64,000 bases of DNA from contig NZ_RPEM01000010.1 in assembly GCF_004745575.1 (NCBI RefSeq), forward strand, positions 1 to 64,000, written 5' to 3'. The DNA is from Pseudotabrizicola sediminis (lineage in GTDB: Bacteria; Pseudomonadota; Alphaproteobacteria; Rhodobacterales; Rhodobacteraceae). A program made the translations under genes and the position numbers. The notes beneath the pieces are model-generated. The model worked only from the letters and a program-made list of their open reading frames with translations, made no database searches and was not told the origin of the DNA. The stretch's first letter is position 1. Each line of letters begins with the position of its first letter. Positions 1 through 64,000 of the stretch are shown piece after piece.

Positions 1-1
1 A

Positions 2-736
2 ATCACGCCGCAATCGCAAGATCAATGGGTCCTGACCCTAGACTCCTACGCAAATGACGGTTTCAAAAAGGTCGAAGGCTGGGTTGACGCCCGTCTTCTC
101 CCGATCCTGAAACTGCTGCATCAAACGCAGACCGAAATGGCGGTGCAGGGTGGTGTGCTGGAAATTGGGGTGCATCACGGACGTTTCTTTCTGCCTTTGA
201 ATGCCATGGTGGAGCCGGCGGAGGGACCGTCCTTTGCGATCGATCTGTTTGAGGATCAGGCGCTGAACATCGACCGCAGCGGTCATGGCAGCAGCGGCAA
301 GTTCGCGGAAAGCCTGCGCCTGTTTGACCGTCACGGTGGCGCGAATGTTCACACGATTGCCGGGGATTCCACCCGCCTGCGCCATGGCGACCCCACCCGG
401 TTCCGCGCCACCCCGCCCAAGGTGATTTCGGTCGACGGCGGCCATACGGTGGAACACACCCTCAGCGACCTGCAGTTCGCCGAAGCCATCCTGCACGACA
501 GGGGGGCGGTCTTTCTGGACGATATCCTGAACGCGCATTGGGTTGGCGTGTTCGAAGGTGCGGTGACCTATCTGCAGCGGCGGCCCACGCTCTGGCCCGT
601 CTTCATTGGCTACAACAAACTGATCCTTGTGCCGATGTCGGTGCACGGCAGCTATCTGGCGTCGCTGCGCAAACACCTTCCCGGTGGCAAGCTGGTGGCC
701 TTGTGCGGCTATTCCTTGCTGGCCCCTGCGGCCTGA
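2..736 (+). CDS. SAM-dependent methyltransferase, 5' end outside window
   Basis: The reading frame is open from base 2 with no start codon, so the gene begins before the window; about 244 residues are visible. The segment [14 protein letters not shown] followed by FAIDLFEDQ looks like motif I and the acidic motif II of a class I Rossmann methyltransferase. Further on, [17 protein letters not shown] and VFLDDI resemble the Methyltransf_24 group that often modifies surface glycans or secondary metabolites. The gene ends 25 bp before gmd on the same strand, which suggests a role in polysaccharide or O-antigen modification. The substrate cannot be read from the sequence. Confidence 0.75.
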
Positions 737-761
737 CCTGCAACCCAAGACGGGAAAGATC

Positions 762-1886
762 ATGACCAAACGCGCGCTTATCACCGGTATCACGGGCCAG
801 GACGGCTCGTATCTGGCCGAATTTCTGCTGGACAAAGGCTATGAGGTCCATGGCATCAAGCGGCGCGCGTCGCAGTTCAACACCCAGCGGATCGATCATA
901 TCTATCAGGACCCTCATCTCGATAACGCCCGGCTGCGCCTGCATTATGGCGATCTGTCAGACACGTCGAATCTGACCCGTATTCTGGCCGAGGTGCAGCC
1001 GGATGAGGTGTATAATCTGGGCGCGCAAAGCCATGTTGCCGTCAGCTTCGAGGCCCCGGAATACACCGCCGATGTCGATGCGACCGGCACCCTGCGTCTG
1101 CTGGAGGCGATCCGTTTTCTGGGCCTGGACCAGAAAACCCGGTTCTATCAGGCCTCGACCTCGGAGCTTTACGGGTTGGTGCAGGAAACCCCGCAGCGCG
1201 AAACGACGCCGTTCCACCCCCGCAGCCCCTATGCGGTGGCCAAGCTCTATGCCTACTGGATCACGGTGAATTACCGTGAGGCTTATGGCATGTTTGCCTG
1301 CAACGGCATTCTGTTCAACCACGAAAGCCCCCGCCGGGGAGAAACATTCGTGACCCGCAAGATCACCCGGGGGCTGGCCAACATCGCGCAGGGATTGGAG
1401 CACTGCCTGTTCATGGGCAACATCGACTCGCTGCGCGACTGGGGCCACGCCAAAGACTACGTCCGCATGCAGTGGATGATGCTGCAGCAAGACAGCGCCG
1501 AAGACTATGTGATTGCCACCGGCAAGCAATATTCCGTGCGCGATTTCATCACCTGGTCCGCCGCCGAACTTGGCCTGCGGCTCAGCTTTCAGGGTGAAGG
1601 TGTGGATGAAACCGCAACTGTGGTGGATGTTCAGGGCGACAAGGCCCCGGCGGTCCGCCCCGGCCATGTGGTGCTCCGCATCGACCCGCGCTACTTCCGC
1701 CCCGCCGAGGTTGAAACCCTGCTGGGTGATCCGACAAAGGCGCGGGAGAAGCTGGGCTGGACGCCCGAGATCACCGCGCAAGAGATGTGTGCTGAAATGG
1801 TCGCGCATGACCTGAACGCCGCCCGGCGTCACGCGCTGCTCAAGGCCCATGGCCACGACCTGCCGGTCAGCCGGGAAGACAGCTGA
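762..1886 (+). CDS. gmd: GDP-mannose 4,6-dehydratase
   Basis: This 374-residue protein converts GDP-D-mannose to GDP-4-keto-6-deoxymannose in the cytoplasm, the first step towards GDP-fucose, GDP-rhamnose or GDP-perosamine. It is a short-chain dehydrogenase-type epimerase. [17 protein letters not shown] near the N-terminus is the NADP-binding glycine motif and contains the family GQDGSYL signature. The catalytic S/T-YxxxK set is present (ASTSELYG, then YAVAKLYAY), followed by [16 protein letters not shown]. The length matches the family (about 370). The ATG at 762 was chosen over upstream in-frame codons because it starts directly at MTKRALITG. No fucose synthase (fcl) or perosamine aminotransferase lies in the window, so the final sugar is unknown. 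Confidence 0.96.
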
Positions 1887-1910
1887 GCCAGAAATGAAAG
1901 CCTTTGTCGG

Positions 1911-2837
1911 CTAAGGATCGTAGCCAAGCTGCGCGCACAGCTGGGTATAGCGCGAGTCGCCGCGCTGCGCCTCGATCTGGGGGGGAACCGTACGCCGGGG
2001 GCGGGGGGCGATGCCGTTGCCTGACCGCCCGCTGTCGCCGCTGATTTGAATGGCGCCGTTCAGATCAATCGATAGGGGTTCAAAGGGCAGATCCAGATGA
2101 TCACAGATCCGCGCCAACCCCGCCTGCGGATCAGCGACAAAATCTTCGTAGCGCAGCACCGGCAGGCTGGCATGCCGGGCCAGAAAGGTCAGATAGCGCA
2201 GGCTGTAGTTTTCCAGAGTGAAGGGCAAAAAATGCCGCCACCCCAGCGTGTCGAGCGAGACAAAACTGTCCAGCGGGTGGCGCACGGTAACCAAGGCCCT
2301 GAGCATGCCACACTGGGCCAGCATCTCCTGCACGGCGGGGCGCGAGGCCGGATCCACATCCGTGCAGAACTGCGAATGCGGATGGTCGCGCAGCACCACC
2401 CGCTGACCCCGCCGGGCCAGACCCGCAACGGTCGCCGCGATAGCCGCCTGAAACGCCGCAACAATCACGGCCTGGTCCACGCGGTGGTCAGCGCGCAGCA
2501 AGGGCAGCAGCACATCATTGGGCGCAAATTCGGTCTTTGAATACTTCGGACCCAGCTTGATCCGGCTGAGTGGGTCAATTTCGCTCATCAGCACCGTGTT
2601 GGGCAGCGCCGCCACGCAGCGTGACAGCAAGGTGCCCCCGGTGCAGGCAAAATGGTGGATGCTGCGGACGGATTCCGGGTCTGCAAATCCGTCACACATT
2701 GCCACGCATTGCGCCAGCAGGCTGGGCAGAGGCTCTGCCGCGTCACCGTGATCCCCGGGGCCGCGATACCCGGCCAGCAGGCCAAGCGCGTCGTCCAGAT
2801 CGGCGGCAAGGCGGCGGGCGCTTGGGGGCGCGGTCAT
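1911..2837 (-). CDS. Sulfotransferase family protein
   Basis: The 308-residue protein has the two PAPS-binding signatures of sulfotransferases. Around residues 58-78, HHFACTGGTLLSRCVAAL corresponds to the 5'-phosphosulfate loop with T and S/T residues. Around residue 182, VTVRHPLDSFVSL corresponds to the 3'-phosphate motif (R-P-x-D-x-x-x-S). VLRYEDFVADP follows, as in many bacterial carbohydrate sulfotransferases. The start codon overlaps the stop of the upstream gene by 4 bp, so the two are translationally coupled. Its place next to gmd and an export lipoprotein suggests sulfation of an exopolysaccharide. The acceptor is not identifiable. Confidence 0.8.
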   Translation of the reverse strand: MTAPPSARRLAADLDDALGLLAGYRGPGDHGDAAEPLPSLLAQCVAMCDGFADPESVRSIHHFACTGGTLLSRCVAALPNTVLMSEIDPLSRIKLGPKYSKTEFAPNDVLLPLLRADHRVDQAVIVAAFQAAIAATVAGLARRGQRVVLRDHPHSQFCTDVDPASRPAVQEMLAQCGMLRALVTVRHPLDSFVSLDTLGWRHFLPFTLENYSLRYLTFLARHASLPVLRYEDFVADPQAGLARICDHLDLPFEPLSIDLNGAIQISGDSGRSGNGIAPRPRRTVPPQIEAQRGDSRYTQLCAQLGYDP

Positions 2838-4009
2838 CGCTCCGGCCCCGGCTTGGTCTTGCGGCGCTTTTTGTCCTTTGGGGGACCGGGCAGCTTGGCG
2901 GGCTTTGCCTGCGCCACGTCCTTGCCGATTGGCTCCGCTGGCGCATCGTTCTCGCCAATGTGCAACGCGTGCAGATGCGCCGCCGCCTGTGCCAGTCTGG
3001 GGGTCAGCTTGCGTAACAGGTCTTCCTGCCGCTGACGCTCGCGCGTGCTGTGGTCCAGCTGCGTGCGCAGATCGCGCAGGTCAAGCGCTTGCATCGCCTG
3101 CATCCGCGCGGCAAGGGCCAGTTCCGCCAGAGACGCGTCGCGTTTGAGGATCGCGTCGGCTGCGGCGGTCTGCTGGGCGGCAAGGGACTGGCGTATCGCG
3201 TCGTGTTCGGCCCGAGTGGCGGCGAGCGACTGGTCAGCTGCATCCTTCGCCTCTTGGAGGGACCGGCTCTGGACCAGCAGCTCCGCCGCGCGCGCCTCTG
3301 CCCCGGCCTGCGCGGCCAGAGTGGTGGCGAGGGACGCTGACAGCTCATTCACCCGCGCCACCAGCGCAGTGATCTGTCTGGCCTTCAGATCGGGCTGAAA
3401 GCAGATCACGGGCCAATCCGGATCGGTTCTGTCATGTCCGGTCTGTTCATAGGATCGCGCCCGCAGCATCTGCTCGATCTCGGCCCGCCCCTTGGAACCT
3501 TTGAAAAATGCCGCCTCGCCGCAGTGCAGGGTGATCCGGGTGATCCGGTCCGGTCCAAGGCACTGCCAAAGCGCGTCCATAACCTCTGCCTCGGCACCCG
3601 GACAATTGACATGCACGGTGATATCGACACCGGTGGGCAGCAACGCGACCAGATCCTTTGGCCCCAGCCGCTGCACCGGCCTTCGCCCCGTCTCCTTCAG
3701 CCCCGGCAGCAGGTCAAGCAGGTCTGCCGTCGGGTCTGCAAGGCTTGCCAACCCAGGCATGTTGTACCGCAACACCTCACACTCCACTGTCACAGGGCCG
3801 GGAATCGCGGCGATATGGTGCAAACCGGGCGGCACCTGCGTCATGCTGTCAGATCCGGCCTCTGGCCCGTCCGGCGAAAACACCACGGTCTGCGGGCTAG
3901 GGTGCCCTGCCACCGGGCCCGTCGCAAGCGCGGCACCATCAAGGCAAATCATCAGCAAAGCAGGTTCTGGCAGCGGGGGCCCCTTGGCACAGCTTTGGCT
4001 TTCCGACAT
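2834..4009 (-). CDS. FkbM-like domain plus coiled-coil protein
   Basis: The predicted 391-residue protein has two parts. Residues 1 to about 200 resemble the C-terminal half of FkbM-type methyltransferase proteins of roseobacters: NMPGLASLADP, then VDITVHVNCPGAEAEVMDAL and LRARSYEQTGHDRTDPDWPV. I see no canonical glycine-rich SAM loop, so activity is uncertain. Residues of about 210-370 are a long Ala/Gln/Arg/Leu-rich heptad region consistent with a coiled coil, ending in a basic Lys/Pro tail. The start at 4009 (MSESQ) was preferred to the longer frame at 4069 because it is preceded by a GGGGG ribosome site. It overlaps the sulfotransferase by 4 bp and is probably co-transcribed with the export lipoprotein gene upstream. 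The function is not known. Confidence 0.7.
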   Translation of the reverse strand: MSESQSCAKGPPLPEPALLMICLDGAALATGPVAGHPSPQTVVFSPDGPEAGSDSMTQVPPGLHHIAAIPGPVTVECEVLRYNMPGLASLADPTADLLDLLPGLKETGRRPVQRLGPKDLVALLPTGVDITVHVNCPGAEAEVMDALWQCLGPDRITRITLHCGEAAFFKGSKGRAEIEQMLRARSYEQTGHDRTDPDWPVICFQPDLKARQITALVARVNELSASLATTLAAQAGAEARAAELLVQSRSLQEAKDAADQSLAATRAEHDAIRQSLAAQQTAAADAILKRDASLAELALAARMQAMQALDLRDLRTQLDHSTRERQRQEDLLRKLTPRLAQAAAHLHALHIGENDAPAEPIGKDVAQAKPAKLPGPPKDKKRRKTKPGPER

Positions 4010-4108
4010 CGCACCCCCTACCATCACCTGCTGCTCACACCGCCAAACCGATGGTTGAACGCGGGGCAACCTTGGTGCGGCAATCCTTGCCCACGTGCGG
4101 GCCGCCGG

Positions 4109-5242
4109 TCAGTCCGAGGTCGCAACATTGCGCAACCCGAACGCACTGCCAAACAGCCCCATGATTGACGTCGCGGCCACCATCGGCGATTCCGTTACCA
4201 GAATTGTGTCCTTGGGGTTGATCTCGAACGCGCGTGCCGCGAACAGGCCCGCCGCGCTGGTTAGATCAATCGTGAACACCACCTGCGTCTTGCCCGGCCC
4301 AGACCCGTCCGCGCGCAGGTCTTTGGCCGCATAGTTGCGCAGAACCAGAATGCCCTTCGGGTCTGCCCGCGCATCTGCCAAACCGCCGACGCGCGACAAA
4401 GCTTCCATCGCGCTGACAGCCTCGCGGTCGAAATAGATGAGCTCTTCCCGCCCGGTTGCCCCCATGGCGGTGAAATAGCGGCGGTCTTCTTCGACAAACA
4501 CCTTGTCGCCGCCCTTCAGCAGCACATTCTTTGACCCGTCCGAAAACAGGCTTTCCGCCCGGATCTCATAGGTCCGCCCGTCACGGATCAACCGCACCAG
4601 CGGATTGCGCAGGGTCGAGGCGATGCCCCCGGCCTGGGCGATCAGTGACAGGATCGTGGTGTTGCGGTCCATCAGCGGATAGGGCCCGGCACGGCCGACG
4701 CCGGTGACAATATCGACCGAGTTCAACCGACCCACATCCACCGTCAGTTGCACCTGCGCCGAGGGCACGGTGGGGGCCAGGGCGGTCTCAATCTCTTGCC
4801 GCACTTGCGACGGGGTTTTGCCGCGCACCATGATGTCGCCCACATAGGGCACGAACAGGGTTCCTTCGGGCGAGACCATCAGGTTGGGCAGCGCCACCGA
4901 CCGCTCACCCGCGGTGGCGATCAGCGAATTGCTTTGCGGGTCCCAGATCACCAGCGAAATCCGGTCGCCAGGCGCGATCAGCGGGCTGTTCACGCCAGAC
5001 GCGTTGGGCAGCCAGTGATACGATCCGGCCCAACCGGTCCGGGGCCACTGCGCCACCTGATCGACCGAAGCACGCGTGACCTCAACCACCTGAAATTCAG
5101 CGTTTTCGCTGGACTGGCCGCGCAACACCTTACTTTGCAGCGCGGCACCCCGGGGGGTGGAACAGCCTGCCAGAACGGACAGGAGCAGAAAGGCGACTGC
5201 CAGCCGAATAACGGGTCCGGCCAGTTTCTTTTGCTTGCCCAT
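4109..5242 (-). CDS. Polysaccharide biosynthesis/export lipoprotein (Wza/KpsD type)
   Basis: The 377-residue protein starts with a basic n-region and a hydrophobic stretch ending in the lipobox LSVLAGCSTP, so it should be lipidated and sent to the outer membrane. The body has the Poly_export pattern (PGDRISLVIWDPQSNSL, then VSPEGTLFVPYVGDIMVRGKTPSQVRQEIETAL), followed by repeated SLBB-like segments (VDIVTGVGRAGPYPL; then LLKGGDKVFVEED). It should form the outer-membrane/periplasmic secretion channel for the polysaccharide. The ATG at 5242 lies 8 nt after GAGAAG; the GTG at 5251 has no room for a ribosome site. A 196-bp gap separates it from the rfb operon on the same strand. Confidence 0.88.
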   Translation of the reverse strand: MGKQKKLAGPVIRLAVAFLLLSVLAGCSTPRGAALQSKVLRGQSSENAEFQVVEVTRASVDQVAQWPRTGWAGSYHWLPNASGVNSPLIAPGDRISLVIWDPQSNSLIATAGERSVALPNLMVSPEGTLFVPYVGDIMVRGKTPSQVRQEIETALAPTVPSAQVQLTVDVGRLNSVDIVTGVGRAGPYPLMDRNTTILSLIAQAGGIASTLRNPLVRLIRDGRTYEIRAESLFSDGSKNVLLKGGDKVFVEEDRRYFTAMGATGREELIYFDREAVSAMEALSRVGGLADARADPKGILVLRNYAAKDLRADGSGPGKTQVVFTIDLTSAAGLFAARAFEINPKDTILVTESPMVAATSIMGLFGSAFGLRNVATSD

Positions 5243-5438
5243 TCCTGTCACTTCTCAAGAACCATCTTCCTGTTGTCCTGACGGACGGAACAGCAAGATC
5301 CCCCCCTGTCCACCGGTGTTTCGTGATACGACAACCCACGCTGGCACATCCCCCACAAGGGACTGCGTGCAGCATAATGGTTAACAAATCGTTTCTAAGG
5401 CCCGCCAAACTTTAAGGAGCACGCGACCCGCCCAAGGC

Positions 5439-6317
5439 CTAGCCTTGCTGCGCAACCGTCAGCAAATACTTGCCGTAGTCGTTCTTGCGGAAGACTCCCG
5501 CCCGCCGCATCAGATCATCCGCCGTGATCCACCCCAGGACATAGGCAATTTCATCGGGGCAGCCAACCTGCAGCCCCTGTCGACCGGTCAGAGTGCGCAC
5601 GAAATTGCCGGCATCCAGCAGGCTTTCATGCGTTCCGGTGTCCAGCCACGCATACCCGCGCCCCATCTGCTGCACCTGCAGACTGCCTTCGGTCAGGTAG
5701 ACGGCCAACAGATCCACAATCTCCAGCTCTCCCCTTGGCGAAGGTTTGATCTGCCGGGCAAGTTCCGGCGCGCGGCCATCCAGGAAATACAGCCCCGTCA
5801 CCGCGTAATTCGACGGCGGCACGGCAGGCTTTTCAATGATCTCCTTCACCGTTCCGTTGCTGTCAAAGGCCACCACGCCATAGCGTTCGGGGTCTGTGAC
5901 GCGATAGCCGAAGACCGTGCCGCCGGTGTCGCAGCTGTCTGCAGCTTTCAACAGCTCCGGCAGACCATGACCAAAGAAGATGTTGTCACCCAGCACCATG
6001 GCCGAAGGCGCGCCGTCCAGAAACGCCTCGGCCAGCAGATAGGCCTGCGCCAGCCCGTCGGGCGTGGGCTGGACGATCCATTCAAACCGCAGGCCCCATT
6101 GCGACCCATCGCCCATCAGGCGTTTAAATTGCTCCTGATCTTCGGGGGTGGTGATAATCGCAATCTCGCGGATGCCGGCCAGCATAAGCGTCGACAGCGG
6201 ATAATAGATCATCGGCTTGTCATAGACCGGCAACAGCTGCTTTGACACGCCCATGGTGATGGGCCACAGCCTTGTGCCCGATCCGCCTGCCAGAATGATC
6301 CCTTTGCGTTGTGTCAT
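5439..6317 (-). CDS. rfbA: Glucose-1-phosphate thymidylyltransferase
   Basis: RmlA/RfbA makes dTDP-glucose from glucose-1-phosphate and dTTP, the first step of dTDP-L-rhamnose synthesis. The 292-residue length is typical. The N-terminal nucleotide-binding signature [16 protein letters not shown] is intact. [32 protein letters not shown] and [18 protein letters not shown] are family hallmarks. It is the last gene of the rfbC-rfbB-rfbD-rfbA operon, and its ATG overlaps the rfbD stop by 4 bp. Confidence 0.97.
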
Positions 6318-7168
6318 GCCAAAACCTTCAAATCTGTAAGAACATCACGCAGACCTGCCTGCCAGTCTGGCCGGGCAAGTCCGAAAGCGGTCAGGGTGGT
6401 GGTACAGTCCAGCCGTGAATTCAGCGGTCGCTGTGCCGGGGTGGGATAGTCGGCGGTGGGGATGTCCACCACATCGACCTTGCGCCCCGACAGGGCAAAG
6501 ATGGCGCGGGCAAAATCGGCCCAGGTCGTGTCCTGCGCACCGGAAAAGTGGTAGCTGCCCGACAGCGCAGGATCAGTGCGCAGCCCATGCGCAATCGTCA
6601 CGCAGGCCTGCGCAATCGCCGCTGCCGGGGTCGGGCCGCCCACCTGATCGCCCACCACCGTCAGCCGGTCGCGGGTATCAGGCAGGCGCAGCATGGTTTT
6701 CACGAAATTGGCCCCATCTGCCGAAAACACCCAACTGGTGCGCAGGATGCCATGCACCGCCCCGGTCGCGCGCAACAGCGCCTCGCCTTCGGCTTTGGTC
6801 CGGCCATAGGCCCCCAGTGGGGCGACCGGGTCGTCGGGCAGGAACGCGGCCGTGCCCGCACCGTCAAAGACATAATCGGTCGAGATCTGGACCAGCGGCA
6901 CCTGCAGATCTGCACAGGCCCGGCCCATCGCCTCGGGGGCCAGCGCATTGACCGCCCGGGCCACCGATTCTTCGCTCTCGGCCTTGTCCACCGCCGTATA
7001 GGCAGCAGCATTGATCACCGCATCGGGGCGGGCTTGCGCAATCGCGCGGGCGCAGGTGGCAGGATCGGTCAGATCGGCGCGGTCGCGGCCCAGAAACGTG
7101 GCCTCCGGCACCAGCCGTGCCAACGCTTGCGCCACCTGTCCGGTTTGCCCGAAGACCAGCAGCTTCAT
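6314..7168 (-). CDS. rfbD: dTDP-4-dehydrorhamnose reductase
   Basis: RmlD/RfbD reduces dTDP-4-keto-L-rhamnose to dTDP-L-rhamnose with NAD(P)H, the last step of the pathway. The 284-residue protein starts at [16 protein letters not shown], the GxxGxxx cofactor loop of the family. It then shows [13 protein letters not shown] and STDYVFDG, with the catalytic tyrosine and lysine in YGRTKAEGE. The frame is open 42 codons further upstream, but the ATG at 7168 fits the family and overlaps the rfbB stop by 4 bp. Confidence 0.95.
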
Positions 7169-8205
7169 GGCGCGGTCCCCAGTCGCTGCCCCACGCCCTG
7201 TCGGTCCAGCAGCGGCCGCCACCAGCTTTCGTTGTCCAGATACCACCGCACGGTGCGGCGCAAGCCTTCCTCGACCGTGACTGATGGTGACCATCCAAGC
7301 TCTTCGCGCATCCGGCTGGGGTCGATGGCATAGCGGGCGTCATGGCCGGGGCGGTCGGTCACAAAGCTGATCAGCCGGTCATGTGGCGCGCCAGCGGGGC
7401 GCATCTCATCGAGCAATTCGCAGATCGTGCGCACCAGTTCGATGTTGCGGCGCTCGTTTTCGCCGCCGATGGCATAGCTGCGCCCCGGCACGCCCTTTTC
7501 CAATGCGATCAGCAGGGCGGTCGCATGGTCTTCGACATAAAGCCAGTCGCGCACATTTTCGCCCTTGCCGTACACCGGGATCGGGCGGCCATGCAGCGCG
7601 TTCAGGATGACGACCGGGATCAGCTTTTCGGGAAAGTGGAAGGGCCCGTAATTGTTGGAACAATTGGTCAACACCACCGGCAGGCCATAGGTTTCGTGCC
7701 AGGCGCGCACCAGATGGTCGCTGGCCGCCTTGGACGCGGAATAGGGGCTGCGCGGGTCGTAGGGAGTGGACTCGTCGAACTGACCGGTGGGGCCAAGGCT
7801 GCCGAAGACCTCATCGGTTGAGATGTGGTGAAAGCGGAATGTGTCGGGACGACCCATGGCCTGCCAATGGGCGCGGGCGGCTTCCAGCATGTTGAAGGTG
7901 CCGGTGATATTGGTGTCGATGAAATCGCCCGGACCGTCGATTGACCGGTCGACATGGCTTTCGGCGGCCAGATGCATCACGGCATCGGGCGCATGGGTGC
8001 TGAAAATTCGGGTCAGCGCCGCCCGGTCGCGGATATCGGCCTGCTCAAACTGATACAGCGGCGAATTGCCAACCGATGCCACATTGTCCAGATTGGCCGC
8101 ATAGGTCAGCGCATCCAGATTGACCACGTGATGCCCGCGCGCCACCGCCTGCCGCACCACGGCCGACCCGATGAACCCCGCGCCGCCGGTGATCAGAATT
8201 TTCAT
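7165..8205 (-). CDS. rfbB: dTDP-glucose 4,6-dehydratase
   Basis: RmlB/RfbB converts dTDP-glucose to dTDP-4-keto-6-deoxyglucose. The 346-residue SDR protein begins [19 protein letters not shown] (NAD-binding GxxGxxG). It carries [15 protein letters not shown], the catalytic STDEVFGS region and [14 protein letters not shown] with the YxxxK pair. [17 protein letters not shown] is also characteristic. The longer upstream frame is ignored because ATG 8205 starts exactly at the Rossmann strand. It overlaps rfbC by 4 bp and rfbD by 4 bp. Confidence 0.97.
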
Positions 8206-8768
8206 GCGTATGTTCCTGTAACAAAAGGAGAGTCGAACTCGGTAAAAGGCTGCGCCGCGCGGTCCTTGTCGGACAACACTGGCTGCGCGACCGGCAGGGG
8301 CCAGTCGATACCACAGCTGTCCCACAGCACCGCACCGTCGCAATCGGGCGCATAGCCGTCGGTGCATTTGTACTGCACCTCGGTATCGGCCACCAGCGTG
8401 ACAAAGCCGTGCAGAAAGCCCCGTGGCACCAGAAGCTGGTGGCCGTTATCGGCGGTCAGTTCCGCCCCGGTCCACTGGCCATAGGTTGCTGATCCCTGCC
8501 GCACATCGACCGCCACATCAAAGATCGCGCCGCGCGTGCAGCGCACCAGCTTGTCCTGCGCCCGGGGCGGTTTTTGGTAATGCAGTCCGCGCAGGGTGCC
8601 CGGTTCGGCGGAAAACGAATGGTTGTCCTGCACAAAACCAAGGTCCAGCCCGGCTGCCGCCATCCGCTCGGCATTCCAGCTTTCGGTGAACCAGCCACGG
8701 GCATCGCCAAAGCGTCGGGGCGTCAGCAGCATGACCCCCGGCAATGAGGTGGGATTGACATCAAGCAT
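8202..8768 (-). CDS. rfbC: dTDP-4-dehydrorhamnose 3,5-epimerase
   Basis: RmlC/RfbC epimerises dTDP-4-keto-6-deoxyglucose at C3 and C5. The 188-residue cupin has the family pattern: [31 protein letters not shown] (catalytic His in RGLHYQ), [27 protein letters not shown] and a YKCTDGYAP segment. It is the first gene of the four-gene rfb operon. The 282-bp region upstream (8769-9050) separates it from rimO on the same strand and should hold the operon promoter. I could not identify convincing -35/-10 boxes there, only two GGTCAC copies 16 bp apart near 8872-8893. Confidence 0.95.
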
Positions 8769-9050
8769 GAAGAGTATTGCCTCGGTGGGTCATGGCCGCA
8801 GATCCCGGAATGCGGGCCGCTGCCTGGGTGCAGATTTGGCGGGGGCAAGGCCGCTTACGCCCGATATCAACATGGTCACTCATAGTGTGGGTCACTTTAC
8901 CTGGTCAGACGTCGAAATCGTGAAGAATTGGCGAAAATATGCTGAAAATGCGGTGGATTGTGATTTTGGTGCCGGGAGTGATCAAAAAAGGGACAGGCGG
9001 TGGCGTCAAGACAGGCACAGCCGGACGCTTTGCCCGCTGCTGGCGGCGGG

Positions 9051-10436
9051 TCACCTCACCAACCGCCCCCAAAGATCATACTCCCCCGCCTCGTCAACCG
9101 TGACGGCGACAATGTCACCGGGGGCCAGACCTTCAAAGCCTTCGTCGATGAACAGGTTGCCGTCGATTTCCGGCGCATCGGCCATGGTGCGACACGTGGC
9201 ACCGTCGGCGTCCACCTCATCGACGATCACCTGCAGGGTGCGACCCACCTTGGCGGCCAGTTTTGCTTCGGAAATGGCTTGCGCCTTTTCCATGAAGCGG
9301 TCCCAGCGATTCTGCTTTTCTTCGGCAGGCACGTGGTCCGGCAGGTCATTGCTACGGGCACCGGCGACGTTTTCGTATTGAAAACAACCCACACGGTCCA
9401 ACTGCGCTTCGTCCAGCCAGTCCAGCAGGGTCTGGAATTCGGCTTCCGTCTCGCCAGGATAGCCGACGATGAAGGTGGACCGCAGGGTGATATCGGGGCA
9501 GGCGGCGCGCCAGGCTGCGATCTCGTCCAACGTTTTTGCCGCCGCCGCGGGCCGCGCCATGCGGCGCAGCACCTCCGGGTGGGCGTGCTGGAACGGGATG
9601 TCGAGATAAGGCAGGATCAACCCTTCGGCCATCAGCGGGATCAGGTCGCGCACATGCGGGTAGGGGTATACGTAATGCAGCCGCACCCAAGCCCCCAGCT
9701 TGCCCATCTCGCGCGCAAGGTCAGTGATATGCGCCCGCACCTCGCCACCCTTCCAGGGCGACAGATCATGCTTGCGGTCGACGCCATAGGCAGACGTGTC
9801 CTGGCTGATCACCAGCAGTTCGCGCACCCCGGCTTCGACCAGCTTTTCCGCCTCACGCAAAACCGCATGGGCCGGGCGGCTGACCAGACGGCCGCGCATG
9901 TCGGGGATGATGCAGAACTTGCACTTGTGGTTACAGCCCTCTGAAATCTTGAGATAACTGTAATGGCGTGGTGTCAGGCTGACACTGCGGGCGGGCAGCA
10001 GGTCGATGAACGGATCGGGGATCGGCGGCACCGCGCCGTGCACCGCGTCCAGCACCGCCTCATACTGATGAGGGCCGGTTACAGCCAGCACCTTCGGATG
10101 CGCGCCGGTGATGTATTCGGGTTCCGCGCCCAGACAGCCGGTAACGATCACCCGGCCGTTTTCGGCCAGCGCTTCGCCAATGGCATCAAGGCTTTCGGCC
10201 TTGGCACTGTCGAGAAACCCGCAGGTGTTGACGATCACCGCATCCGCGCCCTTGTAATCGGGGCTGATCGCGTAGCCTTCGGCGCGCAGCCGGGTCAGGA
10301 TGCGTTCGGAATCGACCAGCGCCTTGGGGCAACCAAGGCTGACCATGCCGATGGTGGGCTGGCCGGGGCGGGGGGCCTCGGAGAACGTGGCGCGCGGGGC
10401 CAGATCGGGGCGAAGGTTGGGCGGGTTGTGCGACAT
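9051..10436 (-). CDS. rimO: Ribosomal protein S12 methylthiotransferase RimO
   Basis: RimO is a radical SAM enzyme that adds a methylthio group to the conserved Asp of ribosomal protein S12. The 461-residue protein has the N-terminal UPF0004 domain with three cluster cysteines ([34 protein letters not shown]). The radical SAM motif [11 protein letters not shown] follows, and a C-terminal TRAM-like domain ([13 protein letters not shown] ... [18 protein letters not shown]). ATG 10436 was chosen because homologues start shortly before this point; the frame upstream is non-homologous read-through. Confidence 0.96.
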
Positions 10437-10600
10437 AGCGCGGTCTATACCTTTGTTTTGCGCAGGCGGATAGGGGGGTAAGGCCCGCCTCAGGCGCCAC
10501 CGCCCTCGGCGGGTCTTGGGGCATGGGTCTTTGGCCGGTGCGGCCTGTGGCAGGCTACAGAAGCGCTCCGCGCGGGGGACTTTGCGAAAGGTGCAAGGCT

Positions 10601-11257
10601 TTAGGATGCAGGCTTTTCCAATTCGCGCAGCAGCTTTTGCCGGATGGCCTGCGGATAGGCAGCCAGGCCGCGCGAGGTCAGCACAAAGCCGCCTTGGGTG
10701 ATCACCCAGGTCTGGTAGAACCGGGTGATGGCGGTGGATTGGCCCACATCCTCGATCGCTATGGCATTGATCGCGACCCCGGCGGCACCGGCGCGGCTGC
10801 GGGCGGCGCGGGCGGTGTTGCCGCTGTTTTCCGGGCCGTCGCCCGAGATGTCGATGATTTTTCGTTTGCAATCTGGTACTTGCGTAAACAGCGACAGGCT
10901 TTCGTCAATCGCCTGACCCACCGCCGTATCGGATCCGGCGAAGGCGCGGGGGGTGGTGCGGATGTGGGTGGCGGCGTCGGCGATGTGCTGTGCCGACAGC
11001 ATCCGTGTCCATGGCAGCACCACTGCCTGCTGGCCAAGGCCGGACCAGTGCAGAACGCTGAGCGCGACCTGTCCGGCCAGCAGCGCCTCGGCCACGGCGG
11101 GGTCTTGCAACGCGTCGGCGGTGCCGGTGGACTGGATGCGGTATTCGCCCGCGTCAATGGACCCGGAGACGTCGATGGCCAGCACCAGCGCCACGTCGCA
11201 GGCTGGGGCAGGGGCAGGCAGCAAAGAGAAGCAGAGGGCCAATGCACGCATCCGCAA
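10601..11257 (-). CDS. DUF1194 (von Willebrand A-like) secreted protein
   Basis: The 218-residue product starts with a signal peptide ([21 protein letters not shown]). It continues with [18 protein letters not shown], a MIDAS-type DxSxS metal site. [13 protein letters not shown] and [11 protein letters not shown] are further strands typical of DUF1194 proteins, a group common in Rhodobacterales. It is probably periplasmic and protein-binding. The molecular role of the family is not established. It stands alone between rimO and ssrA. Confidence 0.82.
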
Positions 11258-11316
11258 AGCGTGGCGTGTGCCGCAGATTTGCGCAAGTCACGATGCGGCG
11301 ACAGCGGGCAAGGCAA

Positions 11317-11352
11317 TGAAAAGGTGCAGGTTTCTGTTGCCAGGTACCTGCG
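11317..11352 (-). terminator. Hairpin with T run after ssrA
   Basis: GCAGGT (46-51 side) and ACCTGC (26-31 side) of the 11326-11351 interval can pair. The minus-strand transcript then reads ACC followed by TTTT. It sits just downstream of the tmRNA coding piece and is either the terminator or the last hairpin of the precursor. Confidence 0.5.
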
Positions 11353-11638
11353 AACCCCGCCTTACGCGGCTAAGCGCAAGGGCTTAAGTTTCGATAGTTC
11401 CGACTGCTTACGCAGCCATCGCCATCGGAGCACGGTTGTCGTTTGCAACTGTACTTTTGGACCGATAACGGTGGTACCTCACCGAGTAAAAGCTGGCCTC
11501 TTTGAACGTTCGTCGATCCTATTTCGACCCCGAACCCCTGAAACGAACAGGTGGAATGGTGGAGTCGCCGGGTACCGCCCCCGGGTCCGAGCCGTCTATT
11601 ACAGGTGCGTTTATCACCATAGTCCGGGTTGCCCCGCA
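11325..11638 (-). ncRNA. ssrA: Transfer-messenger RNA, circularly permuted two-piece type
   Basis: On the minus strand the acceptor piece comes first and ends in CGACTCCACCA (3' end at 11557). After about 25 nt of intervening sequence the second piece begins GGGGTCGAAATAGGATCGACG (5' end near 11531), the normal 5' end of a tmRNA. The tag frame runs from 11446 down to 11408: resume codon GCA, peptide ANDNRAPMAMAA, stop TAA. The peptide ends in the hydrophobic AA degron. Acceptor-before-tag order is the permuted arrangement known from Alphaproteobacteria, where the loop is excised to leave two RNAs. It rescues stalled ribosomes with SmpB. The outer ends are approximate. Confidence 0.93.
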
Positions 11639-11645
11639 CAGGGCT

Positions 11646-11674
11646 AATATAGGCGGGGCGGGGGGCGGTCACAA
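11646..11674 (-). promoter_or_regulatory. Predicted ssrA promoter
   Basis: On the minus strand TTGTGA (11669-11674) and TATATT (11646-11651) are separated by exactly 17 bp. The -10 lies about 8 bp before the start of the acceptor piece. This is a good sigma-70 type match for a strongly expressed stable RNA. Confidence 0.6.
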
Positions 11675-11771
11675 GACGGTATCGGCAGGGTTTTCGGGTA
11701 TGGCGCGCGTCTGATCGACGTATGGCTTACGTATGGCAAGCGTAGGGCCGCTTGTGCGCCCGGCAAAGCGA

Positions 11772-11798
11772 CGCCCGGCCGGAGGGTCCGGCCGGGCG
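11772..11798 (-). terminator. Strong GC hairpin after the binding-protein gene
   Basis: A perfect 12-bp inverted repeat (CGCCCGGCCGGA / TCCGGCCGGGCG) with a 3-nt loop lies 21 bp beyond the stop of the minus-strand gene. It is followed on that strand by a short TTT. Confidence 0.75.
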
Positions 11799-11818
11799 CG
11801 AAGGGCCAGAGGGCCGGA

Positions 11819-12871
11819 TCAGAAGCCGGACTTGATCAGCTCGAACTCGTTGATCATCTTCTCACGGAAATCGGCCGACACCGGGGTTTGTGCCAGCAGG
11901 GTGGTGGTGACCGGATCGACGAAGGCCGCCTTCAGCGCGTCTTCGGGGATGGTCTTCATCGCTTCGGTGTTGGAATGGGCGTAGCCCAGTTCGTCCAGCA
12001 GGGCCTGCGCCGAGCCATGCGCCAGCAGCGAGTTGATGAAGTCATAGGCCTTGTCTTCCGAACCGGGCTGATTGGCCATGTTCACAAAACCGCAGAACCA
12101 TGTCGCCACGCCCTCGGCGGGGCTGCGTTCGAACCCGATGGGGAAGCCTTCGGCCGACAGCAGGGCGACGCCGTCATTCCACGACCATGCCACCAGCACT
12201 TCGCCCGTCGCCATCAGCTGCGACATCTCGGACGGGTCGGACCAATAGGCGCGCACGTTCTTGTGCGCCTCGCGCAGCCAGTCGGCGGCGGCGGTGAACT
12301 GCTCGTCGGTCACATTGTCCCAGTCTGTCACGCCGGTCGCCAGAAAGGCCAGCGACCAGACATCATCCGAGCTGTCGGGCAGCGAGATGCGGCCAGCATA
12401 TTTCGGATCGGTGAACACGTTCAGCGTGGCCACATCGGTGGCAGGCACTTGCTCGGTGTTGTAGGCGGTGGCGGTGTAGGCGTAATCGGTCGGGATGAAC
12501 CAGACGCCTTCGGCATCCTGAATCAGCTCGGACTCGAGCAACTGAGGTGCCAGATTGGCGAATTCCGGAATTCGCGAGACATCCCATGGTTCGATCAGAC
12601 CGGCATCGCGGTAGCGCGGCAAGGACGCGACGCAAGGGTGTGCCATATCGGCACGGAAGCCGGACGACACTTTCTGAAACGCCTCATCATCATCGCCGAA
12701 AAAGCTGTAGGTCGGTTTTTGCCCATGTTTGGCGACGTAATCGGTCAGCACACCGTCAATTTCCCAGCCGGCCCAGTCAAACACCAGCAGCTCCGGGTCG
12801 GCGGCACGGGCGGCGGAGGACAGGGCGAGGACGGAAGCGGCACAGGCGAGCAGAAGTTTCTTGTGGTTCAT
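11819..12871 (-). CDS. ABC transporter substrate-binding protein, polyamine type
   Basis: The 350-residue protein has a signal peptide (MNHKKLLLACAASVLALSSAARA) and a PotD-like periplasmic binding fold: LLVFDWAGWEIDGVLTDYVAKHG, VWFIPTDYAYTATAYNTE, VAWSWNDGVALL. It probably captures spermidine, putrescine or a related cation. No permease or ATPase gene is adjacent, so it is an orphan or works with a transporter encoded elsewhere. ATG 12871 follows GAGGAACTGCA, a good ribosome site; the longer frame upstream is not needed. A strong terminator follows it. A decayed PotC-like permease lies at 50.4-51.0 kb, but nothing links the two. Confidence 0.85.
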   Translation of the reverse strand: MNHKKLLLACAASVLALSSAARAADPELLVFDWAGWEIDGVLTDYVAKHGQKPTYSFFGDDDEAFQKVSSGFRADMAHPCVASLPRYRDAGLIEPWDVSRIPEFANLAPQLLESELIQDAEGVWFIPTDYAYTATAYNTEQVPATDVATLNVFTDPKYAGRISLPDSSDDVWSLAFLATGVTDWDNVTDEQFTAAADWLREAHKNVRAYWSDPSEMSQLMATGEVLVAWSWNDGVALLSAEGFPIGFERSPAEGVATWFCGFVNMANQPGSEDKAYDFINSLLAHGSAQALLDELGYAHSNTEAMKTIPEDALKAAFVDPVTTTLLAQTPVSADFREKMINEFELIKSGF

Positions 12872-13166
12872 TGCAGTTCCTCTGTTTTGGATATGGCCCG
12901 CGCATCCCCGCGCCACGGACCTTGGGGTGAGAGTTAATAAACGTTTTCGCCACTCACAAGCGCAGATCGGGCACAAGCGCAGATCGGGCCCACGCGAAGC
13001 CCCGTGCGTCAACACAATGTGAGAGCGGCAGGGTCATGCGGCAAGGGACAGGCCGCCCCACCACCCGGGTGGGCTTGACCTTCGCCCGCGTCTGTTGCCT
13101 GCTTGAGGGCAGACCGGCGGCGCAGTGGCGCAGTCTTGGGCACGACAGAAAAGCAGGGAGAGAGTC

Positions 13167-14156
13167 ATGCGGGCAGTTCTGATGGAAAAGGGCGAAGACG
13201 GGCAGGCAGTGGCACGGCTTGCCGAGCTGCCTGATGATGCGCTGCCTGCGGGCGATGTGACGGTGCGGGTGGAATATTCGACGCTGAACTACAAGGACGG
13301 GCTGTGCCTGTCTGCCACGGGCGGCGGTCTGGTGCGGACCTATCCGCATGTACCGGGAATCGACTTTGCCGGGGTGGTCGAGGCGTCGGATGATGCGCGC
13401 TATGCCCCCGGTGACAGGGTGGTGCTGACCGGCTGGCGCGTGGGCGAGGCGCATTGGGGCGGCTTTGCCACACGCGCCCGGGTCAAGGCCGACTGGCTGG
13501 TGCCCCTGCCCGAGGGGTTGAGCACCCGGCAGGCGATGGCGGTGGGCACGGCCGGTTTCACGGCCATGCTGGCCGTGATGGCGCTGGAGGAACACGGGCT
13601 GGTGCCTGAGGCTGGCGAGGTGCTGGTGACCGGGGCCGCCGGGGGGGTTGGGTCGGTCGCGGTGGCTGTGCTGGCGCGGCTGGGATATTCGGTGGCGGCC
13701 GTGACGGGGCGGCCCGAGACGGAGCCCTATTTGCGCGATCTGGGGGCCAGCCGCCTTGTGCCCCGCGCCGATCTGGCCGAGGCGATCAAGCGCCCGATGG
13801 AATCGGAGGTCTGGGCGGGGTGTGTCGATGCGGTGGGCGGGCAGATGCTTGCGCGCGTGCTGGGGCAGCTGAAGGCGGGCGGATCGGTGGCGGCGGTGGG
13901 CAATGCGGGTGGGTTGGTGGTGCCGGCCAATATCATCCCCTTCCTGCTGCGTGGGATCAACCTGTTGGGGATCAATTCGGTGACCGTGCCCTATGCCCGC
14001 CGGGTGCAGGCCTGGGACCGGATCGGCGCCGACCTGCCGATGGAAAAGCTCGACGCGATGATCCGGCCTGCCACGCTGGCGCAGGTGCCCGAACTGGGGG
14101 CGGCGATCCTGCGCGGCGAGGTGCAGGGGCGGGTTGTGGTGGATGTGCAGGGCTAG
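13167..14156 (+). CDS. acuI: Acrylyl-CoA reductase (NADPH), AcuI family
   Basis: This 329-residue medium-chain quinone oxidoreductase-like enzyme matches the AcuI/YhdH group. It has EYSTLNYKDGLCLSATGGG, then VPGIDFAGVVEASDD and GWRVGEAHWGGFATRARV. The NADPH-binding loop is VLVTGAAGGVGSVAVAVL. AcuI reduces acryloyl-CoA to propionyl-CoA, which in roseobacters detoxifies acrylate derived from DMSP and takes part in 3-hydroxypropionate metabolism. GGGAGAGAGTC precedes ATG 13167, so the 14 extra codons upstream are excluded. No DMSP lyase or acuR regulator is adjacent. Confidence 0.9.
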   Translation: MRAVLMEKGEDGQAVARLAELPDDALPAGDVTVRVEYSTLNYKDGLCLSATGGGLVRTYPHVPGIDFAGVVEASDDARYAPGDRVVLTGWRVGEAHWGGFATRARVKADWLVPLPEGLSTRQAMAVGTAGFTAMLAVMALEEHGLVPEAGEVLVTGAAGGVGSVAVAVLARLGYSVAAVTGRPETEPYLRDLGASRLVPRADLAEAIKRPMESEVWAGCVDAVGGQMLARVLGQLKAGGSVAAVGNAGGLVVPANIIPFLLRGINLLGINSVTVPYARRVQAWDRIGADLPMEKLDAMIRPATLAQVPELGAAILRGEVQGRVVVDVQG

Positions 14157-14189
14157 GGCGCCCGGCAGAGCACAGGCGGCGCCGTCGCA

Positions 14190-14250
14190 GGGGGGCCAGC
14201 CCCCCGTCGCTTCGCGCCTCCCCCCGGGATATTTGGGAACAGATGAAATC
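14190..14250 (+). repeat. Terminator-like intergenic repeat, copy 1
   Basis: A GGGGGG/CCCCCC hairpin (14190-14206) is followed by CCCCCGGGATATTT and AACAGATGAAATC. The same hairpin plus ATATTT plus AACAGATGAAATC order recurs in reverse orientation at 21257-21313. It lies 34 bp after the acuI stop on the acuI strand. Confidence 0.65.
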
Positions 14251-14329
14251 AGAGGCGGGACGGGCGGGGGCGGCTTGTCTTTCCGTCCTGACCCCGTCAA
14301 CCATGGCGCAAGCTTAGCGGAGGGGCAGC

Positions 14330-15556
14330 ATGGCGCTTGATCTTGAGTTTGTTCGGTCGCAGTTTCCGGCCTTTGACAGCCCGGTGCTGTCGACCCATGC
14401 GTTTTTTGAAAACGCCGGGGGCAGCTATCCGTGCCGTCAGGTCATCGACCGGCTGACGCGGTTCTACACCCATCGCAAGGTGCAGCCCTATGCGCCCTAT
14501 CCGGCATCGGAGCTGGCGGGGGAGGAGATGGACGAGGCGCGCAGGCGTCTGGCCGCGATGATGAACGTGGCGGGGCCGGAGGTGTCGTTCGGGCCGTCGA
14601 CCAGCGCCAATACCTATGTGCTGGCGCAGGCGGTGCGGGGCTGGCTGAAGGGCAAGACCGCGGCGATTGTGGTGACCAATCAGGACCATGAGGCCAATTC
14701 CGGCGTCTGGCGGCGGTTGGCCGACGACGGGATCGAGGTGCGCGAATGGCAGATCGACCCGCAGACCGGCAGCCTTGATCCGGCGGATCTGGCGCGGCTG
14801 CTGGACGATGGCCGGGTGCGGCTGGTGGCGTTTCCGCATTGTTCCAACGTGGTGGCCGAGATCAACGATGTGGCAATGATTGCCGCCATGGCGCGGGCGG
14901 CGGGGGCGCGCACGGTGGTGGACGGGGTCAGCTATGCGCCGCATGGCTTTCCTGATGTGGCGGCCCTGGGCTGCGACGCGTATCTCTTTTCCGCCTACAA
15001 GACCTTTGGCCCGCATCAGGGCATCATGGTCTTGCGGCAGGAGTTCGGGATGGAGTTGCCTGGGCAGGCGCATTTCTTCAACCAGGCGGTGCTGTACAAG
15101 CGCCACACCCCGGCGGGGCCCGACCATGCGCAGATCGCGGCCTGTGCCGGGATGGCGGATTATGTCGATGCCTTTGCCGCCGCGCATGGCATTTCCGGTG
15201 ATGCGGCGGCGCGGGGCCGGGGGGTGCACGATATGATGCGCGCGGCCGAGGTGGCGGTGATTGCGCCCTTGCTGGACTATCTGGCCGGGCGCAATGATCT
15301 GCGGCTGATCGGGCCGCGCCACGCCGGCGCGCGTGCGCCCACCGTGGCGGTGGCGCTGGACCGGCCTGCGCTGCCGGTGGCCGAGGCGCTGGGCCGCGAT
15401 GGGATCGCCTGCGGGGGTGGCGATTTCTATGCCGTCCGCCCCTTGGCCGCTTTGGGGGTGGACGGGGCGAAGGGGGTGTTGCGGATGAGTGCGGCGCATT
15501 ACACCAGCGCAGACGAGGTGGCCCGGCTGATCGCGGCGCTGGACCGGGCGCTGTAG
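14330..15556 (+). CDS. Class V aminotransferase / cysteine desulfurase-like protein
   Basis: The 408-residue protein has the class V PLP fold: NAGGSYPCRQVIDR, then FGPSTSANTYVLAQAV and VTNQDHEANSGVWRRL. The PLP-binding lysine is in YLFSAYKTFGPHQG (around residue 222). DGVSYAPHGFPDVAALGCD supplies the conserved aspartate and histidine region. It is closest in pattern to the isopenicillin-N-epimerase/SufS-like branch. No SUF or ISC genes are nearby, so the substrate is not known. It follows acuI with a 173-bp gap containing a repeat element and is probably a separate unit. Confidence 0.85.
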   Translation: MALDLEFVRSQFPAFDSPVLSTHAFFENAGGSYPCRQVIDRLTRFYTHRKVQPYAPYPASELAGEEMDEARRRLAAMMNVAGPEVSFGPSTSANTYVLAQAVRGWLKGKTAAIVVTNQDHEANSGVWRRLADDGIEVREWQIDPQTGSLDPADLARLLDDGRVRLVAFPHCSNVVAEINDVAMIAAMARAAGARTVVDGVSYAPHGFPDVAALGCDAYLFSAYKTFGPHQGIMVLRQEFGMELPGQAHFFNQAVLYKRHTPAGPDHAQIAACAGMADYVDAFAAAHGISGDAAARGRGVHDMMRAAEVAVIAPLLDYLAGRNDLRLIGPRHAGARAPTVAVALDRPALPVAEALGRDGIACGGGDFYAVRPLAALGVDGAKGVLRMSAAHYTSADEVARLIAALDRAL

Positions 15557-15575
15557 CCGCGCGCAGGACGCGCGC

Positions 15576-15610
15576 CCGGTTCCGGCACAATTATCCATTG
15601 CCGGAACCGG
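15576..15610 (+). terminator. Perfect 12-bp inverted repeat after aminotransferase gene
   Basis: CCGGTTCCGGCA (15576-15587) pairs with TGCCGGAACCGG (15599-15610) across an 11-nt AT-rich loop. It lies 20 bp after the stop codon. There is no immediate T run, only a TTTTG 17 bp later, so termination is likely but not certain. Confidence 0.6.
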
Positions 15611-15726
15611 TTTGCCCGCTACCTTTTGCTAATCCGCCGCATTTTGTTAATATTCAGACAGGCGGATGATCCGAAAGCGGATCTTCGCCGTAGTCGTAAG
15701 ACGGAACCAGAAAGCGCGCCCGAGTT

Positions 15727-17139
15727 ATGACTGATGCCCCCCTGATCCTCTGGCTGCGCCGGGACTTGCGTCTGATGGATTCCCCCCTGCTGACCGAAGC
15801 GGTGCGGAGCGGTCGTCCGCTGATCCCGCTGGTCATTCTGGACCCGGAGACCGAGGCCTTGGGCGCGGCGCCGAAATGGCGGCTGGGGCTGGGGTTTGCC
15901 GAATTTGCCAAGGCGCTGGGCGATATCGGATCGCGCCTGACCTTCCGGCGCGGCCCGGCGCTGGAGGTGTTGCAGGGGCTGATCGCCGAGACCGGGGCGC
16001 AGGGGGTCTGGTGGCACCGGTTGTATGACCCGGCGTCCGTGGCACGCGATACCGGCGTCAAGGCAACCCTGAAGGGGCAGGGCATCGACGCGCGCAGCTT
16101 TGCCGGGCATCTGCTGTTCGAGCCCTGGGAGGTGGAGACCGGCACGGGTGGCTTTTACAAGGTCTACACCCCGTTCTGGAAAGCCGTGCGGAACCGGCCT
16201 GTGCCTGCGCCCTTGCCTGCACCACAGGCCTTGCCTGCGCCCGCAGACTGGCCTGACAGTGACGATCTGGACGCTTGGCAGATGGGGGCTGCGATGCGGC
16301 GCGGGGCCGGTGTGGTGGGCTATCACCTGCAGGTGGGCGAGGCGATGGCGCAGGAGCGGCTGGATTTCTTTGTCGCCAACCGGCTTGACACTTACGCCAC
16401 CGACCGCGATCTGCCGGCGACCGACGGCACCTCGGGCCTGTCGGAAAACCTGACCTATGGCGAGATCAGCCCGGCCCGGATCTGGGCGGCCGGGTGGCGG
16501 GCGATGCAGGGCGGGGCGCGGGGGGCGGAGACGTTTCTGAAAGAACTGGTCTGGCGCGAATTCGCCTATCACCTGATGCACCACACCCCGCACATCACCC
16601 ATGCCAACTGGAAGCCCGAATGGGATGCCTTCCCGTGGCGCGAGGACAACAAGGATGCCGAATATTGGCGGCGCGGCCTGACCGGCGAGCCGTTTGTCGA
16701 TGCCGCGATGCGTGAGATGTATGTGACCGGCCGCATGCACAACCGCGCCCGGATGATTGTGGCAAGCTACCTGACCAAGCATCTGATGACGCATTGGAAA
16801 GTGGGGCTTGACTGGTTCGCCGACTGCCTGATCGACTGGGACCCGGCCTCGAACGCGATGGGGTGGCAATGGGCGTCCGGCTCGGGCCCGGATTCGGCGC
16901 CGTTCTTTCGCATCTTCAACCCGGCGACGCAGGTGGAAAAATTCGACCCCAAGGCCGATTACCGCCACCGGTTCATTGCCGAAATCGCGCGCGATCCAAG
17001 CCCGATGGCGCTGTCTTACTTTGACGCGGTGCCGCAGGCGTGGCGGCTTGACCCCAAACGCCCCTATCCTGAACCGCTGGTCGATCTGGGCGAAGGGCGC
17101 AAACGCGCCCTTGCGGCATATGGGGCGCGAAACTCTTGA
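15727..17139 (+). CDS. phrB: Deoxyribodipyrimidine photo-lyase (class I CPD photolyase)
   Basis: The 470-residue flavoprotein repairs cyclobutane pyrimidine dimers using blue light. The N-terminal antenna domain starts LWLRRDLRLMDSPLL. The FAD domain has FLKELVWREFAYHLMHH and the long conserved block GRMHNRARMIVASYLTKHL. WKVGLDWFADCLIDWDPASNAMGW and WASGSGPDSAPFFRIFNP complete it, including the tryptophans of the electron-transfer chain and the AMG segment contacting the dimer. Length is as expected. The gene is followed at 58 bp by a cyclopropane synthase family gene, a pairing seen in many Proteobacteria. Confidence 0.95.
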   Translation: MTDAPLILWLRRDLRLMDSPLLTEAVRSGRPLIPLVILDPETEALGAAPKWRLGLGFAEFAKALGDIGSRLTFRRGPALEVLQGLIAETGAQGVWWHRLYDPASVARDTGVKATLKGQGIDARSFAGHLLFEPWEVETGTGGFYKVYTPFWKAVRNRPVPAPLPAPQALPAPADWPDSDDLDAWQMGAAMRRGAGVVGYHLQVGEAMAQERLDFFVANRLDTYATDRDLPATDGTSGLSENLTYGEISPARIWAAGWRAMQGGARGAETFLKELVWREFAYHLMHHTPHITHANWKPEWDAFPWREDNKDAEYWRRGLTGEPFVDAAMREMYVTGRMHNRARMIVASYLTKHLMTHWKVGLDWFADCLIDWDPASNAMGWQWASGSGPDSAPFFRIFNPATQVEKFDPKADYRHRFIAEIARDPSPMALSYFDAVPQAWRLDPKRPYPEPLVDLGEGRKRALAAYGARNS

Positions 17140-17197
17140 GCGCCTGGCCCGTATCTGAAACTGTACACAAAAGAAGACAATTCCCCGGGGAGGGAAG

Positions 17198-18412
17198 ATG
17201 GAATTTCTGACGACGACCAAAGGCCAGACCGGCCTGCCGCGCTATTTCACGCAGGCCTTTGCGGTGGCCAACCGCCTGGGCGAAGGCCGGCTGGATTTCG
17301 TGCTGCCCGACGGGCGCCGCTTCCGGCTGGAGGGCGCCAAGCCGGGGCCGGTGGCAGAAATTGTCATTCACAACAATGATCTGTTTGCCCGCATGATCCG
17401 CGAAGGCGATCTGGGGTTTTGCGATGCCTATCTGGATGGCTGGTGGTCCAGCCCCGATCTGCAGGCGTTTCTGGATCTGGTGCAGATGCAGACCAACAAT
17501 CCGGTGCAGGACGGCTATCCCGGCATGGGGCTGCTCCGCGCCTTTGAAAAGATGCGCTTCTGGTTGCACTCGAACTCGCGCAAACAGGCGAAAAAGAACA
17601 TCCACGCGCATTACGATCTGGGCAATGATTTTTACCGGCTGTGGCTGGATGACAGCATGACCTATTCCAGCGGGCTGTTCCAATCGGGGCAGGAGAGTCT
17701 GGAAAAGGCGCAGGAGCAGAAATACGCGTCGATGGTCGACCAGATGGGCGCGCAACCGGGCGAGCATGTGCTGGAAATCGGCTGCGGCTGGGGCGGCTTT
17801 GCCGAATATGCTGCGGCCAAACGCGGGTTGCGGGTGACGGCGCTGACCATTTCGCAGGCGCAATACGATTACGCGGTGGACCGCATGGCCCGTGCGGGCC
17901 TGTCGGACCGGGTGGAAATCAAGCTGCTGGATTACCGCGATGAGCGCGGCCATTACGACGGCATCGCCAGCATCGAGATGTTTGAGGCGGTGGGCGAGCG
18001 CTATTGGCCGACCTATTTCAACACCTTGCGCGACCGGCTGAAACCCGGGCGCCATGCCACGCTGCAGATCATCACCGTGCCCGATCACCGCTGGCCGGTC
18101 TACAAGCGCGGCGTTGATTTCATTCAGAAATACATCTTCCCGGGCGGTATGTTGCCCGCCCCCTTCCGCCTGAAGGAAGAGGTGGAAAAGGCGGGGCTCA
18201 GCCTGAAAGGGTCAATCGAGTTCGGCGAAAGCTACAGCCAGACCCTGCGGCGCTGGCACGAGGTGTTCAACGCCCGCTGGGACGACATCGCGCGGCAGGG
18301 CTTTGACGAGCGGTTCCGCCGGATGTGGAACTTCTACCTTGCCTCTTGCGCCGGAGCCTTCCGCGGCGGAAACTGCGATGTGACACAGATTACCGTGACA
18401 CGCCCGGCCTGA
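17198..18412 (+). CDS. Cyclopropane-fatty-acyl-phospholipid synthase family protein
   Basis: The 404-residue protein has the CFA-synthase pattern. HAHYDLGNDFYRLWLDDSMTYSSG precedes the methyltransferase motif HVLEIGCGWGGFAEYAA. Then come LTISQAQYDYA and IASIEMFEAVGERYW with the bicarbonate/lipid-site residues, and FIQKYIFPGGMLPAP. It transfers a methylene from SAM to unsaturated acyl chains or a related lipid substrate at the membrane. AGGGAAG lies just before ATG 17198. The trgA gene starts 25 bp after the stop, so the three genes may be co-transcribed. Confidence 0.88.
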   Translation: MEFLTTTKGQTGLPRYFTQAFAVANRLGEGRLDFVLPDGRRFRLEGAKPGPVAEIVIHNNDLFARMIREGDLGFCDAYLDGWWSSPDLQAFLDLVQMQTNNPVQDGYPGMGLLRAFEKMRFWLHSNSRKQAKKNIHAHYDLGNDFYRLWLDDSMTYSSGLFQSGQESLEKAQEQKYASMVDQMGAQPGEHVLEIGCGWGGFAEYAAAKRGLRVTALTISQAQYDYAVDRMARAGLSDRVEIKLLDYRDERGHYDGIASIEMFEAVGERYWPTYFNTLRDRLKPGRHATLQIITVPDHRWPVYKRGVDFIQKYIFPGGMLPAPFRLKEEVEKAGLSLKGSIEFGESYSQTLRRWHEVFNARWDDIARQGFDERFRRMWNFYLASCAGAFRGGNCDVTQITVTRPA

Positions 18413-18437
18413 CGGTACGCGGCGGAAAGGGAGCAGG

Positions 18438-18884
18438 ATGCCAACCGCCGCCAAACTGTTTGCCGCTATCGCCTTTGCCCTTGTCGCTGCCGTTGCCGCC
18501 CATTTCTATGCGCTGGATCTGCCCGAAGGCCGCAGCGCGGGGCTGCTGCGCGAGGTGAGCGCGCTGGTTGGCGCGGCCTGTGGCTGGGTGATCATGGGCA
18601 GGGCCGCGCACCGCAGCCGCAGCCGGGTTGATGCCATGGGCACCGGCATCCGCACCTCGCTGACCATTGTGGTGGTGGTGATGGTGATCTTTGCCATCGT
18701 CGATGTGCTGGGCCGCGCGATGAAGGGGCGGTACAAAACCCCGCTGGATGCCATTCTGGGGGTGTTTGAACAGGCGATGGTGCTGGCCCCGCCGCTGGCG
18801 CAGCCAGATGTCCTTGGGGTTCTGCTGCTGGGCGGGCTGATTGGCGGGGCGGTGGCACATTGGGCGGGCAAGCGGTGGAACTGA
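18438..18884 (+). CDS. trgA: TrgA family membrane protein (tellurite resistance)
   Basis: The 148-residue protein has about four hydrophobic segments: residues 6-24, 37-56, 74-95 and the C-terminal VLGVLLLGGLIGGAVAHW. It contains the TrgA-like central region GRAAHRSRSRVDAMGTGIRTSLT. In Rhodobacter sphaeroides trgA and trgB contribute to high-level tellurite resistance. Here a trgB-like gene follows after 22 bp, which supports the assignment. The mechanism is not established. Confidence 0.75.
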   Translation: MPTAAKLFAAIAFALVAAVAAHFYALDLPEGRSAGLLREVSALVGAACGWVIMGRAAHRSRSRVDAMGTGIRTSLTIVVVVMVIFAIVDVLGRAMKGRYKTPLDAILGVFEQAMVLAPPLAQPDVLGVLLLGGLIGGAVAHWAGKRWN

Positions 18885-18906
18885 CGCGCCAAGAAAGTTT
18901 TCACGG

Positions 18907-20010
18907 ATGACCCTGATTTTTCTTTGCGGCCCGCTGTGCCACCGCCCGCTGCTGGATGTGATCCTTGGGGGCGATTTTGCGCTGTCGCCGGCCTTTGTTG
19001 GCGGTCGCGACGGCAGGCTGGTGGACGCGCCCGGCCATTTTGCGCTTGCGCCGCACCGGGGCGCCAAGGTGGAAGGCGCGGTGCTGGAGGCGCCAGCGCC
19101 ACAGGCGGCGCGGCTGGCGTTTTATGCCAAGGCCACCGGGCTTGGGGCGCGGCAGGTGCGCCTGACCTCGGCCATGGGCACGGCACCGGCGATCACCTAT
19201 GCGCTGACTGCCGGTCCGGCAGACATTGGCCCGTGGGACGCCGCGCTTTGGTTGGCCGATCACGCGGCGCTGGCGGTGGAAACCGCCGTGGAGGTGATGG
19301 CACGGTTCGGCCAGACCCCGCCCGCCCGCCTGCGTGCCCGGCTTGGGCCCATCAGGGTGCGCGCGGCCAGCCGGTTGCGGGCGCGGTCCGAACAGACCCC
19401 GAACGCGGTCCGCTCTGCGCCGGGGGACGTTGCGCTGCAGGCCGCGCGCCAGCCCTATGCCCATTTCTTCGCGGTCGAGGAATATGACCTGACCTTCCGC
19501 CGCTTTGACGGCACGACCAGCCCGCCGATCAACCGCGCGGTCTTTATCTCGGGCGATGCTGTCACCGTACTGCCCTATGATCCGGCCCGCGATCGGGTGC
19601 TGCTGGTGGAACAGGTGCGCGCGGGCCCTTTGGGGCGGGGCGACCCGAACCCCTGGCAGTTGGAGGCCATCGCGGGCCGCATCGACCCGGGGGAGACCCC
19701 GGAAGACGCCGCCCGGCGCGAAGCGGTGGAAGAGGCGGGCCTGACCCTTGGCCCCTTGCTGCCGGTGGCCAGCTATTACCCGTCACCGGGGGCCAAGACC
19801 GAGTTTCTTTATTCCTATGTCGCGATCACCCAACTGCCCGACGGGGCCGCAGGCGTCTTTGGCGTGGAGGATGAGGCTGAAGACATCCGCGGCCATCTGA
19901 TCAGCTTTGATCAGGCCATGGCGCTGGTTGCGAGCGGAGAGGTGCAGAACGCGCCCTTGCTGCTGACGCTGCTGTGGTTGCAGCGCGAACGCGGGCGGTT
20001 GCGGGCCTGA
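18907..20010 (+). CDS. trgB: TrgB-like protein: cyclotransferase-like N-domain plus NUDIX hydrolase
   Basis: The 367-residue protein has two domains. The first 110 residues (IFLCGPLCHRPLLDVILG, then VGGRDGRLVDAPG) resemble gamma-glutamylcyclotransferase/AIG2-like folds. The C-terminal 190 residues are a NUDIX hydrolase of the ADP-ribose pyrophosphatase kind, with a complete NUDIX box. It starts at GRIDPGETPEDAARREAV and continues EEAGL, giving G-x5-E-x7-REVxEExGL. ATG 18907 was chosen because it starts directly at the first strand and gives a 22-bp gap to trgA. Gene order trgA-trgB matches the R. sphaeroides tellurite locus. Confidence 0.78.
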   Translation: MTLIFLCGPLCHRPLLDVILGGDFALSPAFVGGRDGRLVDAPGHFALAPHRGAKVEGAVLEAPAPQAARLAFYAKATGLGARQVRLTSAMGTAPAITYALTAGPADIGPWDAALWLADHAALAVETAVEVMARFGQTPPARLRARLGPIRVRAASRLRARSEQTPNAVRSAPGDVALQAARQPYAHFFAVEEYDLTFRRFDGTTSPPINRAVFISGDAVTVLPYDPARDRVLLVEQVRAGPLGRGDPNPWQLEAIAGRIDPGETPEDAARREAVEEAGLTLGPLLPVASYYPSPGAKTEFLYSYVAITQLPDGAAGVFGVEDEAEDIRGHLISFDQAMALVASGEVQNAPLLLTLLWLQRERGRLRA

Positions 20011-20022
20011 TACGGGATTGCC

Positions 20023-20072
20023 GGGGGCGCTGTCGGGCGCCTCCGGCGGGCGTATTTCAGCAAAGGTGCAAT
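20023..20072 (+). repeat. Terminator-like intergenic repeat, copy 2
   Basis: A GGCGC/GCGCC hairpin is followed by CCTCCGGCGGGCGTATTTCA and then GCAAAGGTGCAATG, just after the trgB stop. The same series recurs in reverse orientation at 32282-32324. Confidence 0.6.
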
Positions 20073-20075
20073 GCC

Positions 20076-21245
20076 TCAGAGGTTCAGCTTGACCCAGGCC
20101 GCGTTGCGGGCCGAGGACCGCACGCAGGCATCGACAAAGGCCACGCCCTCCAGCCCCTCTTTCAGGCCGGGGAAGGTGACGGCGGGGTCAAGCGTGCTGC
20201 CATCGCGCCGCGCGATGATGGCGCGGGCGGCTTCGGCGTAGATGTTGGCGAAGCCTTCCAGATAGCCTTCGGGGTGGCCAGAGGGGATGCGGGTCACGCG
20301 GCCGGCTTCGGGGCCGGACCCCGGCCCGCCCCGCGTCAGCCGGTATTTCGGCTGGCCCAGCGGGCCGACCCACAGGTAATTGGGGTTTTCCTGTTCCCAT
20401 TCGATGCCTGCCTTGGTGCCATAGATCCGCAGCCGCAGCCCGTTTTCCTGCCCCGCCGCGACCTGGCTGCACCACAGCATCCCTCGCGCGCCGCCTGCAT
20501 AGCGCAGCAGCACATGGGCGTTGTCATCCACCCGGCGGCCCGGCACGAAGGCCTGCAGATCGGCGGCCAGTTCTTCCACGCTCAGGCCAGAGACGAAATT
20601 CGCCAGATTGAACGCATGGGTGCCGATATCGCCGGTGCTGCCCCCGGCACCTGAGCGCGCAGGGTCGGTGCGCCAGCCGGCCTGTTTCTGGCCGGTCTCT
20701 TCCACCGGTTCGGCCAGCCAGTCCTGCGCATATTCCACCTGCACCAGCCGGATCTGCCCCAACGCGCCCGCCTTGACCATGGCGGCGGCCTGTCGGATCA
20801 TCGGGTAGCCGGTGTAATTATGCGTCAGCGCAAAGACCACGCCCGAGGCCTCTGCCGCCTTTGCCAGTTTCTTCGCCTCTGCCAGAGTATGGGTCAGCGG
20901 CTTGTCGCAGATCACATGGATGCCGCGTTTGAGGAACTGCAGCGCCACCGGCGCGTGCATGTGGTTCGGCGTCACGATGGCCACCGCCTCGATCCCGTCG
21001 CGGCGCCGCGCCTCCTTTGAGGCCATTTCGGTAAAGTCGGCATAGGCCCGCGCCACGCCGAGATCGGCGGCAGAGGCGAGCGACTTTTCGGCATCTGATG
21101 AAAAGCACCCCGCCACCAGTTCGTACTGATCATCGATCCGCGCCGCAATCCGGTGCACCGCGCCGATAAAGGCATCGCGCCCGCCGCCGACCATTCCCAA
21201 CCGGATGCGCGGTGCCCGCGCCACATGTGCCGCTGTGATGGCCAT
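20076..21245 (-). CDS. Gfo/Idh/MocA family oxidoreductase
   Basis: The 389-residue NAD(P)-dependent sugar or inositol dehydrogenase-type protein has a Rossmann loop (RIRLGMVGGGRDAFIGAVH). Its AIVTPNHMHAPVALQFLKRG and catalytic-lysine motif VICDKPLTHTLAEAKKL are typical. GGSTGDIGTHAFNLANFVSGL supplies the conserved D-x-x-x-H pair. It is in line with an isomerase gene and a LacI gene (same strand, 78 bp downstream of the isomerase stop), forming the left arm of the sugar locus. It probably oxidises a sugar or glycoside hydroxyl to a ketone. The substrate is unknown. Confidence 0.88.
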   Translation of the reverse strand: MAITAAHVARAPRIRLGMVGGGRDAFIGAVHRIAARIDDQYELVAGCFSSDAEKSLASAADLGVARAYADFTEMASKEARRRDGIEAVAIVTPNHMHAPVALQFLKRGIHVICDKPLTHTLAEAKKLAKAAEASGVVFALTHNYTGYPMIRQAAAMVKAGALGQIRLVQVEYAQDWLAEPVEETGQKQAGWRTDPARSGAGGSTGDIGTHAFNLANFVSGLSVEELAADLQAFVPGRRVDDNAHVLLRYAGGARGMLWCSQVAAGQENGLRLRIYGTKAGIEWEQENPNYLWVGPLGQPKYRLTRGGPGSGPEAGRVTRIPSGHPEGYLEGFANIYAEAARAIIARRDGSTLDPAVTFPGLKEGLEGVAFVDACVRSSARNAAWVKLNL

Positions 21246-21256
21246 GTAAAAGCCCT

Positions 21257-21313
21257 CCTGATTTCATCTGTTCATAAATATCCCACGGGGGTGCGGGGGT
21301 GTGAAACCCCCGC
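21257..21313 (-). repeat. Terminator-like intergenic repeat, copy 3
   Basis: On the minus strand a GCGGGGGT/ACCCCCGC hairpin is followed by CCCCCGTGGGATATTT and GAACAGATGAAATC. It is the reverse-oriented match of the copy at 14190-14250. It lies directly after the isomerase stop and before the oxidoreductase start. Confidence 0.65.
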
Positions 21314-21323
21314 GGCGCAACGG

Positions 21324-22379
21324 TCAGTCCAGCCCCAGCATCCGCCGGTTCGCGGCCCGGTCCGTCCCGGCCCCTGCGAAATCGTCAAACGCCTTTTCGG
21401 TCACCCGGATCATATGCGCACGCACGAAATCGGCCCCTTCGCGCGCACCGTCTTCGGGGTGTTTCAGGCAGCATTCCCATTCCACCACCGCCCAGCCGTC
21501 AAAGCCGTATTGCGTGAGTTTCGAGAAGATGCCGCCGAAATCGACCTGCCCGTCGCCAAGCGAGCGGAACCGCCCGGCCCGGTTTACCCAGGACTGGAAG
21601 CCGCCGTACACGCCCTGCCGCCCCGTCGGGTTCAGCTCGGCGTCCTTGACGTGGAACATGCGGATGCGGTCGTGGTAGATGTCGATATGGTCCAGATAAT
21701 CTAGGTGTTGCAGCACATAATGGCTGGGGTCGTACAGCATGTTGGCGCGGGGGTGGTTGTTCACCCGGTCCAGAAACATCTCATAGCTGATGCCGTCATG
21801 CAGGTCTTCGCCGGGGTGGATTTCATAGCAGATGTCGACGCCACAGTCTTCGGCATGGTCCAGAATCGGCCGCCAACGGCGCGCCAGTTCATCAAAGGCT
21901 TCCTCGACCAGACCCGCCGGGCGCTGCGGCCACGGGTAGATGTAGGGCCATGCCAGCGCGCCGGAAAAGGTGGCATGCGCGGTCAGGCCAAGGTGTTTCG
22001 AGGCGGTCAGCGCCTTGCGGACCTGATCCACCGCCCATTCCTGCCGGGCCGCAGGCTTGCCGCGCACCGCCTCGGCCGCAAAGCCGTCAAAGGCAGAGTC
22101 ATAGGCCGGATGCACCGCGACCAGCTGGCCCTGCAGATGGGTCGACAGTTCGGTGATGGCGATGCCATTGGCCGCGGCCACGCCCTTGATCTCGTCGCAA
22201 TAGCCCTGTGACGCGGCGGCCTTGTCCAGATCGAACAGCCGCCCGTCCCAGCTGGGGATCTGCACGCCGATATAGCCGCAACCCGCCGCCCATTTGGTGA
22301 TGCTGTCCCATGAGTTGAACGGGGCTTCGTCGCCCGCGAATTGCGCCAGAAACAGCGCCGGTCCCTTGATCGCCTTCAT
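21324..22379 (-). CDS. Sugar phosphate isomerase/epimerase (AP endonuclease 2-like TIM barrel)
   Basis: The 351-residue protein matches the large xylose-isomerase-like family. Metal-ligand motifs are visible: CYEIHPGEDLHDG (Glu and His), MLYDPSHYVLQHLDYLDHID (Asp and His), RIRMFHVKDAELN (His, Asp) and a late GWAVVEWECCLKHPEDG (Glu). It should isomerise, epimerise or dehydrate a sugar intermediate. It lies between a LacI regulator (4-bp overlap at its start) and a Gfo/Idh/MocA dehydrogenase, so the pair probably acts in sequence on the sugar imported by the divergent ABC system. Confidence 0.87.
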   Translation of the reverse strand: MKAIKGPALFLAQFAGDEAPFNSWDSITKWAAGCGYIGVQIPSWDGRLFDLDKAAASQGYCDEIKGVAAANGIAITELSTHLQGQLVAVHPAYDSAFDGFAAEAVRGKPAARQEWAVDQVRKALTASKHLGLTAHATFSGALAWPYIYPWPQRPAGLVEEAFDELARRWRPILDHAEDCGVDICYEIHPGEDLHDGISYEMFLDRVNNHPRANMLYDPSHYVLQHLDYLDHIDIYHDRIRMFHVKDAELNPTGRQGVYGGFQSWVNRAGRFRSLGDGQVDFGGIFSKLTQYGFDGWAVVEWECCLKHPEDGAREGADFVRAHMIRVTEKAFDDFAGAGTDRAANRRMLGLD

Positions 22380-23449
22380 TGTCGTCCTCCCTTGTCATCG
22401 GTGCAGCGTTCCACCCGACCGGGCCGCTCCACTCCTTGTTTGGCCGGGGTGTCCCGGTGTTCGACGGCGGCGACCACGGCGCGCGCCAGAAACCCGCCCG
22501 CTTCGCGCACATCTTCATGCACGACCATGATCTCGCGGCGGAAGCGGTGCAGAAAGCGCAGCGCCTCTTTCGCCACCAGATCGAAGTCGCGGCCCAGCAC
22601 CAGCCCCAGCGCTTCGGCCGCGTTCACCGCCGACATGGCGGCGGTGGTCGAGCCGCACAGCAACCCGTCGGGGCGCGGGGTGGCGCTGGCCAGATGCGCG
22701 CGCACCGCGTCTTCGATCACGGCGCTGCCGGAATCGGAATTGGCCGTCGTCAGCACCTCGAACGACAGCCCGTGCTGGCCTGCCGCCTGCACAAAGCCGG
22801 TGGTCATGTGGCGGGCATAGTTCTGGGTGCGCGGGGGGGGCACCAGCAGCAGGTGCTTGCGCCCGGCCTTTGCCAGTGCGGCAACCGCGATGGCGGCAAA
22901 GGTTTCGTTGTCGAAATCGTAATAGCTGTGCTCGATCTCCATCGTGGTGCGGCCATGGGTGGCAAAGGGAAAGTGACGCTCGGCCATATAGCGCACGCGC
23001 GGATCGTCGGGCTTGGTCTGGTTCAGGATGATGGCATCGGCACTTTCGGTTTCCACCAGATAGCGGATCGGGTCCATCGGGTCTTGATCGGCGAAATAGG
23101 GCGTGACGATCAGGTGATAGGCCGTGCCGCGCAGCGCGTTGGCGATGGAATAGATCAGCTGCGAGGTGTGGGTCATGCCATCGGATTCGGTGGACAGCAC
23201 CAGCGCGATTACGTTGGTCTTTCCGGTGCGCAGGCGCACACCGGCGCGGTTGGGGCGGTAGCCCAGCCGCTTCGCCGCCTCGCGCACGCGGCGCTTGGTC
23301 GCCTCGCCGATGTCGGGGGCGTCCTTCAGCGCACGGCTGACCGTGGCCACCGCCAGCCCGGTTTCGGCGGCGATGGTTTTGAGCGTCGGGCGTTCATGCT
23401 CCGAATCAGGCAGGGCAGGGGGCAGGGGGGGGACGAGGCCGCCGGTCAT
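22376..23449 (-). CDS. LacI family transcriptional regulator
   Basis: The 357-residue regulator has an N-terminal LacI helix-turn-helix after about 20 extra residues: PTLKTIAAETGLAVATVSRA, then LGYRPNRAGVRLRTGKT with the hinge helix. A periplasmic-binding-like effector domain follows (NVIALVLSTESDGMTHT; DGLLCGSTTAAMSAVNAAEALG). ATG 23449 lies 7 nt after GGAG. It is divergent from the sugar ABC operon; two operators in between (23709-23742) are its likely targets. The start of the downstream isomerase overlaps its stop, so the regulator leads its own operon. Confidence 0.92.
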   Translation of the reverse strand: MTGGLVPPLPPALPDSEHERPTLKTIAAETGLAVATVSRALKDAPDIGEATKRRVREAAKRLGYRPNRAGVRLRTGKTNVIALVLSTESDGMTHTSQLIYSIANALRGTAYHLIVTPYFADQDPMDPIRYLVETESADAIILNQTKPDDPRVRYMAERHFPFATHGRTTMEIEHSYYDFDNETFAAIAVAALAKAGRKHLLLVPPPRTQNYARHMTTGFVQAAGQHGLSFEVLTTANSDSGSAVIEDAVRAHLASATPRPDGLLCGSTTAAMSAVNAAEALGLVLGRDFDLVAKEALRFLHRFRREIMVVHEDVREAGGFLARAVVAAVEHRDTPAKQGVERPGRVERCTDDKGGRQ

Positions 23450-23758
23450 GGGTTTGCTCCGCTGATGCGGCAGACAAGCTGGCCAGGCCGGAATGAGTCG
23501 GTGCAGTCCCCCCATGCTGCGCCTGCACGATGCTCCCCGGCACCGCAGGGCCTAAGCGCCTTGCGGTATGCGGAAAAACAGGGGGTGCGGCGCTGCGGCA
23601 TGGGACAGTCTTTTCAGGTCAGGCGGGGCCGGGCAAGGCCGGAATTCCCCCTATTCAACGCCATGTAAGAACCGGTTCACAAGCGAAAAGAATGCTTGAT
23701 CGGGAAAACTATAACGTTATAGAAATTACTATAACGATTTAGAAACCGGGAGGACTGC
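23450..23758. promoter_or_regulatory. Divergent promoter region with two LacI-type operators
   Basis: This 309-bp region separates the LacI gene from the sugar ABC operon and contains no gene. CTATAACGTTATAG (23709-23722) is a perfect 14-bp palindrome with the central CG usual for LacI operators. A second imperfect copy, CTATAACGATTTAG, is at 23729-23742, centred 20 bp away, about two helical turns. The second copy ends 16 bp before the binding-protein start and would block initiation when occupied. Confidence 0.82.
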
Positions 23759-24991
23759 ATGAAACCCTTTAAACTGGCGACGGCGCTGGTTGCGTCGGTG
23801 ACGCTGCCTGCGGCGGCTTTCGCGACCGAACTTGATGTCACGCATTGGTGGACCAGCGGCGGGGAGGCCGCTGCTGTTGCCGAGATGGCCACGGCCTTTG
23901 ATGCCAGCGGCAACAAATGGGTCGACGCGGCCATTGCCGGGGGCGGCAGCACCGCACGCCCGATCATTGTCAGCCGCATCCTCGGGGGGGACCCGATGGG
24001 GGCCTTCCAGTTCAATCACGGTCGTCAGGCCGAAGAACTGATCGAGGCGGGTCTGTTGCGTGACATCACCGCAGTGGCAGAGGCCGAAGGGTGGAAAGAC
24101 CTGATCAACCCACCGTCGCTGCTGGATGCCTGCACCCTGGATGGCAAGATTTACTGTGCGCCAGTGAACATCCATTCCTGGCAGTGGCTGTGGCTGTCGA
24201 ACGCGGCCTTTGAAAAGGCGGGCGTGCCTGTGCCGGCGAACTGGGAAGATTATGTCGCCTCGGCGCCAAAGCTGCGTGAAGCCGGTATCCTGCCACTCGC
24301 CCTTGGCGGCCAGGCCTGGCAAAGCGCCGGTCTTTTCAATGTGCTGATGGCCACGATCGCCGGACCGGACGTGCTGGCGAAGATCTATGGCGAAGGGGAT
24401 GCCGAACTGGCCGCCGGAGAGGATATGGCGCGCGTCTTTGTCGCTGCCGCCAGTGCCCGCGACATGTCCAGGGGATCGAACATACAGGACTGGAACCTGG
24501 CCACCAACATGGTGATCACCGGTCAGGCCGGCGGGCAGATCATGGGCGACTGGGCGCAGGGCGAATTCGCGGTGGCCAATCTGGTGGCCGGAGAGGATTA
24601 CACCTGCCTTCCCGGCCTTGGCGTGCGGTCGGTCATCTCGACCGGGGGTGACGCCTTCTACTTCCCGGTGATCGACGATCCGGCGATCACGGCGGCACAG
24701 GATGTGCTTGCGGCGACCCTTCTGAAGCCCGAAACGCAGGTGGCCTTCAACCTCAAGAAAGGCTCGCTGCCGGTGCGTGGCGACGTCAATCTGGAAGCGG
24801 CCAATGACTGCATGAAAAAGGGGCTCGAAATCCTTGCGGCAGGTGACACCATGCCTGATGTGAACATGCTCAACACCGAAGACACGAACAACCAGCTCAA
24901 CGATCTGTTCGTGCAGTTCTTCCAGGATGGATCGATCACCCCCGAAGCCGCTCAGGCGAGCTTTGTGCGGATCGTCGAAACCAAGGACTGA
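23759..24991 (+). CDS. Carbohydrate ABC transporter substrate-binding protein
   Basis: The 410-residue protein has a clear signal peptide (MKPFKLATALVASVTLPAAAFA). It shows the family 1 sugar-binding pattern: LDVTHWWTSGGEAAAVAEMATAFD, GGGSTARPIIVSRILGGDP, then APVNIHSWQWLWLSN and FNLKKGSLPVRGDV. It resembles glucose/mannose-type binding proteins of Proteobacteria, but the ligand cannot be fixed from sequence. GGGAGGACTGC precedes the ATG. It is the first gene of the operon, under the two palindromes. Confidence 0.9.
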   Translation: MKPFKLATALVASVTLPAAAFATELDVTHWWTSGGEAAAVAEMATAFDASGNKWVDAAIAGGGSTARPIIVSRILGGDPMGAFQFNHGRQAEELIEAGLLRDITAVAEAEGWKDLINPPSLLDACTLDGKIYCAPVNIHSWQWLWLSNAAFEKAGVPVPANWEDYVASAPKLREAGILPLALGGQAWQSAGLFNVLMATIAGPDVLAKIYGEGDAELAAGEDMARVFVAAASARDMSRGSNIQDWNLATNMVITGQAGGQIMGDWAQGEFAVANLVAGEDYTCLPGLGVRSVISTGGDAFYFPVIDDPAITAAQDVLAATLLKPETQVAFNLKKGSLPVRGDVNLEAANDCMKKGLEILAAGDTMPDVNMLNTEDTNNQLNDLFVQFFQDGSITPEAAQASFVRIVETKD

Positions 24992-24997
24992 CATCGG

Positions 24998-25029
24998 GAA
25001 CCGGCCCGCCCCCTTCGGCGGGCCGGTTC
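24998..25029 (+). terminator. Perfect 13-bp hairpin between binding-protein and permease genes
   Basis: GAACCGGCCCGCC and GGCGGGCCGGTTC pair perfectly with a 6-nt loop, followed by TTGCTTGTC. The position inside the operon suggests partial termination or 3'-end protection of the binding-protein mRNA, giving more binding protein than membrane components. Confidence 0.75.
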
Positions 25030-25063
25030 TTGCTTGTCACGATCCGCTGTCCGGAGAACGCCC

Positions 25064-25954
25064 ATGGCTTTGCGCCGCCCCAATCCCTTGTTCCGAAATC
25101 TGGCCGCCAAGGCTGCCGCCGTTCCCATGATTCTGGCGACGCTTGTTGTCTTTCTGGGGGGCACAATCTGGACCGTGGTCCACAGCTTCACCAATTCCCG
25201 GCTGCTGCCCCGGTTCAACTGGGTCGGCTTTGACCAGTACGACCGGTTGTGGGAGTCGACGCGCTGGATCGTGTCGATCCAGAACCTGATGATCTACGGG
25301 TCGCTCAGCCTTGTGTTTTCCGTGGGCATCGGCCTGCTGCTGGCCATTCTGATGGATCAGAAGATCCGCTATGAAGATACCTTCCGCACCATCATGCTGT
25401 ACCCGTTCGCGCTGTCGTTCATCGTGACGGGACTGGTCTGGCAATGGATTCTGAACCCCGATTTTGGCATCCAGTCCATTGTGCGCGGGCTGGGCTGGGA
25501 AAGCTTTACCTTCAATCCGCTGCACGATCCGCAACTGGTGCTGTACGGGTTGCTGATTGCCGGGCTGTGGCAGGGCACCGGGTTTGTGATGTGCCTGATG
25601 CTGGCGGGTCTGCGCGGCATTGACGAGGATATCTGGAAAGCCTCACGCGTGGACGGCATTCCGGCGTGGAAGACCTATCTGCTGATTGTGCTGCCGATGA
25701 TGCGCCCGGTGTTCATCACCACGCTGGTCATCGTCGCCGCCGGGATCATCAAGCTGTATGATCTGGTCGTCGCCCAGACCTCTGGCGGGCCGGGAAATGC
25801 CAGTCAGGTGCCTGCGATGTATGTCTATGACTACATGTTTCAGGCGCAAAATCTGGGTCAGGGCTTTGCCGCCTCGACCATGATGCTGCTTTCTGTGCTG
25901 ATCGTGCTGATCCCATGGGCTTACCTTGAATTCGGAGGCCGCAAACATGGCTGA
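25064..25954 (+). CDS. Sugar ABC transporter permease, subunit 1
   Basis: The 296-residue inner-membrane protein has about six hydrophobic segments. The MalF/UgpA-type EAA loop is around IDEDIWKASRVDGIPAWKTYLLIVLPMMRP. The start follows GGAGAACGCCC and excludes ten upstream codons. Its stop overlaps the next permease start by 8 bp. It forms the heterodimeric channel with the next gene product. Confidence 0.92.
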   Translation: MALRRPNPLFRNLAAKAAAVPMILATLVVFLGGTIWTVVHSFTNSRLLPRFNWVGFDQYDRLWESTRWIVSIQNLMIYGSLSLVFSVGIGLLLAILMDQKIRYEDTFRTIMLYPFALSFIVTGLVWQWILNPDFGIQSIVRGLGWESFTFNPLHDPQLVLYGLLIAGLWQGTGFVMCLMLAGLRGIDEDIWKASRVDGIPAWKTYLLIVLPMMRPVFITTLVIVAAGIIKLYDLVVAQTSGGPGNASQVPAMYVYDYMFQAQNLGQGFAASTMMLLSVLIVLIPWAYLEFGGRKHG

Positions 25955-26864
25955 CGCCACCCTGAACACGCCCGCCCGCAGCATCACAGAGGCGCGCGGC
26001 ACCAAGCCCAAGCGCGCGCTGTCGGGCCGCAACATCATGATCTATGGCACGCTGATCGTGTTCAGCCTGTATTACCTGTTGCCCCTGTGGGTGATGGTGA
26101 TGACCAGCCTGAAGGGCATGCCCGAGATTCGCATGGGCAACATCTTTGCCCCGCCGGTGGAGATCACCTTTGAGCCTTGGGTGAAGGCATGGTCACAGGC
26201 CTGCACCGGGCTGAACTGCGATGGGTTGTCGCGCGGGTTCTGGAACTCGGTCCAGATTTTGATCCCGTCGGTGATCCTGTCGATCGTGGTGGCGAGCGTG
26301 AACGGCTACGCGCTGACCTTCTGGAAGTTCAAGGGATCGGACATCTTCTTTACCATCCTGATCTTCGGTGCCTTCATCCCCTATCAGGTGATGCTGTATC
26401 CCATCGTGATCCTGCTGCGTGAGATGGGGCTTTATGGTTCGCTTTGGGGTCTGGTGCTGGTGCACACGATCTTTGGCATGCCGATCCTGACCCTGCTGTT
26501 TCGCAACTACTTCTCCACCATCCCCGAGGAATTGTTCAAGGCCGCCCGTGTTGACGGGGCCGGGTTCTGGGCGATCTATGCCAAGATCCTGATGCCGATG
26601 AGCCTGCCGATCTTTGTCGTGGCCATCATCCTGCAAGTTACTGGTATCTGGAACGATTTTTTGTTCGGCGTGGTCTATACCCGGCCCGATCTGTACCCGA
26701 TGACCGTGCAGTTGAACAACATCGTCAACTCGGTGCAGGGGGTCAAGGAATACAATGTCAACATGGCCGCCACCCTGCTGACCGGGCTGGTGCCGCTGTT
26801 CATCTACTTTGTCTCCGGCAAACTTTTCGTTCGCGGCATCGCCGCCGGTGCCGTGAAAGGCTGA
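25947..26864 (+). CDS. Sugar ABC transporter permease, subunit 2
   Basis: The 305-residue MalG/UgpE-type protein has six predicted membrane spans. Its EAA loop is in STIPEELFKAARVDGAGFWAIYAKILMPMSLP. ATG 25947 lies 8 nt after GGAGG, inside the end of the previous gene. It pairs with subunit 1 in the importer. Confidence 0.92.
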   Translation: MADATLNTPARSITEARGTKPKRALSGRNIMIYGTLIVFSLYYLLPLWVMVMTSLKGMPEIRMGNIFAPPVEITFEPWVKAWSQACTGLNCDGLSRGFWNSVQILIPSVILSIVVASVNGYALTFWKFKGSDIFFTILIFGAFIPYQVMLYPIVILLREMGLYGSLWGLVLVHTIFGMPILTLLFRNYFSTIPEELFKAARVDGAGFWAIYAKILMPMSLPIFVVAIILQVTGIWNDFLFGVVYTRPDLYPMTVQLNNIVNSVQGVKEYNVNMAATLLTGLVPLFIYFVSGKLFVRGIAAGAVKG

Positions 26865-26871
26865 CCTGCAC

Positions 26872-27951
26872 ATGACCAATTCTATCGAAGTCAAAGACCT
26901 GACGCTGAACTTCGGCGCGGTGTCGGTGTTGAAAAACATGAACCTGAACGTCGCGGAAGGCGAATTCGTGGTGCTGCTGGGGCCATCGGGCTGTGGCAAA
27001 TCCACGCTGCTGAACTGCCTTGCAGGGCTGTTGGAGATCACCGATGGCCAGATCTTCATCAAGGGCAAGAATGTGACATGGGCAGAACCAAGCGCGCGCG
27101 GCATCGGCATGGTGTTCCAGTCATACGCGCTTTATCCGCAGATGACCGTGCGCGGCAACCTGAGCTTCGGGCTGAAGAACGCGCGTGTGCCGCGCGACCA
27201 GATCGAGGCGAAGGTGGCCCGTGCCGCCGAGATCCTGCAGATCGGCCCGCTTCTTCACCGCAAGCCCGCCGCCCTGTCGGGCGGGCAGCGCCAGAGGGTG
27301 GCCATTGGCCGCGCTTTGGTGCGCGATGTCGATGTGTTCCTGTTTGATGAACCGCTGTCGAACCTTGATGCCAAGTTGCGATCCGAACTGCGGGTGGAGA
27401 TCAAGCGCCTGCACGCGAAGCTGGGCAACACCATGGTCTATGTCACCCATGATCAGATCGAGGCGCTGACGCTGGCCGACCGCATCGCCGTGATGCGCGG
27501 CGGCATCATCCAGCAACTGGCCGCGCCGCAGGAAATCTACAACCGCCCCGCCAACCTGTTCGTGGCGGGGTTCATCGGCAGCCCGTCGATGAACTTTCTG
27601 CACGGGGCCACGGTGGATGGCGGGCAGGCGTTCCGTCTGGGCGATCTGCACCTGTCGCTGGCAGGGTATGAGGGCGGGATGATCGGCACCCGCGACAAGG
27701 TTATCCTTGGCCTGCGCCCTGAACATCTGGTGGTGCAGGATCAGGCCGAACCGGGGGTGACCATCCCGGCAGTGGTCGAACTCGATGAACCGATGGGCGC
27801 GGATTCGCTGGTCTGGCTGCAGGCCGCAGGCACGCAGATGTCGGTGCGCGTGCCGGTTGAGCGGCGCATGGCCCCGGGCACGCCGGTGCATCTGCGGGTC
27901 GATATGGCCAAGGCCAGCCTGTTTGACGCCGCCACCGAGGCCCGGGTCTGA
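26872..27951 (+). CDS. Sugar ABC transporter ATP-binding protein (UgpC/MalK type)
   Basis: The 359-residue ATPase energises the importer. Walker A is GPSGCGKST, Q-loop VFQSYALYPQMT, signature LSGGQRQRVAIGRAL, Walker B VFLFDEPLSNLD and switch VTHDQIEA. A C-terminal OB/TOBE region (GLRPEHLVV ... RVPVERRMAPGTPVHLRVD) is as in MalK-type proteins. It follows the permeases with a 7-bp gap. Confidence 0.94.
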   Translation: MTNSIEVKDLTLNFGAVSVLKNMNLNVAEGEFVVLLGPSGCGKSTLLNCLAGLLEITDGQIFIKGKNVTWAEPSARGIGMVFQSYALYPQMTVRGNLSFGLKNARVPRDQIEAKVARAAEILQIGPLLHRKPAALSGGQRQRVAIGRALVRDVDVFLFDEPLSNLDAKLRSELRVEIKRLHAKLGNTMVYVTHDQIEALTLADRIAVMRGGIIQQLAAPQEIYNRPANLFVAGFIGSPSMNFLHGATVDGGQAFRLGDLHLSLAGYEGGMIGTRDKVILGLRPEHLVVQDQAEPGVTIPAVVELDEPMGADSLVWLQAAGTQMSVRVPVERRMAPGTPVHLRVDMAKASLFDAATEARV

Positions 27952-28035
27952 ACGCCATGATCCCGCCGCGCCCCCCGTGACCGCAGGCTCTGCCGTCGCC
28001 GTACACGCCAGAAATACCCCCCGAAAGGACACGAT

Positions 28036-28785
28036 ATGTTCTCCTACCAGCTCTACTCTTCCCGCAACTTCCCGCCGATGTCGGCCACGTTTCAGATGCT
28101 GGCCGAGGCGGGATATACCGCCGTCGAAGGCTATGGTGCGCTTTACGCCGATGACGCGGCGGTCGAGGCGACCAAGGCCGGGTTGGCCGCGACCGGCCTG
28201 ACCATGCCGACCGGGCATTTCAGCCTGACCATGCTGGAGAACGAGGCGCCAAAGGTGTTGGCCATTGCCAAGTCGCTGAAGATGCAGAAACTCTATTGCC
28301 CCCATATCGGGCCGGATGACCGCCCGACCACCGGCAAGGGTTGGCATGATTTCGGTGCGCGGCTGGAAAAGGCGGCGCAGGTCTACCGGGCCGAAGGCTA
28401 TGGTTTTGGCTGGCACAACCATGATTTCGAATTCCGCCCCACCGCCGATGGCGCGGTGCCGCAGGAAGAAATGTTCGATGGCGGCCCGCATCTGGAATGG
28501 GAGATCGACGTGGCATGGGTCATCCGGGGCGGGGCGGACCCGCTGGTATGGATCGACCGCTACAAGGACCGGATCACCGCCGCCCATGTCAAGGACATCG
28601 CCCCGCAGGGCGACAACGCGGATGAGGATGGCTGGGCCGATGTCGGCCATGGCACTGTGGATTGGCCCGCCATCATGGCCGCCCTGCGCGCGATCGGCGT
28701 GCGGCATTTCGTGATGGAACATGACAATCCATCCGACGCCACGCGCTTTGCCACCCGCGCCATCACCGCTGCCAAGGGGTTTTGA
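28036..28785 (+). CDS. Sugar phosphate isomerase/epimerase (short TIM-barrel type)
   Basis: The 249-residue protein belongs to the same xylose-isomerase-like superfamily as the 21.3-22.4 kb gene but is shorter. It has GFGWHNHDFEF (metal His), LEWEIDVAWVIRGGADP (Glu/Asp), RITAAHVKDIA (His, Asp) and HFVMEHDNPSD (Glu). GAAAGGACACGAT precedes the ATG. It is followed after 3 bp by a Gfo/Idh/MocA gene, so isomerase-dehydrogenase pairs occur on both sides of the transporter. Confidence 0.88.
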   Translation: MFSYQLYSSRNFPPMSATFQMLAEAGYTAVEGYGALYADDAAVEATKAGLAATGLTMPTGHFSLTMLENEAPKVLAIAKSLKMQKLYCPHIGPDDRPTTGKGWHDFGARLEKAAQVYRAEGYGFGWHNHDFEFRPTADGAVPQEEMFDGGPHLEWEIDVAWVIRGGADPLVWIDRYKDRITAAHVKDIAPQGDNADEDGWADVGHGTVDWPAIMAALRAIGVRHFVMEHDNPSDATRFATRAITAAKGF

Positions 28786-28788
28786 ACC

Positions 28789-29924
28789 ATGACGAATATG
28801 GGTCTGGGCATCATCGGATGCGGCAATATCTCAACCAGCTACCTGCGGCTGGCCCCCCTGTTCAAGGGGCTGGAGGTGCGGGCGGTGGCCGATGTGACTA
28901 TGGATGCCGCGCGCGCGCGCGCGCGGGCGAATTCAACGTGGCGGCGCAGTCGGTGGATGCGTTGCTGGCAAACCCCGATGTCGATGTGGTCATCAACCTG
29001 ACCGTGCCCGACGCGCATTTCAGCGTGACCAAACGGATACTGGAGGCGGGCAAGCACGCCTATTCCGAAAAACCGCTGGTGCTGACGCTGGCCGAAGGTG
29101 AGATTTTGCGCGCTCTGGCTGCCGAAAAGGGTCTGGCTGTGGGTTGCGCGCCCGACACCTTTCTGGGCGGCGCGCACCAACAGGCCCGCGCGCTGCTGGA
29201 TGAGGGCAAAGTGGGTGAAATTACAGCCGGTTGCGCGGCGGTGTTGAACCATGGGATGGAACATTGGCACCCCAACCCCGATTTCTTCTTTTTGCCGGGG
29301 GCGGGGCCGATGCTGGACCTTGGCCCCTATTACATCGCCAACCTGATCAACCTGCTGGGCCCGGTGCAGCGGGTGGGTGCGCTGACCAGTTCGGCGCAAG
29401 GTGCGCGCACCATCGCCAACGGGCCGCGCATGGGGGAGTCTGTGCCGGTCAGGACGCCCACCAACATCCACGCGCTCTTGCAGTTTCACAACGGGGCGAC
29501 GGTCAATCTGTCCACCAGCTGGGATGTCTGGCACCACAAACGCAACCATTTTGAACTCTATGGCACGGAAGGCACGCTCTATATCCCCGACCCGAATTTC
29601 TTTGGCGGCACGGTCGAGATCGGGCACAAGGATGGCACGCTGGAACAGGTGGTGCCGTGGGAGCATCCATTTGGCGTGCCCAATCAGGACCATCCGAAAC
29701 AGGGCGCGCTGGCCAATTACCGCACCGCCGGGCTGGCCGATATGGTGCAGGCCCTGATGGCGGGCCGCGACGCGCGCTGTTCGCTGGACCGGACCCTGCA
29801 CGGAGTCGAGGTGATGACCGCCTGCCTGCAATCGGGCGAGAGCGGCGGGTTTGTCACCCTGACCACCACCTGCACCCGGCCAGAGGCGCTGGGTATTGAC
29901 GACGCCCGCGCGCTGCTGGTGTGA
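28789..29924 (+). pseudogene. Gfo/Idh/MocA family oxidoreductase, frameshifted in a (CG)9 tract
   Basis: The N-terminal 40 residues read from ATG 28789 give an intact Rossmann start (MTNMGLGIIGCGNISTSYLR, then VRAVADVTMDAARARAR). After the alternating CG tract at 28908-28925 this frame fails and the family sequence continues one frame over: EFNVAAQSVDALLANPDVDV, then TVPDAHFSV and AYSEKPLVLTLAEGE with the catalytic lysine, GAGPMLDLGPYYIANLINLLG, and on to the stop at 29924. Removing one CG unit, or adding two, would restore a single frame of about 377 residues. It may be a real slippage mutation, phase variation or a sequencing error. It is coupled to the isomerase gene before it. Confidence 0.85.
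28908..28925 (+). repeat. (CG)9 dinucleotide tract inside a coding region
   Basis: Eighteen bases of alternating C and G lie within the sequence encoding Ala-Arg repeats. The reading frame of the surrounding gene changes exactly here. Confidence 0.95.
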
Positions 29925-29934
29925 TCTTGCGGGT

Positions 29935-29959
29935 CGGGGGCATTCACCGAATGCCCCCG
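29935..29959 (+). terminator. Perfect 11-bp hairpin after sugar operon
   Basis: CGGGGGCATTC and GAATGCCCCCG pair across ACC, 11 bp after the oxidoreductase stop, followed by GTTCT. It probably ends the sugar operon. Confidence 0.75.
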
Positions 29960-30077
29960 GTTCTGCGACGGGTTGCGACACTGGGAGCGCCGCGCCCGAT
30001 TATCGGGGCCGCATTTGATCACAACTTGATTGCTGCGCCGAACCCGTCATAACAGGACAAAATGCCGGGGGGGCCTG

Positions 30078-30737
30078 ATGGACGCGGACAGCCGCAAGAT
30101 ACCGACGCACGAGGTCACCTACGCGCTGCTGCGTGACATGATCCTGTTCGGCCATCTGGAACCCGGTGCGGCGGTGACCATTCAGGGTCTGATCGCCGAT
30201 CTTGGGGCCGGCATGACCCCGGTGCGTGAGGCCATCCGCCGCCTGACGGCCGAGGGCGCGCTGGAACCGCAGGGCAACCGCCGGGTGGCCGTGCCCGGCA
30301 TGACCGGTGGCGTGCTCGATCAGGTCGCCTTCGCCCGGCTGACCATCGAACCCAAGCTGGCCGAGATGGCCGCATCCCACCTGACCCCCGCCCTGATCGG
30401 CCAGTTGCAGGCCATCGACAACACCGTCGACCGCGCGATCCGCATGGGCGACATTCCCGGCTATCTGCAATCCAACCACGCCTTCCATTTCTGCCTGTAC
30501 GAGGCGTCGGATGCGCCGGTGCTGGTCGACATGGCCCGGTCGATGTGGCTGCGCTTTGGCCCGTCTTTGCGCGTCGTCTGCGCCCGCTTTGGCAGTGACG
30601 CCCTGCCGGACCGCCATTCAGAAGCTCTGGCTGCGATGCGGGCGGGCGACGCAACCGGCCTGCGCGACGCGATAGAGCGTGACATCGCCCAGGGCGTCGA
30701 TCAGGTCCGGCTGGCGCTGTCGCAAGGCGGGATCTGA
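30078..30737 (+). CDS. GntR family transcriptional regulator (FCD/FadR subfamily)
   Basis: The 219-residue regulator has a GntR winged helix. Its pattern is YALLRDMILFGHLEPGAAVT, IQGLIADLGAGMTPVREAIRRL, EGALEPQGNRRVAV. A helical FCD effector domain follows, with the metal-site pattern (NHAFHFCLYEASD ... RHSEALAAM). The start at 30078 is preceded by GGGGGG. It faces the same way as the aminotransferase gene 128 bp downstream. A 14-bp palindrome lies in that gap and a partial copy precedes the regulator, so it probably controls both genes. Confidence 0.9.
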   Translation: MDADSRKIPTHEVTYALLRDMILFGHLEPGAAVTIQGLIADLGAGMTPVREAIRRLTAEGALEPQGNRRVAVPGMTGGVLDQVAFARLTIEPKLAEMAASHLTPALIGQLQAIDNTVDRAIRMGDIPGYLQSNHAFHFCLYEASDAPVLVDMARSMWLRFGPSLRVVCARFGSDALPDRHSEALAAMRAGDATGLRDAIERDIAQGVDQVRLALSQGGI

Positions 30738-30771
30738 CGACGACGCCCCCGCCCGCGCGTCCGGCCCCCAT

Positions 30772-30785
30772 AATTTGATCAAATT
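30772..30785. promoter_or_regulatory. Palindrome AATTTGATCAAATT, likely GntR operator
   Basis: This perfect 14-bp palindrome lies in the gap between the GntR gene and the aminotransferase gene. ATTTGATCA recurs at 30013-30021, 57 bp before the GntR start. Shared sites fit autoregulation plus control of the aminotransferase. Confidence 0.65.
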
Positions 30786-30865
30786 TCTTGAACCGCGCCG
30801 CGTTTGTCCCTATCCTTGGGGCAAGCCGGGGCCCGTTGCCCTGCTGATTCCGAAGGGGCATGGCC

Positions 30866-32257
30866 ATGAACATGATCACAAATCACCTGCCGACCGCCGA
30901 GCTTCAGGCTCTGGACGCCGCGCATCACATGCATCCGTTCACCGATGCGAATGGTCTGGCGGCCAAGGGCGCGCGGATCATTACGCGCGGCAAGGGCGTC
31001 TGGCTGACCGACAGCGAAGGCAACCGGATCATCGATGGCATGGCCGGTCTGTGGTGTGTGAACATCGGGTATGGCCGCAAGGAACTGGCCGAGGTGGCAG
31101 CGCGCCAGATGGAAGAGCTGGCCTATTACAACACGTTTTTCCAGACCACCCATGTGCCCGCAATCGCCTTGGCCGCCAAGATTGCAGAACTGGCGCCGGG
31201 CGATCTGAACCATGTGTTCTTTGCAGGATCGGGGTCCGAGGCGAATGACACCAATATCCGCCTTGTGCGGCGCTATTGGGATGTGAAGGGCCAGCCGGAG
31301 CGGCGCATCATCATCGGGCGCAAGAACGGCTATCATGGCTCGACCATGGGCGGCGGCAGCCTTGGCGGCATGGCCCCGATCCATTCGCATGGCGGCATGA
31401 TCGACGGCATCGTGCACATCGACCAGCCCTATTGGTGGGGCGAAGGCGGCGATATGGACGAGGCGGCCTTTGGTCTGGAGCGCGCGCAGCAGCTTGAGGC
31501 CAAGATCCTGGAACTGGGGGCCGACAAGGTTGCGGCCTTCATCGGCGAGGCGGTGCAGGGTGCCGGCGGCGTGATCATCCCGCCCGCCACCTATTGGCCG
31601 GAAATCCAGCGGATCTGTGACAAATACGGCATCCTGCTGATTGTGGACGAGGTCATCACCGGCTTTGGCCGCACCGGCAACTGGTTCGGCAGCCAGACCT
31701 TCGGCATCAAGCCGCATATCATGACCATCGCCAAGGGTCTGTCCTCGGGCTATCAGCCGATTGGCGGGTCGATTGTCTGTGACGAGGTGGCGGCAACCAT
31801 TGCCGAGGGCGGCGAGTTCTTCCACGGCTATACCTATAGCGGCCACCCGGTGGCGGCGGCGGTGGCGTTGGAAAACCTGCGCATCTTGCAGGATGAAAAC
31901 ATCGTCGACCATGTGCGCAACGTGGCGCACCCCTACCTGAAGGCGCGCTGGGATGCGCTGGCCGACCACCCGCTGGTGGGCGAGGCCAAGCTGGTCGGGC
32001 TGATGGGGTCCATCGCGCTGACGCCGGACAAGGCATCCCGTGCCAAGTTCCCCGGCGAGCAGGGCACCGTGGGCTTCCGCTGCCGCGAGCGGTGTTTTGC
32101 CAACAACCTGATCATGCGCCATGTCGGCGACCGGATGATCATCTCGCCGCCGCTGGTGATCACCACGGATGAGATCGACATTCTGATCGACCGCGCAACC
32201 ACCAGTCTTGATGAATGCTATGCGGGTCTGAAGGCCGACGGACTGATGACGGCCTGA
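30866..32257 (+). CDS. Class III omega-aminotransferase (putrescine/GABA-pyruvate type)
   Basis: The 463-residue PLP enzyme has the class III pattern: NRIIDGMAGLWCVNIGYGRKEL, FFAGSGSEANDTNIRLVRRYW, NGYHGSTMGGGSLGGM. LLIVDEVITGFGRTGNWFGS contains the PLP-ring aspartate. The Schiff-base lysine is in MTIAKGLSSGYQPIGG. It most resembles SpuC-like polyamine, beta-alanine or taurine:pyruvate aminotransferases; the amine donor is not decidable. The second ATG (30866) was chosen because AAGGGG is 7 nt upstream of it, while the first ATG has no spacing. The GntR gene upstream is the likely regulator. Confidence 0.9.
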   Translation: MNMITNHLPTAELQALDAAHHMHPFTDANGLAAKGARIITRGKGVWLTDSEGNRIIDGMAGLWCVNIGYGRKELAEVAARQMEELAYYNTFFQTTHVPAIALAAKIAELAPGDLNHVFFAGSGSEANDTNIRLVRRYWDVKGQPERRIIIGRKNGYHGSTMGGGSLGGMAPIHSHGGMIDGIVHIDQPYWWGEGGDMDEAAFGLERAQQLEAKILELGADKVAAFIGEAVQGAGGVIIPPATYWPEIQRICDKYGILLIVDEVITGFGRTGNWFGSQTFGIKPHIMTIAKGLSSGYQPIGGSIVCDEVAATIAEGGEFFHGYTYSGHPVAAAVALENLRILQDENIVDHVRNVAHPYLKARWDALADHPLVGEAKLVGLMGSIALTPDKASRAKFPGEQGTVGFRCRERCFANNLIMRHVGDRMIISPPLVITTDEIDILIDRATTSLDECYAGLKADGLMTA

Positions 32258-32281
32258 CGGTCACAAGCCGCACGCTCTTTG

Positions 32282-32324
32282 CAGTGCACCTTTCTGAAAT
32301 ACTCCCGCCGGAGGTTCCCCGGCC
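32282..32324 (-). repeat. Terminator-like intergenic repeat, copy 4
   Basis: Read on the minus strand: GGCCGGGGAACCTCCGGCGG followed by GAGTATTTCAGAAAGGTGCA. It matches copy 2 (20023-20072) over CCTCCGGCGGGnGTATTTCA and AAGGTGCA. Confidence 0.6.
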
Positions 32325-32327
32325 TGC

Positions 32328-32359
32328 ACAGCGCGCGTCCCTTACGGGTCGCGCGCTGT
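32328..32359 (+). terminator. Hairpin with T-rich tail after aminotransferase
   Basis: ACAGCGCGCG and CGCGCGCTGT pair, with an inner CCC/GGG pair and a short loop, followed by TCTCTTT. It lies 71 bp after the stop. Confidence 0.75.
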
Positions 32360-32446
32360 TCTCTTTCGCGTGCGCAGACGTGCGGCGCTGCTTGAGGTTG
32401 GTGCGCGCATTGCCTACACATAAGGCAATGGACAAGAGGGCCGCTC

Positions 32447-33481
32447 ATGCGCATTCATTCCGATCTTGCTGACACCATCGGCAACACCCCGCTGCTCAAG
32501 CTGAAACGTGCGTCCGAGATGACGGGCTGCACCATCCTGGGCAAATGCGAGTTTCTGAACCCCGGTCAGTCGGTCAAGGACCGCGCCGCGCTGTATATCA
32601 TCCGTGATGCGGTGGCGCGCGGCGATCTGAAGCCGGGCGGCACCATTGTCGAAGGCACAGCGGGCAACACCGGGATCGGGCTGGCGCTGGTGGGGGCCTC
32701 GATGGGGTTCAAGACGGTGATCGTCATTCCTGAAACGCAATCTCAGGAAAAGAAAGACATGCTGCGGCTGGCGGGGGCAGAACTGGTGCAGGTGCCGGCG
32801 GCCCCGTACCGCAACCCCAACAATTATGTGCGCTATTCGGGCCGTCTGGCCGAGGCGCTGGCACGGACCGAACCCAATGGCGCGATCTGGGCCAACCAGT
32901 TCGACAATGTGGCCAACCGTCTGGCGCATATTGAAACGACGGGGCCGGAGGTCTGGGAGCAGACCGGTGGCCGCGTCGATGGCTTCATCTGCGCGGTGGG
33001 GTCGGGGGGCACGCTGGCGGGTGTGGGTATGGCCTTGCAGCCGAAGGGTGTGAAGATCGGGCTGGCCGACCCCGAAGGGGCGGCGCTGCATGCGTTCTAC
33101 ACCACGGGCAAGCTGGAAAGCCCCGGATCGTCGATCACCGAAGGCATCGGGCAAGGGCGGATCACCGCCAACCTTGAAGGCTTCACCCCCGATTTCAGCT
33201 ATCGCATTCCGGACGCCGAGGCGTTGCCGCTGGTGTTCGACATGCTGGTGGAGGAAGGGATCTGTCTGGGCGGGTCATCGGGCATCAACATCGCGGGCGC
33301 GATCCGCATGGCGCGCGAAATGGGGCCGGGCCACACCATCGTGACCATCCTGTGCGATTATGGCAACCGCTATCAGTCCAAGCTGTATAACCCTGCCTTC
33401 CTGAAGGAAAAAGGCCTGCCGGTTCCGGTCTGGCTGGATCAGGCCCCCAAGGCCTTGCCCAGCGTGTTTGAGGACGCATGA
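32447..33481 (+). CDS. cysK: Cysteine synthase A
   Basis: The 344-residue PLP enzyme makes L-cysteine from O-acetylserine and sulfide. ADTIGNTPLLKLKRASE, PGQSVKDRAALYII (PLP lysine), VEGTAGNTGIGLALVGASMG and CAVGSGGTLAGVGMAL are family hallmarks. GGSSGINIAGAIRMAREMG is the C-terminal phosphate/cofactor region. The next gene starts inside its stop codon (4-bp overlap). CysK is part of the R. sphaeroides tellurite locus together with trgAB, which lie about 12.4 kb upstream here. Confidence 0.95.
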   Translation: MRIHSDLADTIGNTPLLKLKRASEMTGCTILGKCEFLNPGQSVKDRAALYIIRDAVARGDLKPGGTIVEGTAGNTGIGLALVGASMGFKTVIVIPETQSQEKKDMLRLAGAELVQVPAAPYRNPNNYVRYSGRLAEALARTEPNGAIWANQFDNVANRLAHIETTGPEVWEQTGGRVDGFICAVGSGGTLAGVGMALQPKGVKIGLADPEGAALHAFYTTGKLESPGSSITEGIGQGRITANLEGFTPDFSYRIPDAEALPLVFDMLVEEGICLGGSSGINIAGAIRMAREMGPGHTIVTILCDYGNRYQSKLYNPAFLKEKGLPVPVWLDQAPKALPSVFEDA

Positions 33482-36039
33482 CCCTGCCACGGTGTTCTGG
33501 TCTGGCACGGGCGCTTTTTCTGGCGCTTGTTCTGGCTGTTTTGCCTGTCGTCGGTCTGGCCCAGTCCACCGGGCAAACCGGGGTTCCGCCCCGGGGGCAA
33601 TCCGGCGAGGTCCAGCCGCAGGCAGCGGCGGTTCCGGCAGAGCCGGAGCTGGACTATGCGGCCTGGGAGGCGGTTGCCGAACAGGCCGAAACCGCGTTGG
33701 AGGACAGTGCTTCCTCTGCCGCCGTTCTGGACGCGCTGCGCGTGCAACTTGTGGAGTGGCGGTCATCCCTTCTGGCCGCGCAGGGCACCAATTCGGCGCG
33801 GATTGCCATCCTGCGGCAGCAGATCACAGCCCTTGGGGCCCTGCCGGCAGAGGGCGAAACCGAAGCGGAAGAGATTGCCGCGCGGCGGGCCGAACTGAAC
33901 GGGCAACTGGTCCGGCTGCAGGCACCGGGTCTTGCGGCGGAAGAGGCCTACCTTCGGGCTGACGGGTTGATTGCAGAAATCGACCGGACGCTGCGTGAGC
34001 GGCAGGCCGATGAACTGCTGCAACTGTTCCCCAGCCCGCTGAATCCGGCCAACTGGCCCGAGGCGGCCCGTGTGCTGACCAGAGAAGTAACAGGCATCTG
34101 GGCCGAGGCACGGCAGCGATGGGCAGCACCCGCGGCAAGTGAAACGCTGGTCAACAATCTGCCTGCCATCGTTCCGCTGCTGGTGTTCAGTCTTGTGATG
34201 ATCTGGCGGGGCAGGCCACTGGTTGAACGGCTGGTGGCGCGGATCAACAAGCGCTGGTCGGCGCGGGGCGTGCGGGTTGCAACGCTGGTGTTGTCATTGG
34301 GGCAGATCGTGGCACCGAGCGCGGGCGTGATTGCGCTGTCGCATGCGCTGCGTCTGTCGGGGATGTTCGGGATCAGGGGCACCCTGTTGCTGGAAGCGCT
34401 GCCTGCCGCCGGGATCGTGCTGTTTACCGCCGTCTGGCTGGGGTCGCAGCTGTTTCCGCGTGACCATGATTTCCTGCCGATCCGTCTGAGCGATGAGGGC
34501 CGGACCGAGGGGCGGTTGATGACGGCGCTTTACGGCGTGTTGCTGGCGGTCAATGCCCTGCGTCTGGCGTTGATCGATCATCAGCCCCTGTCCGAAGCGG
34601 TGCGCGGCATTCTCGCTTTTCCGACCATTATCGTCGCGGCGGTTTTGCTGGTGCGGATCGGGCAACTGATCCGCCGGTCCGTTGGCCCGGACCATACCGG
34701 CGATGACGAGGTCGGGTTCCGCAACCGCATCGTGTCGCTTCTGGGGCGCGGCGCGGTGTTGATAGGGGGTGTCTCGCCGCTGCTGGCGGCAATTGGCTAT
34801 ATACCCGCGGCCGAGGCTTTGGTGTTTCCAGCGGCCACCTCGCTGGGGTTGCTGGGGCTGCTGTACATTCTGCAGATCCTGGCAAGCGATATCTATGCCG
34901 TGATCACCCGCAACGAAGACGGCGCGCGCAACGCGCTGGTGCCGGTGCTGGTGGGCTTCGGGCTGGTTCTGGCGGCCATGCCGGTGTTCGCGCTGATCTG
35001 GGGGGCGCGGCTGGCGGATCTGACCGAGATGTGGACGCGGCTGCGCGAGGGGTTCACGCTGGGCGAAACCCGGATTTCTCCCACGGATTTCCTGTTGTTT
35101 GCGGTGCTGTTCGGCATCGGCATCATGGTCACCCGGTTGTTTCAGGGGGCTTTGCGCGGGTCGATCCTGCCGCGCACCAGTCTGGATCAGGGCGCGCGCA
35201 ACGCGCTGATTTCCGGCGTGGGCTATGTGGGCATCTTTCTGGCCGGGCTGATTGCGATCAATTCCGCCGGGATCGATCTTTCGGGGCTGGCCATCGTGGC
35301 CGGGGCCCTGTCGGTCGGCATCGGCTTTGGCTTGCAGAACATCGTGTCGAACTTCGTGTCGGGCATCATCCTGCTGATCGAACGCCCGGTCAGCGAGGGC
35401 GACTGGATCGAGGTTGGCGGAGTGCAGGGCAAGGTCAAGTCGATCTCGGTCCGCTCGACCCGGATCGAGACCTTTGACCGGACCGATGTGATTGTGCCCA
35501 ATACCGATCTGGTGGCGGGGCAGGTCACGAACTGGACCCGGTTCAGCCTGTCGGGGCGGTTGATCGTGCCGGTGGGGGTGGCCTATGGGTCGGATACCCG
35601 CAAGGTGACACGGGTGTTGCAAGAGATTGCCGAAGCGCAGCCTCTGGCCATTCTGAACCCGCCGCCACTGGTCGTGTTCATGGCCTTCGGGGCGGATTCG
35701 ATGGATTTCGAGATCCGGCTGATCCTGCGCGACGTGAACTTTTCCCTGTCCGTCCGCAGCGAGATCAACCACCAGATCGCACAGCGCTTTGCCGAAGAAG
35801 GTATCGAGATTCCCTTTGCGCAATCGGATGTCACCATCCGCAACGCCGCCGAGGTGGCCGAGCTGCTGCGCATGTTGCCGGGTCTGTCGGGGGCCGCCTT
35901 GCAAGTCCCAGCGGCAGAGGCCGCTGCGCCTGCGCCCAAAGAGGCCGCGCCTGAGGCCAAACCAGCAGGACCGCTGCCCCGCGACCAGTCACCGGGCGAG
36001 GGTCTTGGCGATGCTGACAGCGGAGGCGGAAGAGCATGA
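33478..36039 (+). CDS. Large mechanosensitive channel (MscS superfamily, DUF3772 type)
   Basis: The 853-residue protein has a signal peptide and a periplasmic N-terminal domain rich in Ala/Glu/Gln (residues of about 30-200, DUF3772-like). About ten hydrophobic segments follow, then the MscS core: INSAGIDLSGLAIVAGALSV and GFGLQNIVSNFVSGIILLIE (pore helix TM3), then GDWIEVGGVQGKVKSISVRS and TDLVAGQVTNWT (beta domain). It opens on membrane tension after osmotic downshock. The C-terminus is a low-complexity Ala/Pro/Glu tail. It overlaps cysK and the alaX-like gene by 4 bp each, so all three form one operon. Confidence 0.9.
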   Translation: MTLPRCSGLARALFLALVLAVLPVVGLAQSTGQTGVPPRGQSGEVQPQAAAVPAEPELDYAAWEAVAEQAETALEDSASSAAVLDALRVQLVEWRSSLLAAQGTNSARIAILRQQITALGALPAEGETEAEEIAARRAELNGQLVRLQAPGLAAEEAYLRADGLIAEIDRTLRERQADELLQLFPSPLNPANWPEAARVLTREVTGIWAEARQRWAAPAASETLVNNLPAIVPLLVFSLVMIWRGRPLVERLVARINKRWSARGVRVATLVLSLGQIVAPSAGVIALSHALRLSGMFGIRGTLLLEALPAAGIVLFTAVWLGSQLFPRDHDFLPIRLSDEGRTEGRLMTALYGVLLAVNALRLALIDHQPLSEAVRGILAFPTIIVAAVLLVRIGQLIRRSVGPDHTGDDEVGFRNRIVSLLGRGAVLIGGVSPLLAAIGYIPAAEALVFPAATSLGLLGLLYILQILASDIYAVITRNEDGARNALVPVLVGFGLVLAAMPVFALIWGARLADLTEMWTRLREGFTLGETRISPTDFLLFAVLFGIGIMVTRLFQGALRGSILPRTSLDQGARNALISGVGYVGIFLAGLIAINSAGIDLSGLAIVAGALSVGIGFGLQNIVSNFVSGIILLIERPVSEGDWIEVGGVQGKVKSISVRSTRIETFDRTDVIVPNTDLVAGQVTNWTRFSLSGRLIVPVGVAYGSDTRKVTRVLQEIAEAQPLAILNPPPLVVFMAFGADSMDFEIRLILRDVNFSLSVRSEINHQIAQRFAEEGIEIPFAQSDVTIRNAAEVAELLRMLPGLSGAALQVPAAEAAAPAPKEAAPEAKPAGPLPRDQSPGEGLGDADSGGGRA

Positions 36040-36755
36040 CAGAATTGGTGTTCCGCGACGATGCCTATTGCCAGCAGATCATCTCGTGCGTGACCGGCCA
36101 TACGCCCGAGGGCGGCATCCTGATCGACCGGTCGGTGTTCTACCCCACGGGGGGCGGGCAGCCCGGCGATTCCGGCTGGGTGGCTTGGCAGGGCGGGCGG
36201 CTGACCATTGCAACGGCCGTCAAGGTGGAAGGCGGGCAGGTCGCGCTGGTGCCCTCCGAGCCGCTGGCCCTGCCGCCGGTCGGCACGGTGCTGACCCAGC
36301 GGCTGGACTGGACCCGCAGGCACCGGCACATGCGAATGCACACCGCGCTGCACCTGCTGTCGGTGGTGATCCCCCTGCCGGTGACCGGGGGGCAGATCGG
36401 GGCAGAGCGCGGCCGGCTGGATTTCGACATGCCCGATCCGCCGGCGGATAGCGCCATGCTGACGGAGGCGCTGTCTGCTCTGGTCGACCGCGATCTGCCG
36501 GTCACCGATGAGTGGATCACGGATGAGGCCTTGCTGGCCAATCCGGGGCTGGTCAAGACCATGTCGGTGATGCCGCCGATGGGGCAGGGCCGGGTGCGGC
36601 TGGTGCGGATCGGGCAGGGGGCTGTGCCGGTGGACCTGCAGCCCTGCGGTGGCACGCATGTGGCCCGTACCGGTGAAGTTGGCCGCGTCGAGATCAGCAA
36701 GATCGAAAAGAAGGGGCGTCAGAACCGCCGCGTGACCCTGACGCTGGGGATATGA
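36036..36755 (+). CDS. Alanyl-tRNA editing protein (AlaX type)
   Basis: The 239-residue freestanding homologue of the AlaRS editing domain hydrolyses mischarged Ser- or Gly-tRNA(Ala). Its zinc ligands are visible as MRMHTALHLL (HxxxH) and CGGTHVARTGEVG (CxxxH). SVFYPTGGGQPGDSGWV is the conserved N-terminal block. It is the last gene of the cysK-mscS-alaX operon. Linkage to cysteine synthesis, which draws on O-acetylserine, may be meaningful because AlaX protects against serine misacylation. That link is inference. Confidence 0.92.
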   Translation: MTELVFRDDAYCQQIISCVTGHTPEGGILIDRSVFYPTGGGQPGDSGWVAWQGGRLTIATAVKVEGGQVALVPSEPLALPPVGTVLTQRLDWTRRHRHMRMHTALHLLSVVIPLPVTGGQIGAERGRLDFDMPDPPADSAMLTEALSALVDRDLPVTDEWITDEALLANPGLVKTMSVMPPMGQGRVRLVRIGQGAVPVDLQPCGGTHVARTGEVGRVEISKIEKKGRQNRRVTLTLGI

Positions 36756-37076
36756 GAGCGGGGGGCAGCCTGTTGCGGTTGGCACGGCACGGCTAGGGCA
36801 GGGTGTTGCAAAAGCGTCAGGCAAGATCCGCGCCTTAGGGCATTGGGCTTTCTGGGGCGGGTTGCGCCAGCCCTTCTGGCTTGGGTTGCAGCGTCCCGAT
36901 CAATCGGTGATGCATGGCTAAGCATCTGGGACATAACACCATCACCGGCCCATCTGGCTGATGCCGATCAGCATCAATGCGGACGCAGAACACGGAACCT
37001 TGACCATTTTTCCTTGCGCCCGGATTAGCGAGAGTCGACATCAAGGTGGCGCGCGCTTGGCCATGGAGACCGTTTG
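36756..37076. other. Gene-poor gap before the cold-shock-like gene
   Basis: The 321 bases contain no gene I can support. A minus-strand frame of about 69 codons (36835-37044) with a CPRC motif is open but has no clear ribosome site. No terminator hairpin with a T run was seen after alaX. Confidence 0.5.
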
Positions 37077-37385
37077 ATGAGGATGCAAGGGGTGGTGATC
37101 TGGTATTGCCGCCGGGAGTTCCGCGCGATCATCTGGTGCGAGGATTCAAAGGAACTCGGCATTGCGACCGGGGCCACCGCCTGGGGCAATCCCATGCTCG
37201 ACGTTCAGGTTGGTGACGTCGTGGCCTTCCGGGCAGAGCAGCGCGGCACCGACAGGCTGTGCCGCGATCTGCATGTGGTACAAAGACAGGCCGCACCGTC
37301 ATTGCCGGCCACAATGATGGCGAATGCACAAACCCGACCGATTTCCGGAAATCCGCTCTTGCATCTTTGTTCCAGTCGCGATTAA
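37077..37385 (+). CDS. Small cold-shock/OB-fold-like hypothetical protein
   Basis: The 102-residue frame begins MRMQGVVIWYCRREFRAIIW and continues with GVVxW and VGDVVAFRAEQRG segments. This follows the spacing of a cold-shock domain (GxVxWF ... VxFxxxxGxxGxxAxxV), although the RNA-binding aromatic set is incomplete. GGAG lies 7-8 nt before ATG 37077. After about residue 70 the sequence looks like read-through. It ends 11 bp before tRNA-Ser. A real gene is likely; the function is a guess. Confidence 0.55.
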   Translation: MRMQGVVIWYCRREFRAIIWCEDSKELGIATGATAWGNPMLDVQVGDVVAFRAEQRGTDRLCRDLHVVQRQAAPSLPATMMANAQTRPISGNPLLHLCSSRD

Positions 37386-37396
37386 GACACCGCCAC

Positions 37397-37486
37397 GGAC
37401 AGTTGGCCGAGTGGTCGAAGGCGCACGCCTGGAAAGTGTGTAGGCGGGGAACCGTCTCGAGGGTTCGAATCCCTCACTGTCCGCCA
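37397..37486 (+). tRNA. tRNA-Ser (GGA anticodon)
   Basis: The acceptor stem GGACAGT/ACTGTCC, discriminator G and encoded CCA (37484-37486) are complete. The D arm has GCCGAGTGGTCGAAGGC. The anticodon stem CACGC/GTGTG encloses loop CTGGAAA with GGA at 37431-37433. A long class II variable arm (TAGGCGGGGAACCGTCTC) and the T arm GAGGGTTCGAATCCCTC follow. Its 3' end is the integration site of the downstream element. Confidence 0.97.
37473..37486 (+). repeat. attL: 14-bp core in the tRNA-Ser 3' end
   Basis: CTCACTGTCCGCCA forms the last 14 bases of tRNA-Ser and is repeated in direct orientation at 45350-45363. Integration rebuilds the tRNA gene at this end. Confidence 0.85.
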
Positions 37487-37543
37487 CCACCCCCTGATTT
37501 AGTTATAAAGATCAGATACTTAGGCCGGAAATTGGGCTGCCTC

Positions 37544-37566
37544 AGGTTACACAAGAGGTAGCACAA
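37544..37566 (+). repeat. Candidate integrase arm-type sites, left end
   Basis: GTTACACAAG and GTAGCACAAG lie in tandem just before the integrase gene. AGGTTACACAA (37544-37554) recurs at 45249-45259 near the right end, in the same orientation. Confidence 0.45.
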
Positions 37567-37604
37567 GCGTGGTCGTCATCATCCGATCGGGGGCCTTCAA
37601 GGTC

Positions 37605-38966
37605 ATGTGTCAGCACATCGAACTGAAGAAGAACACATACTACTATCGCCGACGCATACCCAACTTTGCTCAATCGCTTTACCGGAATGCCCTAACTGCG
37701 AAGATCTCTTCCCAGATCTACTTCAGTCTAAAGACCAGTGATATGGTGGTGGCTTGCAAGGCGGCAGATGCCGAGACACGCAGGTTAGACGTCCTGTGGA
37801 AGGCAATGCAGAGTCGACCGGAGGGGGCAAGCGCCTCGGTGTCCTTAGCAATCCTTGAGGCACACGGACTTAAACCGGGTGACGGCATTCATCATCCAGA
37901 AGTGCCTGCAATCTCGGAGTTTGTTGACAACCTGCTTGGGCGCTACGAGCCCTCGGAACTACCACCGAAGGCGTCACCTCAAAACAAGCTTACAGTCGGT
38001 ATTCTGTTCGGAGCACCAATCCCCCGCACCCTTTCAGATGCTAAACAGAAGCACTTTGATTTGGGAAAGGGGCCAAAAGGCAAGATTGCTGAAGGTCAAT
38101 TCAATCGTGCATGGCAATGCTTGATGGGCATCACAGCCGACATTCCACTTGATCAACTTCATCGAGAACACGCTAACAGCTTTGTATCTGAACTTCTTAA
38201 AACAGGGGTGTCGGGTGAGACAATTAGGAAGTATCTTGCACAGATTAGGCCTGTCATTGGGACGGCGATTCTGGAATTTGAACTTAATCTGACTAATCAC
38301 TTCGAGCGCGTTACAATTCCTAATATGATGGATGGGCCTAGCAAGCCCCGGCATCCGTATTTGAACAGCGAGATTCGAGCAATACAAAAGAAATGCATTG
38401 AGGTTGATGATGAAAGGCGTTGGGCAATTTCGATGTTGTCCGATTCAATGTGCCGTTTGTCAGAAGTGATCGGACTTCGAAAGGATGAAGTATTCTTAGA
38501 AGCAGAAATTCCTTATATTCGTCTCAAGCCAAATGATGTAAGGCGACTGAAGACTCGGACTTCAGACCGCATTGTGCCTCTTGTTGGTGAAGCGTTATGG
38601 GGGGCAAAGCGAGCAATGCGGACAGAGGGAGAATATCTCTTTCCGATCTTTCTTATCAATTGGACCGGTAAAGACTTTTCCTCTGGCTCTGCATCGGCAG
38701 CCTTGGGTAAATGGCTCAAGGAAAACAAGTTGTCGAAAGATGGCCAAGGCCTGCACAGCTTCCGGCATACCATGAGAGACAGGCTGCGGAATGTGGAGAC
38801 ACCCGCTGACCTGATAGACCGTATTGGTGGGTGGAAGTCGCAAGGCATCGGCGAAACCTACGGCAAAGGACACAAGCCGCAGCTCATGCAAAGATTCATG
38901 CTAGCCGCGATGGAGGACCTTAAGTGTCATGAGGAGAGCCTGCTCGCCGATCCTGTTTTGGACTGA
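37605..38966 (+). CDS. Tyrosine-type site-specific integrase
   Basis: The 453-residue protein has an N-terminal segment (HIELKKNTYYYRRRIPNFAQ) typical of integrases of tRNA islands. A SAM-like core-binding domain follows around residues 100-230. In the catalytic domain the residues are R284 (SMCRLSEVIGL), the HSFRH motif at 384-388 with R387, GGW at 408-410, and the nucleophile Y419 in GETYGKGH. It starts 119 bp after tRNA-Ser. A GTG at 37569 in the same frame is an alternative start with GAGG upstream. It should catalyse integration and excision at the 14-bp core. Confidence 0.9.
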   Translation: MCQHIELKKNTYYYRRRIPNFAQSLYRNALTAKISSQIYFSLKTSDMVVACKAADAETRRLDVLWKAMQSRPEGASASVSLAILEAHGLKPGDGIHHPEVPAISEFVDNLLGRYEPSELPPKASPQNKLTVGILFGAPIPRTLSDAKQKHFDLGKGPKGKIAEGQFNRAWQCLMGITADIPLDQLHREHANSFVSELLKTGVSGETIRKYLAQIRPVIGTAILEFELNLTNHFERVTIPNMMDGPSKPRHPYLNSEIRAIQKKCIEVDDERRWAISMLSDSMCRLSEVIGLRKDEVFLEAEIPYIRLKPNDVRRLKTRTSDRIVPLVGEALWGAKRAMRTEGEYLFPIFLINWTGKDFSSGSASAALGKWLKENKLSKDGQGLHSFRHTMRDRLRNVETPADLIDRIGGWKSQGIGETYGKGHKPQLMQRFMLAAMEDLKCHEESLLADPVLD

Positions 38967-39031
38967 TTCAATGTAGCGCTGCACCACCTTGCCCAACCGC
39001 GCTGGGCCACACTATGGGAGGCACTAGGCCA

Positions 39032-40408
39032 ATGGATACCGACGATGCCGAAGCCGACCACACCGTCACCTCTGACGGCTATCGTAAAGCTTCCTTGGAG
39101 GCGGCGAGAATGGCGGAGTTCGTGTTTGCCACCAAGTCAGATGATGCCTGTGCCTTCGTAACGGCTTTGACCGACCTGACAAAGCAGCATGAGGCTGAGC
39201 GGTCGCCTAGGGACCGCGCACGGACTCAGAGAGCAGAAGGAACGTTCCGGGTCTCTCTCGGAGCTTTTGCGGCTGACCTCATATTCCATAGCAAGAATGC
39301 AGAGGCAGAAGGCTTCACGTATCGGTCAGTGGATAAGGAAGCCATGGGGCAAACCCTTGTAACGGTATGTTCGTTTGAAAAGGCGCGTCATCTATGGAAA
39401 AGCTTGGGTTTATTAGAGACTACAAGCTTTTTCCGGGCGAAGGACGCATGGGAGGACGGTGACCCACTCAGGGCATACTTTGGGCGTACTGGTCGATACA
39501 GGGCTACACCTGCCCTTCTGGCTCTTGCCGCACGCTTCCACATTGAGCCGAATAATCTGAAGGAACACTTTCAAAAAGAACTTGGTAGAATCGCATCAGT
39601 TCAAGTGAAGGGTGAGCAAACCTCCAAAAATGGTATGAAAGCACAGCCTATCACTATTAAGAAAAAGGGGCCTCGATTTGATCTAGAGATTAAAAGGGTC
39701 GACGAAATAAATCATTATCTCGCTGCAGGAGAGTTTGACCTATCCGATGTGCCAGTGGTGAATCGTTCCTTCAGTCGGGGAAATTTGTCCATATTCAACT
39801 TTGATCAAGGCGGAAGACTGTACTGTCGGTCGGACGACAATTGGCAGAGTATGCCCGGAGACCGTAGATCGAGAATACGATGTGGCGGTGAGCCAACTGT
39901 CGAGCTAGATGTTCGGGCAAGTCACATGTTCATCCTCTACGCACTTCACCCTAATTTTAATGTGCCATCCGGTGACCCATATTTCGTTGAAGGCATTGAA
40001 CGAAATGTGGTGAAGGGGCTAGTTACAGCAGTATTCGGAATTGGGGGATTTCCAAAGACCTGGCCCAAGGGCTTCAACAGAAAGAACGAGCTTGGGGATA
40101 AAGGTCCGGTAGGCAAGGTTAAATTATCACGTGTCCTTGATCTGATATGTTCCAAGCACCCGGTCCTTCACAAAGTCAAAGTCGGAGTGATGGACTGGGG
40201 GCGATTGCAATATGAGGAATCCGAATGCTTCGTTGAAGCCAGCTTGGACCTAGGGCGCAACCATAAAATAGCGGCCCTCCCTGTACATGACAGCTTGATC
40301 GTGGCCGTCAGTCACACTGAGGCTACAAGAACTGCAATGCTTGCAGCTTACCAAGGGCGATTTGGTAGAACCCCTGAGATAAAGGTAAGCAAGGCTGTCA
40401 TTTCTTAG
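39032..40408 (+). CDS. Uncharacterised protein with a polymerase-like palm signature
   Basis: The 458-residue protein is not a family I can name with certainty. Residues of about 75-170 look like a winged helix of replication-initiator type (FTYRSVDKEAMGQTLVTVCS, EKARHLWKSLGLLE, RYRATPALLALA). The C-terminal half has three motifs in the order of family A DNA polymerases or T7-type RNA polymerases. Motif A-like: GEPTVELDVRASHMFILYAL, D293. Motif B-like: R324-x3-K328-x6-F335-G336. Motif C-like: LPVHDSLIVAV, 418-421. GGRLY at 260-264 and DPY at 315-317 match a recurrent hypothetical-protein family of mobile elements that I recall. ATG 39032 follows GGAGG. It may replicate or prime the excised element; that is inference. 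Confidence 0.7.
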   Translation: MDTDDAEADHTVTSDGYRKASLEAARMAEFVFATKSDDACAFVTALTDLTKQHEAERSPRDRARTQRAEGTFRVSLGAFAADLIFHSKNAEAEGFTYRSVDKEAMGQTLVTVCSFEKARHLWKSLGLLETTSFFRAKDAWEDGDPLRAYFGRTGRYRATPALLALAARFHIEPNNLKEHFQKELGRIASVQVKGEQTSKNGMKAQPITIKKKGPRFDLEIKRVDEINHYLAAGEFDLSDVPVVNRSFSRGNLSIFNFDQGGRLYCRSDDNWQSMPGDRRSRIRCGGEPTVELDVRASHMFILYALHPNFNVPSGDPYFVEGIERNVVKGLVTAVFGIGGFPKTWPKGFNRKNELGDKGPVGKVKLSRVLDLICSKHPVLHKVKVGVMDWGRLQYEESECFVEASLDLGRNHKIAALPVHDSLIVAVSHTEATRTAMLAAYQGRFGRTPEIKVSKAVIS

Positions 40409-41109
40409 GCCAATAGGTGATCACTGAAGTCTCCAAGTTGCCCTGTACTCTACTTCCTAAATAGTATGATCTATCTCAAAAATAGCTACTGATAGGTTAC
40501 CCCCATCCTGCCCACAGTGGTAACTTTTACCTCCTATAGCATTACTTGGAAGCGTAAGCTCCAACTTGGATGTTACTGCTCTTATACATTCGTATAACAA
40601 CAATAATAATGCCACTAAAGCCCCAGTTTTTGAAGTCGTCAAACTTTAGCCCCCACCCCCTTCGCTGGTGGCCTGAAGGCGCTTCCCAAGATAAGCCCGA
40701 AGGCTGCCAGCGAGCCACAGAGGCTACCTTATCGACCCTTGCACTGGGTGGCCCGTCATAAAGGTGTAAGCGCCCTGTTGGCGCACTCCTAGCCCGCTAG
40801 GGGGCATGGCCCGCAGATCGGCCCAGCCTTCGGCCTCAGGGGCGGTCACTATAGGCCACATTGGTCATCGAGCCCCTCAGGGCAGGAGTTTCAACCGATG
40901 CGCCTCTGGTGGCCCTCTCCGGGGCCGTGCGGGGCTACCCTGTGCCTCAGTTGCCTCAACTTGCCGGACAGGGGGTGTCTGCCAATAGGGCTTGGCCATG
41001 TGTCAGGGGCGGAGGGAAGCGCGATGGCCTGCCATTGGAGTGGGTATTCGCTTTTGGCAGACACCCTGCCGCCACTCCTAAGACCTCATTGGCAGACAGG
41101 AGAGCCACA
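40409..41109. promoter_or_regulatory. Intergenic region with candidate res repeats
   Basis: About 700 bp without a supported gene. The 10-mer TTGGCAGACA occurs at 41054-41063 and 41089-41098, and as its complement TGTCTGCCAA at 40976-40985. At the last position it is paired with TTGCCGGACA (40961-40970) as an imperfect inverted repeat with a 5-bp centre. This layout, directly before a serine resolvase gene, fits a res recombination site with several subsites or an operator set. Two small hairpins lie further left around 40770-40800. Confidence 0.55.
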
Positions 41110-41679
41110 ATGCTGATTGGATATGCGAGAACGTCCACCCTTGACCAGAAGGCGGGGCTAGAGGCTCAGATAGAGGCGCTGAAGGCCCTCAGCTGCGAGC
41201 GCCTGTACTCTGAGCAAGTCAGCTCAGTTGCTGTCAGGGACGCCCTCAGGGAAGCCCTGGCCTTCTGTCGGGAGGGGGACACCCTTGTGGTCACCAAGCT
41301 TGACCGACTGGCCCGGTCAGTCCGACACCTTGGGGATATTGTTGAAGACCTTGAACGCAGAAAGGTCGGCCTGAGAGTGCTTGACCTCGGGTTGGACACA
41401 GGCAACGCCACAGGCAAGCTGATGTTGAACGTCTTGGGATCGGTGGCCCAGTTCGAGAGGGAGATGATGTTGGAAAGGCAGAAGGAAGGGATCGCCAAGG
41501 CCAAGCGGGAGGGCAAGTATCATGGCAGGAAACCGACTGCCCCTGACATGATTGCCCAAGTGAAGACCCTTCTGACCGAGGGGGTTCCCAAACGGAGAAT
41601 ATCGCAAATCACCGGGCTATCTGAACGCACTGTGTATCGCATGGTCAATGATGACACACCGTTGCAAAAGGTAAGCTAG
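41110..41679 (+). CDS. Serine recombinase (resolvase/invertase family)
   Basis: The 189-residue protein begins MLIGYARTSTLDQKAGLEAQ with the catalytic serine at position 9. It continues with DTLVVTKLDRLARSVRHLGD (active-site arginines) and GKLMLNVLGSVAQFEREMMLERQ, the long E-helix. The C-terminal DNA-binding domain has GRKPT and a helix-turn-helix (VPKRRISQITGLSERTVYRM). AGGAGAGCCACA precedes ATG 41110; the longer frame upstream runs through the candidate res repeats and is not coding. Resolvase-type length suggests resolution of dimers or cointegrates of the element. Confidence 0.93.
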   Translation: MLIGYARTSTLDQKAGLEAQIEALKALSCERLYSEQVSSVAVRDALREALAFCREGDTLVVTKLDRLARSVRHLGDIVEDLERRKVGLRVLDLGLDTGNATGKLMLNVLGSVAQFEREMMLERQKEGIAKAKREGKYHGRKPTAPDMIAQVKTLLTEGVPKRRISQITGLSERTVYRMVNDDTPLQKVS

Positions 41680-41973
41680 GTTCAGCTAACCAAGGATGCC
41701 CCGGATTGACTGATACAGGACGGGTCATCCTTACCTTGCCATTTGACCAATCTCAGGGTCCAGTCAACAACGTTGTGGCAAGGCGTGTACTTCGGAAAAG
41801 TGCACCTAAGAACACCTCTTAGTTTCCTTCGGCATGGTATCCAAGACCATGCAATGTGACCAATCGTATGGCAAAGGCAGCGCTCCACCAGCACCCGATT
41901 CTTGCAAGTTGCCGTAATGATAGACACTGATGGGTTAGCCTTCCACGCCACCCCAAACCAAAATTTATCAGTG

Positions 41974-44799
41974 TTACACCTTTTGCGATTTCTTCTGCTT
42001 GGCAGATTTGGTGCTATCCAGCGGGGCGGCAACCTTCTCGAACAACTCAAATAAGTGCTCAACCCGTTCACGCTCAAATCTAAAGACCTCTTTGCGATAC
42101 AATTTGTCGACCGCTTTATCCAAGGCCTGATGCGCCTTTCGTAGCACAACAGGCATAGCATCAGGATCATACAAATCTTCGAGGGTCTGACCCGCGACCA
42201 AGTGAGGTTGGCGGGAATCCAAGACCCCCTGCCCGAGCGCCTCAATCTTTGACTGCTGTGCTGCCGTTAGGTTTGGCCAAGGAAAGCTATTGTAAACCGC
42301 CGGAGCATAGCTAAACCGGCTTTCAAGTCGCCCTGCGACGGTCCTCATCCACGCCATATGCATGGATGAAGTTAGCACAGCGAAGTAGAGCAATGGCGCA
42401 CCAACGATAATTTGTAGTTTATTAGACGCTATAACATCTGGGGGGAGGACGGCCATGGGAATGTACTCCCGATGTTCTGAAGAAACCTCAGGGATTCCTA
42501 GATATTCGCGGCTAGGTTGGCGATCTTGGGTAAACAGCCATGGGTACTTGGCAAATTCTCTGACGCTATCAGTGGGGCTTAGGTTCCGCCCTACTCTCAC
42601 TCGATCAAGTCTTTCTTGGATCGCGGCAGAAGCACGGAGCTGAGAAGGGTTCACATCCTTCAGCCAAAGGCACCAGCGCCATTTTCCCGAGATCAGTTCA
42701 TCACCGCCAACGTAAGGCCTAAGCCATTTTGCTGCTCCTGGTTCACGTGCCAGAAGTTCCGCACGCTGAGTATCATTTAGAATCAGATTACTCTTTGTGG
42801 TGTACCCTCCACCCGGCTTCTTTAGCCTTGCTCCATCTGTAGGCTGGCTTCCTTTGTTCATCTTTAGCCGTCCGGCAGGTGGTTTCGAGCGAGCAGGAAC
42901 TGAGTACTGTGGTCCGTCAATAAGATAGCCATTGATCCTTTTGCACGACGATGCGTGCGGGTTTCCGCGTATGTGATCATATTCAAAGATGGTCGACTTC
43001 CTGCCCTCACGTTGCGTCATCCCAACGATGACACAATGTACGGCTGCCTTGCCTCTCGCTTCGCTGTTCCACTGAAATGACCGGTGAGCGAAATGGATAT
43101 GGATTCCTTTGCTAAAAATCCAAGGCCAAAGAATACCGCACTGCTCCCCTTGCGTGATCGAATTGGTAGAAACCAAAGCGATGTCGATTTCTCTATTCGA
43201 AGCAGCATACTCCACTGCCTTGCGGAACCAACATGCAACATAGTCGAGCCGATTATACTGACCAGACGTGCCCCAAACTCTTGCCATATCTGCTTGCTGA
43301 TCCAGTGAACGAAACTGGTGACCACGAAAGGGTGGATTGCCCAAAACATAACTGCACTTGGCCGGGGCTAGGAGCTTCGTCCAGTCTTCCGTCAGTGCGT
43401 TACCTTGGAGAATGTGTGGCGACTTTCGAAGTGGAATCCGGCTATAATATGGGCCAAACTCTAGGCTTAGACGGTTATTCATAATGTGGTCCATCATCCA
43501 CATTGCTGTCTCGGCAATTCTAGCGGCAAACTCTACTAGCTCAATTCCGTAGAATTGATCCACATTAACAATTGAAAGACTGGATACGTCCAGCGGCGCA
43601 GAAAATTGGCCAAAGGAATCTCTGTCATAATTCACTAACTCTCGAACTACCTCAATCTCTAAGGTGCGAAGCTCACGATAAGAAATGACAAGAAAGTTCC
43701 CACAGCCACAAGCTGGATCAAGGAAATTCAGTTCTCCTAGGCGGACTTGGAATCGTTGAAGTTCTGCTTTACGCCCTCGCTTACTTCCCTTTATCCTCTC
43801 AAACTCAGCCCAGAGTTCATCCATAAAGAGCGGCCGGATGACTTTGACTATATTTGTTTCATTAGTGTAGTGAGCACCTTGATTACGGCGCTCCTCTCGG
43901 TTCATGACTGACTGGAAGAGTGATCCAAAAATTGCAGGGGAGATATTGGACCAATTGAATCTTGCTGCTGCGATCAATCTCTCTCTCATGGCCGAGTTAA
44001 ATGCGGGCATTCGCAAGTTACTCTGAAATAGCGAGCCATTCACATATGGGAACTGTGCAAGGTCCTCATCTAGGGTCGAGGGGCGTTTTGTTGTTTCCGT
44101 GTCCAGCGTCTGGAATAGCATTGTGAGCCATCCGCCAAGGTCTGAGCCGTCGACGTTCGTTCGACGTTCTACAAGGTCTTCGAAGATGCCACGTGGTTCA
44201 AATATGCCAGTATCATCAGCGAACAGGCAAAAGACTATGCGCACTAGAAATCGTTCAAGGTCATGACCGTTGTAGCCTGAGTCCTCCAGCGCATCATGGA
44301 GCGCCCCAACAAGTTCCGACGCCTTTATATTTACCGGGTCTTGATCTTTAAATGTTTTCTTTTCACGCCCAGTGATGAAGCCAAACTTGTCGACATGTTT
44401 GGGTAGATCAGCGAGGGGAAACGCAACCTCTTCGTCATTCTCTAGATCATAGAGTTCGAACGACTGAAAATCGCTCAGCAGAACAAAGCGGGGTAGTTCA
44501 TTGTCTTTAAGGCCAGGGAAATACTCTAATGCCTGCTTACGAGCCTTTACAAGATCAAGACCAATGCTTTTTTGCTCAACTAAGAGAACACCTTTCCAGA
44601 ACAAGTCGATGAAGCCTCGCTTTTCACCGAGCCCTTTCACAGGTTGCTCAAATGTCGCAACTCTGCGCACTGGCACACCAAACACATCAAAGAACTCCCG
44701 GTAGAAGAGCTGTGTTTCGCCCTTTTCGTAGCCATGCCCAGCCCACTCCCGTGCAAAACCTGCAGCTCGTGAGCGGATTTCATTTTGTGACAGAGACAT
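41974..44799 (-). CDS. Single-chain type II restriction-modification enzyme (MmeI/type IIL family)
   Basis: The 941-residue protein combines nuclease, N6-adenine methyltransferase and target recognition. The N-terminal nuclease motif is D65-x9-E75-Q-K77 (in GFIDLFWKGVLLVEQKS), the same spacing as the MmeI nuclease. A helical connector follows (residues of about 160-340). Methyltransferase motif I is LDPACGCGNFL (360-370) and motif IV is NPPF (488-491). The remainder (about 600-880) should be the target recognition domain, with a Lys-rich tail. Start 44799 was preferred because AAGGA lies 5-6 nt upstream. It is convergent with the resolvase and separated by 294 bp with no gene. No partner subunit is needed, and it probably serves as the element's anti-phage or self-maintenance cargo. 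Confidence 0.88.
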   Translation of the reverse strand: MSLSQNEIRSRAAGFAREWAGHGYEKGETQLFYREFFDVFGVPVRRVATFEQPVKGLGEKRGFIDLFWKGVLLVEQKSIGLDLVKARKQALEYFPGLKDNELPRFVLLSDFQSFELYDLENDEEVAFPLADLPKHVDKFGFITGREKKTFKDQDPVNIKASELVGALHDALEDSGYNGHDLERFLVRIVFCLFADDTGIFEPRGIFEDLVERRTNVDGSDLGGWLTMLFQTLDTETTKRPSTLDEDLAQFPYVNGSLFQSNLRMPAFNSAMRERLIAAARFNWSNISPAIFGSLFQSVMNREERRNQGAHYTNETNIVKVIRPLFMDELWAEFERIKGSKRGRKAELQRFQVRLGELNFLDPACGCGNFLVISYRELRTLEIEVVRELVNYDRDSFGQFSAPLDVSSLSIVNVDQFYGIELVEFAARIAETAMWMMDHIMNNRLSLEFGPYYSRIPLRKSPHILQGNALTEDWTKLLAPAKCSYVLGNPPFRGHQFRSLDQQADMARVWGTSGQYNRLDYVACWFRKAVEYAASNREIDIALVSTNSITQGEQCGILWPWIFSKGIHIHFAHRSFQWNSEARGKAAVHCVIVGMTQREGRKSTIFEYDHIRGNPHASSCKRINGYLIDGPQYSVPARSKPPAGRLKMNKGSQPTDGARLKKPGGGYTTKSNLILNDTQRAELLAREPGAAKWLRPYVGGDELISGKWRWCLWLKDVNPSQLRASAAIQERLDRVRVGRNLSPTDSVREFAKYPWLFTQDRQPSREYLGIPEVSSEHREYIPMAVLPPDVIASNKLQIIVGAPLLYFAVLTSSMHMAWMRTVAGRLESRFSYAPAVYNSFPWPNLTAAQQSKIEALGQGVLDSRQPHLVAGQTLEDLYDPDAMPVVLRKAHQALDKAVDKLYRKEVFRFERERVEHLFELFEKVAAPLDSTKSAKQKKSQKV

Positions 44800-45349
44800 T
44801 TGCGTCCTTAATAGGTTATGCGGTGGGCTGGCCTCACCTAGTGCTCGGTGTTTCAGGCCTAGCAGCACTAGCTGATCGGTGCAAACATCCATTTAGGCAA
44901 TCCTGTCCTAGTATTTTGCCCGCCCCCCCCCCCCAGCGCCGCCTGTCGAGAGTTTCAGCCTAATGTGGTCCCTTGCCTAACAAATTGGCTTAAGCCCGTT
45001 CCAGCCCCGCCCGGGTGTAGCTAGGTTCTAGCCAAGGGTTCACCTCAGTCTCCCCATCGCCACCAATGTCGACGTTCTCTGAGGATCCTTTAGGGCTTCC
45101 GCCTGGGCGGCTGACTTGGCTGGTTTGAAGGCTTGAGGTGAGCCAGTGCAAGGAGAGAGCCATCACCGGTGGAGACCTACCCCTCTCAGATGGTCGAGGT
45201 GGTAGTCAGTTCATCGAAGCTCAAGCTATGCTCAAGTTACCCGGAGGGAGGTTACACAAACTCAGCACGCGAGCTACACACACCAAATGGACGCATTGTA
45301 AGTTTCTGTTTTCATTGGTACATTTCAGGGTCAGAAACGTCCTGTCGCT
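44800..45349. other. Right-end non-coding region of the island
   Basis: No gene is supported in these 550 bp. It contains a 12-C tract at 44923-44934 and the right candidate integrase arm site AGGTTACACAA (45249-45259), followed by a related CTACACAC. The minus-strand promoter of the restriction-modification gene must lie at its left end. Confidence 0.55.
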
Positions 45350-45363
45350 CTCACTGTCCGCCA
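45350..45363 (+). repeat. attR: 14-bp core, right end of island
   Basis: This is an exact direct copy of the last 14 bases of tRNA-Ser (37473-37486). It marks the right junction of the integrated element. Confidence 0.83.
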
Positions 45364-45798
45364 GATGCCCCCGGTAAGCTATTGATGCTAAATAGAAAAT
45401 CGCGGAGCCTTTGTTTTTCATCCCCCACCATGTCCCCCACTTGGGTTTGGCATGGCGCGGAATGTGGTGGAACGCTTTGGATGCTTTTCTGCAAAGCCCT
45501 GATTTGTGGATGTGCGTTTTTTGCGTCCCATGCCGGTCCCATACGGGCCTAGGCCCACAGAAGCGACCCCCCCCCCCACGCTGTTCCCGCTGCCGGGGAA
45601 GGCTTGTCCAAACCTTTTTTGTGGCGGTTTATGATCGAACGGTAATCAGCGCCGGTCCTTGTCCGGGCAGGGCCAAAGATTAGGCCCCCCCCCCCCCGAG
45701 CGGGTCGCTGGTGGCTCAGTTTGAATTTTAGTGGGGTTGACGTGGGTATCGCTTGTCCGCACTTCCTGTAGGCTAAGTGGTGTGCATAGGAGGCTGAT
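45364..45798. other. Non-coding region with two poly-C tracts
   Basis: No gene is supported. There is an 11-C run at 45567-45577 and a 13-C run at 45685-45697. A CATCCCCCACCATGTCCCCCAC segment follows the att site. The AGGAGG at 45788-45793 belongs to the next gene. Confidence 0.5.
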
Positions 45799-46074
45799 GT
45801 GTCCATAAATGACTATGTTGACGATCTGGAAGGCGCGGCACGTTTCGCCGCCGCAAAGGCGGGCGCTATTGAGATATGCGCCGCCCATAGTGACGTGACA
45901 ATTCGAGTGGGAGACGCAGATGCAGAACGCCACGCCTACGCACTTGCCACCACAATTCTTAAAAGAGACGGCACAGCTTGGATGAGGGAAGATCTGATGC
46001 CTGCCATTGCCGACCTGTTGGATATGGCAGCAGATGGTGAGTGTCCGCAGTGTGCCTACATCCGGAGTGAGTGA
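45799..46074 (+). CDS. Small hypothetical protein
   Basis: The 91-residue protein starts at GTG 45799, five bases after a perfect AGGAGG; the overlapping ATG at 45797 runs into a stop after three codons. The sequence is acidic and Ala-rich (MSINDYVDDLEGAARFAAAK) and ends in a CPQC pair near the C-terminus. I do not recognise a family. It is the only plus-strand gene in the module that follows the island, apart from the Sel1 gene. Confidence 0.6.
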   Translation: MSINDYVDDLEGAARFAAAKAGAIEICAAHSDVTIRVGDADAERHAYALATTILKRDGTAWMREDLMPAIADLLDMAADGECPQCAYIRSE

Positions 46075-46144
46075 GGCTTAAAGGCCTCAAAGGAGAAAAA
46101 AGCCCGCCGATGCGGGCCAAGACCCACGTGGCGCATTCTACACC

Positions 46145-47104
46145 TTAGATCGGCTCATCCAGCAACTGTAATGCACCATCGGGCAAGGGGCGCTGAAGTT
46201 TCGCGGCAATCTCAAAGGGTGCTGACAGCCATGTCTCCCATTCATCAGGCTCGGTCAGGATGGCGGGCATTGCCTTGGGATGCACCGCGCCCACCTCGGC
46301 ATTTGGCGTGCAAGTCAGAAAGGCGAAAAGGTCATCTGTTGTAGGCCCGTCCTTCACCTTGCGCAGTGATTGCCAGCCGCGAACCTCGATACCCGCGAAG
46401 AACATGGGCTTGCCCGGTTCGGCAGGACCGAACCATTGATTGCCGCCCTTCTTTGGCTCGGCAAAAGAAGTCACTGGCACAAGGCAACGGTGTGCTGGGC
46501 CAAGCCAGCGCCGCCAGTGCGGGGATGCCAGATTGCGGACATTTGCCACGCCGGGGTCACGCTCAGTTTTGAGGACAGATGCCGGTGAGGGCATACCCCA
46601 GCGAGCGCGCACCAGTTCCAGCCCATTGCTAGAGTGGCGCACAATCGGCGCAAGCCGGTCTGGATAGATCGAGCCAGGTTCAAGGTTTCCTGCACCATCT
46701 GACCATTCCAGCCCGACGAAAAGGCGGCGCACCGCCTCTTGGGCGGTTGTCTGACTGTAAAGATTGCACATCGCTGCCTCATCATCGGTCACCACATTCC
46801 CATGCGGCGCATTGGGGGAATAGTATCCGGGCAAGATGGTTCCGTCCGCCACTTCCAGATTGGGGAAGGCATCGGCAAAGGCAGACGCATCATGCGGACA
46901 GCGAAAATAGAGGGCGATGCGGTCGCGCCCGCCATTTCCGCCGCCACCATGCAGCGCATAGCTCGCCTTCCCGATGTGGCGATCAAGCCACTTATACATT
47001 GGCATCATAGCGCGACCGAACCCGTTCGGGGGAACGTAGAACCAGATGCGCACCGGAAACGCACGTTCATCAGCCTTGGATTGTAGTTCGGTTCGTCTTG
47101 TCAT
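46145..47104 (-). CDS. SRAP (YedK/HMCES-like) protein with in-frame N-terminal extension
   Basis: The C-terminal 208 residues are a SOS-response-associated peptidase domain, which forms a DNA-protein crosslink at abasic sites. It begins MCNLYSQTTAQEAVRRLFVG, with the catalytic cysteine as residue 2. Further on are EPGSIYPDRLAPIVR, RARWGMPSP, NVRNLASPHWRRWL, CLVPVTSFAEPKK and AVHPKAMPAIL (active-site His). About 111 further residues (MTRRTELQSKADERAFPVRI ...) precede it with no stop codon. The Cys must be N-terminal to act, and GAGG lies 5-6 nt before the internal ATG at 46771. The functional SRAP protein is therefore probably 46145-46771. The upstream part may be a separate small protein fused by loss of its stop. 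Confidence 0.8.
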   Translation of the reverse strand: MTRRTELQSKADERAFPVRIWFYVPPNGFGRAMMPMYKWLDRHIGKASYALHGGGGNGGRDRIALYFRCPHDASAFADAFPNLEVADGTILPGYYSPNAPHGNVVTDDEAAMCNLYSQTTAQEAVRRLFVGLEWSDGAGNLEPGSIYPDRLAPIVRHSSNGLELVRARWGMPSPASVLKTERDPGVANVRNLASPHWRRWLGPAHRCLVPVTSFAEPKKGGNQWFGPAEPGKPMFFAGIEVRGWQSLRKVKDGPTTDDLFAFLTCTPNAEVGAVHPKAMPAILTEPDEWETWLSAPFEIAAKLQRPLPDGALQLLDEPI

Positions 47105-47274
47105 CGGTAAGAACAAACACGGAGCAATCTTGGGTGCAAGGCTGACCTTCGTCGGGTTGGGGCGACGGGTTCCTGATCGAGAGCACCAGAGCTGTGGGCG
47201 CGCTAGATCAGGGAAGAGATTGACGCTTGTCGAAGGGTATTGTTTGTTTGAAATGCAGCATTGGAAGGGCTTTG

Positions 47275-48084
47275 ATGACTGGATTCTTCAAGAGAATTGT
47301 TCTGGCGCTTGCGCTTGTAGCGCCACCGGCAGCCGCACAGAACTTTGATGCAGGGCTGGCTGCTGCGCAGGCCGGAGATTTTACCACAGCGATCCGAGAA
47401 TGGACGCCTCTGGCCGAGATGGGCAACGCGATTGCGCAAGGCAACCTCGGTCTAATTTACGAAAACGGCCACGGTGTTCCGCAGGACTATGCACAAGCTG
47501 CGAAATGGTACCTATTGGCCGCAGAGCAAGGCAATGCATGGGGGCAAAACAAACTCGGTGACCTGTACGAAAACGGTCAAGGTGTTCCACAGGACTATGC
47601 CGAAGCTGCAAAATGGTACCGACTGGCCGCAGAGCAAGGTAATGCATGGGCGCAAACCAATCTCGGTAACCTGTACGGCAACGGCCACGGTGTTCCAAAA
47701 GACGATGCCGAAGCCGCAAAATGGTACCAACTGGCCGCAGAGCAAAACAGTGCTTACGCACAGGCTAACCTAGGGTACCTGTACATGAACGGCCAAGGTG
47801 TTTCACAAGACTATATCGAGGCCGCAAAATGGAACCGACTAGCCGCAAAGAAAGGCCATGCAGTGGCACAGCATAACCTTGCGCTAATGTTCGAACACGG
47901 CAATGGCGTGCCGCAAGACTTTGTGACAGCGCATATGTGGTACAATCTCGGCGCGGCGCAGAATGTCAATGACGCAGCACAGTTTCGAGACGAGCTCGCG
48001 AAGCGAATGAGCCCTGAAGATGTCTCGGAGGCACAGAAACGTGCGCGGGCTTGCCTCGCATCAAACTATCTGGACTGCGATTGA
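47275..48084 (+). CDS. Secreted Sel1-repeat protein
   Basis: The 269-residue product has a signal peptide (MTGFFKRIVLALALVAPPAAAQ). At least five Sel1-type 36-residue repeats follow, each with the pattern A..NLG.LYENG.GVPQDYA.AAKWY.LAAEQG. The repeats are nearly identical at DNA level from 47455 to 47850. Such solenoids mediate protein contacts in the periplasm. GGAAGGGCTTTG lies before ATG 47275; the longer frame from 47227 is unlikely. The C-terminus carries two cysteines (ARACLASNYLDCD). Confidence 0.85.
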   Translation: MTGFFKRIVLALALVAPPAAAQNFDAGLAAAQAGDFTTAIREWTPLAEMGNAIAQGNLGLIYENGHGVPQDYAQAAKWYLLAAEQGNAWGQNKLGDLYENGQGVPQDYAEAAKWYRLAAEQGNAWAQTNLGNLYGNGHGVPKDDAEAAKWYQLAAEQNSAYAQANLGYLYMNGQGVSQDYIEAAKWNRLAAKKGHAVAQHNLALMFEHGNGVPQDFVTAHMWYNLGAAQNVNDAAQFRDELAKRMSPEDVSEAQKRARACLASNYLDCD

Positions 48085-48120
48085 GCCTGCTGCATACCTA
48101 CCCCTTGATCGGCTTTGCGT

Positions 48121-48651
48121 TCATTGGAGACCATTAGCGCGCCACGCCGCCCAGCGCCGCCGCTGGGCCCCAGCAATCCTCTCCTTGCCGTCGGGAGTCC
48201 GAGCCCCGGTTGACTTGCCACCATGAAACTTGCAACGCCTGCGGCCCGCCTCTGACTTATTTCGGCACTCGCCGCCCTTGCGCGTCTTTGCCCCGCACAC
48301 CACGCGGCAGCGAGCCTTGCGCTGGGCTTCCCGTTCACGCCACAGCACCATCTGAGCCTCAACCCAAGCGTCGATTCGGGCGCGTTCATCCCTTTTCTGT
48401 GTATCACCCCATCCCCCCGCGCGCGCATTATGGGGGATTAAATCCGCCAAGGTGGGAAGTTCCAGCACCTTGGCAAAGGATCGAGGCGCGCCCCATTTAA
48501 GCGGGACGGTGTTCTTTGCCTCCCAATACTGGACGGCCTCCCGCGAGACGCCCGAAAGCTGCGCAAGGGCACGCTGGGTCAGGCCAGCGGCCTTTCGGCT
48601 GGCCTTCAGAGCCGCCCCAGTCGTGGCAATTCGTGCCGCACGCATGGTCAC
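48121..48651 (-). CDS. XRE-type helix-turn-helix protein with C-terminal HGG motif
   Basis: The 176-residue protein starts at GTG 48651 (overlapping the previous stop as GTGA) or ATG 48645. The N-terminal domain is a Cro/C1-type HTH (LKASRKAAGLTQRALAQLSG, VSREAVQYWEAKNTVPL). The C-terminus has CGAKTRKGGECRNKSEAGRRRC and FHGGKSTGARTPDGKERI, a cysteine/HGG block widespread in prophage and island genes of Rhodobacterales. It is probably a regulator of the decayed element at 45.8-50.4 kb. Confidence 0.82.
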   Translation of the reverse strand: MTMRAARIATTGAALKASRKAAGLTQRALAQLSGVSREAVQYWEAKNTVPLKWGAPRSFAKVLELPTLADLIPHNARAGGWGDTQKRDERARIDAWVEAQMVLWREREAQRKARCRVVCGAKTRKGGECRNKSEAGRRRCKFHGGKSTGARTPDGKERIAGAQRRRWAAWRANGLQ

Positions 48652-48932
48652 GTCTCAAAGGGGCGCTGTGCCCCCGTCGCGGCCCTTCTGGCGCGTGCAG
48701 CGCGCTTCCTGCACCCTTCGCGGCAGAAGGCCGCATCGGCACGGCGCGTGAAGGGCACGGGGTCGCCACATTCCCGGCACGACCATTCGCCGCCGCCCCG
48801 TCTAGCGTTTAGCATGATGCGCTGTGCGCGGGCTTTTCGGTGCCGTTTGTTCCCACATGGCCAAGTGTAGAACAGCACGTTTTGCGGCCAGCTTTCGCCG
48901 GGTTCGACGCCGCCTGGATCGGGTTCTGCCAT
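48648..48932 (-). CDS. Small zinc-ribbon protein
   Basis: The 94-residue protein has two zinc-binding Cys pairs, CRECGDPVPFTRR and CREGCRKRAARARR, with an additional WPCG near residue 25. The basic C-terminal half suggests nucleic-acid binding. It overlaps the XRE/HGG gene by 4 bp and is on the same strand as the DUF3987 gene. No named family was recognised. Confidence 0.68.
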   Translation of the reverse strand: MAEPDPGGVEPGESWPQNVLFYTWPCGNKRHRKARAQRIMLNARRGGGEWSCRECGDPVPFTRRADAAFCREGCRKRAARARRAATGAQRPFET

Positions 48933-48996
48933 GATGGTCCTTTGATTAAATCGGGGGCCAGAGACGGGTTAAGCCCTTGGGGTTGCACAATCGAAT

Positions 48997-49329
48997 TCAA
49001 CTAACTGGTGACGCCGAAATGCGGCCATCGCGCGCCACATGGATGCGGCCCTCCGCCTGCATCGTGTCCAGAAGCTGATAGGTTTGGGTCACCCCCAGCC
49101 GGGTTGCCGTAGCGATTGCGCCGGGTCGATGTCGCCCAGCGCGGATTGCGGCAAAGATTGCCCCTTCATCATCCAATTTCGGGGCAGGGGGTGCCGCTAC
49201 TTCCGCTACTTCCGCTACTTCCGCTACTTCCGCTACTTCCGCTACTTTTGCCGGGGGTGCAGCAACGGGCGAGGGGTGAGCCTCGCCCGCCGTGACAGCT
49301 TGCAGCGCCGCCGCAACATCAAACCACAT
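48997..49329 (-). CDS. Hypothetical protein with VAE tandem repeats and winged-helix-like C-terminus
   Basis: The 110-residue protein has a Pro/Ala linker with five tandem VAE triplets, encoded by the 9-bp repeat at 49195-49256. A C-terminal domain follows (GAIFAAIRAGRHRPGAIATA, then LGVTQTYQLLDTMQAEGRIH) that reads like a winged helix. It starts inside the end of the DUF3987 gene (11-bp overlap), so it belongs to the same operon. The function is unknown. Confidence 0.65.
   Translation of the reverse strand: MWFDVAAALQAVTAGEAHPSPVAAPPAKVAEVAEVAEVAEVAEVAAPPAPKLDDEGAIFAAIRAGRHRPGAIATATRLGVTQTYQLLDTMQAEGRIHVARDGRISASPVS
49195..49256. repeat. 9-bp tandem repeat (CGCTACTTC), six perfect units plus a partial
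   Basis: The unit keeps the reading frame and encodes Val-Ala-Glu on the minus strand. Copy number can change without frameshift. Confidence 0.93.
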
Positions 49330-50368
49330 CGCGCGGCCTCACGATCCGATACGCCACTTTCCGCGATACGCCGCCGATGATTTCACCCTCTGGCAATGCC
49401 GCCAGCCATCCGCTATCGGCCAAGGTTGCCATCAGCTTTCGTGCGGTCTTTGCCTCGCGCAAAGCGTTCGGCCCGTATTGCATCGCATCCTTTGGGGTGA
49501 TTGTCGCCGGGTCGCGGTCCAAGCGGTGCGCCTGTTCTGGCCAGCGGTCCAAGATCCACAGCCGCAAGCCTTCGGCCTGTGCCGTTTCCGCCGATACAAG
49601 CGCCGTGTCCGCCAGCCGCACCGCCTCTGACAGATAGAATTGCGCCAGAGCGATGCCCCAAGCCATTGCCTGCGCCGTGATAGCGGGGGCCATCAGATCG
49701 CCCCACAGCGCCAGCACAGCCGCAATGCGCACCGCCTGTTCTGCCGCCTTGGATGCAAAGCCCGTCACATGCGCAAGGCTTGCCCCGGTGCGCTGTTCCT
49801 GTTCGATGGTATCGGCAAAGGCCACCAGCAATGCCCGCGCATCTGGTGACAGGCAAAGGGCGCGCGGTTGCAGTTCGCGGGTTTCCGGGTCCATCGACAT
49901 CGGCGTTTCAAGGATGGTGCGCAAGCGTTCGCTGAAACGGCCCAAGGCCCCATCATCGCGCCGGGTCAGCGATGACAGGCGGGTGCCGATGGTGCTTGGC
50001 GGTTCGGTGATAAGGAAGCGTGGCAGAAAGCCTGTGCCGGTCGCTGTGCCATCGGCCAGAAGGCCCCGCGCGACCTCGGGCTGTATCATCAGATGCACTG
50101 CCAGCCGCCGCCCAAACAAAGTATAGGCCCCATCCCCCGCACGAGTGCGCCTAATCGGGTTGCCCTGCCACAGATCGTTTAGGGCGGTCAGGGTCTTTAG
50201 GCGGTTTTCGCTGTTCATCGCATGGCCCCCGATGAATTGCCCGCCTTCATCGGCAAAGATGCCAAGTGACGGTTGCCCTTCCGCGAACAGTTTGGTCAGC
50301 CCTTCAAAGGTCGGTTCCGTAACCGTGCGGTCCGCAGACGGGGGCGCAATCGGTATGGCAAGGCGCTG
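49319..50368 (-). pseudogene. DUF3987 (YfjI-type) protein, N-terminus missing
   Basis: The frame is open from a stop at 50369-50371 downward. It reads TVTEPTFEGLTKLFAEGQPS, LGIFADEGGQFIGGHAMNSE and then RAGDGAYTLFGRRLAVHLMIQPEV, the DUF3987 core found in phage and island replication modules next to primase genes. Only about 350 residues remain, whereas relatives have roughly 450-500, and the N-terminal part is cut exactly where plus-strand permease sequence begins. An internal ATG at 50218 could give a 299-residue product. It overlaps the VAE-repeat gene. Confidence 0.75.
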
Positions 50369-50374
50369 TCAAAT

Positions 50375-51047
50375 CCTTTCGTGATGGACGCCTTCAAGAC
50401 AAGCCTGACGGTTGCGCTTGCCTCGGCGGTGCTGGCCACGCTGTTCGGCACCATGGGCGCTGGCCCTGCAATCGGTCAGGGGACGCCTGCGGCTGGCCTT
50501 CGATGCGTTGATCTACATAGCGGTGATGGTACCAGGCATTGTGATCGGCATTGCCACGCTGATTGCCCTTGTCACCCTGTTCGGCTGGCTAAACCCGCTT
50601 CTGGCCGCGATCTGGCCCTTTGCTGCCAAGGCACCGCAGCTTTCTCTCGGCTATGGCTCGCTGATCGCGGCGCATGGGTTGTTCACCATGGCATTGGTCA
50701 TCATCATTGTCCGCGCCCGCATGGCCGGCATGGACCGCAGCCTGATCGATGCCTCGGCCGACCTTGGGGCAACGCCTTGGGGCACCTTCCGGCAGGTGAC
50801 GTTGCCGCAAATCTTCCCTGGCATCCTTGCGGGGTTCCTGCTGGCCTTCACCTTCAGCTTTGATGACTTCATCATCGCCTTCTTCGTCGCTGGGTCGCAG
50901 ACGACCCTGCCAGTCTACGTATTTTCCTCCATCCGCCGTGGCGTCACGCCCGAGATCAATGCCATCGGAACGATGGTGCTTGCCGTTTCGCTTGTGCTTT
51001 TGATCGCGGCGCAAGCCATTCTGCAGCGCGGACGCAAGGCGGGGTGA
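50375..51047 (+). pseudogene. PotC-like ABC permease, 5'-truncated and frameshifted
   Basis: Sequence from 50375 reads NPFVMDAFKTSLTVALASAV and LATLFGTMGA in one frame, then continues one base later as LALQSVRGRLRLAFDALIYI, PGIVIGIATLIALVT and the EAA loop SLIDASADLGATPWGTFRQV. Deleting one G of the GGG at 50455-50457 gives a continuous PotC-type permease (polyamine/iron importer). The first membrane span and start codon are absent because the gene is cut at about 50.37 kb. No ATPase or binding-protein gene remains nearby. Confidence 0.82.
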
Positions 51048-51064
51048 TGCCAAGGGATTCTCAG

Positions 51065-51823
51065 ATGTTGTTGAAAGCGCGTGTGGCCTTCGTGACCGGG
51101 GCAGGATCGGGCATTGGCCGGGCCGGAGCCCTTGCCATGGCCGCCGAGGGCGCGCTTGTGGTCGTAACCGACCGCGACGGCGACCGGGCGCAGGCCGTCT
51201 GCGACGAAATTGCGCAAACTGGTGCGAGGGCCGAAGCGCGCGGCCTTGACGTAAGCGACGACAGCGCCCTGACCGCCGAGATCAGCGCTGCCGCATCCCG
51301 GCACGGGCGGCTGGACATCCTGCACTCCCATGCCGGGATCCAGATACCCGGCAAACTGGAAGAGGTCTCGCCCGACCAGATGGACACGTCGTGGCGATTG
51401 AACGTCCGATCGCATTTCGTGGCGGCGCGGGCGGCGATGCCGGTGATGACGGCGCAAGGCAAGGGCTCGATCATCATCACTGCGTCAAACTCTGGCGTGC
51501 AGTATGACCGCGAGATGATCGCCTATGCCACGACCAAACACGCGGTCATCGCGATGACGCGGCAGATGGCGGTGGACTACGCGAGCCACAACGTGCGCTG
51601 CAACGCGCTTTGCCCGGGATTCGTGGACACGCCCTTCAACAACGGGTTCGAACGCCAGATGGGCGGCCGCCGCGCGCTGGAGGCGTATATCGCCCAAAGC
51701 ATCCCGATGGGCCGCTGGGGCACACCTGAGGAAATCGCCCAAGGCATCGTCTTTCTGGCCTCTGACCAATCAGCCTTCATGACCGGTCATGCGCTGGTGA
51801 TCGACGGAGCCGAGTGCATCTGA
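51065..51823 (+). CDS. Short-chain dehydrogenase/reductase
   Basis: The 252-residue SDR has the cofactor loop VAFVTGAGSGIGRAGALAMA. HSHAGIQIPG stands in place of the usual NNAG. The catalytic residues are Ser in IITASNSGVQYDRE and Tyr/Lys in YATTKHAV. NALCPGFVDTPFNNGFERQM and FMTGHALVIDGAECI follow, as in classical SDRs. AAGGGATTCTCAG precedes ATG 51065. It follows the broken permease and was probably the next gene of a polyamine-type uptake operon. The substrate is unknown. Confidence 0.88.
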   Translation: MLLKARVAFVTGAGSGIGRAGALAMAAEGALVVVTDRDGDRAQAVCDEIAQTGARAEARGLDVSDDSALTAEISAAASRHGRLDILHSHAGIQIPGKLEEVSPDQMDTSWRLNVRSHFVAARAAMPVMTAQGKGSIIITASNSGVQYDREMIAYATTKHAVIAMTRQMAVDYASHNVRCNALCPGFVDTPFNNGFERQMGGRRALEAYIAQSIPMGRWGTPEEIAQGIVFLASDQSAFMTGHALVIDGAECI

Positions 51824-51874
51824 GGCGAAAGTGTCCTTTCCACCCCTCGCGCTGGGGGCGCTATATCGGCGGAA

Positions 51875-53539
51875 TCGGCCGAGGCTGTGTGGAAACTGGC
51901 TTTTGTGGTAACTTCTGCAGGGCATCGGGGGTGCGCATGGCAGAATTTATCGAGGGTGTTGACCGAGGTCAGACGATGCTTTTCCGGACCGGTTGGAGGA
52001 CTGGGGAGGCGAGGACAGTTTGGTCCGCGTCGTTGATCTTTTCTTCGCTGAACTGGATCTGCCGGGGCTTGGGTTCGTTCGGGCAGCGCCAGCGCGGACA
52101 GGGCGGCCCGGCTATCATCCGGCGGTGCTGCTTAAATTGTTTATCTATGGTATCTGAACCCTATCCCGTCCAATCGCAGGCTGGAGCGTGAAGCAGGACG
52201 CAACGTCGAGGTGATGTGGCTGACTGTAAGGCTGGTTCCGGATCACAAGACGATTGCCGACCTTCGACGCGATAGCGGCCCGGCCATCCGCAAGACCTGC
52301 GCACAATTTGTCGAACTGTGCCGCCGGATCGGCACGCTGAAGGGCAATTGCGTTGCCATTGACGGCGAGCCAAGTTCAAGGCGGTCAACAACCGCGACCG
52401 CAATTTCACCAAAGGCAAGATTGCCAGCCGACTGGCCCACCTGGAGGCCGATGTTGATCGCTACATCAACGAGATGGTGCGCATCGACCGGCAGGAAGAA
52501 GGCGAGGCACGGGCCGAGAAGGTGGCCCATCTTGCACGCCGCTATGGCCGCATCCGGCAAGAGATAGCACGGTTGAAGGCGATGGACGAAGCGTTGGCCG
52601 ACGCACCTGATGGCCAGATTTCCCTGACCGATCCCGACGCCCGTGCGATGGCAACCAGCGCCCGGCACAGTGGGATGGTCGGCTACAACGTCCAAAGCGT
52701 CGTCGATACAGAGACGCACATCATCGTCACGCATGAGGTCACCAATCAGGGCTTCGACCGTGACCAGCTCAGCCCGATGTCAATCGCGGCTAAGGATGCT
52801 CTTGGCCGCAATGACCTGCATGCCATTGCCGACAAGGGCTATTTCAGCGGCCCCGAGATCCTGGCCTGCCATGAGGCGGGTATCACCACGACGGTGCCAC
52901 GCCCGGCCACCTCGGGCAACGCGGCCAAGGGCATGTATTTAAAGGCCGACTTCACCTATGACGCCGGGCGCGATGTCTATGTTTGCCCGGCGGGCGAGGA
53001 CTTGACCTACCGCTACACAACCGAGGAGCGCGGCGTTCAGCTCCGGCGTTACTGGATCAACGCTTGCCAGACTTGTCCGCTCCAGAGCAAATGCACCACC
53101 GGCACGGAACGGCGGATCACTCGATGGGAGCACGAACAACTGGTTGACGATATGGGCAACCGGCTGGGCCGTGACCCCGATGCAATGACCCTGCGTCGTT
53201 GCACGGTAGAACACCCGTTCGGCACGATCAAAGCCTGGATGGGCCACACCCATTTCCTGACCCGGAGGCTGAAGAATGTGCGCAGCGAGATGGCGCTAAA
53301 CGTGCTAGCCTACAACATCAAGCGGATGGTCGCCCTGATCGGCATCCGTCGGCTCATGCAGGTGATCCCGGGCTAATATTTGGCGCTCAGTAGCCGAAAG
53401 CGTCGCCGGAAATAGACTTCGATGCCTCTCACCCTCGGTCACAGACCGAATGGTGCCGAACTGACGGCGTTGTCGACCACCACACCAAAATTACACAGCG
53501 ACCTGCCAAGTCGCCGAGTTTCCACACAGCCTCGGCCGA
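51875..53539 (+). mobile_element. IS1182-family insertion sequence, degenerate, 1665 bp
   Basis: The ends are a perfect 23-bp inverted repeat (51875-51897 and 53517-53539; inner sequence GGCTGTGTGGAAACT). The length is typical of the family. The internal transposase is frameshifted. No target duplication was recognised at the flanks. The element lies 52 bp after the SDR stop. Confidence 0.88.
51937..53376 (+). pseudogene. IS1182-family transposase with at least three frameshifts
   Basis: ATG 51937 starts MAEFIEGVDRGQTMLF. The frame then changes near the TTTT at 51980-51983, again at about 52148-52156 and again at about 52361-52375. From 52474 a long intact part remains, with the DDE catalytic region (NVQSVVDTETHIIVTHEVTN, ADKGYFSGPEILAC) and PLQSKCTTGTERRITRWEHE, then VEHPFGTIKAWMGHTHFLTR. 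The product cannot be made as one chain, so the copy is dead unless a relative acts in trans on its intact ends. Confidence 0.88.
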
Positions 53540-53671
53540 GTGCTGCCGTTGACGTGCGGCGCGGTGGTTTCCCAGAATTGGACATTACGGACTCCCGATC
53601 CCGTCTCACGACGATTGCGCCAAACTGCTCCTTGCCATCTTTCGCTCCGACGTCCTCGCGACCCTGACGGC

Positions 53672-54010
53672 TTACGCCGCCATGGCCGAAGCCTTGTAGA
53701 CCCGACCTCGGGCCATCAAAGCCCAGACGATCCGCGCCATTCACTGCCTGGCAGCACATGCCTGCATGTGCGAGAGGGTTGTTGGCCAGCGCCACCCGCA
53801 ACAGCATCGGCGGCTTGCGTGTCAGCATCCCACCCAGCCAGGTGCCGGGCTTGGCCGCAGCATGGACATGCCGCTTGATGATGACGCTGTTGGCCCCAAT
53901 GATGAGCAACTGCCTCAGGGATCGCTCGCCCATCCTGGTCGTGGCCCCGACCCACCTTGGCACACAGATGCTGTCGGGGGGCGGTTACACCATCAGAGCC
54001 TCCAAGATCA
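53672..54010 (-). pseudogene. IS110-family transposase C-terminal remnant
   Basis: On the minus strand, pieces in different frames read APRQHLCAK, then GATTRMGERSLRQLLIIGAN, SVIIKRHVHAAAKPGTWLGG and MLTRKPPMLLRVALAN, then VYKASAMAA and a stop at 53672-53674. Together they match the C-terminal transposase_20 region of IS110/IS1111 elements. At least two frameshifts separate the pieces and the N-terminal DEDD domain is absent. Confidence 0.78.
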
Positions 54011-54107
54011 GTGATCGACCGGTGCCCATTGTCTTGTTCTGTGATATTCACCGTTTGGAATGTGAAGTTGACCCTGATCGGGCCGCGATTTTTGGATGGA
54101 GGCACAA

Positions 54108-55073
54108 ATGAAAACGCAACTGGTAGGCCTGATCGGGCTTTTGGCCACAACACCCGTAGCTTCGGCCGATTCCCTGACCCTTGCATTGCAGCCCGTGACG
54201 GACTGGAAAGCAGTCTATGGCCAGATCGAGCCGCAGACCCGTTTGCCCGCCCGTGCGCGTCTGGGCGGCACCTTGGTCACTCTTGACGTGGCCGAAGGGG
54301 ATCGGGTCGAGGCGGGGCAGGTTCTGGCCCGCGTGGTCGATGAAAAGCTGGATCTGCGCCTGCGCTCCATTGACGCACAGGAGCAATCGTTGCAATCGCA
54401 ACTGGTCAATGCACAAAGCGAGCTGGAACGCGGCGAGGCGTTGCTGCAACGGGGTGTGACCACCGTGCAGCGTCTGGATGCGCTGCGGACGCAAGTGGAT
54501 GTGCTTGGCGGGCAGATCGAGTCCAACCGGGCCGAGCGTTCGGTCGTAGAGCAACAGGCAAGCGAGGGCGATGTCCTGGCCCCGATCACAGGACTGGTGC
54601 TGACTGTCCCCGCCGCAGCCGGCGCAGTGGTGATGCCAGGCGAGTCGGTGGCAACGCTGGCCGGCGGTGGGTTCTTCCTGCGCCTTGCCATTCCGGAACG
54701 CCACGCCCGCGCATTGGCCGAGGGTGACGAGATCGCGATTGATGGCGCGGGCGACAGCGCGACAGGCCGCATCGCCCGCATCTATCCGCAGATCGAAAAT
54801 GGCCGTGTCAGTGCCGATGTATCAGTCGAAGGCTTGAGCGATGCTTTCGTTGCCGCGCGTGTTCTGGTGCGCCTTGCCGTGGGCAGCCGTACCGCACTTC
54901 TTGTGCCGCAAAACGCCATCACCACTCGGGCCGGGCTGGACTTCGTGACCTTAAACGCTCCGCAACAAGGTGAACGCGTTGTGATGTTGGGGCAGCGGCA
55001 CGAATTGGACGGCAACGTCCTGCGCGAGGTGCTGTCAGGTCTGAGCGATGGTGACACGGTAGTGCTGAAATGA
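54108..55073 (+). CDS. RND efflux periplasmic adaptor (HlyD/MFP family)
   Basis: The 321-residue protein has a short signal peptide (MKTQLVGLIGLLATTPVASA). It has the lipoyl/hairpin layout of membrane-fusion proteins: ARLGGTLVTLDVAEGDRVEA and GQVLARV, a short coiled coil over residues of about 85-145, then SEGDVLAPITGLVLTVPAAA, GAVVMPGESVATLA and LLVPQNAITTRAG. It links the inner-membrane pump to an outer-membrane channel. GGAGGCACAA precedes ATG 54108. Its stop overlaps the pump gene start by 4 bp. No outer-membrane factor or TetR gene is nearby; upstream lies an IS110 remnant. Confidence 0.9.
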   Translation: MKTQLVGLIGLLATTPVASADSLTLALQPVTDWKAVYGQIEPQTRLPARARLGGTLVTLDVAEGDRVEAGQVLARVVDEKLDLRLRSIDAQEQSLQSQLVNAQSELERGEALLQRGVTTVQRLDALRTQVDVLGGQIESNRAERSVVEQQASEGDVLAPITGLVLTVPAAAGAVVMPGESVATLAGGGFFLRLAIPERHARALAEGDEIAIDGAGDSATGRIARIYPQIENGRVSADVSVEGLSDAFVAARVLVRLAVGSRTALLVPQNAITTRAGLDFVTLNAPQQGERVVMLGQRHELDGNVLREVLSGLSDGDTVVLK

Positions 55074-58000
55074 GCGCCCACCCCCAATCGCTAGGCATTG
55101 CGGGAAACCTGACAAAAGGTTTCATCCGCTCGCCCCTGACACCTCTAATTATGCTGGCAGCCCTTGCGCTGGGAATCATCGCGTTGCTGGTCATTCCGCG
55201 TGAGGAAGAGCCGCAGATCTCGGTTCCGATGGTGAACATCCTAATGCAGGCACCCGGTCTGCGGGCCGAGGATGCCGTCAGGCTGGTGTCCGAACCGATG
55301 GAAACCATCATCCAGGCGATCAACGATGTCGAACATGTCTACTCCCAGACAATGGATGACGGCGCGATGATCACCGCGCGGTTCAAGGTGGGCACCTCAT
55401 CCGATGCCGCTATTTTGCGGGTGCATGAAAAAATCCGTGCAAATATGGACCGCATTCCGGTGGGCATTCCGGAGCCGCTGATTATCGGGCGCGGGATTGA
55501 CGATGTGGCCATCGTCACTTTGACCCTGACGGCTCTGGCCGGGGCCGAGGTCAGCGCCAATGACCTGACGCGACTGGCGCGCGAAATGCGCGCAGATCTG
55601 TCCAAGGTCGCAGATGTCGGCCTGAGCTACATCGTCGGCGAGGCGTCCGAGGCGATCCGCATCGCACCCGATCCCGAACGCATGGCGCTTTATGGCGTTA
55701 CGCTGCAACAACTGGCGGGCAAGGTGCAATCGGCCAACCGCACCATGAATGCGGGCAGCCTGCGCGATGGCGGCCAACAGATAGGGCTTGTCGCGGGCCA
55801 AAGTCTTACGGCACCTGCCGAAATTGCAGGTCTGCTGCTGACCACCCGTGACAACCGCCCTGTCTATGTGGGCGATGTGGCGACAATCGCATTCGTGCCG
55901 GATATGTCCGACCGGATCGTGGCCCATGTGGGTCGCGCCGCAGATGGCACGGTGACACGCAGCCCTGCTGTTACGCTGGCCTTCGCCAAACGCGCAGGCG
56001 CGAATGCTGTCGTTGTGGCCGATCAGATCCTGTCCCGCACGGCCACTCTGCAGGACACACTCATCCCCGACAGCGTCTCGGTCGAGATCACTCGCAACTA
56101 CGGCGAGACCGCGCAGGAGAAAGCCGACACGCTTCTGGTCAAACTGTTTCTGGCCACACTTTCGATCATCCTGTTGACGCTGGTGGCGATTGGCTGGCGC
56201 GAAAGCATCGTTGTGGCTGTGGTTATTCCGGTGACAATCCTGCTGACACTCTTTGGTGCGTGGATCATGGGTTACACGCTCAACCGTGTGTCGCTGTTCG
56301 CGCTGATCTTCTCTATCGGTATCCTTGTCGATGATGCCATCGTGGTGATCGAGAATATCGCCCGCCATTGGGGTATGAAGGACGGACGTGACCGCGTGAC
56401 CCGCGCCATTGATGCCGTGGCCGAGGTGGGCAACCCCACCATTGTGGCGACGCTCACGGTCGTCGCGGCGCTGTTGCCGATGCTGTTCGTCTCCGGCCTG
56501 ATGGGGCCGTATATGAGCCCGATCCCGGCTGTGGCCTCCGCGGCGATGATCATCTCGTTCTTTATCGCGGTGATGGTCACCCCTTGGCTGATGGTCAAGA
56601 TCGCGGGCAGTGCGCTGATGCATGGCCATGACGCAAGCGATGGCGGCTTTCTCGGCCGAACCTTCACCCGAGTGGCGAGACCCATTCTGGCCACCAAAGC
56701 GCGCAGCTTGAGCTTTCTGCTGATTACTGCCGGGCTGTCATTCGGTTCGCTCGGGCTGCTCTATACCCAGCACGTGACGGTCAAACTGCTTCCTTTCGAC
56801 AACAAGCAGGAACTGGCTGTTGTTATCGATATGCCCGAAGGCACCGCGGTTGAAACCACGGACGGCGTGGCGCAATCGGTGGCTGAAATCGCCATGGGTC
56901 TGCCTGAAGTGCTCAGCGTGCAGACCTATGCAGGCACCGCAGCACCTTTCAATTTCAATGGGCTGGTGCGCCATTATTTTCTGCGGGCTGACTCGCATAT
57001 GGGCGATGTTCAGATCAACCTTTCCAAGGAGTCTGACCGCGCCAGCCATGACATCGCGCTGGACCTGCGCGCCAAGCTTGGCGCGCTGGACCTGCCCAAC
57101 GGGGCCAGCCTAAAGACGGTCGAGCCGCCCCCCGGCCCCCCCGTGATGGCAACCCTGCTAGCCGAGGTCTACGGTCCCACACCCGAAGTGCGGCGCGATA
57201 CGGCCCGCAAGCTGCGCGAGGCCTTCGAGAGCGTCGATTTCATCGTTGATGTGGATGACAGCTTCGGCACCCCGCCACGCCGCATGCGGGCGCTGATCTC
57301 GCCCGATGATCTGGAGTTTTTCTCGGTGCAGGAAACCGATGTGTTCGACACGATCGGTATCCTGAACGGCGAAACCGTGGTGGGCTATTCCCACCGCGAG
57401 GATGGCCGCCGTCCGACACCGATCACAGTGGCGCGCGCCCTTTCTGACAGGGTGTTGGACGAGCGGTTTCTCTCCACACCGATCCCTGCCAATGTCCTGC
57501 CCGGTGCGCGCGGCGTGGTAGAGCTGGGTGATGTGGTCCGCCTCGAGGAGGAGAACATGTCCTATCCGGTGTTCCGCCGCAACGGACGCCCTGCCGAAAT
57601 GGTTATGGCCGAACTTGCTGGCCGCTTCGAGGCGCCCTTGTATGGTATCGTCGAAGTGGGCAAAGCACTGGATTCGATGGACTGGGCCGAGGGCGAGAAA
57701 CCTCTGATCTTGCTGAACGGCCAACCCATTGACGACAGCCGCCCCACGATCCTGTGGGATGGTGAATGGGAGGTGACATGGGTCACATTCCGCGACATGG
57801 GGGCGGCCTTCGGCGTGGCGTTGCTGGGCATCTATGTGCTGGTCGTGGCGCAGTTCGGATCATTCCGGGTGCCGCTGGTGGTGCTGACACCTGTGCCGCT
57901 CACCTTTCTGGGGATCATGTTCGGCCATTGGCTTTGGGGCGCGCCGTTTTCGGCCACGTCGATGATCGGGTTCATCGCACTGGCGGGAATCATCGTGCGG

Positions 58001-58258
58001 AACTCGATCCTGCTGGTGGATTTCATCCGTCACACCGACCCTGCAGGTAGGGACCCGGTGGATATTCTACTGGAGGCGGGTGCGATCCGGTTCAAGCCGA
58101 TCCTGCTTACGGCGCTGGCCGCGATGTTCGGGGCTACGGTAATCCTTGCCGATCCGATCTTTCAGGGCTTGGCTTTGTCCCTGCTGTTCGGCCTGCTCAC
58201 CTCGACCCTGCTGACAGTGCTCGTGATCCCGGCTATCTACCGTGTGTTCAAGACGTAA
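55070..58258 (+). CDS. RND efflux pump, inner-membrane transporter (AcrB family)
   Basis: The 1062-residue protein has the twelve-span RND layout with two large periplasmic loops. GILVDDAIVVIENIARH contains the paired proton-relay aspartates of TM4. The early segment PLIMLAALALGIIALLVIPR, EEEPQISVPMVNILMQAPG is the canonical TM1-porter start. The C-terminal TM10-12 region GFIALAGIIVRNSILLVDFI and FKPILLTALAAMFGA is intact. It uses the proton gradient to expel drugs, bile salts or metals. Specificity cannot be read. It is the second gene of a two-gene operon. Confidence 0.94.
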   Translation: MSAHPQSLGIAGNLTKGFIRSPLTPLIMLAALALGIIALLVIPREEEPQISVPMVNILMQAPGLRAEDAVRLVSEPMETIIQAINDVEHVYSQTMDDGAMITARFKVGTSSDAAILRVHEKIRANMDRIPVGIPEPLIIGRGIDDVAIVTLTLTALAGAEVSANDLTRLAREMRADLSKVADVGLSYIVGEASEAIRIAPDPERMALYGVTLQQLAGKVQSANRTMNAGSLRDGGQQIGLVAGQSLTAPAEIAGLLLTTRDNRPVYVGDVATIAFVPDMSDRIVAHVGRAADGTVTRSPAVTLAFAKRAGANAVVVADQILSRTATLQDTLIPDSVSVEITRNYGETAQEKADTLLVKLFLATLSIILLTLVAIGWRESIVVAVVIPVTILLTLFGAWIMGYTLNRVSLFALIFSIGILVDDAIVVIENIARHWGMKDGRDRVTRAIDAVAEVGNPTIVATLTVVAALLPMLFVSGLMGPYMSPIPAVASAAMIISFFIAVMVTPWLMVKIAGSALMHGHDASDGGFLGRTFTRVARPILATKARSLSFLLITAGLSFGSLGLLYTQHVTVKLLPFDNKQELAVVIDMPEGTAVETTDGVAQSVAEIAMGLPEVLSVQTYAGTAAPFNFNGLVRHYFLRADSHMGDVQINLSKESDRASHDIALDLRAKLGALDLPNGASLKTVEPPPGPPVMATLLAEVYGPTPEVRRDTARKLREAFESVDFIVDVDDSFGTPPRRMRALISPDDLEFFSVQETDVFDTIGILNGETVVGYSHREDGRRPTPITVARALSDRVLDERFLSTPIPANVLPGARGVVELGDVVRLEEENMSYPVFRRNGRPAEMVMAELAGRFEAPLYGIVEVGKALDSMDWAEGEKPLILLNGQPIDDSRPTILWDGEWEVTWVTFRDMGAAFGVALLGIYVLVVAQFGSFRVPLVVLTPVPLTFLGIMFGHWLWGAPFSATSMIGFIALAGIIVRNSILLVDFIRHTDPAGRDPVDILLEAGAIRFKPILLTALAAMFGATVILADPIFQGLALSLLFGLLTSTLLTVLVIPAIYRVFKT

Positions 58259-58270
58259 AGGGCAGGCTGG

Positions 58271-58512
58271 GTGGCGCGCCCCCCAGCCCCCTATCAAGAT
58301 CTGAGCGCCCAGTTCCATCGTTTGATATGGCATCAGAGCGGCAATGCAATCTTTACCGACTTGGTGAATATTGATGCGCGAAAGCGATGGTTAGTCCCAC
58401 CTTCAACAATTGGACGCAAGAGGAACTTATTCGTAGCAATAGGCAACATGAGGATGTTGTGTCTGCATTTGAGGCCCAAGATAAGGAATGGGCGGAGGCC
58501 GCGATGCGCGCA
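58271..58512 (+). pseudogene. GntR regulator (FCD domain) remnant
   Basis: In one frame DLSAQFHRLIWHQSGNAIFT, DLVN reads as an FCD ligand domain. After a one-base slip near 58385-58395 it continues VSPTFNNWTQEELIRSNRQH, EDVVSAFEAQDKEWAEAAMR, AHL. The DNA-binding N-terminus is missing; the fragment begins 12 bp after the RND pump stop. It is joined directly to a kinase fragment. Confidence 0.7.
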
Positions 58513-58833
58513 CATCTGGCCGGGCTAATCTGGGTCGGCGTCGGACGCGGGCTTTGGCCGTTGAACATGATGGCGCAGACGCTGACGGCGCGGCCTGCCA
58601 CCGATCTCTGCCCGATGCTCGACGCGCGGGTGCCGCGTGAAATCCGCCCGATGTCGGTCGCCCTGAATGGCCTGTTTCGCCGCTTGTCAGACGCCCGCGC
58701 GCATGAGCGGGACTTTACCGCATTTGCGGCGCGTGCGCTGAAAACACCCTTGGCCGACCTGAAGACGCAGGCCCAGATCGCCGCCATGGAGGGGACTGGA
58801 CGCAAGCCTATTCGCCGGCCAGTGCAGCCCTGA
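58513..58833 (+). pseudogene. Sensor histidine kinase fragment fused to the GntR remnant
   Basis: From 58513 the same frame reads GLIWVGVGRGLWPLNMMAQT, then a HAMP-like linker (REIRPMSVALNGLFRRLSDA). ERDFTAFAARALKTPLADLK, TQAQIAAM is a HisKA dimerisation segment of TctE/QseC type. The phospho-accepting His of the usual AAHELKTPLA is replaced by Arg here. The catalytic ATPase domain is absent. With the GntR piece it forms one open frame (58387-58833) encoding a meaningless chimera of 148 residues. Confidence 0.72.
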
Positions 58834-59245
58834 CGATCCCCGTCAGCAGGTCGTTCACCGGGGCCATCGTGCCGTCATAGGCGCGGTGGCCGACGGTGAT
58901 GGAGCCAGGCGCGTCGAGGGTTTCGTAGACAAAAATGCCGTAGGGGCAATGCTGAACATTGGAGATATCGGCTTCCATCACCTGACGGCTGACAGTCGCC
59001 GAGCAAAACGTAAATATGTTGGCTTCGGTAAAGAGCGGAATGTCCGATCCGATGTCGGCACGAGTTCGCTCAAGCATGGCACCGACGTGGCTGACATGAT
59101 CGATCACCAGACCCGCGTCGACGATGGCAGATTCAACGGCGAAGGTGACGTTTTCGAACGAGTCGTCGACCACATATGTGAGCGGTGCCGTGTCGGCCGC
59201 AACTGGAAGGGCGAAAACAGCGGTGAGAGCAGCAATGCGTAGCAT
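58808..59245 (-). CDS. Secreted DUF302 domain protein
   Basis: The 145-residue product begins with a signal peptide (MLRIAALTAVFALPVAADTA). It has the DUF302 beta-alpha pattern: ENVTFAVESAIVDAGLVIDH, FTFCSATVSRQVMEADISNV, HCPYGIFVYETLDAPGSITV, GH. AGGAGG lies 9 nt before ATG 59245, which excludes the eleven codons upstream. The family is periplasmic and small; its biochemical role is not established. It is convergent with the kinase fragment and overlaps its end by 26 bp. Confidence 0.82.
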   Translation of the reverse strand: MLRIAALTAVFALPVAADTAPLTYVVDDSFENVTFAVESAIVDAGLVIDHVSHVGAMLERTRADIGSDIPLFTEANIFTFCSATVSRQVMEADISNVQHCPYGIFVYETLDAPGSITVGHRAYDGTMAPVNDLLTGIVRAALAGE

Positions 59246-59666
59246 GATGTGTTCCTCCTGAAGGTGAGCATGACCCATAAACTTTCGCTTGTGAATTTCT
59301 GTTTGGGGCGACCGTCCCCTTTCATCAGTGATGGATTTGGGGAATGGCGCGATTATCTGGTGCGTGAATTGGTCGGACGGGATGCCACGGCCAGTATGGC
59401 TGAACCTTCAACAACGCATTGCCTTCCCCTGAGCCAGACATTCTGCAACACGCGGTGCAGTTGGCCGGCACCCCCAAGCTCGGCCCAGAATGCGCACTCT
59501 GGAGCCCATGGCCGCGCACCTGCTGTCAAGCGGCATCGACTAAGGGGTGGATCTTCAAGAGGCGATCGGCCAAGGTGTTTATAACTTGCACCAGGCAGGC
59601 AGTGGCACAGGGGCGGGCGGGCACTTCCGCGCACGCCGGTGCAGCTGTAAGCAATTTTAGGCTACC
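59246..59666. other. Gap without a supported gene
   Basis: The 421 bp hold several short frames without ribosome sites or recognisable families. The left end must carry the DUF302 promoter (minus strand). A possible protein fragment (LQEAIGQGVYNLHQAGSGTG) occurs around 59550-59610 but could not be assigned. Confidence 0.5.
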
Positions 59667-60854
59667 ATGCTCAATACATCCCGCTTCCTGTCCGACCTCC
59701 ACCACCTGCGCAGCTACGGCGCGCAGGGCAAGGGCGTGATCCGACCGGCGTATTCCGCGCCGGATATCGCTGCGAGAGACTGGCTGGCGGGGCGAATGGC
59801 CGAGGCTGGATTGGCCGTGCGATTTGACGCGATGGGCAATCTGTTTGGCCTCGCAGCGGGTCCGTCGCTGTTGTTGGGGTCGCATTCCGACACGCAGCCA
59901 ACGGGCGGCTGGCTGGACGGCGCGCTGGGGGTGATTGCGGCGATTGAAGTGGCGCGGGCGTCGCGGGAGGTGGGCGGACCTGCGATTTCCGTGGTTTCGT
60001 TTCAGGATGAAGAGGGGCGGTTTGGCGGAACGACGGGCTCGGCGGTGTGGTCGGGTCTGCTTCCCTTGGCCGAGGCAGACGTCGTTATGGATACCGACGG
60101 CGTGGTGCTGGCCGAGGCACGGCGGGCGTTGGGGAACCGAGTGGGCAGCGATGTGGACCCTGCGCAGTTTACTGGGTTTATCGAGTTGCACATCGAACAG
60201 GGGCCGGCGCTGGACACGGCGGGTGAACAGATCGGCGTGGTCACCGACATTGTCGGCTACCGCGAGCTGATGGTGACACTGTCCGGGCAGCAGAACCACG
60301 CGGGCACCACGCCGATGGCGCTGCGGCGAGATGCGTTTCAAGGGTTGTCGGCGTTCAATGTCCGCCTGAACGACCGTTTGCGCAACGTGGTCACACCGCA
60401 GTCGGTGTGGACGATTGGCCATGTGGCGGTGACCCCCAACGCGTCGTCCATCGTGCCGGGCCTGGTAAGGTTTTCGATGCAGTGGCGCGACTGCGACGGG
60501 GACCGGCTGGCGCGGATACAGGCGGTGATCGAGGCAACGCTGGCCGAGGTGGCCTCTGAGATGGGTCTTGGCCTCGACATAGGGCCGCTGCTGGGTCTGG
60601 AACCGGTGGCGATGGATCCGGTCTTGCGCGCCCGACTGCAGTCTGCGGCCGAGGTGGTGGCACCGGGGCGTTGGCGGCAGATGCCGTCGGGCGCGCTGCA
60701 TGACGCGACGAACGTGGCGCGCCTGATGCCGGTGGCGATGCTCTTTGTGCCTTCAATCGGCGGGATCAGCCATGCGTTCGAGGAGGACACGGCTGAGGCA
60801 GATCTGGTCGCTGGCCTGCGTGTTCTGGGCCGAGCCGCAGGCGTTCAGCCTTAG
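59667..60854 (+). CDS. M20-family N-carbamoyl amino acid hydrolase/allantoate amidohydrolase
   Basis: The 395-residue metalloenzyme has the hydantoinase/carbamoylase pattern. The metal ligands are [20 protein letters not shown] (His, Asp), [18 protein letters not shown] (Glu pair) and [13 protein letters not shown] (His). [20 protein letters not shown] is the dimerisation-domain signature. [20 protein letters not shown] and [13 protein letters not shown] complete the C-terminal ligand set. It cleaves a carbamoyl or ureido group from an amino acid or allantoate derivative. No hydantoinase gene is adjacent, so the exact substrate is open. Confidence 0.9.
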
Positions 60855-61040
60855 TCGGCTAGGGGATCTTGCGATGTGCGGCGTCCAGGATGCGGCGTGT
60901 CGGGCTGTGAAGTGCCCAAGCCAGCCGCAGCCCGGAACGCGGTGTGGACAGTCGTCGCGGAAAGTGCGTTGATCGCATCTTGGGAGTCGCAAAGCGTACG
61001 AGGCATGGAGCCATTCAGGCCGAATTGAGAGGACAGCGCC

Positions 61041-61631
61041 ATGAAGACACTTGCTTTTGCAATCGTTCTTGCTTTTCTGGCGCACACGGCAATGGCGCAG
61101 ACCGAGGTGGGTATCACCAAAGATCTGTCCTCAGTCACCTTGCAGACCGAGAACGGTCCCGTGACCATCGACAGGATTAAGAACACAAAGAATGAAATCA
61201 CCGGTGAATGGGCGTTGACCTCCCGGCCTTGTCCAGATTTCTGCATCCAACCCCACACCGCTGCGGAAGATGTGACGACGATCGGAGAACTGGAACTGAT
61301 CGAAATGCTACAGTCTCCGGATGCCGTGGTCGTGGACAGTCGCACTCGCGACTGGTTCGAGGGCGGAACGATCCCCGGCGCAATCAACATCCCCTACACC
61401 TACGTCGTGGACGAGTTGGGCCAACTGGGGTGTGAGCCGGATTTCGACGGCTGGGACTGCAAAACGGCAAAACCAGTAGCCTTGTTCTGCAACGGCGTCT
61501 GGTGCGGTCAGTCTCCGACGGCGATCCGCAACATGATCAAGGCCGGATACCCCGCGGACCGGATTTTCTATTACAGAGGTGGCATGCAGGTCTGGCGTCT
61601 TGTCGGACTGACTGTCACTGGGGAAGAATGA
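61041..61631 (+). CDS. Periplasmic rhodanese-domain protein
   Basis: The 196-residue protein has a signal peptide (MKTLAFAIVLAFLAHTAMAQ) and a single rhodanese domain: DAVVVDSRTRDWFEGGTIPG, AINIPYTYV, and the active-site loop LFCNGVWCGQSPTAIRNM with catalytic Cys. It ends YYRGGMQVWRLVGLTV as in the family. A CPDFC pair in the N-terminal third may form a disulfide. AGAGGACAGCGCC precedes the ATG. It probably handles sulfane sulfur in the periplasm; the partner is unknown. Confidence 0.87.
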   Translation: MKTLAFAIVLAFLAHTAMAQTEVGITKDLSSVTLQTENGPVTIDRIKNTKNEITGEWALTSRPCPDFCIQPHTAAEDVTTIGELELIEMLQSPDAVVVDSRTRDWFEGGTIPGAINIPYTYVVDELGQLGCEPDFDGWDCKTAKPVALFCNGVWCGQSPTAIRNMIKAGYPADRIFYYRGGMQVWRLVGLTVTGEE

Positions 61632-61692
61632 CCTTGCCCGGATCAGCTGTGCGCTCCTGCCGGACTGATCCGTAGGGAAGCCGGGAAAAGCC

Positions 61693-62802
61693 GTGAAGAC
61701 AACTAAAGTTGCCATTCTGGGCGGTGGACTCGCGGGAATGAACACAGCGCGCCTGCTGCATCGCGCCGGAATCCCGTTCCAGTTGTTCGAGGCGAGGGAT
61801 CGCCTCGGCGGGCGCATCCTGACCGTGGACGGAACCGGAGAGCCTGACACCGACGGCTTTGACCTTGGCCCGTCGTGGTTCTGGCCCGGCCTGCAGCCAC
61901 AACTGGCCGCCCTCGTTTCCGAACTGGGCCTGCCGGTTTACGCGCAGTACACGGCCGGGGATATGCTGTTCGAACGCAGTCTGCGCGCACCGCCGCAGAG
62001 GGTAGGGGGTGCCGGACCGGATCAGGGCTCAATGCGGCTGGCAGGCGGCATGGGCGCACTGGTGTGGGCGCTGGCGAAGGATCTGCCCGCAGATTGCATG
62101 CGTCTGAATGCGCCGGTCACTAATCTACGGCTGGTCGCAGATGGGATCTTGCTGACCATCGTCGGCGACGGCCAGTCTGTCGACACTCTGGTGGCGCGCC
62201 ATGTGATCTCGACCCTGCCGCCACGTTTGATGGCCGAGGCTATTTGCCTCGACCCAGTGATGGATGCCGCAACAGTCAGCCACTGGCGAAAAACGCCGAC
62301 ATGGATGGCCCAGCAAGCAAAGTTCTTCGCCGTCTACGACTGTCCTTTCTGGCGGAAGGATGGTCTGTCCGGCACGGCACAAAGCCTCGCTGGCCCCTTG
62401 GCCGAAGTGCATGACGCCACCACGGCCTCTGGCGATGCAGCGCTGTTTGGCTTTGTCGGCCTGCCCGCTGCAGCCCGCGCGGACCTTTCGCGGGACGGCT
62501 TGATTTGCGCCGCGATCCATCAACTGACACGCCTGTTCGGCCATCAGGCCTCAGCGCGCCGTGCAACCTTTCTGAAAGACTGGGCGACGGACCCGTTCAC
62601 GGCGACTAAAGCCGACCGCGCTGCATCCGGGCACCCGACCGCCATCCGCGCGCCCATGGTTACCGGAGCTTGGACGAACTTGCTGACCTTTGCTGGCAGC
62701 GAAACCAGCACGACCGAGCCCGGCTACCTCGCCGGAGCAGTCGAAGCCTCGAGCAGGATGACACTGGCATATCTCAAAAGCCGATCTATTTCAACGGGTT
62801 GA
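61693..62802 (+). CDS. FAD-dependent amine oxidase-like protein
   Basis: The 369-residue protein starts at GTG 61693 with GGGAAAAG upstream. The FAD-binding motif is VAILGGGLAGMNTARLLHRA, followed by FQLFEARDRLGGRI. It then has LGPSWFWPGLQP, ARHVISTLPPRLMAEA and a C-terminal FAD loop (FAGSETSTTEPGYLAGAVEA). This is the flavin monoamine oxidase/protoporphyrinogen oxidase-like architecture at slightly short length. The amine substrate is unknown. It follows the rhodanese gene by 61 bp on the same strand. Confidence 0.88.
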   Translation: MKTTKVAILGGGLAGMNTARLLHRAGIPFQLFEARDRLGGRILTVDGTGEPDTDGFDLGPSWFWPGLQPQLAALVSELGLPVYAQYTAGDMLFERSLRAPPQRVGGAGPDQGSMRLAGGMGALVWALAKDLPADCMRLNAPVTNLRLVADGILLTIVGDGQSVDTLVARHVISTLPPRLMAEAICLDPVMDAATVSHWRKTPTWMAQQAKFFAVYDCPFWRKDGLSGTAQSLAGPLAEVHDATTASGDAALFGFVGLPAAARADLSRDGLICAAIHQLTRLFGHQASARRATFLKDWATDPFTATKADRAASGHPTAIRAPMVTGAWTNLLTFAGSETSTTEPGYLAGAVEASSRMTLAYLKSRSISTG

Positions 62803-63106
62803 GGAAGCGGGGCGGCATAGAACCGATTGGCAAGTTTCTTCTCTCACGCATCTGAACTGTTCGCCACCACGGCCTGCTTCTCGTCCCGCGCTCCCAATAG
62901 TGCAGAGTATCATGTTCGGCCCATGGCCGCCGGTCGCCCCCCGGTGATCCGGTTCTTCAAAACAGTCACTTCAGGAGGACGCAGCAATAAGGGCGCACAG
63001 CCCTAACGTTGGCCGCTCTGCACATTAGGTTAACGCTCCGCGCGAAAAAGTCTGCTAAAGCATCCCGACAGAGTATCGAGATCTCTGAAACACACAGAGG
63101 TTACCC
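62803..63106. other. Gap before the D-lactate dehydrogenase gene
   Basis: No gene is supported in these 304 bp. AGGGC/GCCCT around 62988-63005 can form a small hairpin without a clear T run. The right part must hold the dehydrogenase promoter. Confidence 0.5.
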
Positions 63107-64000
63107 ATGCGTGTCGATGTGTTCAGTGCCAAGCCCCATGACCGGTTGTTCCTGAGCCTCGCAGCCAAGGATCATGGGCTGGAGTTGCACTTTCATGAAG
63201 TGCGCCTGAGCGCCGGCACCACCCGGTTGGCAGAAGGTGCGCAGGTGATATGTGCCTTTGTCAATGACGATCTCGGGGCCGAGGTGATTGCCGACCTTGC
63301 AGCAAAGGGTGTGCGGATGATCGCGCTGCGATCGGCGGGGTTCAACCATGTCGATCTGACCGCCGCGCGCGCGGCCGGAATTGCTGTGGCTCGTGTGCCC
63401 GCCTATTCTCCACATGCCGTAGCCGAGCATACGGTCGCCCTGATCCTTGCGTTGAACCGCAAAACACATCGCGCCTACAACCGGGTGCGCGAGGGGAATT
63501 TCGCGCTCGACGGGCTGATGGGCTTTGACATGCACGGCAAAGTCGCCGGCATCGTGGGTACGGGGCTGATCGGTACGGTTCTGGCGAGGATCCTGTGCGG
63601 CTTTGGTTGCGAGGTTCTGGCCTTCGACCCCCTGCCCAGTGCTGAATGCGAGGCTATGGGTGTGGCCTACGTCCCGATGGACGAAATTCTGCAGCGGTCG
63701 GACATTGTCACCCTTCAATGCCCGCTTACCTCTGGAACACATCATCTGATCGATGACACGGCCATCGCCGCGATGAAGCCGGGGGTCATGCTGATCAACA
63801 CCTCGCGCGGCGCGGTGATCGACACGCGCGCTGTGATCCGGGCGCTGAAATCGGGGCAGATCAGCGCCCTCGGGCTCGATGTGTATGAAGAGGAGGGGGA
63901 TCTGTTCTTCGAGGATCTCTCCGAAAGCTACATTCCGGATGATGTGTTTGCGCGGCTCCTGACCTTTCCCAATGTGCTGATCACCGGGCATCAGGGCTTT
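63107..64000 (+). CDS. D-lactate dehydrogenase family protein, 3' end outside window
   Basis: The frame from ATG 63107 (AGAGG 6 nt upstream) is open to the window end, giving 298 residues. It reads MRVDVFSAKPHDRLFLSLAA, then RMIALRSAGFNHVDLTAARA, AGIAVARVPAYSPHAVAEHT and VALILALNRKTHRAYNRVRE. The NAD loop is VAGIVGTGLIGTVLARILCG. The catalytic residues are R in LQCPLTSGTHH and NTSRGAVID, E in DVYEEEGDLFFED and the final H in LITGHQGF at the window edge. This is the fermentative LdhA type of 2-hydroxyacid dehydrogenases, reducing pyruvate to D-lactate with NADH. About 30 residues are missing. Confidence 0.92.
   Translation, partial: MRVDVFSAKPHDRLFLSLAAKDHGLELHFHEVRLSAGTTRLAEGAQVICAFVNDDLGAEVIADLAAKGVRMIALRSAGFNHVDLTAARAAGIAVARVPAYSPHAVAEHTVALILALNRKTHRAYNRVREGNFALDGLMGFDMHGKVAGIVGTGLIGTVLARILCGFGCEVLAFDPLPSAECEAMGVAYVPMDEILQRSDIVTLQCPLTSGTHHLIDDTAIAAMKPGVMLINTSRGAVIDTRAVIRALKSGQISALGLDVYEEEGDLFFEDLSESYIPDDVFARLLTFPNVLITGHQGF

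Follow-up and report, generated by a model that had tools for sequence, protein, structure and literature searches.

TV-Pols and Related Polymerases of Mobile Elements

TV-Pols are a family of predicted primase–polymerases that was described in 2008 (Iyer, Abhiman, and Aravind, PMC2579912). They are 400–600 amino acids in length, occur either stand-alone or with a D5 helicase or an N-terminal domain, and have been predicted to lie near the ancestor that Pol I shares with T7 RNA polymerase. Two antiparallel helices make up the thumb, an arginine on a beta hairpin is conserved without exception, the palm has two aspartates, and the fingers have an aspartate and an RxxxK motif, and nuclease domains are absent (PMC2579912). 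In the subset with an N-terminal domain, the neighboring genes, located in hot spots of mobile elements, encode a lambda-type integrase, a gamma-delta resolvase or a transposase, often together with restriction genes, and replicative mobile elements with primase–polymerase activity have been proposed for the family. The species in Figure 2 of that study include members of Loktanella, Roseovarius, Paracoccus, Sulfitobacter, and Oceanibulbus, and several of the genera shown are of a marine Rhodobacterales type.

According to Bebel (2020, PMC7581432), CCPol of SCCmec is a DNA polymerase whose priming in vitro depends on MP, and, to the knowledge of its authors, no TV-Pol besides CCPol had been tested in vitro as of 2020. 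Relatives from Bacillota have been surveyed by Rice (2023, PMC10061031).

A TV-Pol Gene in Pseudotabrizicola sediminis

The window, a stretch of 64,000 nucleotides from contig NZ_RPEM01000010.1 of P. sediminis, contains a gene (39032–40408, + strand) encoding a protein of 458 residues that fits the TV-Pol family described in 2008 (PMC2579912). Its ATG at 39032 has a GGAGG sequence 10 nt upstream, and an in-frame alternative ATG at 39014 would add six residues. A sequence-only reading of this DNA had recognized D293, R324-x3-K328-x6-FG, and VHDS (418–421) in the 458-residue ORF, and all are present at these positions in the translation. The strict pattern R-x3-K-x6-[FY]G ... HD[ES] occurs in none of the 304 distinct non-family ORFs of at least 350 amino acids in the loci analyzed and, when the protein is shuffled 20,000 times, turns up in 6 shuffles; with [FY]G required, it fits 1 of 54 family ORFs. 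The FG that had been attached to motif B is not a feature of the family, as position 335 is Ile or Leu in 29 of 38 aligned sequences, and position 336 is Asn in 23 and Gly in 6. A looser pattern (D, R-x3-K, HD[ESAC]) fits 47 of the 54 family ORFs and 24 of the 304 others, at least 17 of these 24 coming from Pol I or RNA polymerase loci that were chosen deliberately, and chance alone produces it often, in 1317 of 20,000 shuffles. At the level of sequence, the proof is residue conservation; the loose motif by itself would not suffice.

Alignment A2, from which these residue counts derive, comprises 38 sequences, namely the window protein and 37 relatives that are 16–44% identical to it. R245, G261, R262, R279, D293, and K328 are invariant (38/38), and F247 is nearly so; R324, Y317, and D420 are kept in 37 sequences, as is the R324-x3-K328 pair, and H419 is kept in 36 and D315 in 35, one of the 38 rows stopping before positions 419–420. 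The features of TV-Pols find their counterparts among these residues. The two palm aspartates correspond to D293 and D420, which align with motifs A and C of Pol I, the hairpin arginine corresponds to R262, and the aspartate and RxxxK of the fingers correspond to D315, R324, and K328. In the AlphaFold2 model, one long helix (residues about 214–232) precedes the palm at the place of the thumb, R262 resides on a strand (260–265) that is preceded by another strand (243–248), and the fingers contain a helix spanning residues 324–337. The invariant G261-R262 motif on this hairpin had been absent from the sequence-only reading. No nuclease domain is found (0 Pfam domains), an N-terminal domain of about 190 residues is present, and the neighbors in the window are an integrase, a gamma-delta resolvase, and a restriction gene. 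The window protein adds a member to a kind of polymerase that is already known from mobile elements, and, since TV-Pols in such a gene context were reported in 2008 (PMC2579912), the earlier claim that a replication protein is unusual for a small integrative element fails.

Fold and Superfamily

As a single sequence, the window protein has no match in Pfam (up to E 1), in NCBIfam, or in a phmmer search against the PDB. The AlphaFold2 model of the whole protein (pLDDT 83.7, pTM 0.70) was compared with known folds, a check that had been proposed along with the sequence-only reading. In the Foldseek comparison with the PDB, 68 chains reach E 1e-3, with a best E of 1.7e-5 at a probability of 1.00, and the best 50 of the 68 are all family A DNA polymerases; the whole-chain TM-scores are low, at 0.23–0.33 among these best 50 and 0.31 for the top match. 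In the viral library, the top match is a 435-residue protein named as a DNA polymerase from Rheinheimera phage Barba31A (E 7.2e-20, TM 0.51), and a replication protein of Zamilon virus appears at rank 41. An archaeo-eukaryotic primase or PrimPol fold finds no support, as there is no Pfam Prim-Pol match and the best 50 fold matches are of family A.

The profile–profile comparisons, also proposed at that time, covered Pol I and T7-like RNA polymerases. When alignment A2 is compared by hhalign with eleven Pol I sequences, five motifs fall in register, namely R262 (within GR), D293, D315, R324/K328, and H419-D420 (E 0.0026), although the probability is only 11.6. The hhalign match to three T7-like RNA polymerases is confined to the region of motif C (E 0.00036, probability 36.9). 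The ten best PDB profile matches are mitochondrial RNA polymerase (E 0.014–0.024), one of the 38 members matches PHROG 414 (3.4e-4) and one PHROG 2051 (5.3e-3), both annotated as RNA polymerase, and 1 of the 19 members of alignment A1 matches Pfam RNA_pol at E 0.012.

The conserved catalytic residues, the model with its family A matches, and the register of the Pol I motifs all agree with the palm of a distant polymerase that had been proposed from the motifs, and an assignment to a family A-type palm and fingers is supported. These three lines on the palm share one alignment and are therefore not fully independent; each fold line is modest alone, and in combination with the invariant residues they decide the superfamily assignment. 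The protein shares five motifs in register with bacterial Pol I, but it is without a recognized exonuclease domain, its fingers are shorter, and it reads HDS in place of HDE and D-x-Y in place of D-x-H. CCPol, in contrast, has been modeled with a partial 3'-5' exonuclease domain (Rice 2023, PMC10061031).

DNA or RNA Substrate

The protein shares D-x-Y, R-x3-K, and HDS with T7-like and mitochondrial RNA polymerases. D315-P-Y317 resembles D556-x-Y558, which is invariant in three RNA polymerases, whereas D370-x-H372 is invariant in the eleven Pol I sequences, which read D-I-H at this motif; likewise, HDS is the RNA polymerase consensus, and HDE is invariant in the Pol I set. Together with the mitochondrial RNA polymerases among the profile matches, these residues speak for a T7-like RNA polymerase, whose role would be to transcribe the element or to synthesize nothing but RNA. 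This reading is improbable, as the distance from the motif A aspartate to the motif B arginine is 31 residues, shorter than the 49 of Pol I and the 69 of the RNA polymerase of L085, the best 50 fold matches are DNA polymerases, and the window protein itself has no Pfam RNA_pol match.

Two further positions differ from both reference sets. Five positions after the motif A aspartate, His is found in 23 of the 38 sequences, while Pol I has Glu and RNA polymerase has Gly. Eight positions after the motif B lysine, Asn is found in 23 of the 38 and Gly in the window protein, in place of the Tyr of both sets, so that the choice of sugar, and with it the substrate, is unreadable from sequence, which also counts against the RNA polymerase reading. 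CCPol keeps E710 and F762 of Pol I, according to PMC7581432, whereas the window protein has H298 five positions after the aspartate and T332 four positions after the lysine.

The N-Terminal Domain

The N-terminal domain (residues about 1–190), modeled alone (pLDDT 82.5, pTM 0.80), consists of helices at 66–86 and 112–125 followed by strands at 128–137 and 150–158, an order that is winged-helix-like. Foldseek returned no match below E 0.28; among its best 50, 29 are by name winged-helix regulators or replication terminator protein, all of which we take to be of the winged-helix class, and 15 are ribosome chains. The best profile match is to ORC2 (E 0.032), presumably to its winged-helix part. 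The earlier description of a winged-helix-like N-terminal half is thus compatible with the model, although the databases add little to it, with E at or above 0.28 in Foldseek and 0.032 for ORC2. The domain was predicted to be all-helical in TV-Pols (PMC2579912), whereas the models here add winged-helix-like strands. Taken as a whole, TV-Pol is predicted to be a stand-alone minimal polymerase of the family A type with a DNA-binding-like N-terminal domain.

The Integrative Element and Its Relatives

The gene resides in an island next to a tRNA-Ser (GGA) gene (37397–37486, + strand, ARAGORN), the putative integration target, whose last 14 nt (37473–37486) form attL. A tyrosine integrase with an N-terminal DUF6538 domain follows at 37569–38966 (+ strand; Pfam PF00589, 1.4e-11, and PF20172, 8.8e-10), and then the TV-Pol gene. 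The next gene encodes a gamma-delta/Tn3-type serine resolvase (41110–41679, + strand), whose start is taken at the ATG at 41110; the longer ORF at 40861–41679 matches Pfam Resolvase (3.5e-40) and HTH_7 (1.3e-6). The cargo is an MmeI-type single-protein restriction–modification enzyme (41974–44892, − strand) with five MmeI Pfam domains, recognized by PADLOC as REase_MTase_IIG with an E-value of 0. A 14-nt copy of the 3' end of the tRNA-Ser, CTCACTGTCCGCCA, lies at 45350–45363 (+ strand, E 0.023) and forms attR, so that the element, from 37473 to 45363, measures 7.9 kb between the 14-nt repeats. An inexact 15-nt match of the tRNA-Ser end is also present at 62856–62870, and a repeat of at least 14 nt arises in 12 of 2000 draws of random 45-mers. 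From the sequence, the repeats at 37473–37486 and 45350–45363 are likely the ends of the element.

At nine loci of the same genus, the 90 nt of the tRNA-Ser are 97–100% identical, and blastn finds no match between the window's contig and the DNA that directly follows this gene; two of the nine match that contig further on, and for three of the nine, 273–630 bases behind the tRNA could be compared. No clean empty site was found among the nine loci. The tRNA, the gene order, and the size of 7.9 kb recur in L065, a sister element from another genus, whose TV-Pol is 45% identical to the window protein. The far-end repeat of L065 at 14485–14498 covers the same tRNA positions, 77–90, as in the window, and the cargo of L065 is a type ISP restriction enzyme instead of the MmeI type. 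In Rhodobacter maris (L002), a resolvase and a SIR2-like gene come after a truncated copy of TV-Pol.

Twelve loci with a tRNA gene, comprising the window and 11 of 20 loci scanned, were searched for such ends. Same-strand tRNA-end repeats surround the integrase and TV-Pol in six of the twelve (window, L065, L068, L079, L080, and L082) and delimit elements of 6.0–9.2 kb. In L070 and L084, a tRNA-end match of 16–17 nt lies on the opposite strand, and L067, L069, L081, and L083 have no good tRNA-end repeat. Such tRNA-end duplications are unmentioned in the main text of the 2008 description (PMC2579912). Local profiles seeded with the window genes were applied to 22 loci (the short contigs L076–L078 set aside); within 6 kb of TV-Pol, they detect an integrase in 17 and a resolvase in 8, which leaves 5 loci without a nearby integrase and 14 without a resolvase. 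Pfam recognizes 17 integrases and 7 resolvases among 173 neighboring ORFs, that is, 189 ORFs minus 12 under 105 amino acids and 4 distant ones in L065.

Several loci have further features. In L082 (6491–13204), the TV-Pol element is flanked by two complete tRNA-Gly genes, and its polymerase gene is broken by a TGA. The 7.5-kb contig L078 (150–2333) carries a TV-Pol relative and a fusion of PrimPol with a D5 helicase, with one ORF between them. In L072 (3298–7296), a 1333-residue ORF with a weak, below-cut-off NACHT/AAA match adjoins the TV-Pol gene and is possibly another defense cargo.

A second variable region (45364–50350) with SRAP, Sel1-repeat, and DUF3987 proteins lies behind attR in the window. 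In G711, of the same genus, DNA like that of the window at 48.7–50.3 kb is found about 1.1 kb behind tRNA-Ser, and the 4 kb compared there contain no match to the 37473–45363 island; in G717, 137 nt like contig position 99.7–99.8 kb lie about 0.5 kb behind tRNA-Ser. With such DNA behind it, this tRNA may hold stacked islands. Within the second region, the SRAP part (46134–46798) has two more partial copies in the same genome at 85–86% identity, and 9-nt tandem repeats (CCGCTACTT) at 49185–49256 encode a VAEVAEVAE run in a small minus-strand ORF.

Non-Coding DNA Upstream of the Resolvase

Between the polymerase and the resolvase, a conserved non-coding block (40539–40663) is a candidate origin. 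It consists of a 19–20-nt word at about 40539–40557 and a second part at about 40595–40663 with the order AACAA-AATAA ... AGCCCC-TTTTTGAAG ... CCCCCACCCCC and a C-rich end. The block is common to L065 (9662–9816), L002 (6703–6859), and L069 (10897–11046, upstream of the L069 resolvase), and for each pair the blastn score exceeds those of all 40 mononucleotide shuffles. DNA downstream of the L069 polymerase has nothing in common with it beyond chance by blastn; as the resolvase precedes the polymerase in L069, the block belongs to the resolvase side of the module. An nhmmer model of the block found no further locus in 0.99 Mb, the four source sequences matching by construction, and a repeat search of the window and L065 spacers detected no iterons. 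The block could serve as an origin or in regulation, or it could belong to the res system.

Nearer to the resolvase, 0.3–0.5 kb downstream of the block, lies a res-like site (40973–41109) with three copies of TTGGCAGACA or its reverse. A similar site is present in L065, L002, and L069, and a stretch around GGAGTGGG ... TTTTGGCAGAC is common to the window, L065, and L069. Tn3-type resolvases act at a res site on their own molecule, and the triple TTGGCAGACA site looks like the res site of a resolvase of this kind; such an own-molecule site would imply that dimers of the element arise.

Distribution of the Family

Among genomes of the same taxonomic family, 21 of 198 contain a relative (single-sequence query); for the class, the number is 22 of 289 (alignment A1 query), and for the phylum 24 of 398 (alignment A2 query), 23 of the latter being in the same class; the window's own genome is counted each time. 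The named matches, which include Rhodobacter maris, Thioclava, Paracoccus, Sphingomonas, and Neorhizobium, suggest a spread of the family among the Alphaproteobacteria. Broken relatives also occur: internal TGA codons interrupt the gene in L036 (the same gene as in L082) and L024, L020 and L007 are split over two frames, and L002 is truncated. These copies would favor a decaying relic without activity, a reading that is scarcely credible for the window copy, which is full length and has all catalytic residues, though it is only 45% identical to the nearest full-length relative found.

The only significant PHROG match of the window protein is PHROG 4756 (E 2.2e-21), whose function is unassigned, and a single-protein scan of viral contigs found no relative. 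With one relative as the query, matches were found in 246 of 50,697 phage records (7 with the window protein as the query), from phages of Rheinheimera (115), Vibrio (110), Aeromonas (14), Pseudoalteromonas (3), Shewanella (3), and Klebsiella (1). Many of these records are near-identical isolates, some matching in two places, and the relatives are labeled hypothetical in those rows inspected that bear an annotation. ORF100 of ICP1 (HQ641347.1; L139:2026-3693) is a relative that keeps R262, R279, D293, D315, Y317, R324, K328, and H419-D420. Ma-LMM01, a phage named as a TV-Pol carrier in PMC2579912, gave no match to the A2 profile, an empty answer that is uninformative for that search.

The restriction enzyme in the island, and the restriction or SIR2-like genes that adjoin several relatives, raise the question of whether TV-Pol itself is a defense or counter-defense effector that copies templates, with a role like that of defense reverse transcriptases, and thus cargo instead of part of the mobility core; defense is also raised as a possibility by Rice 2023 (PMC10061031). 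This appears very improbable, as the polymerase gene is retained while the cargo varies (MmeI type, type ISP, type I, and SIR2-like), its commonest recognized neighbors are an integrase and a resolvase, and relatives reside in the 246 phage records, where an antiphage gene is less expected.

A Candidate Replication Protein

The reading that best accommodates these observations, to which we give a probability of about 0.6, is that TV-Pol is the replication protein of the 7.9-kb integrative element and would prime and copy the excised circle, by analogy to CCPol. The integrase would excise the element at the 3' end of tRNA-Ser, where the matching ends are observed, and the N-terminal domain would bring the enzyme to the DNA of the element, perhaps to the conserved block at 40539–40663. 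The polymerase would then start and extend a strand where the template has been opened or is single-stranded, in the way that CCPol–MP of SCCmec does in vitro. Dimers derived from copying would be separated by the resolvase at its own res-like site, and the copied circle would reintegrate or transfer with an interchangeable defense gene, the cargo indeed differing among the relatives.

The resemblance to CCPol–MP of SCCmec pattern 2 lies in a family A-type palm, a mobile element, a serine recombinase nearby, and a candidate role as the replication module of the element. In contrast, CCPol works with MP, an OB-fold protein, in one operon with the helicase Cch2 (PMC7581432), and neither is recognized here. 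Of the four large ORFs of the element scanned with Pfam, none besides TV-Pol resembles a replication protein, which favors the replication reading, and no helicase family is matched except for a "helicase spacer" domain in the MmeI-type enzyme. A small OB-fold SSB partner was sought at 40409–40860, where no ORF of at least 80 amino acids is listed. That no helicase, SSB-like partner, or iteron origin is recognized in the element, whereas CCPol requires MP for priming (PMC7581432), counts against replication by TV-Pol. The rarity of the family on plasmids, the low whole-chain TM-scores and hhalign probabilities, the lack of Pfam and NCBIfam matches, the empty search of Ma-LMM01, and the loci without a nearby integrase, resolvase, or same-strand tRNA-end repeat also weigh against this reading.

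A more specific form of the replication reading would dispense with such partners. An origin-binding winged-helix domain joined to a self-priming minimal family A polymerase would copy the 6–9-kb element from the block upstream of the resolvase, without a helicase or SSB of the element, and the resolvase would clear the dimers. Such a one-protein replicator can be put forward only tentatively.

An element without a recognized helicase, and the rarity of the gene on plasmids, also fit a role in second-strand synthesis, in which TV-Pol would make a single-stranded element, incoming through conjugation or natural transformation, duplex for the integrase, with no amplification of a circle; this role has been proposed for the SCCmec enzyme by Rice 2023 (PMC10061031). 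Four queries found the family in 3, 3, 3, and 4 of 72,556 plasmid records, all of at least 127 kb. Second-strand synthesis is nevertheless unlikely to be the function, as a resolvase with its own res-like site makes most sense with multimers born from replication, an argument that is tempered by the presence of a resolvase near only 8 of 22 relatives.

The plasmid records also bear on whether TV-Pol drives a free replicon. With a family that is rare on plasmids and carriers that are large, there is no sign of this, and five short contigs with the gene (5.2–12.6 kb) have no exact terminal overlap of 20–399 nt; both observations speak against a free replicon.

Significance

To a known kind of polymerase, this locus and its relatives add likely element ends, tRNA-end repeats in six of twelve loci, a res-like site, a conserved non-coding block, phage relatives that include one in ICP1, and, more weakly and from models, a winged-helix-like N-terminal domain. 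From this comparison, PHROG 4756 and the hypothetical proteins in the 246 phage records also gain a suggested function. Its small size, its likely ends, and the presence of a single candidate replication gene and a single candidate origin block make the element a clean system in which to ask whether a TV-Pol replicates the element that carries it and can prime by itself. If the one-protein replicator were true, the element would have among the smallest dedicated replication modules of integrative elements, a comparison that we make partly from general knowledge, and TV-Pol would be a family A primase–polymerase that is independent of a partner protein.
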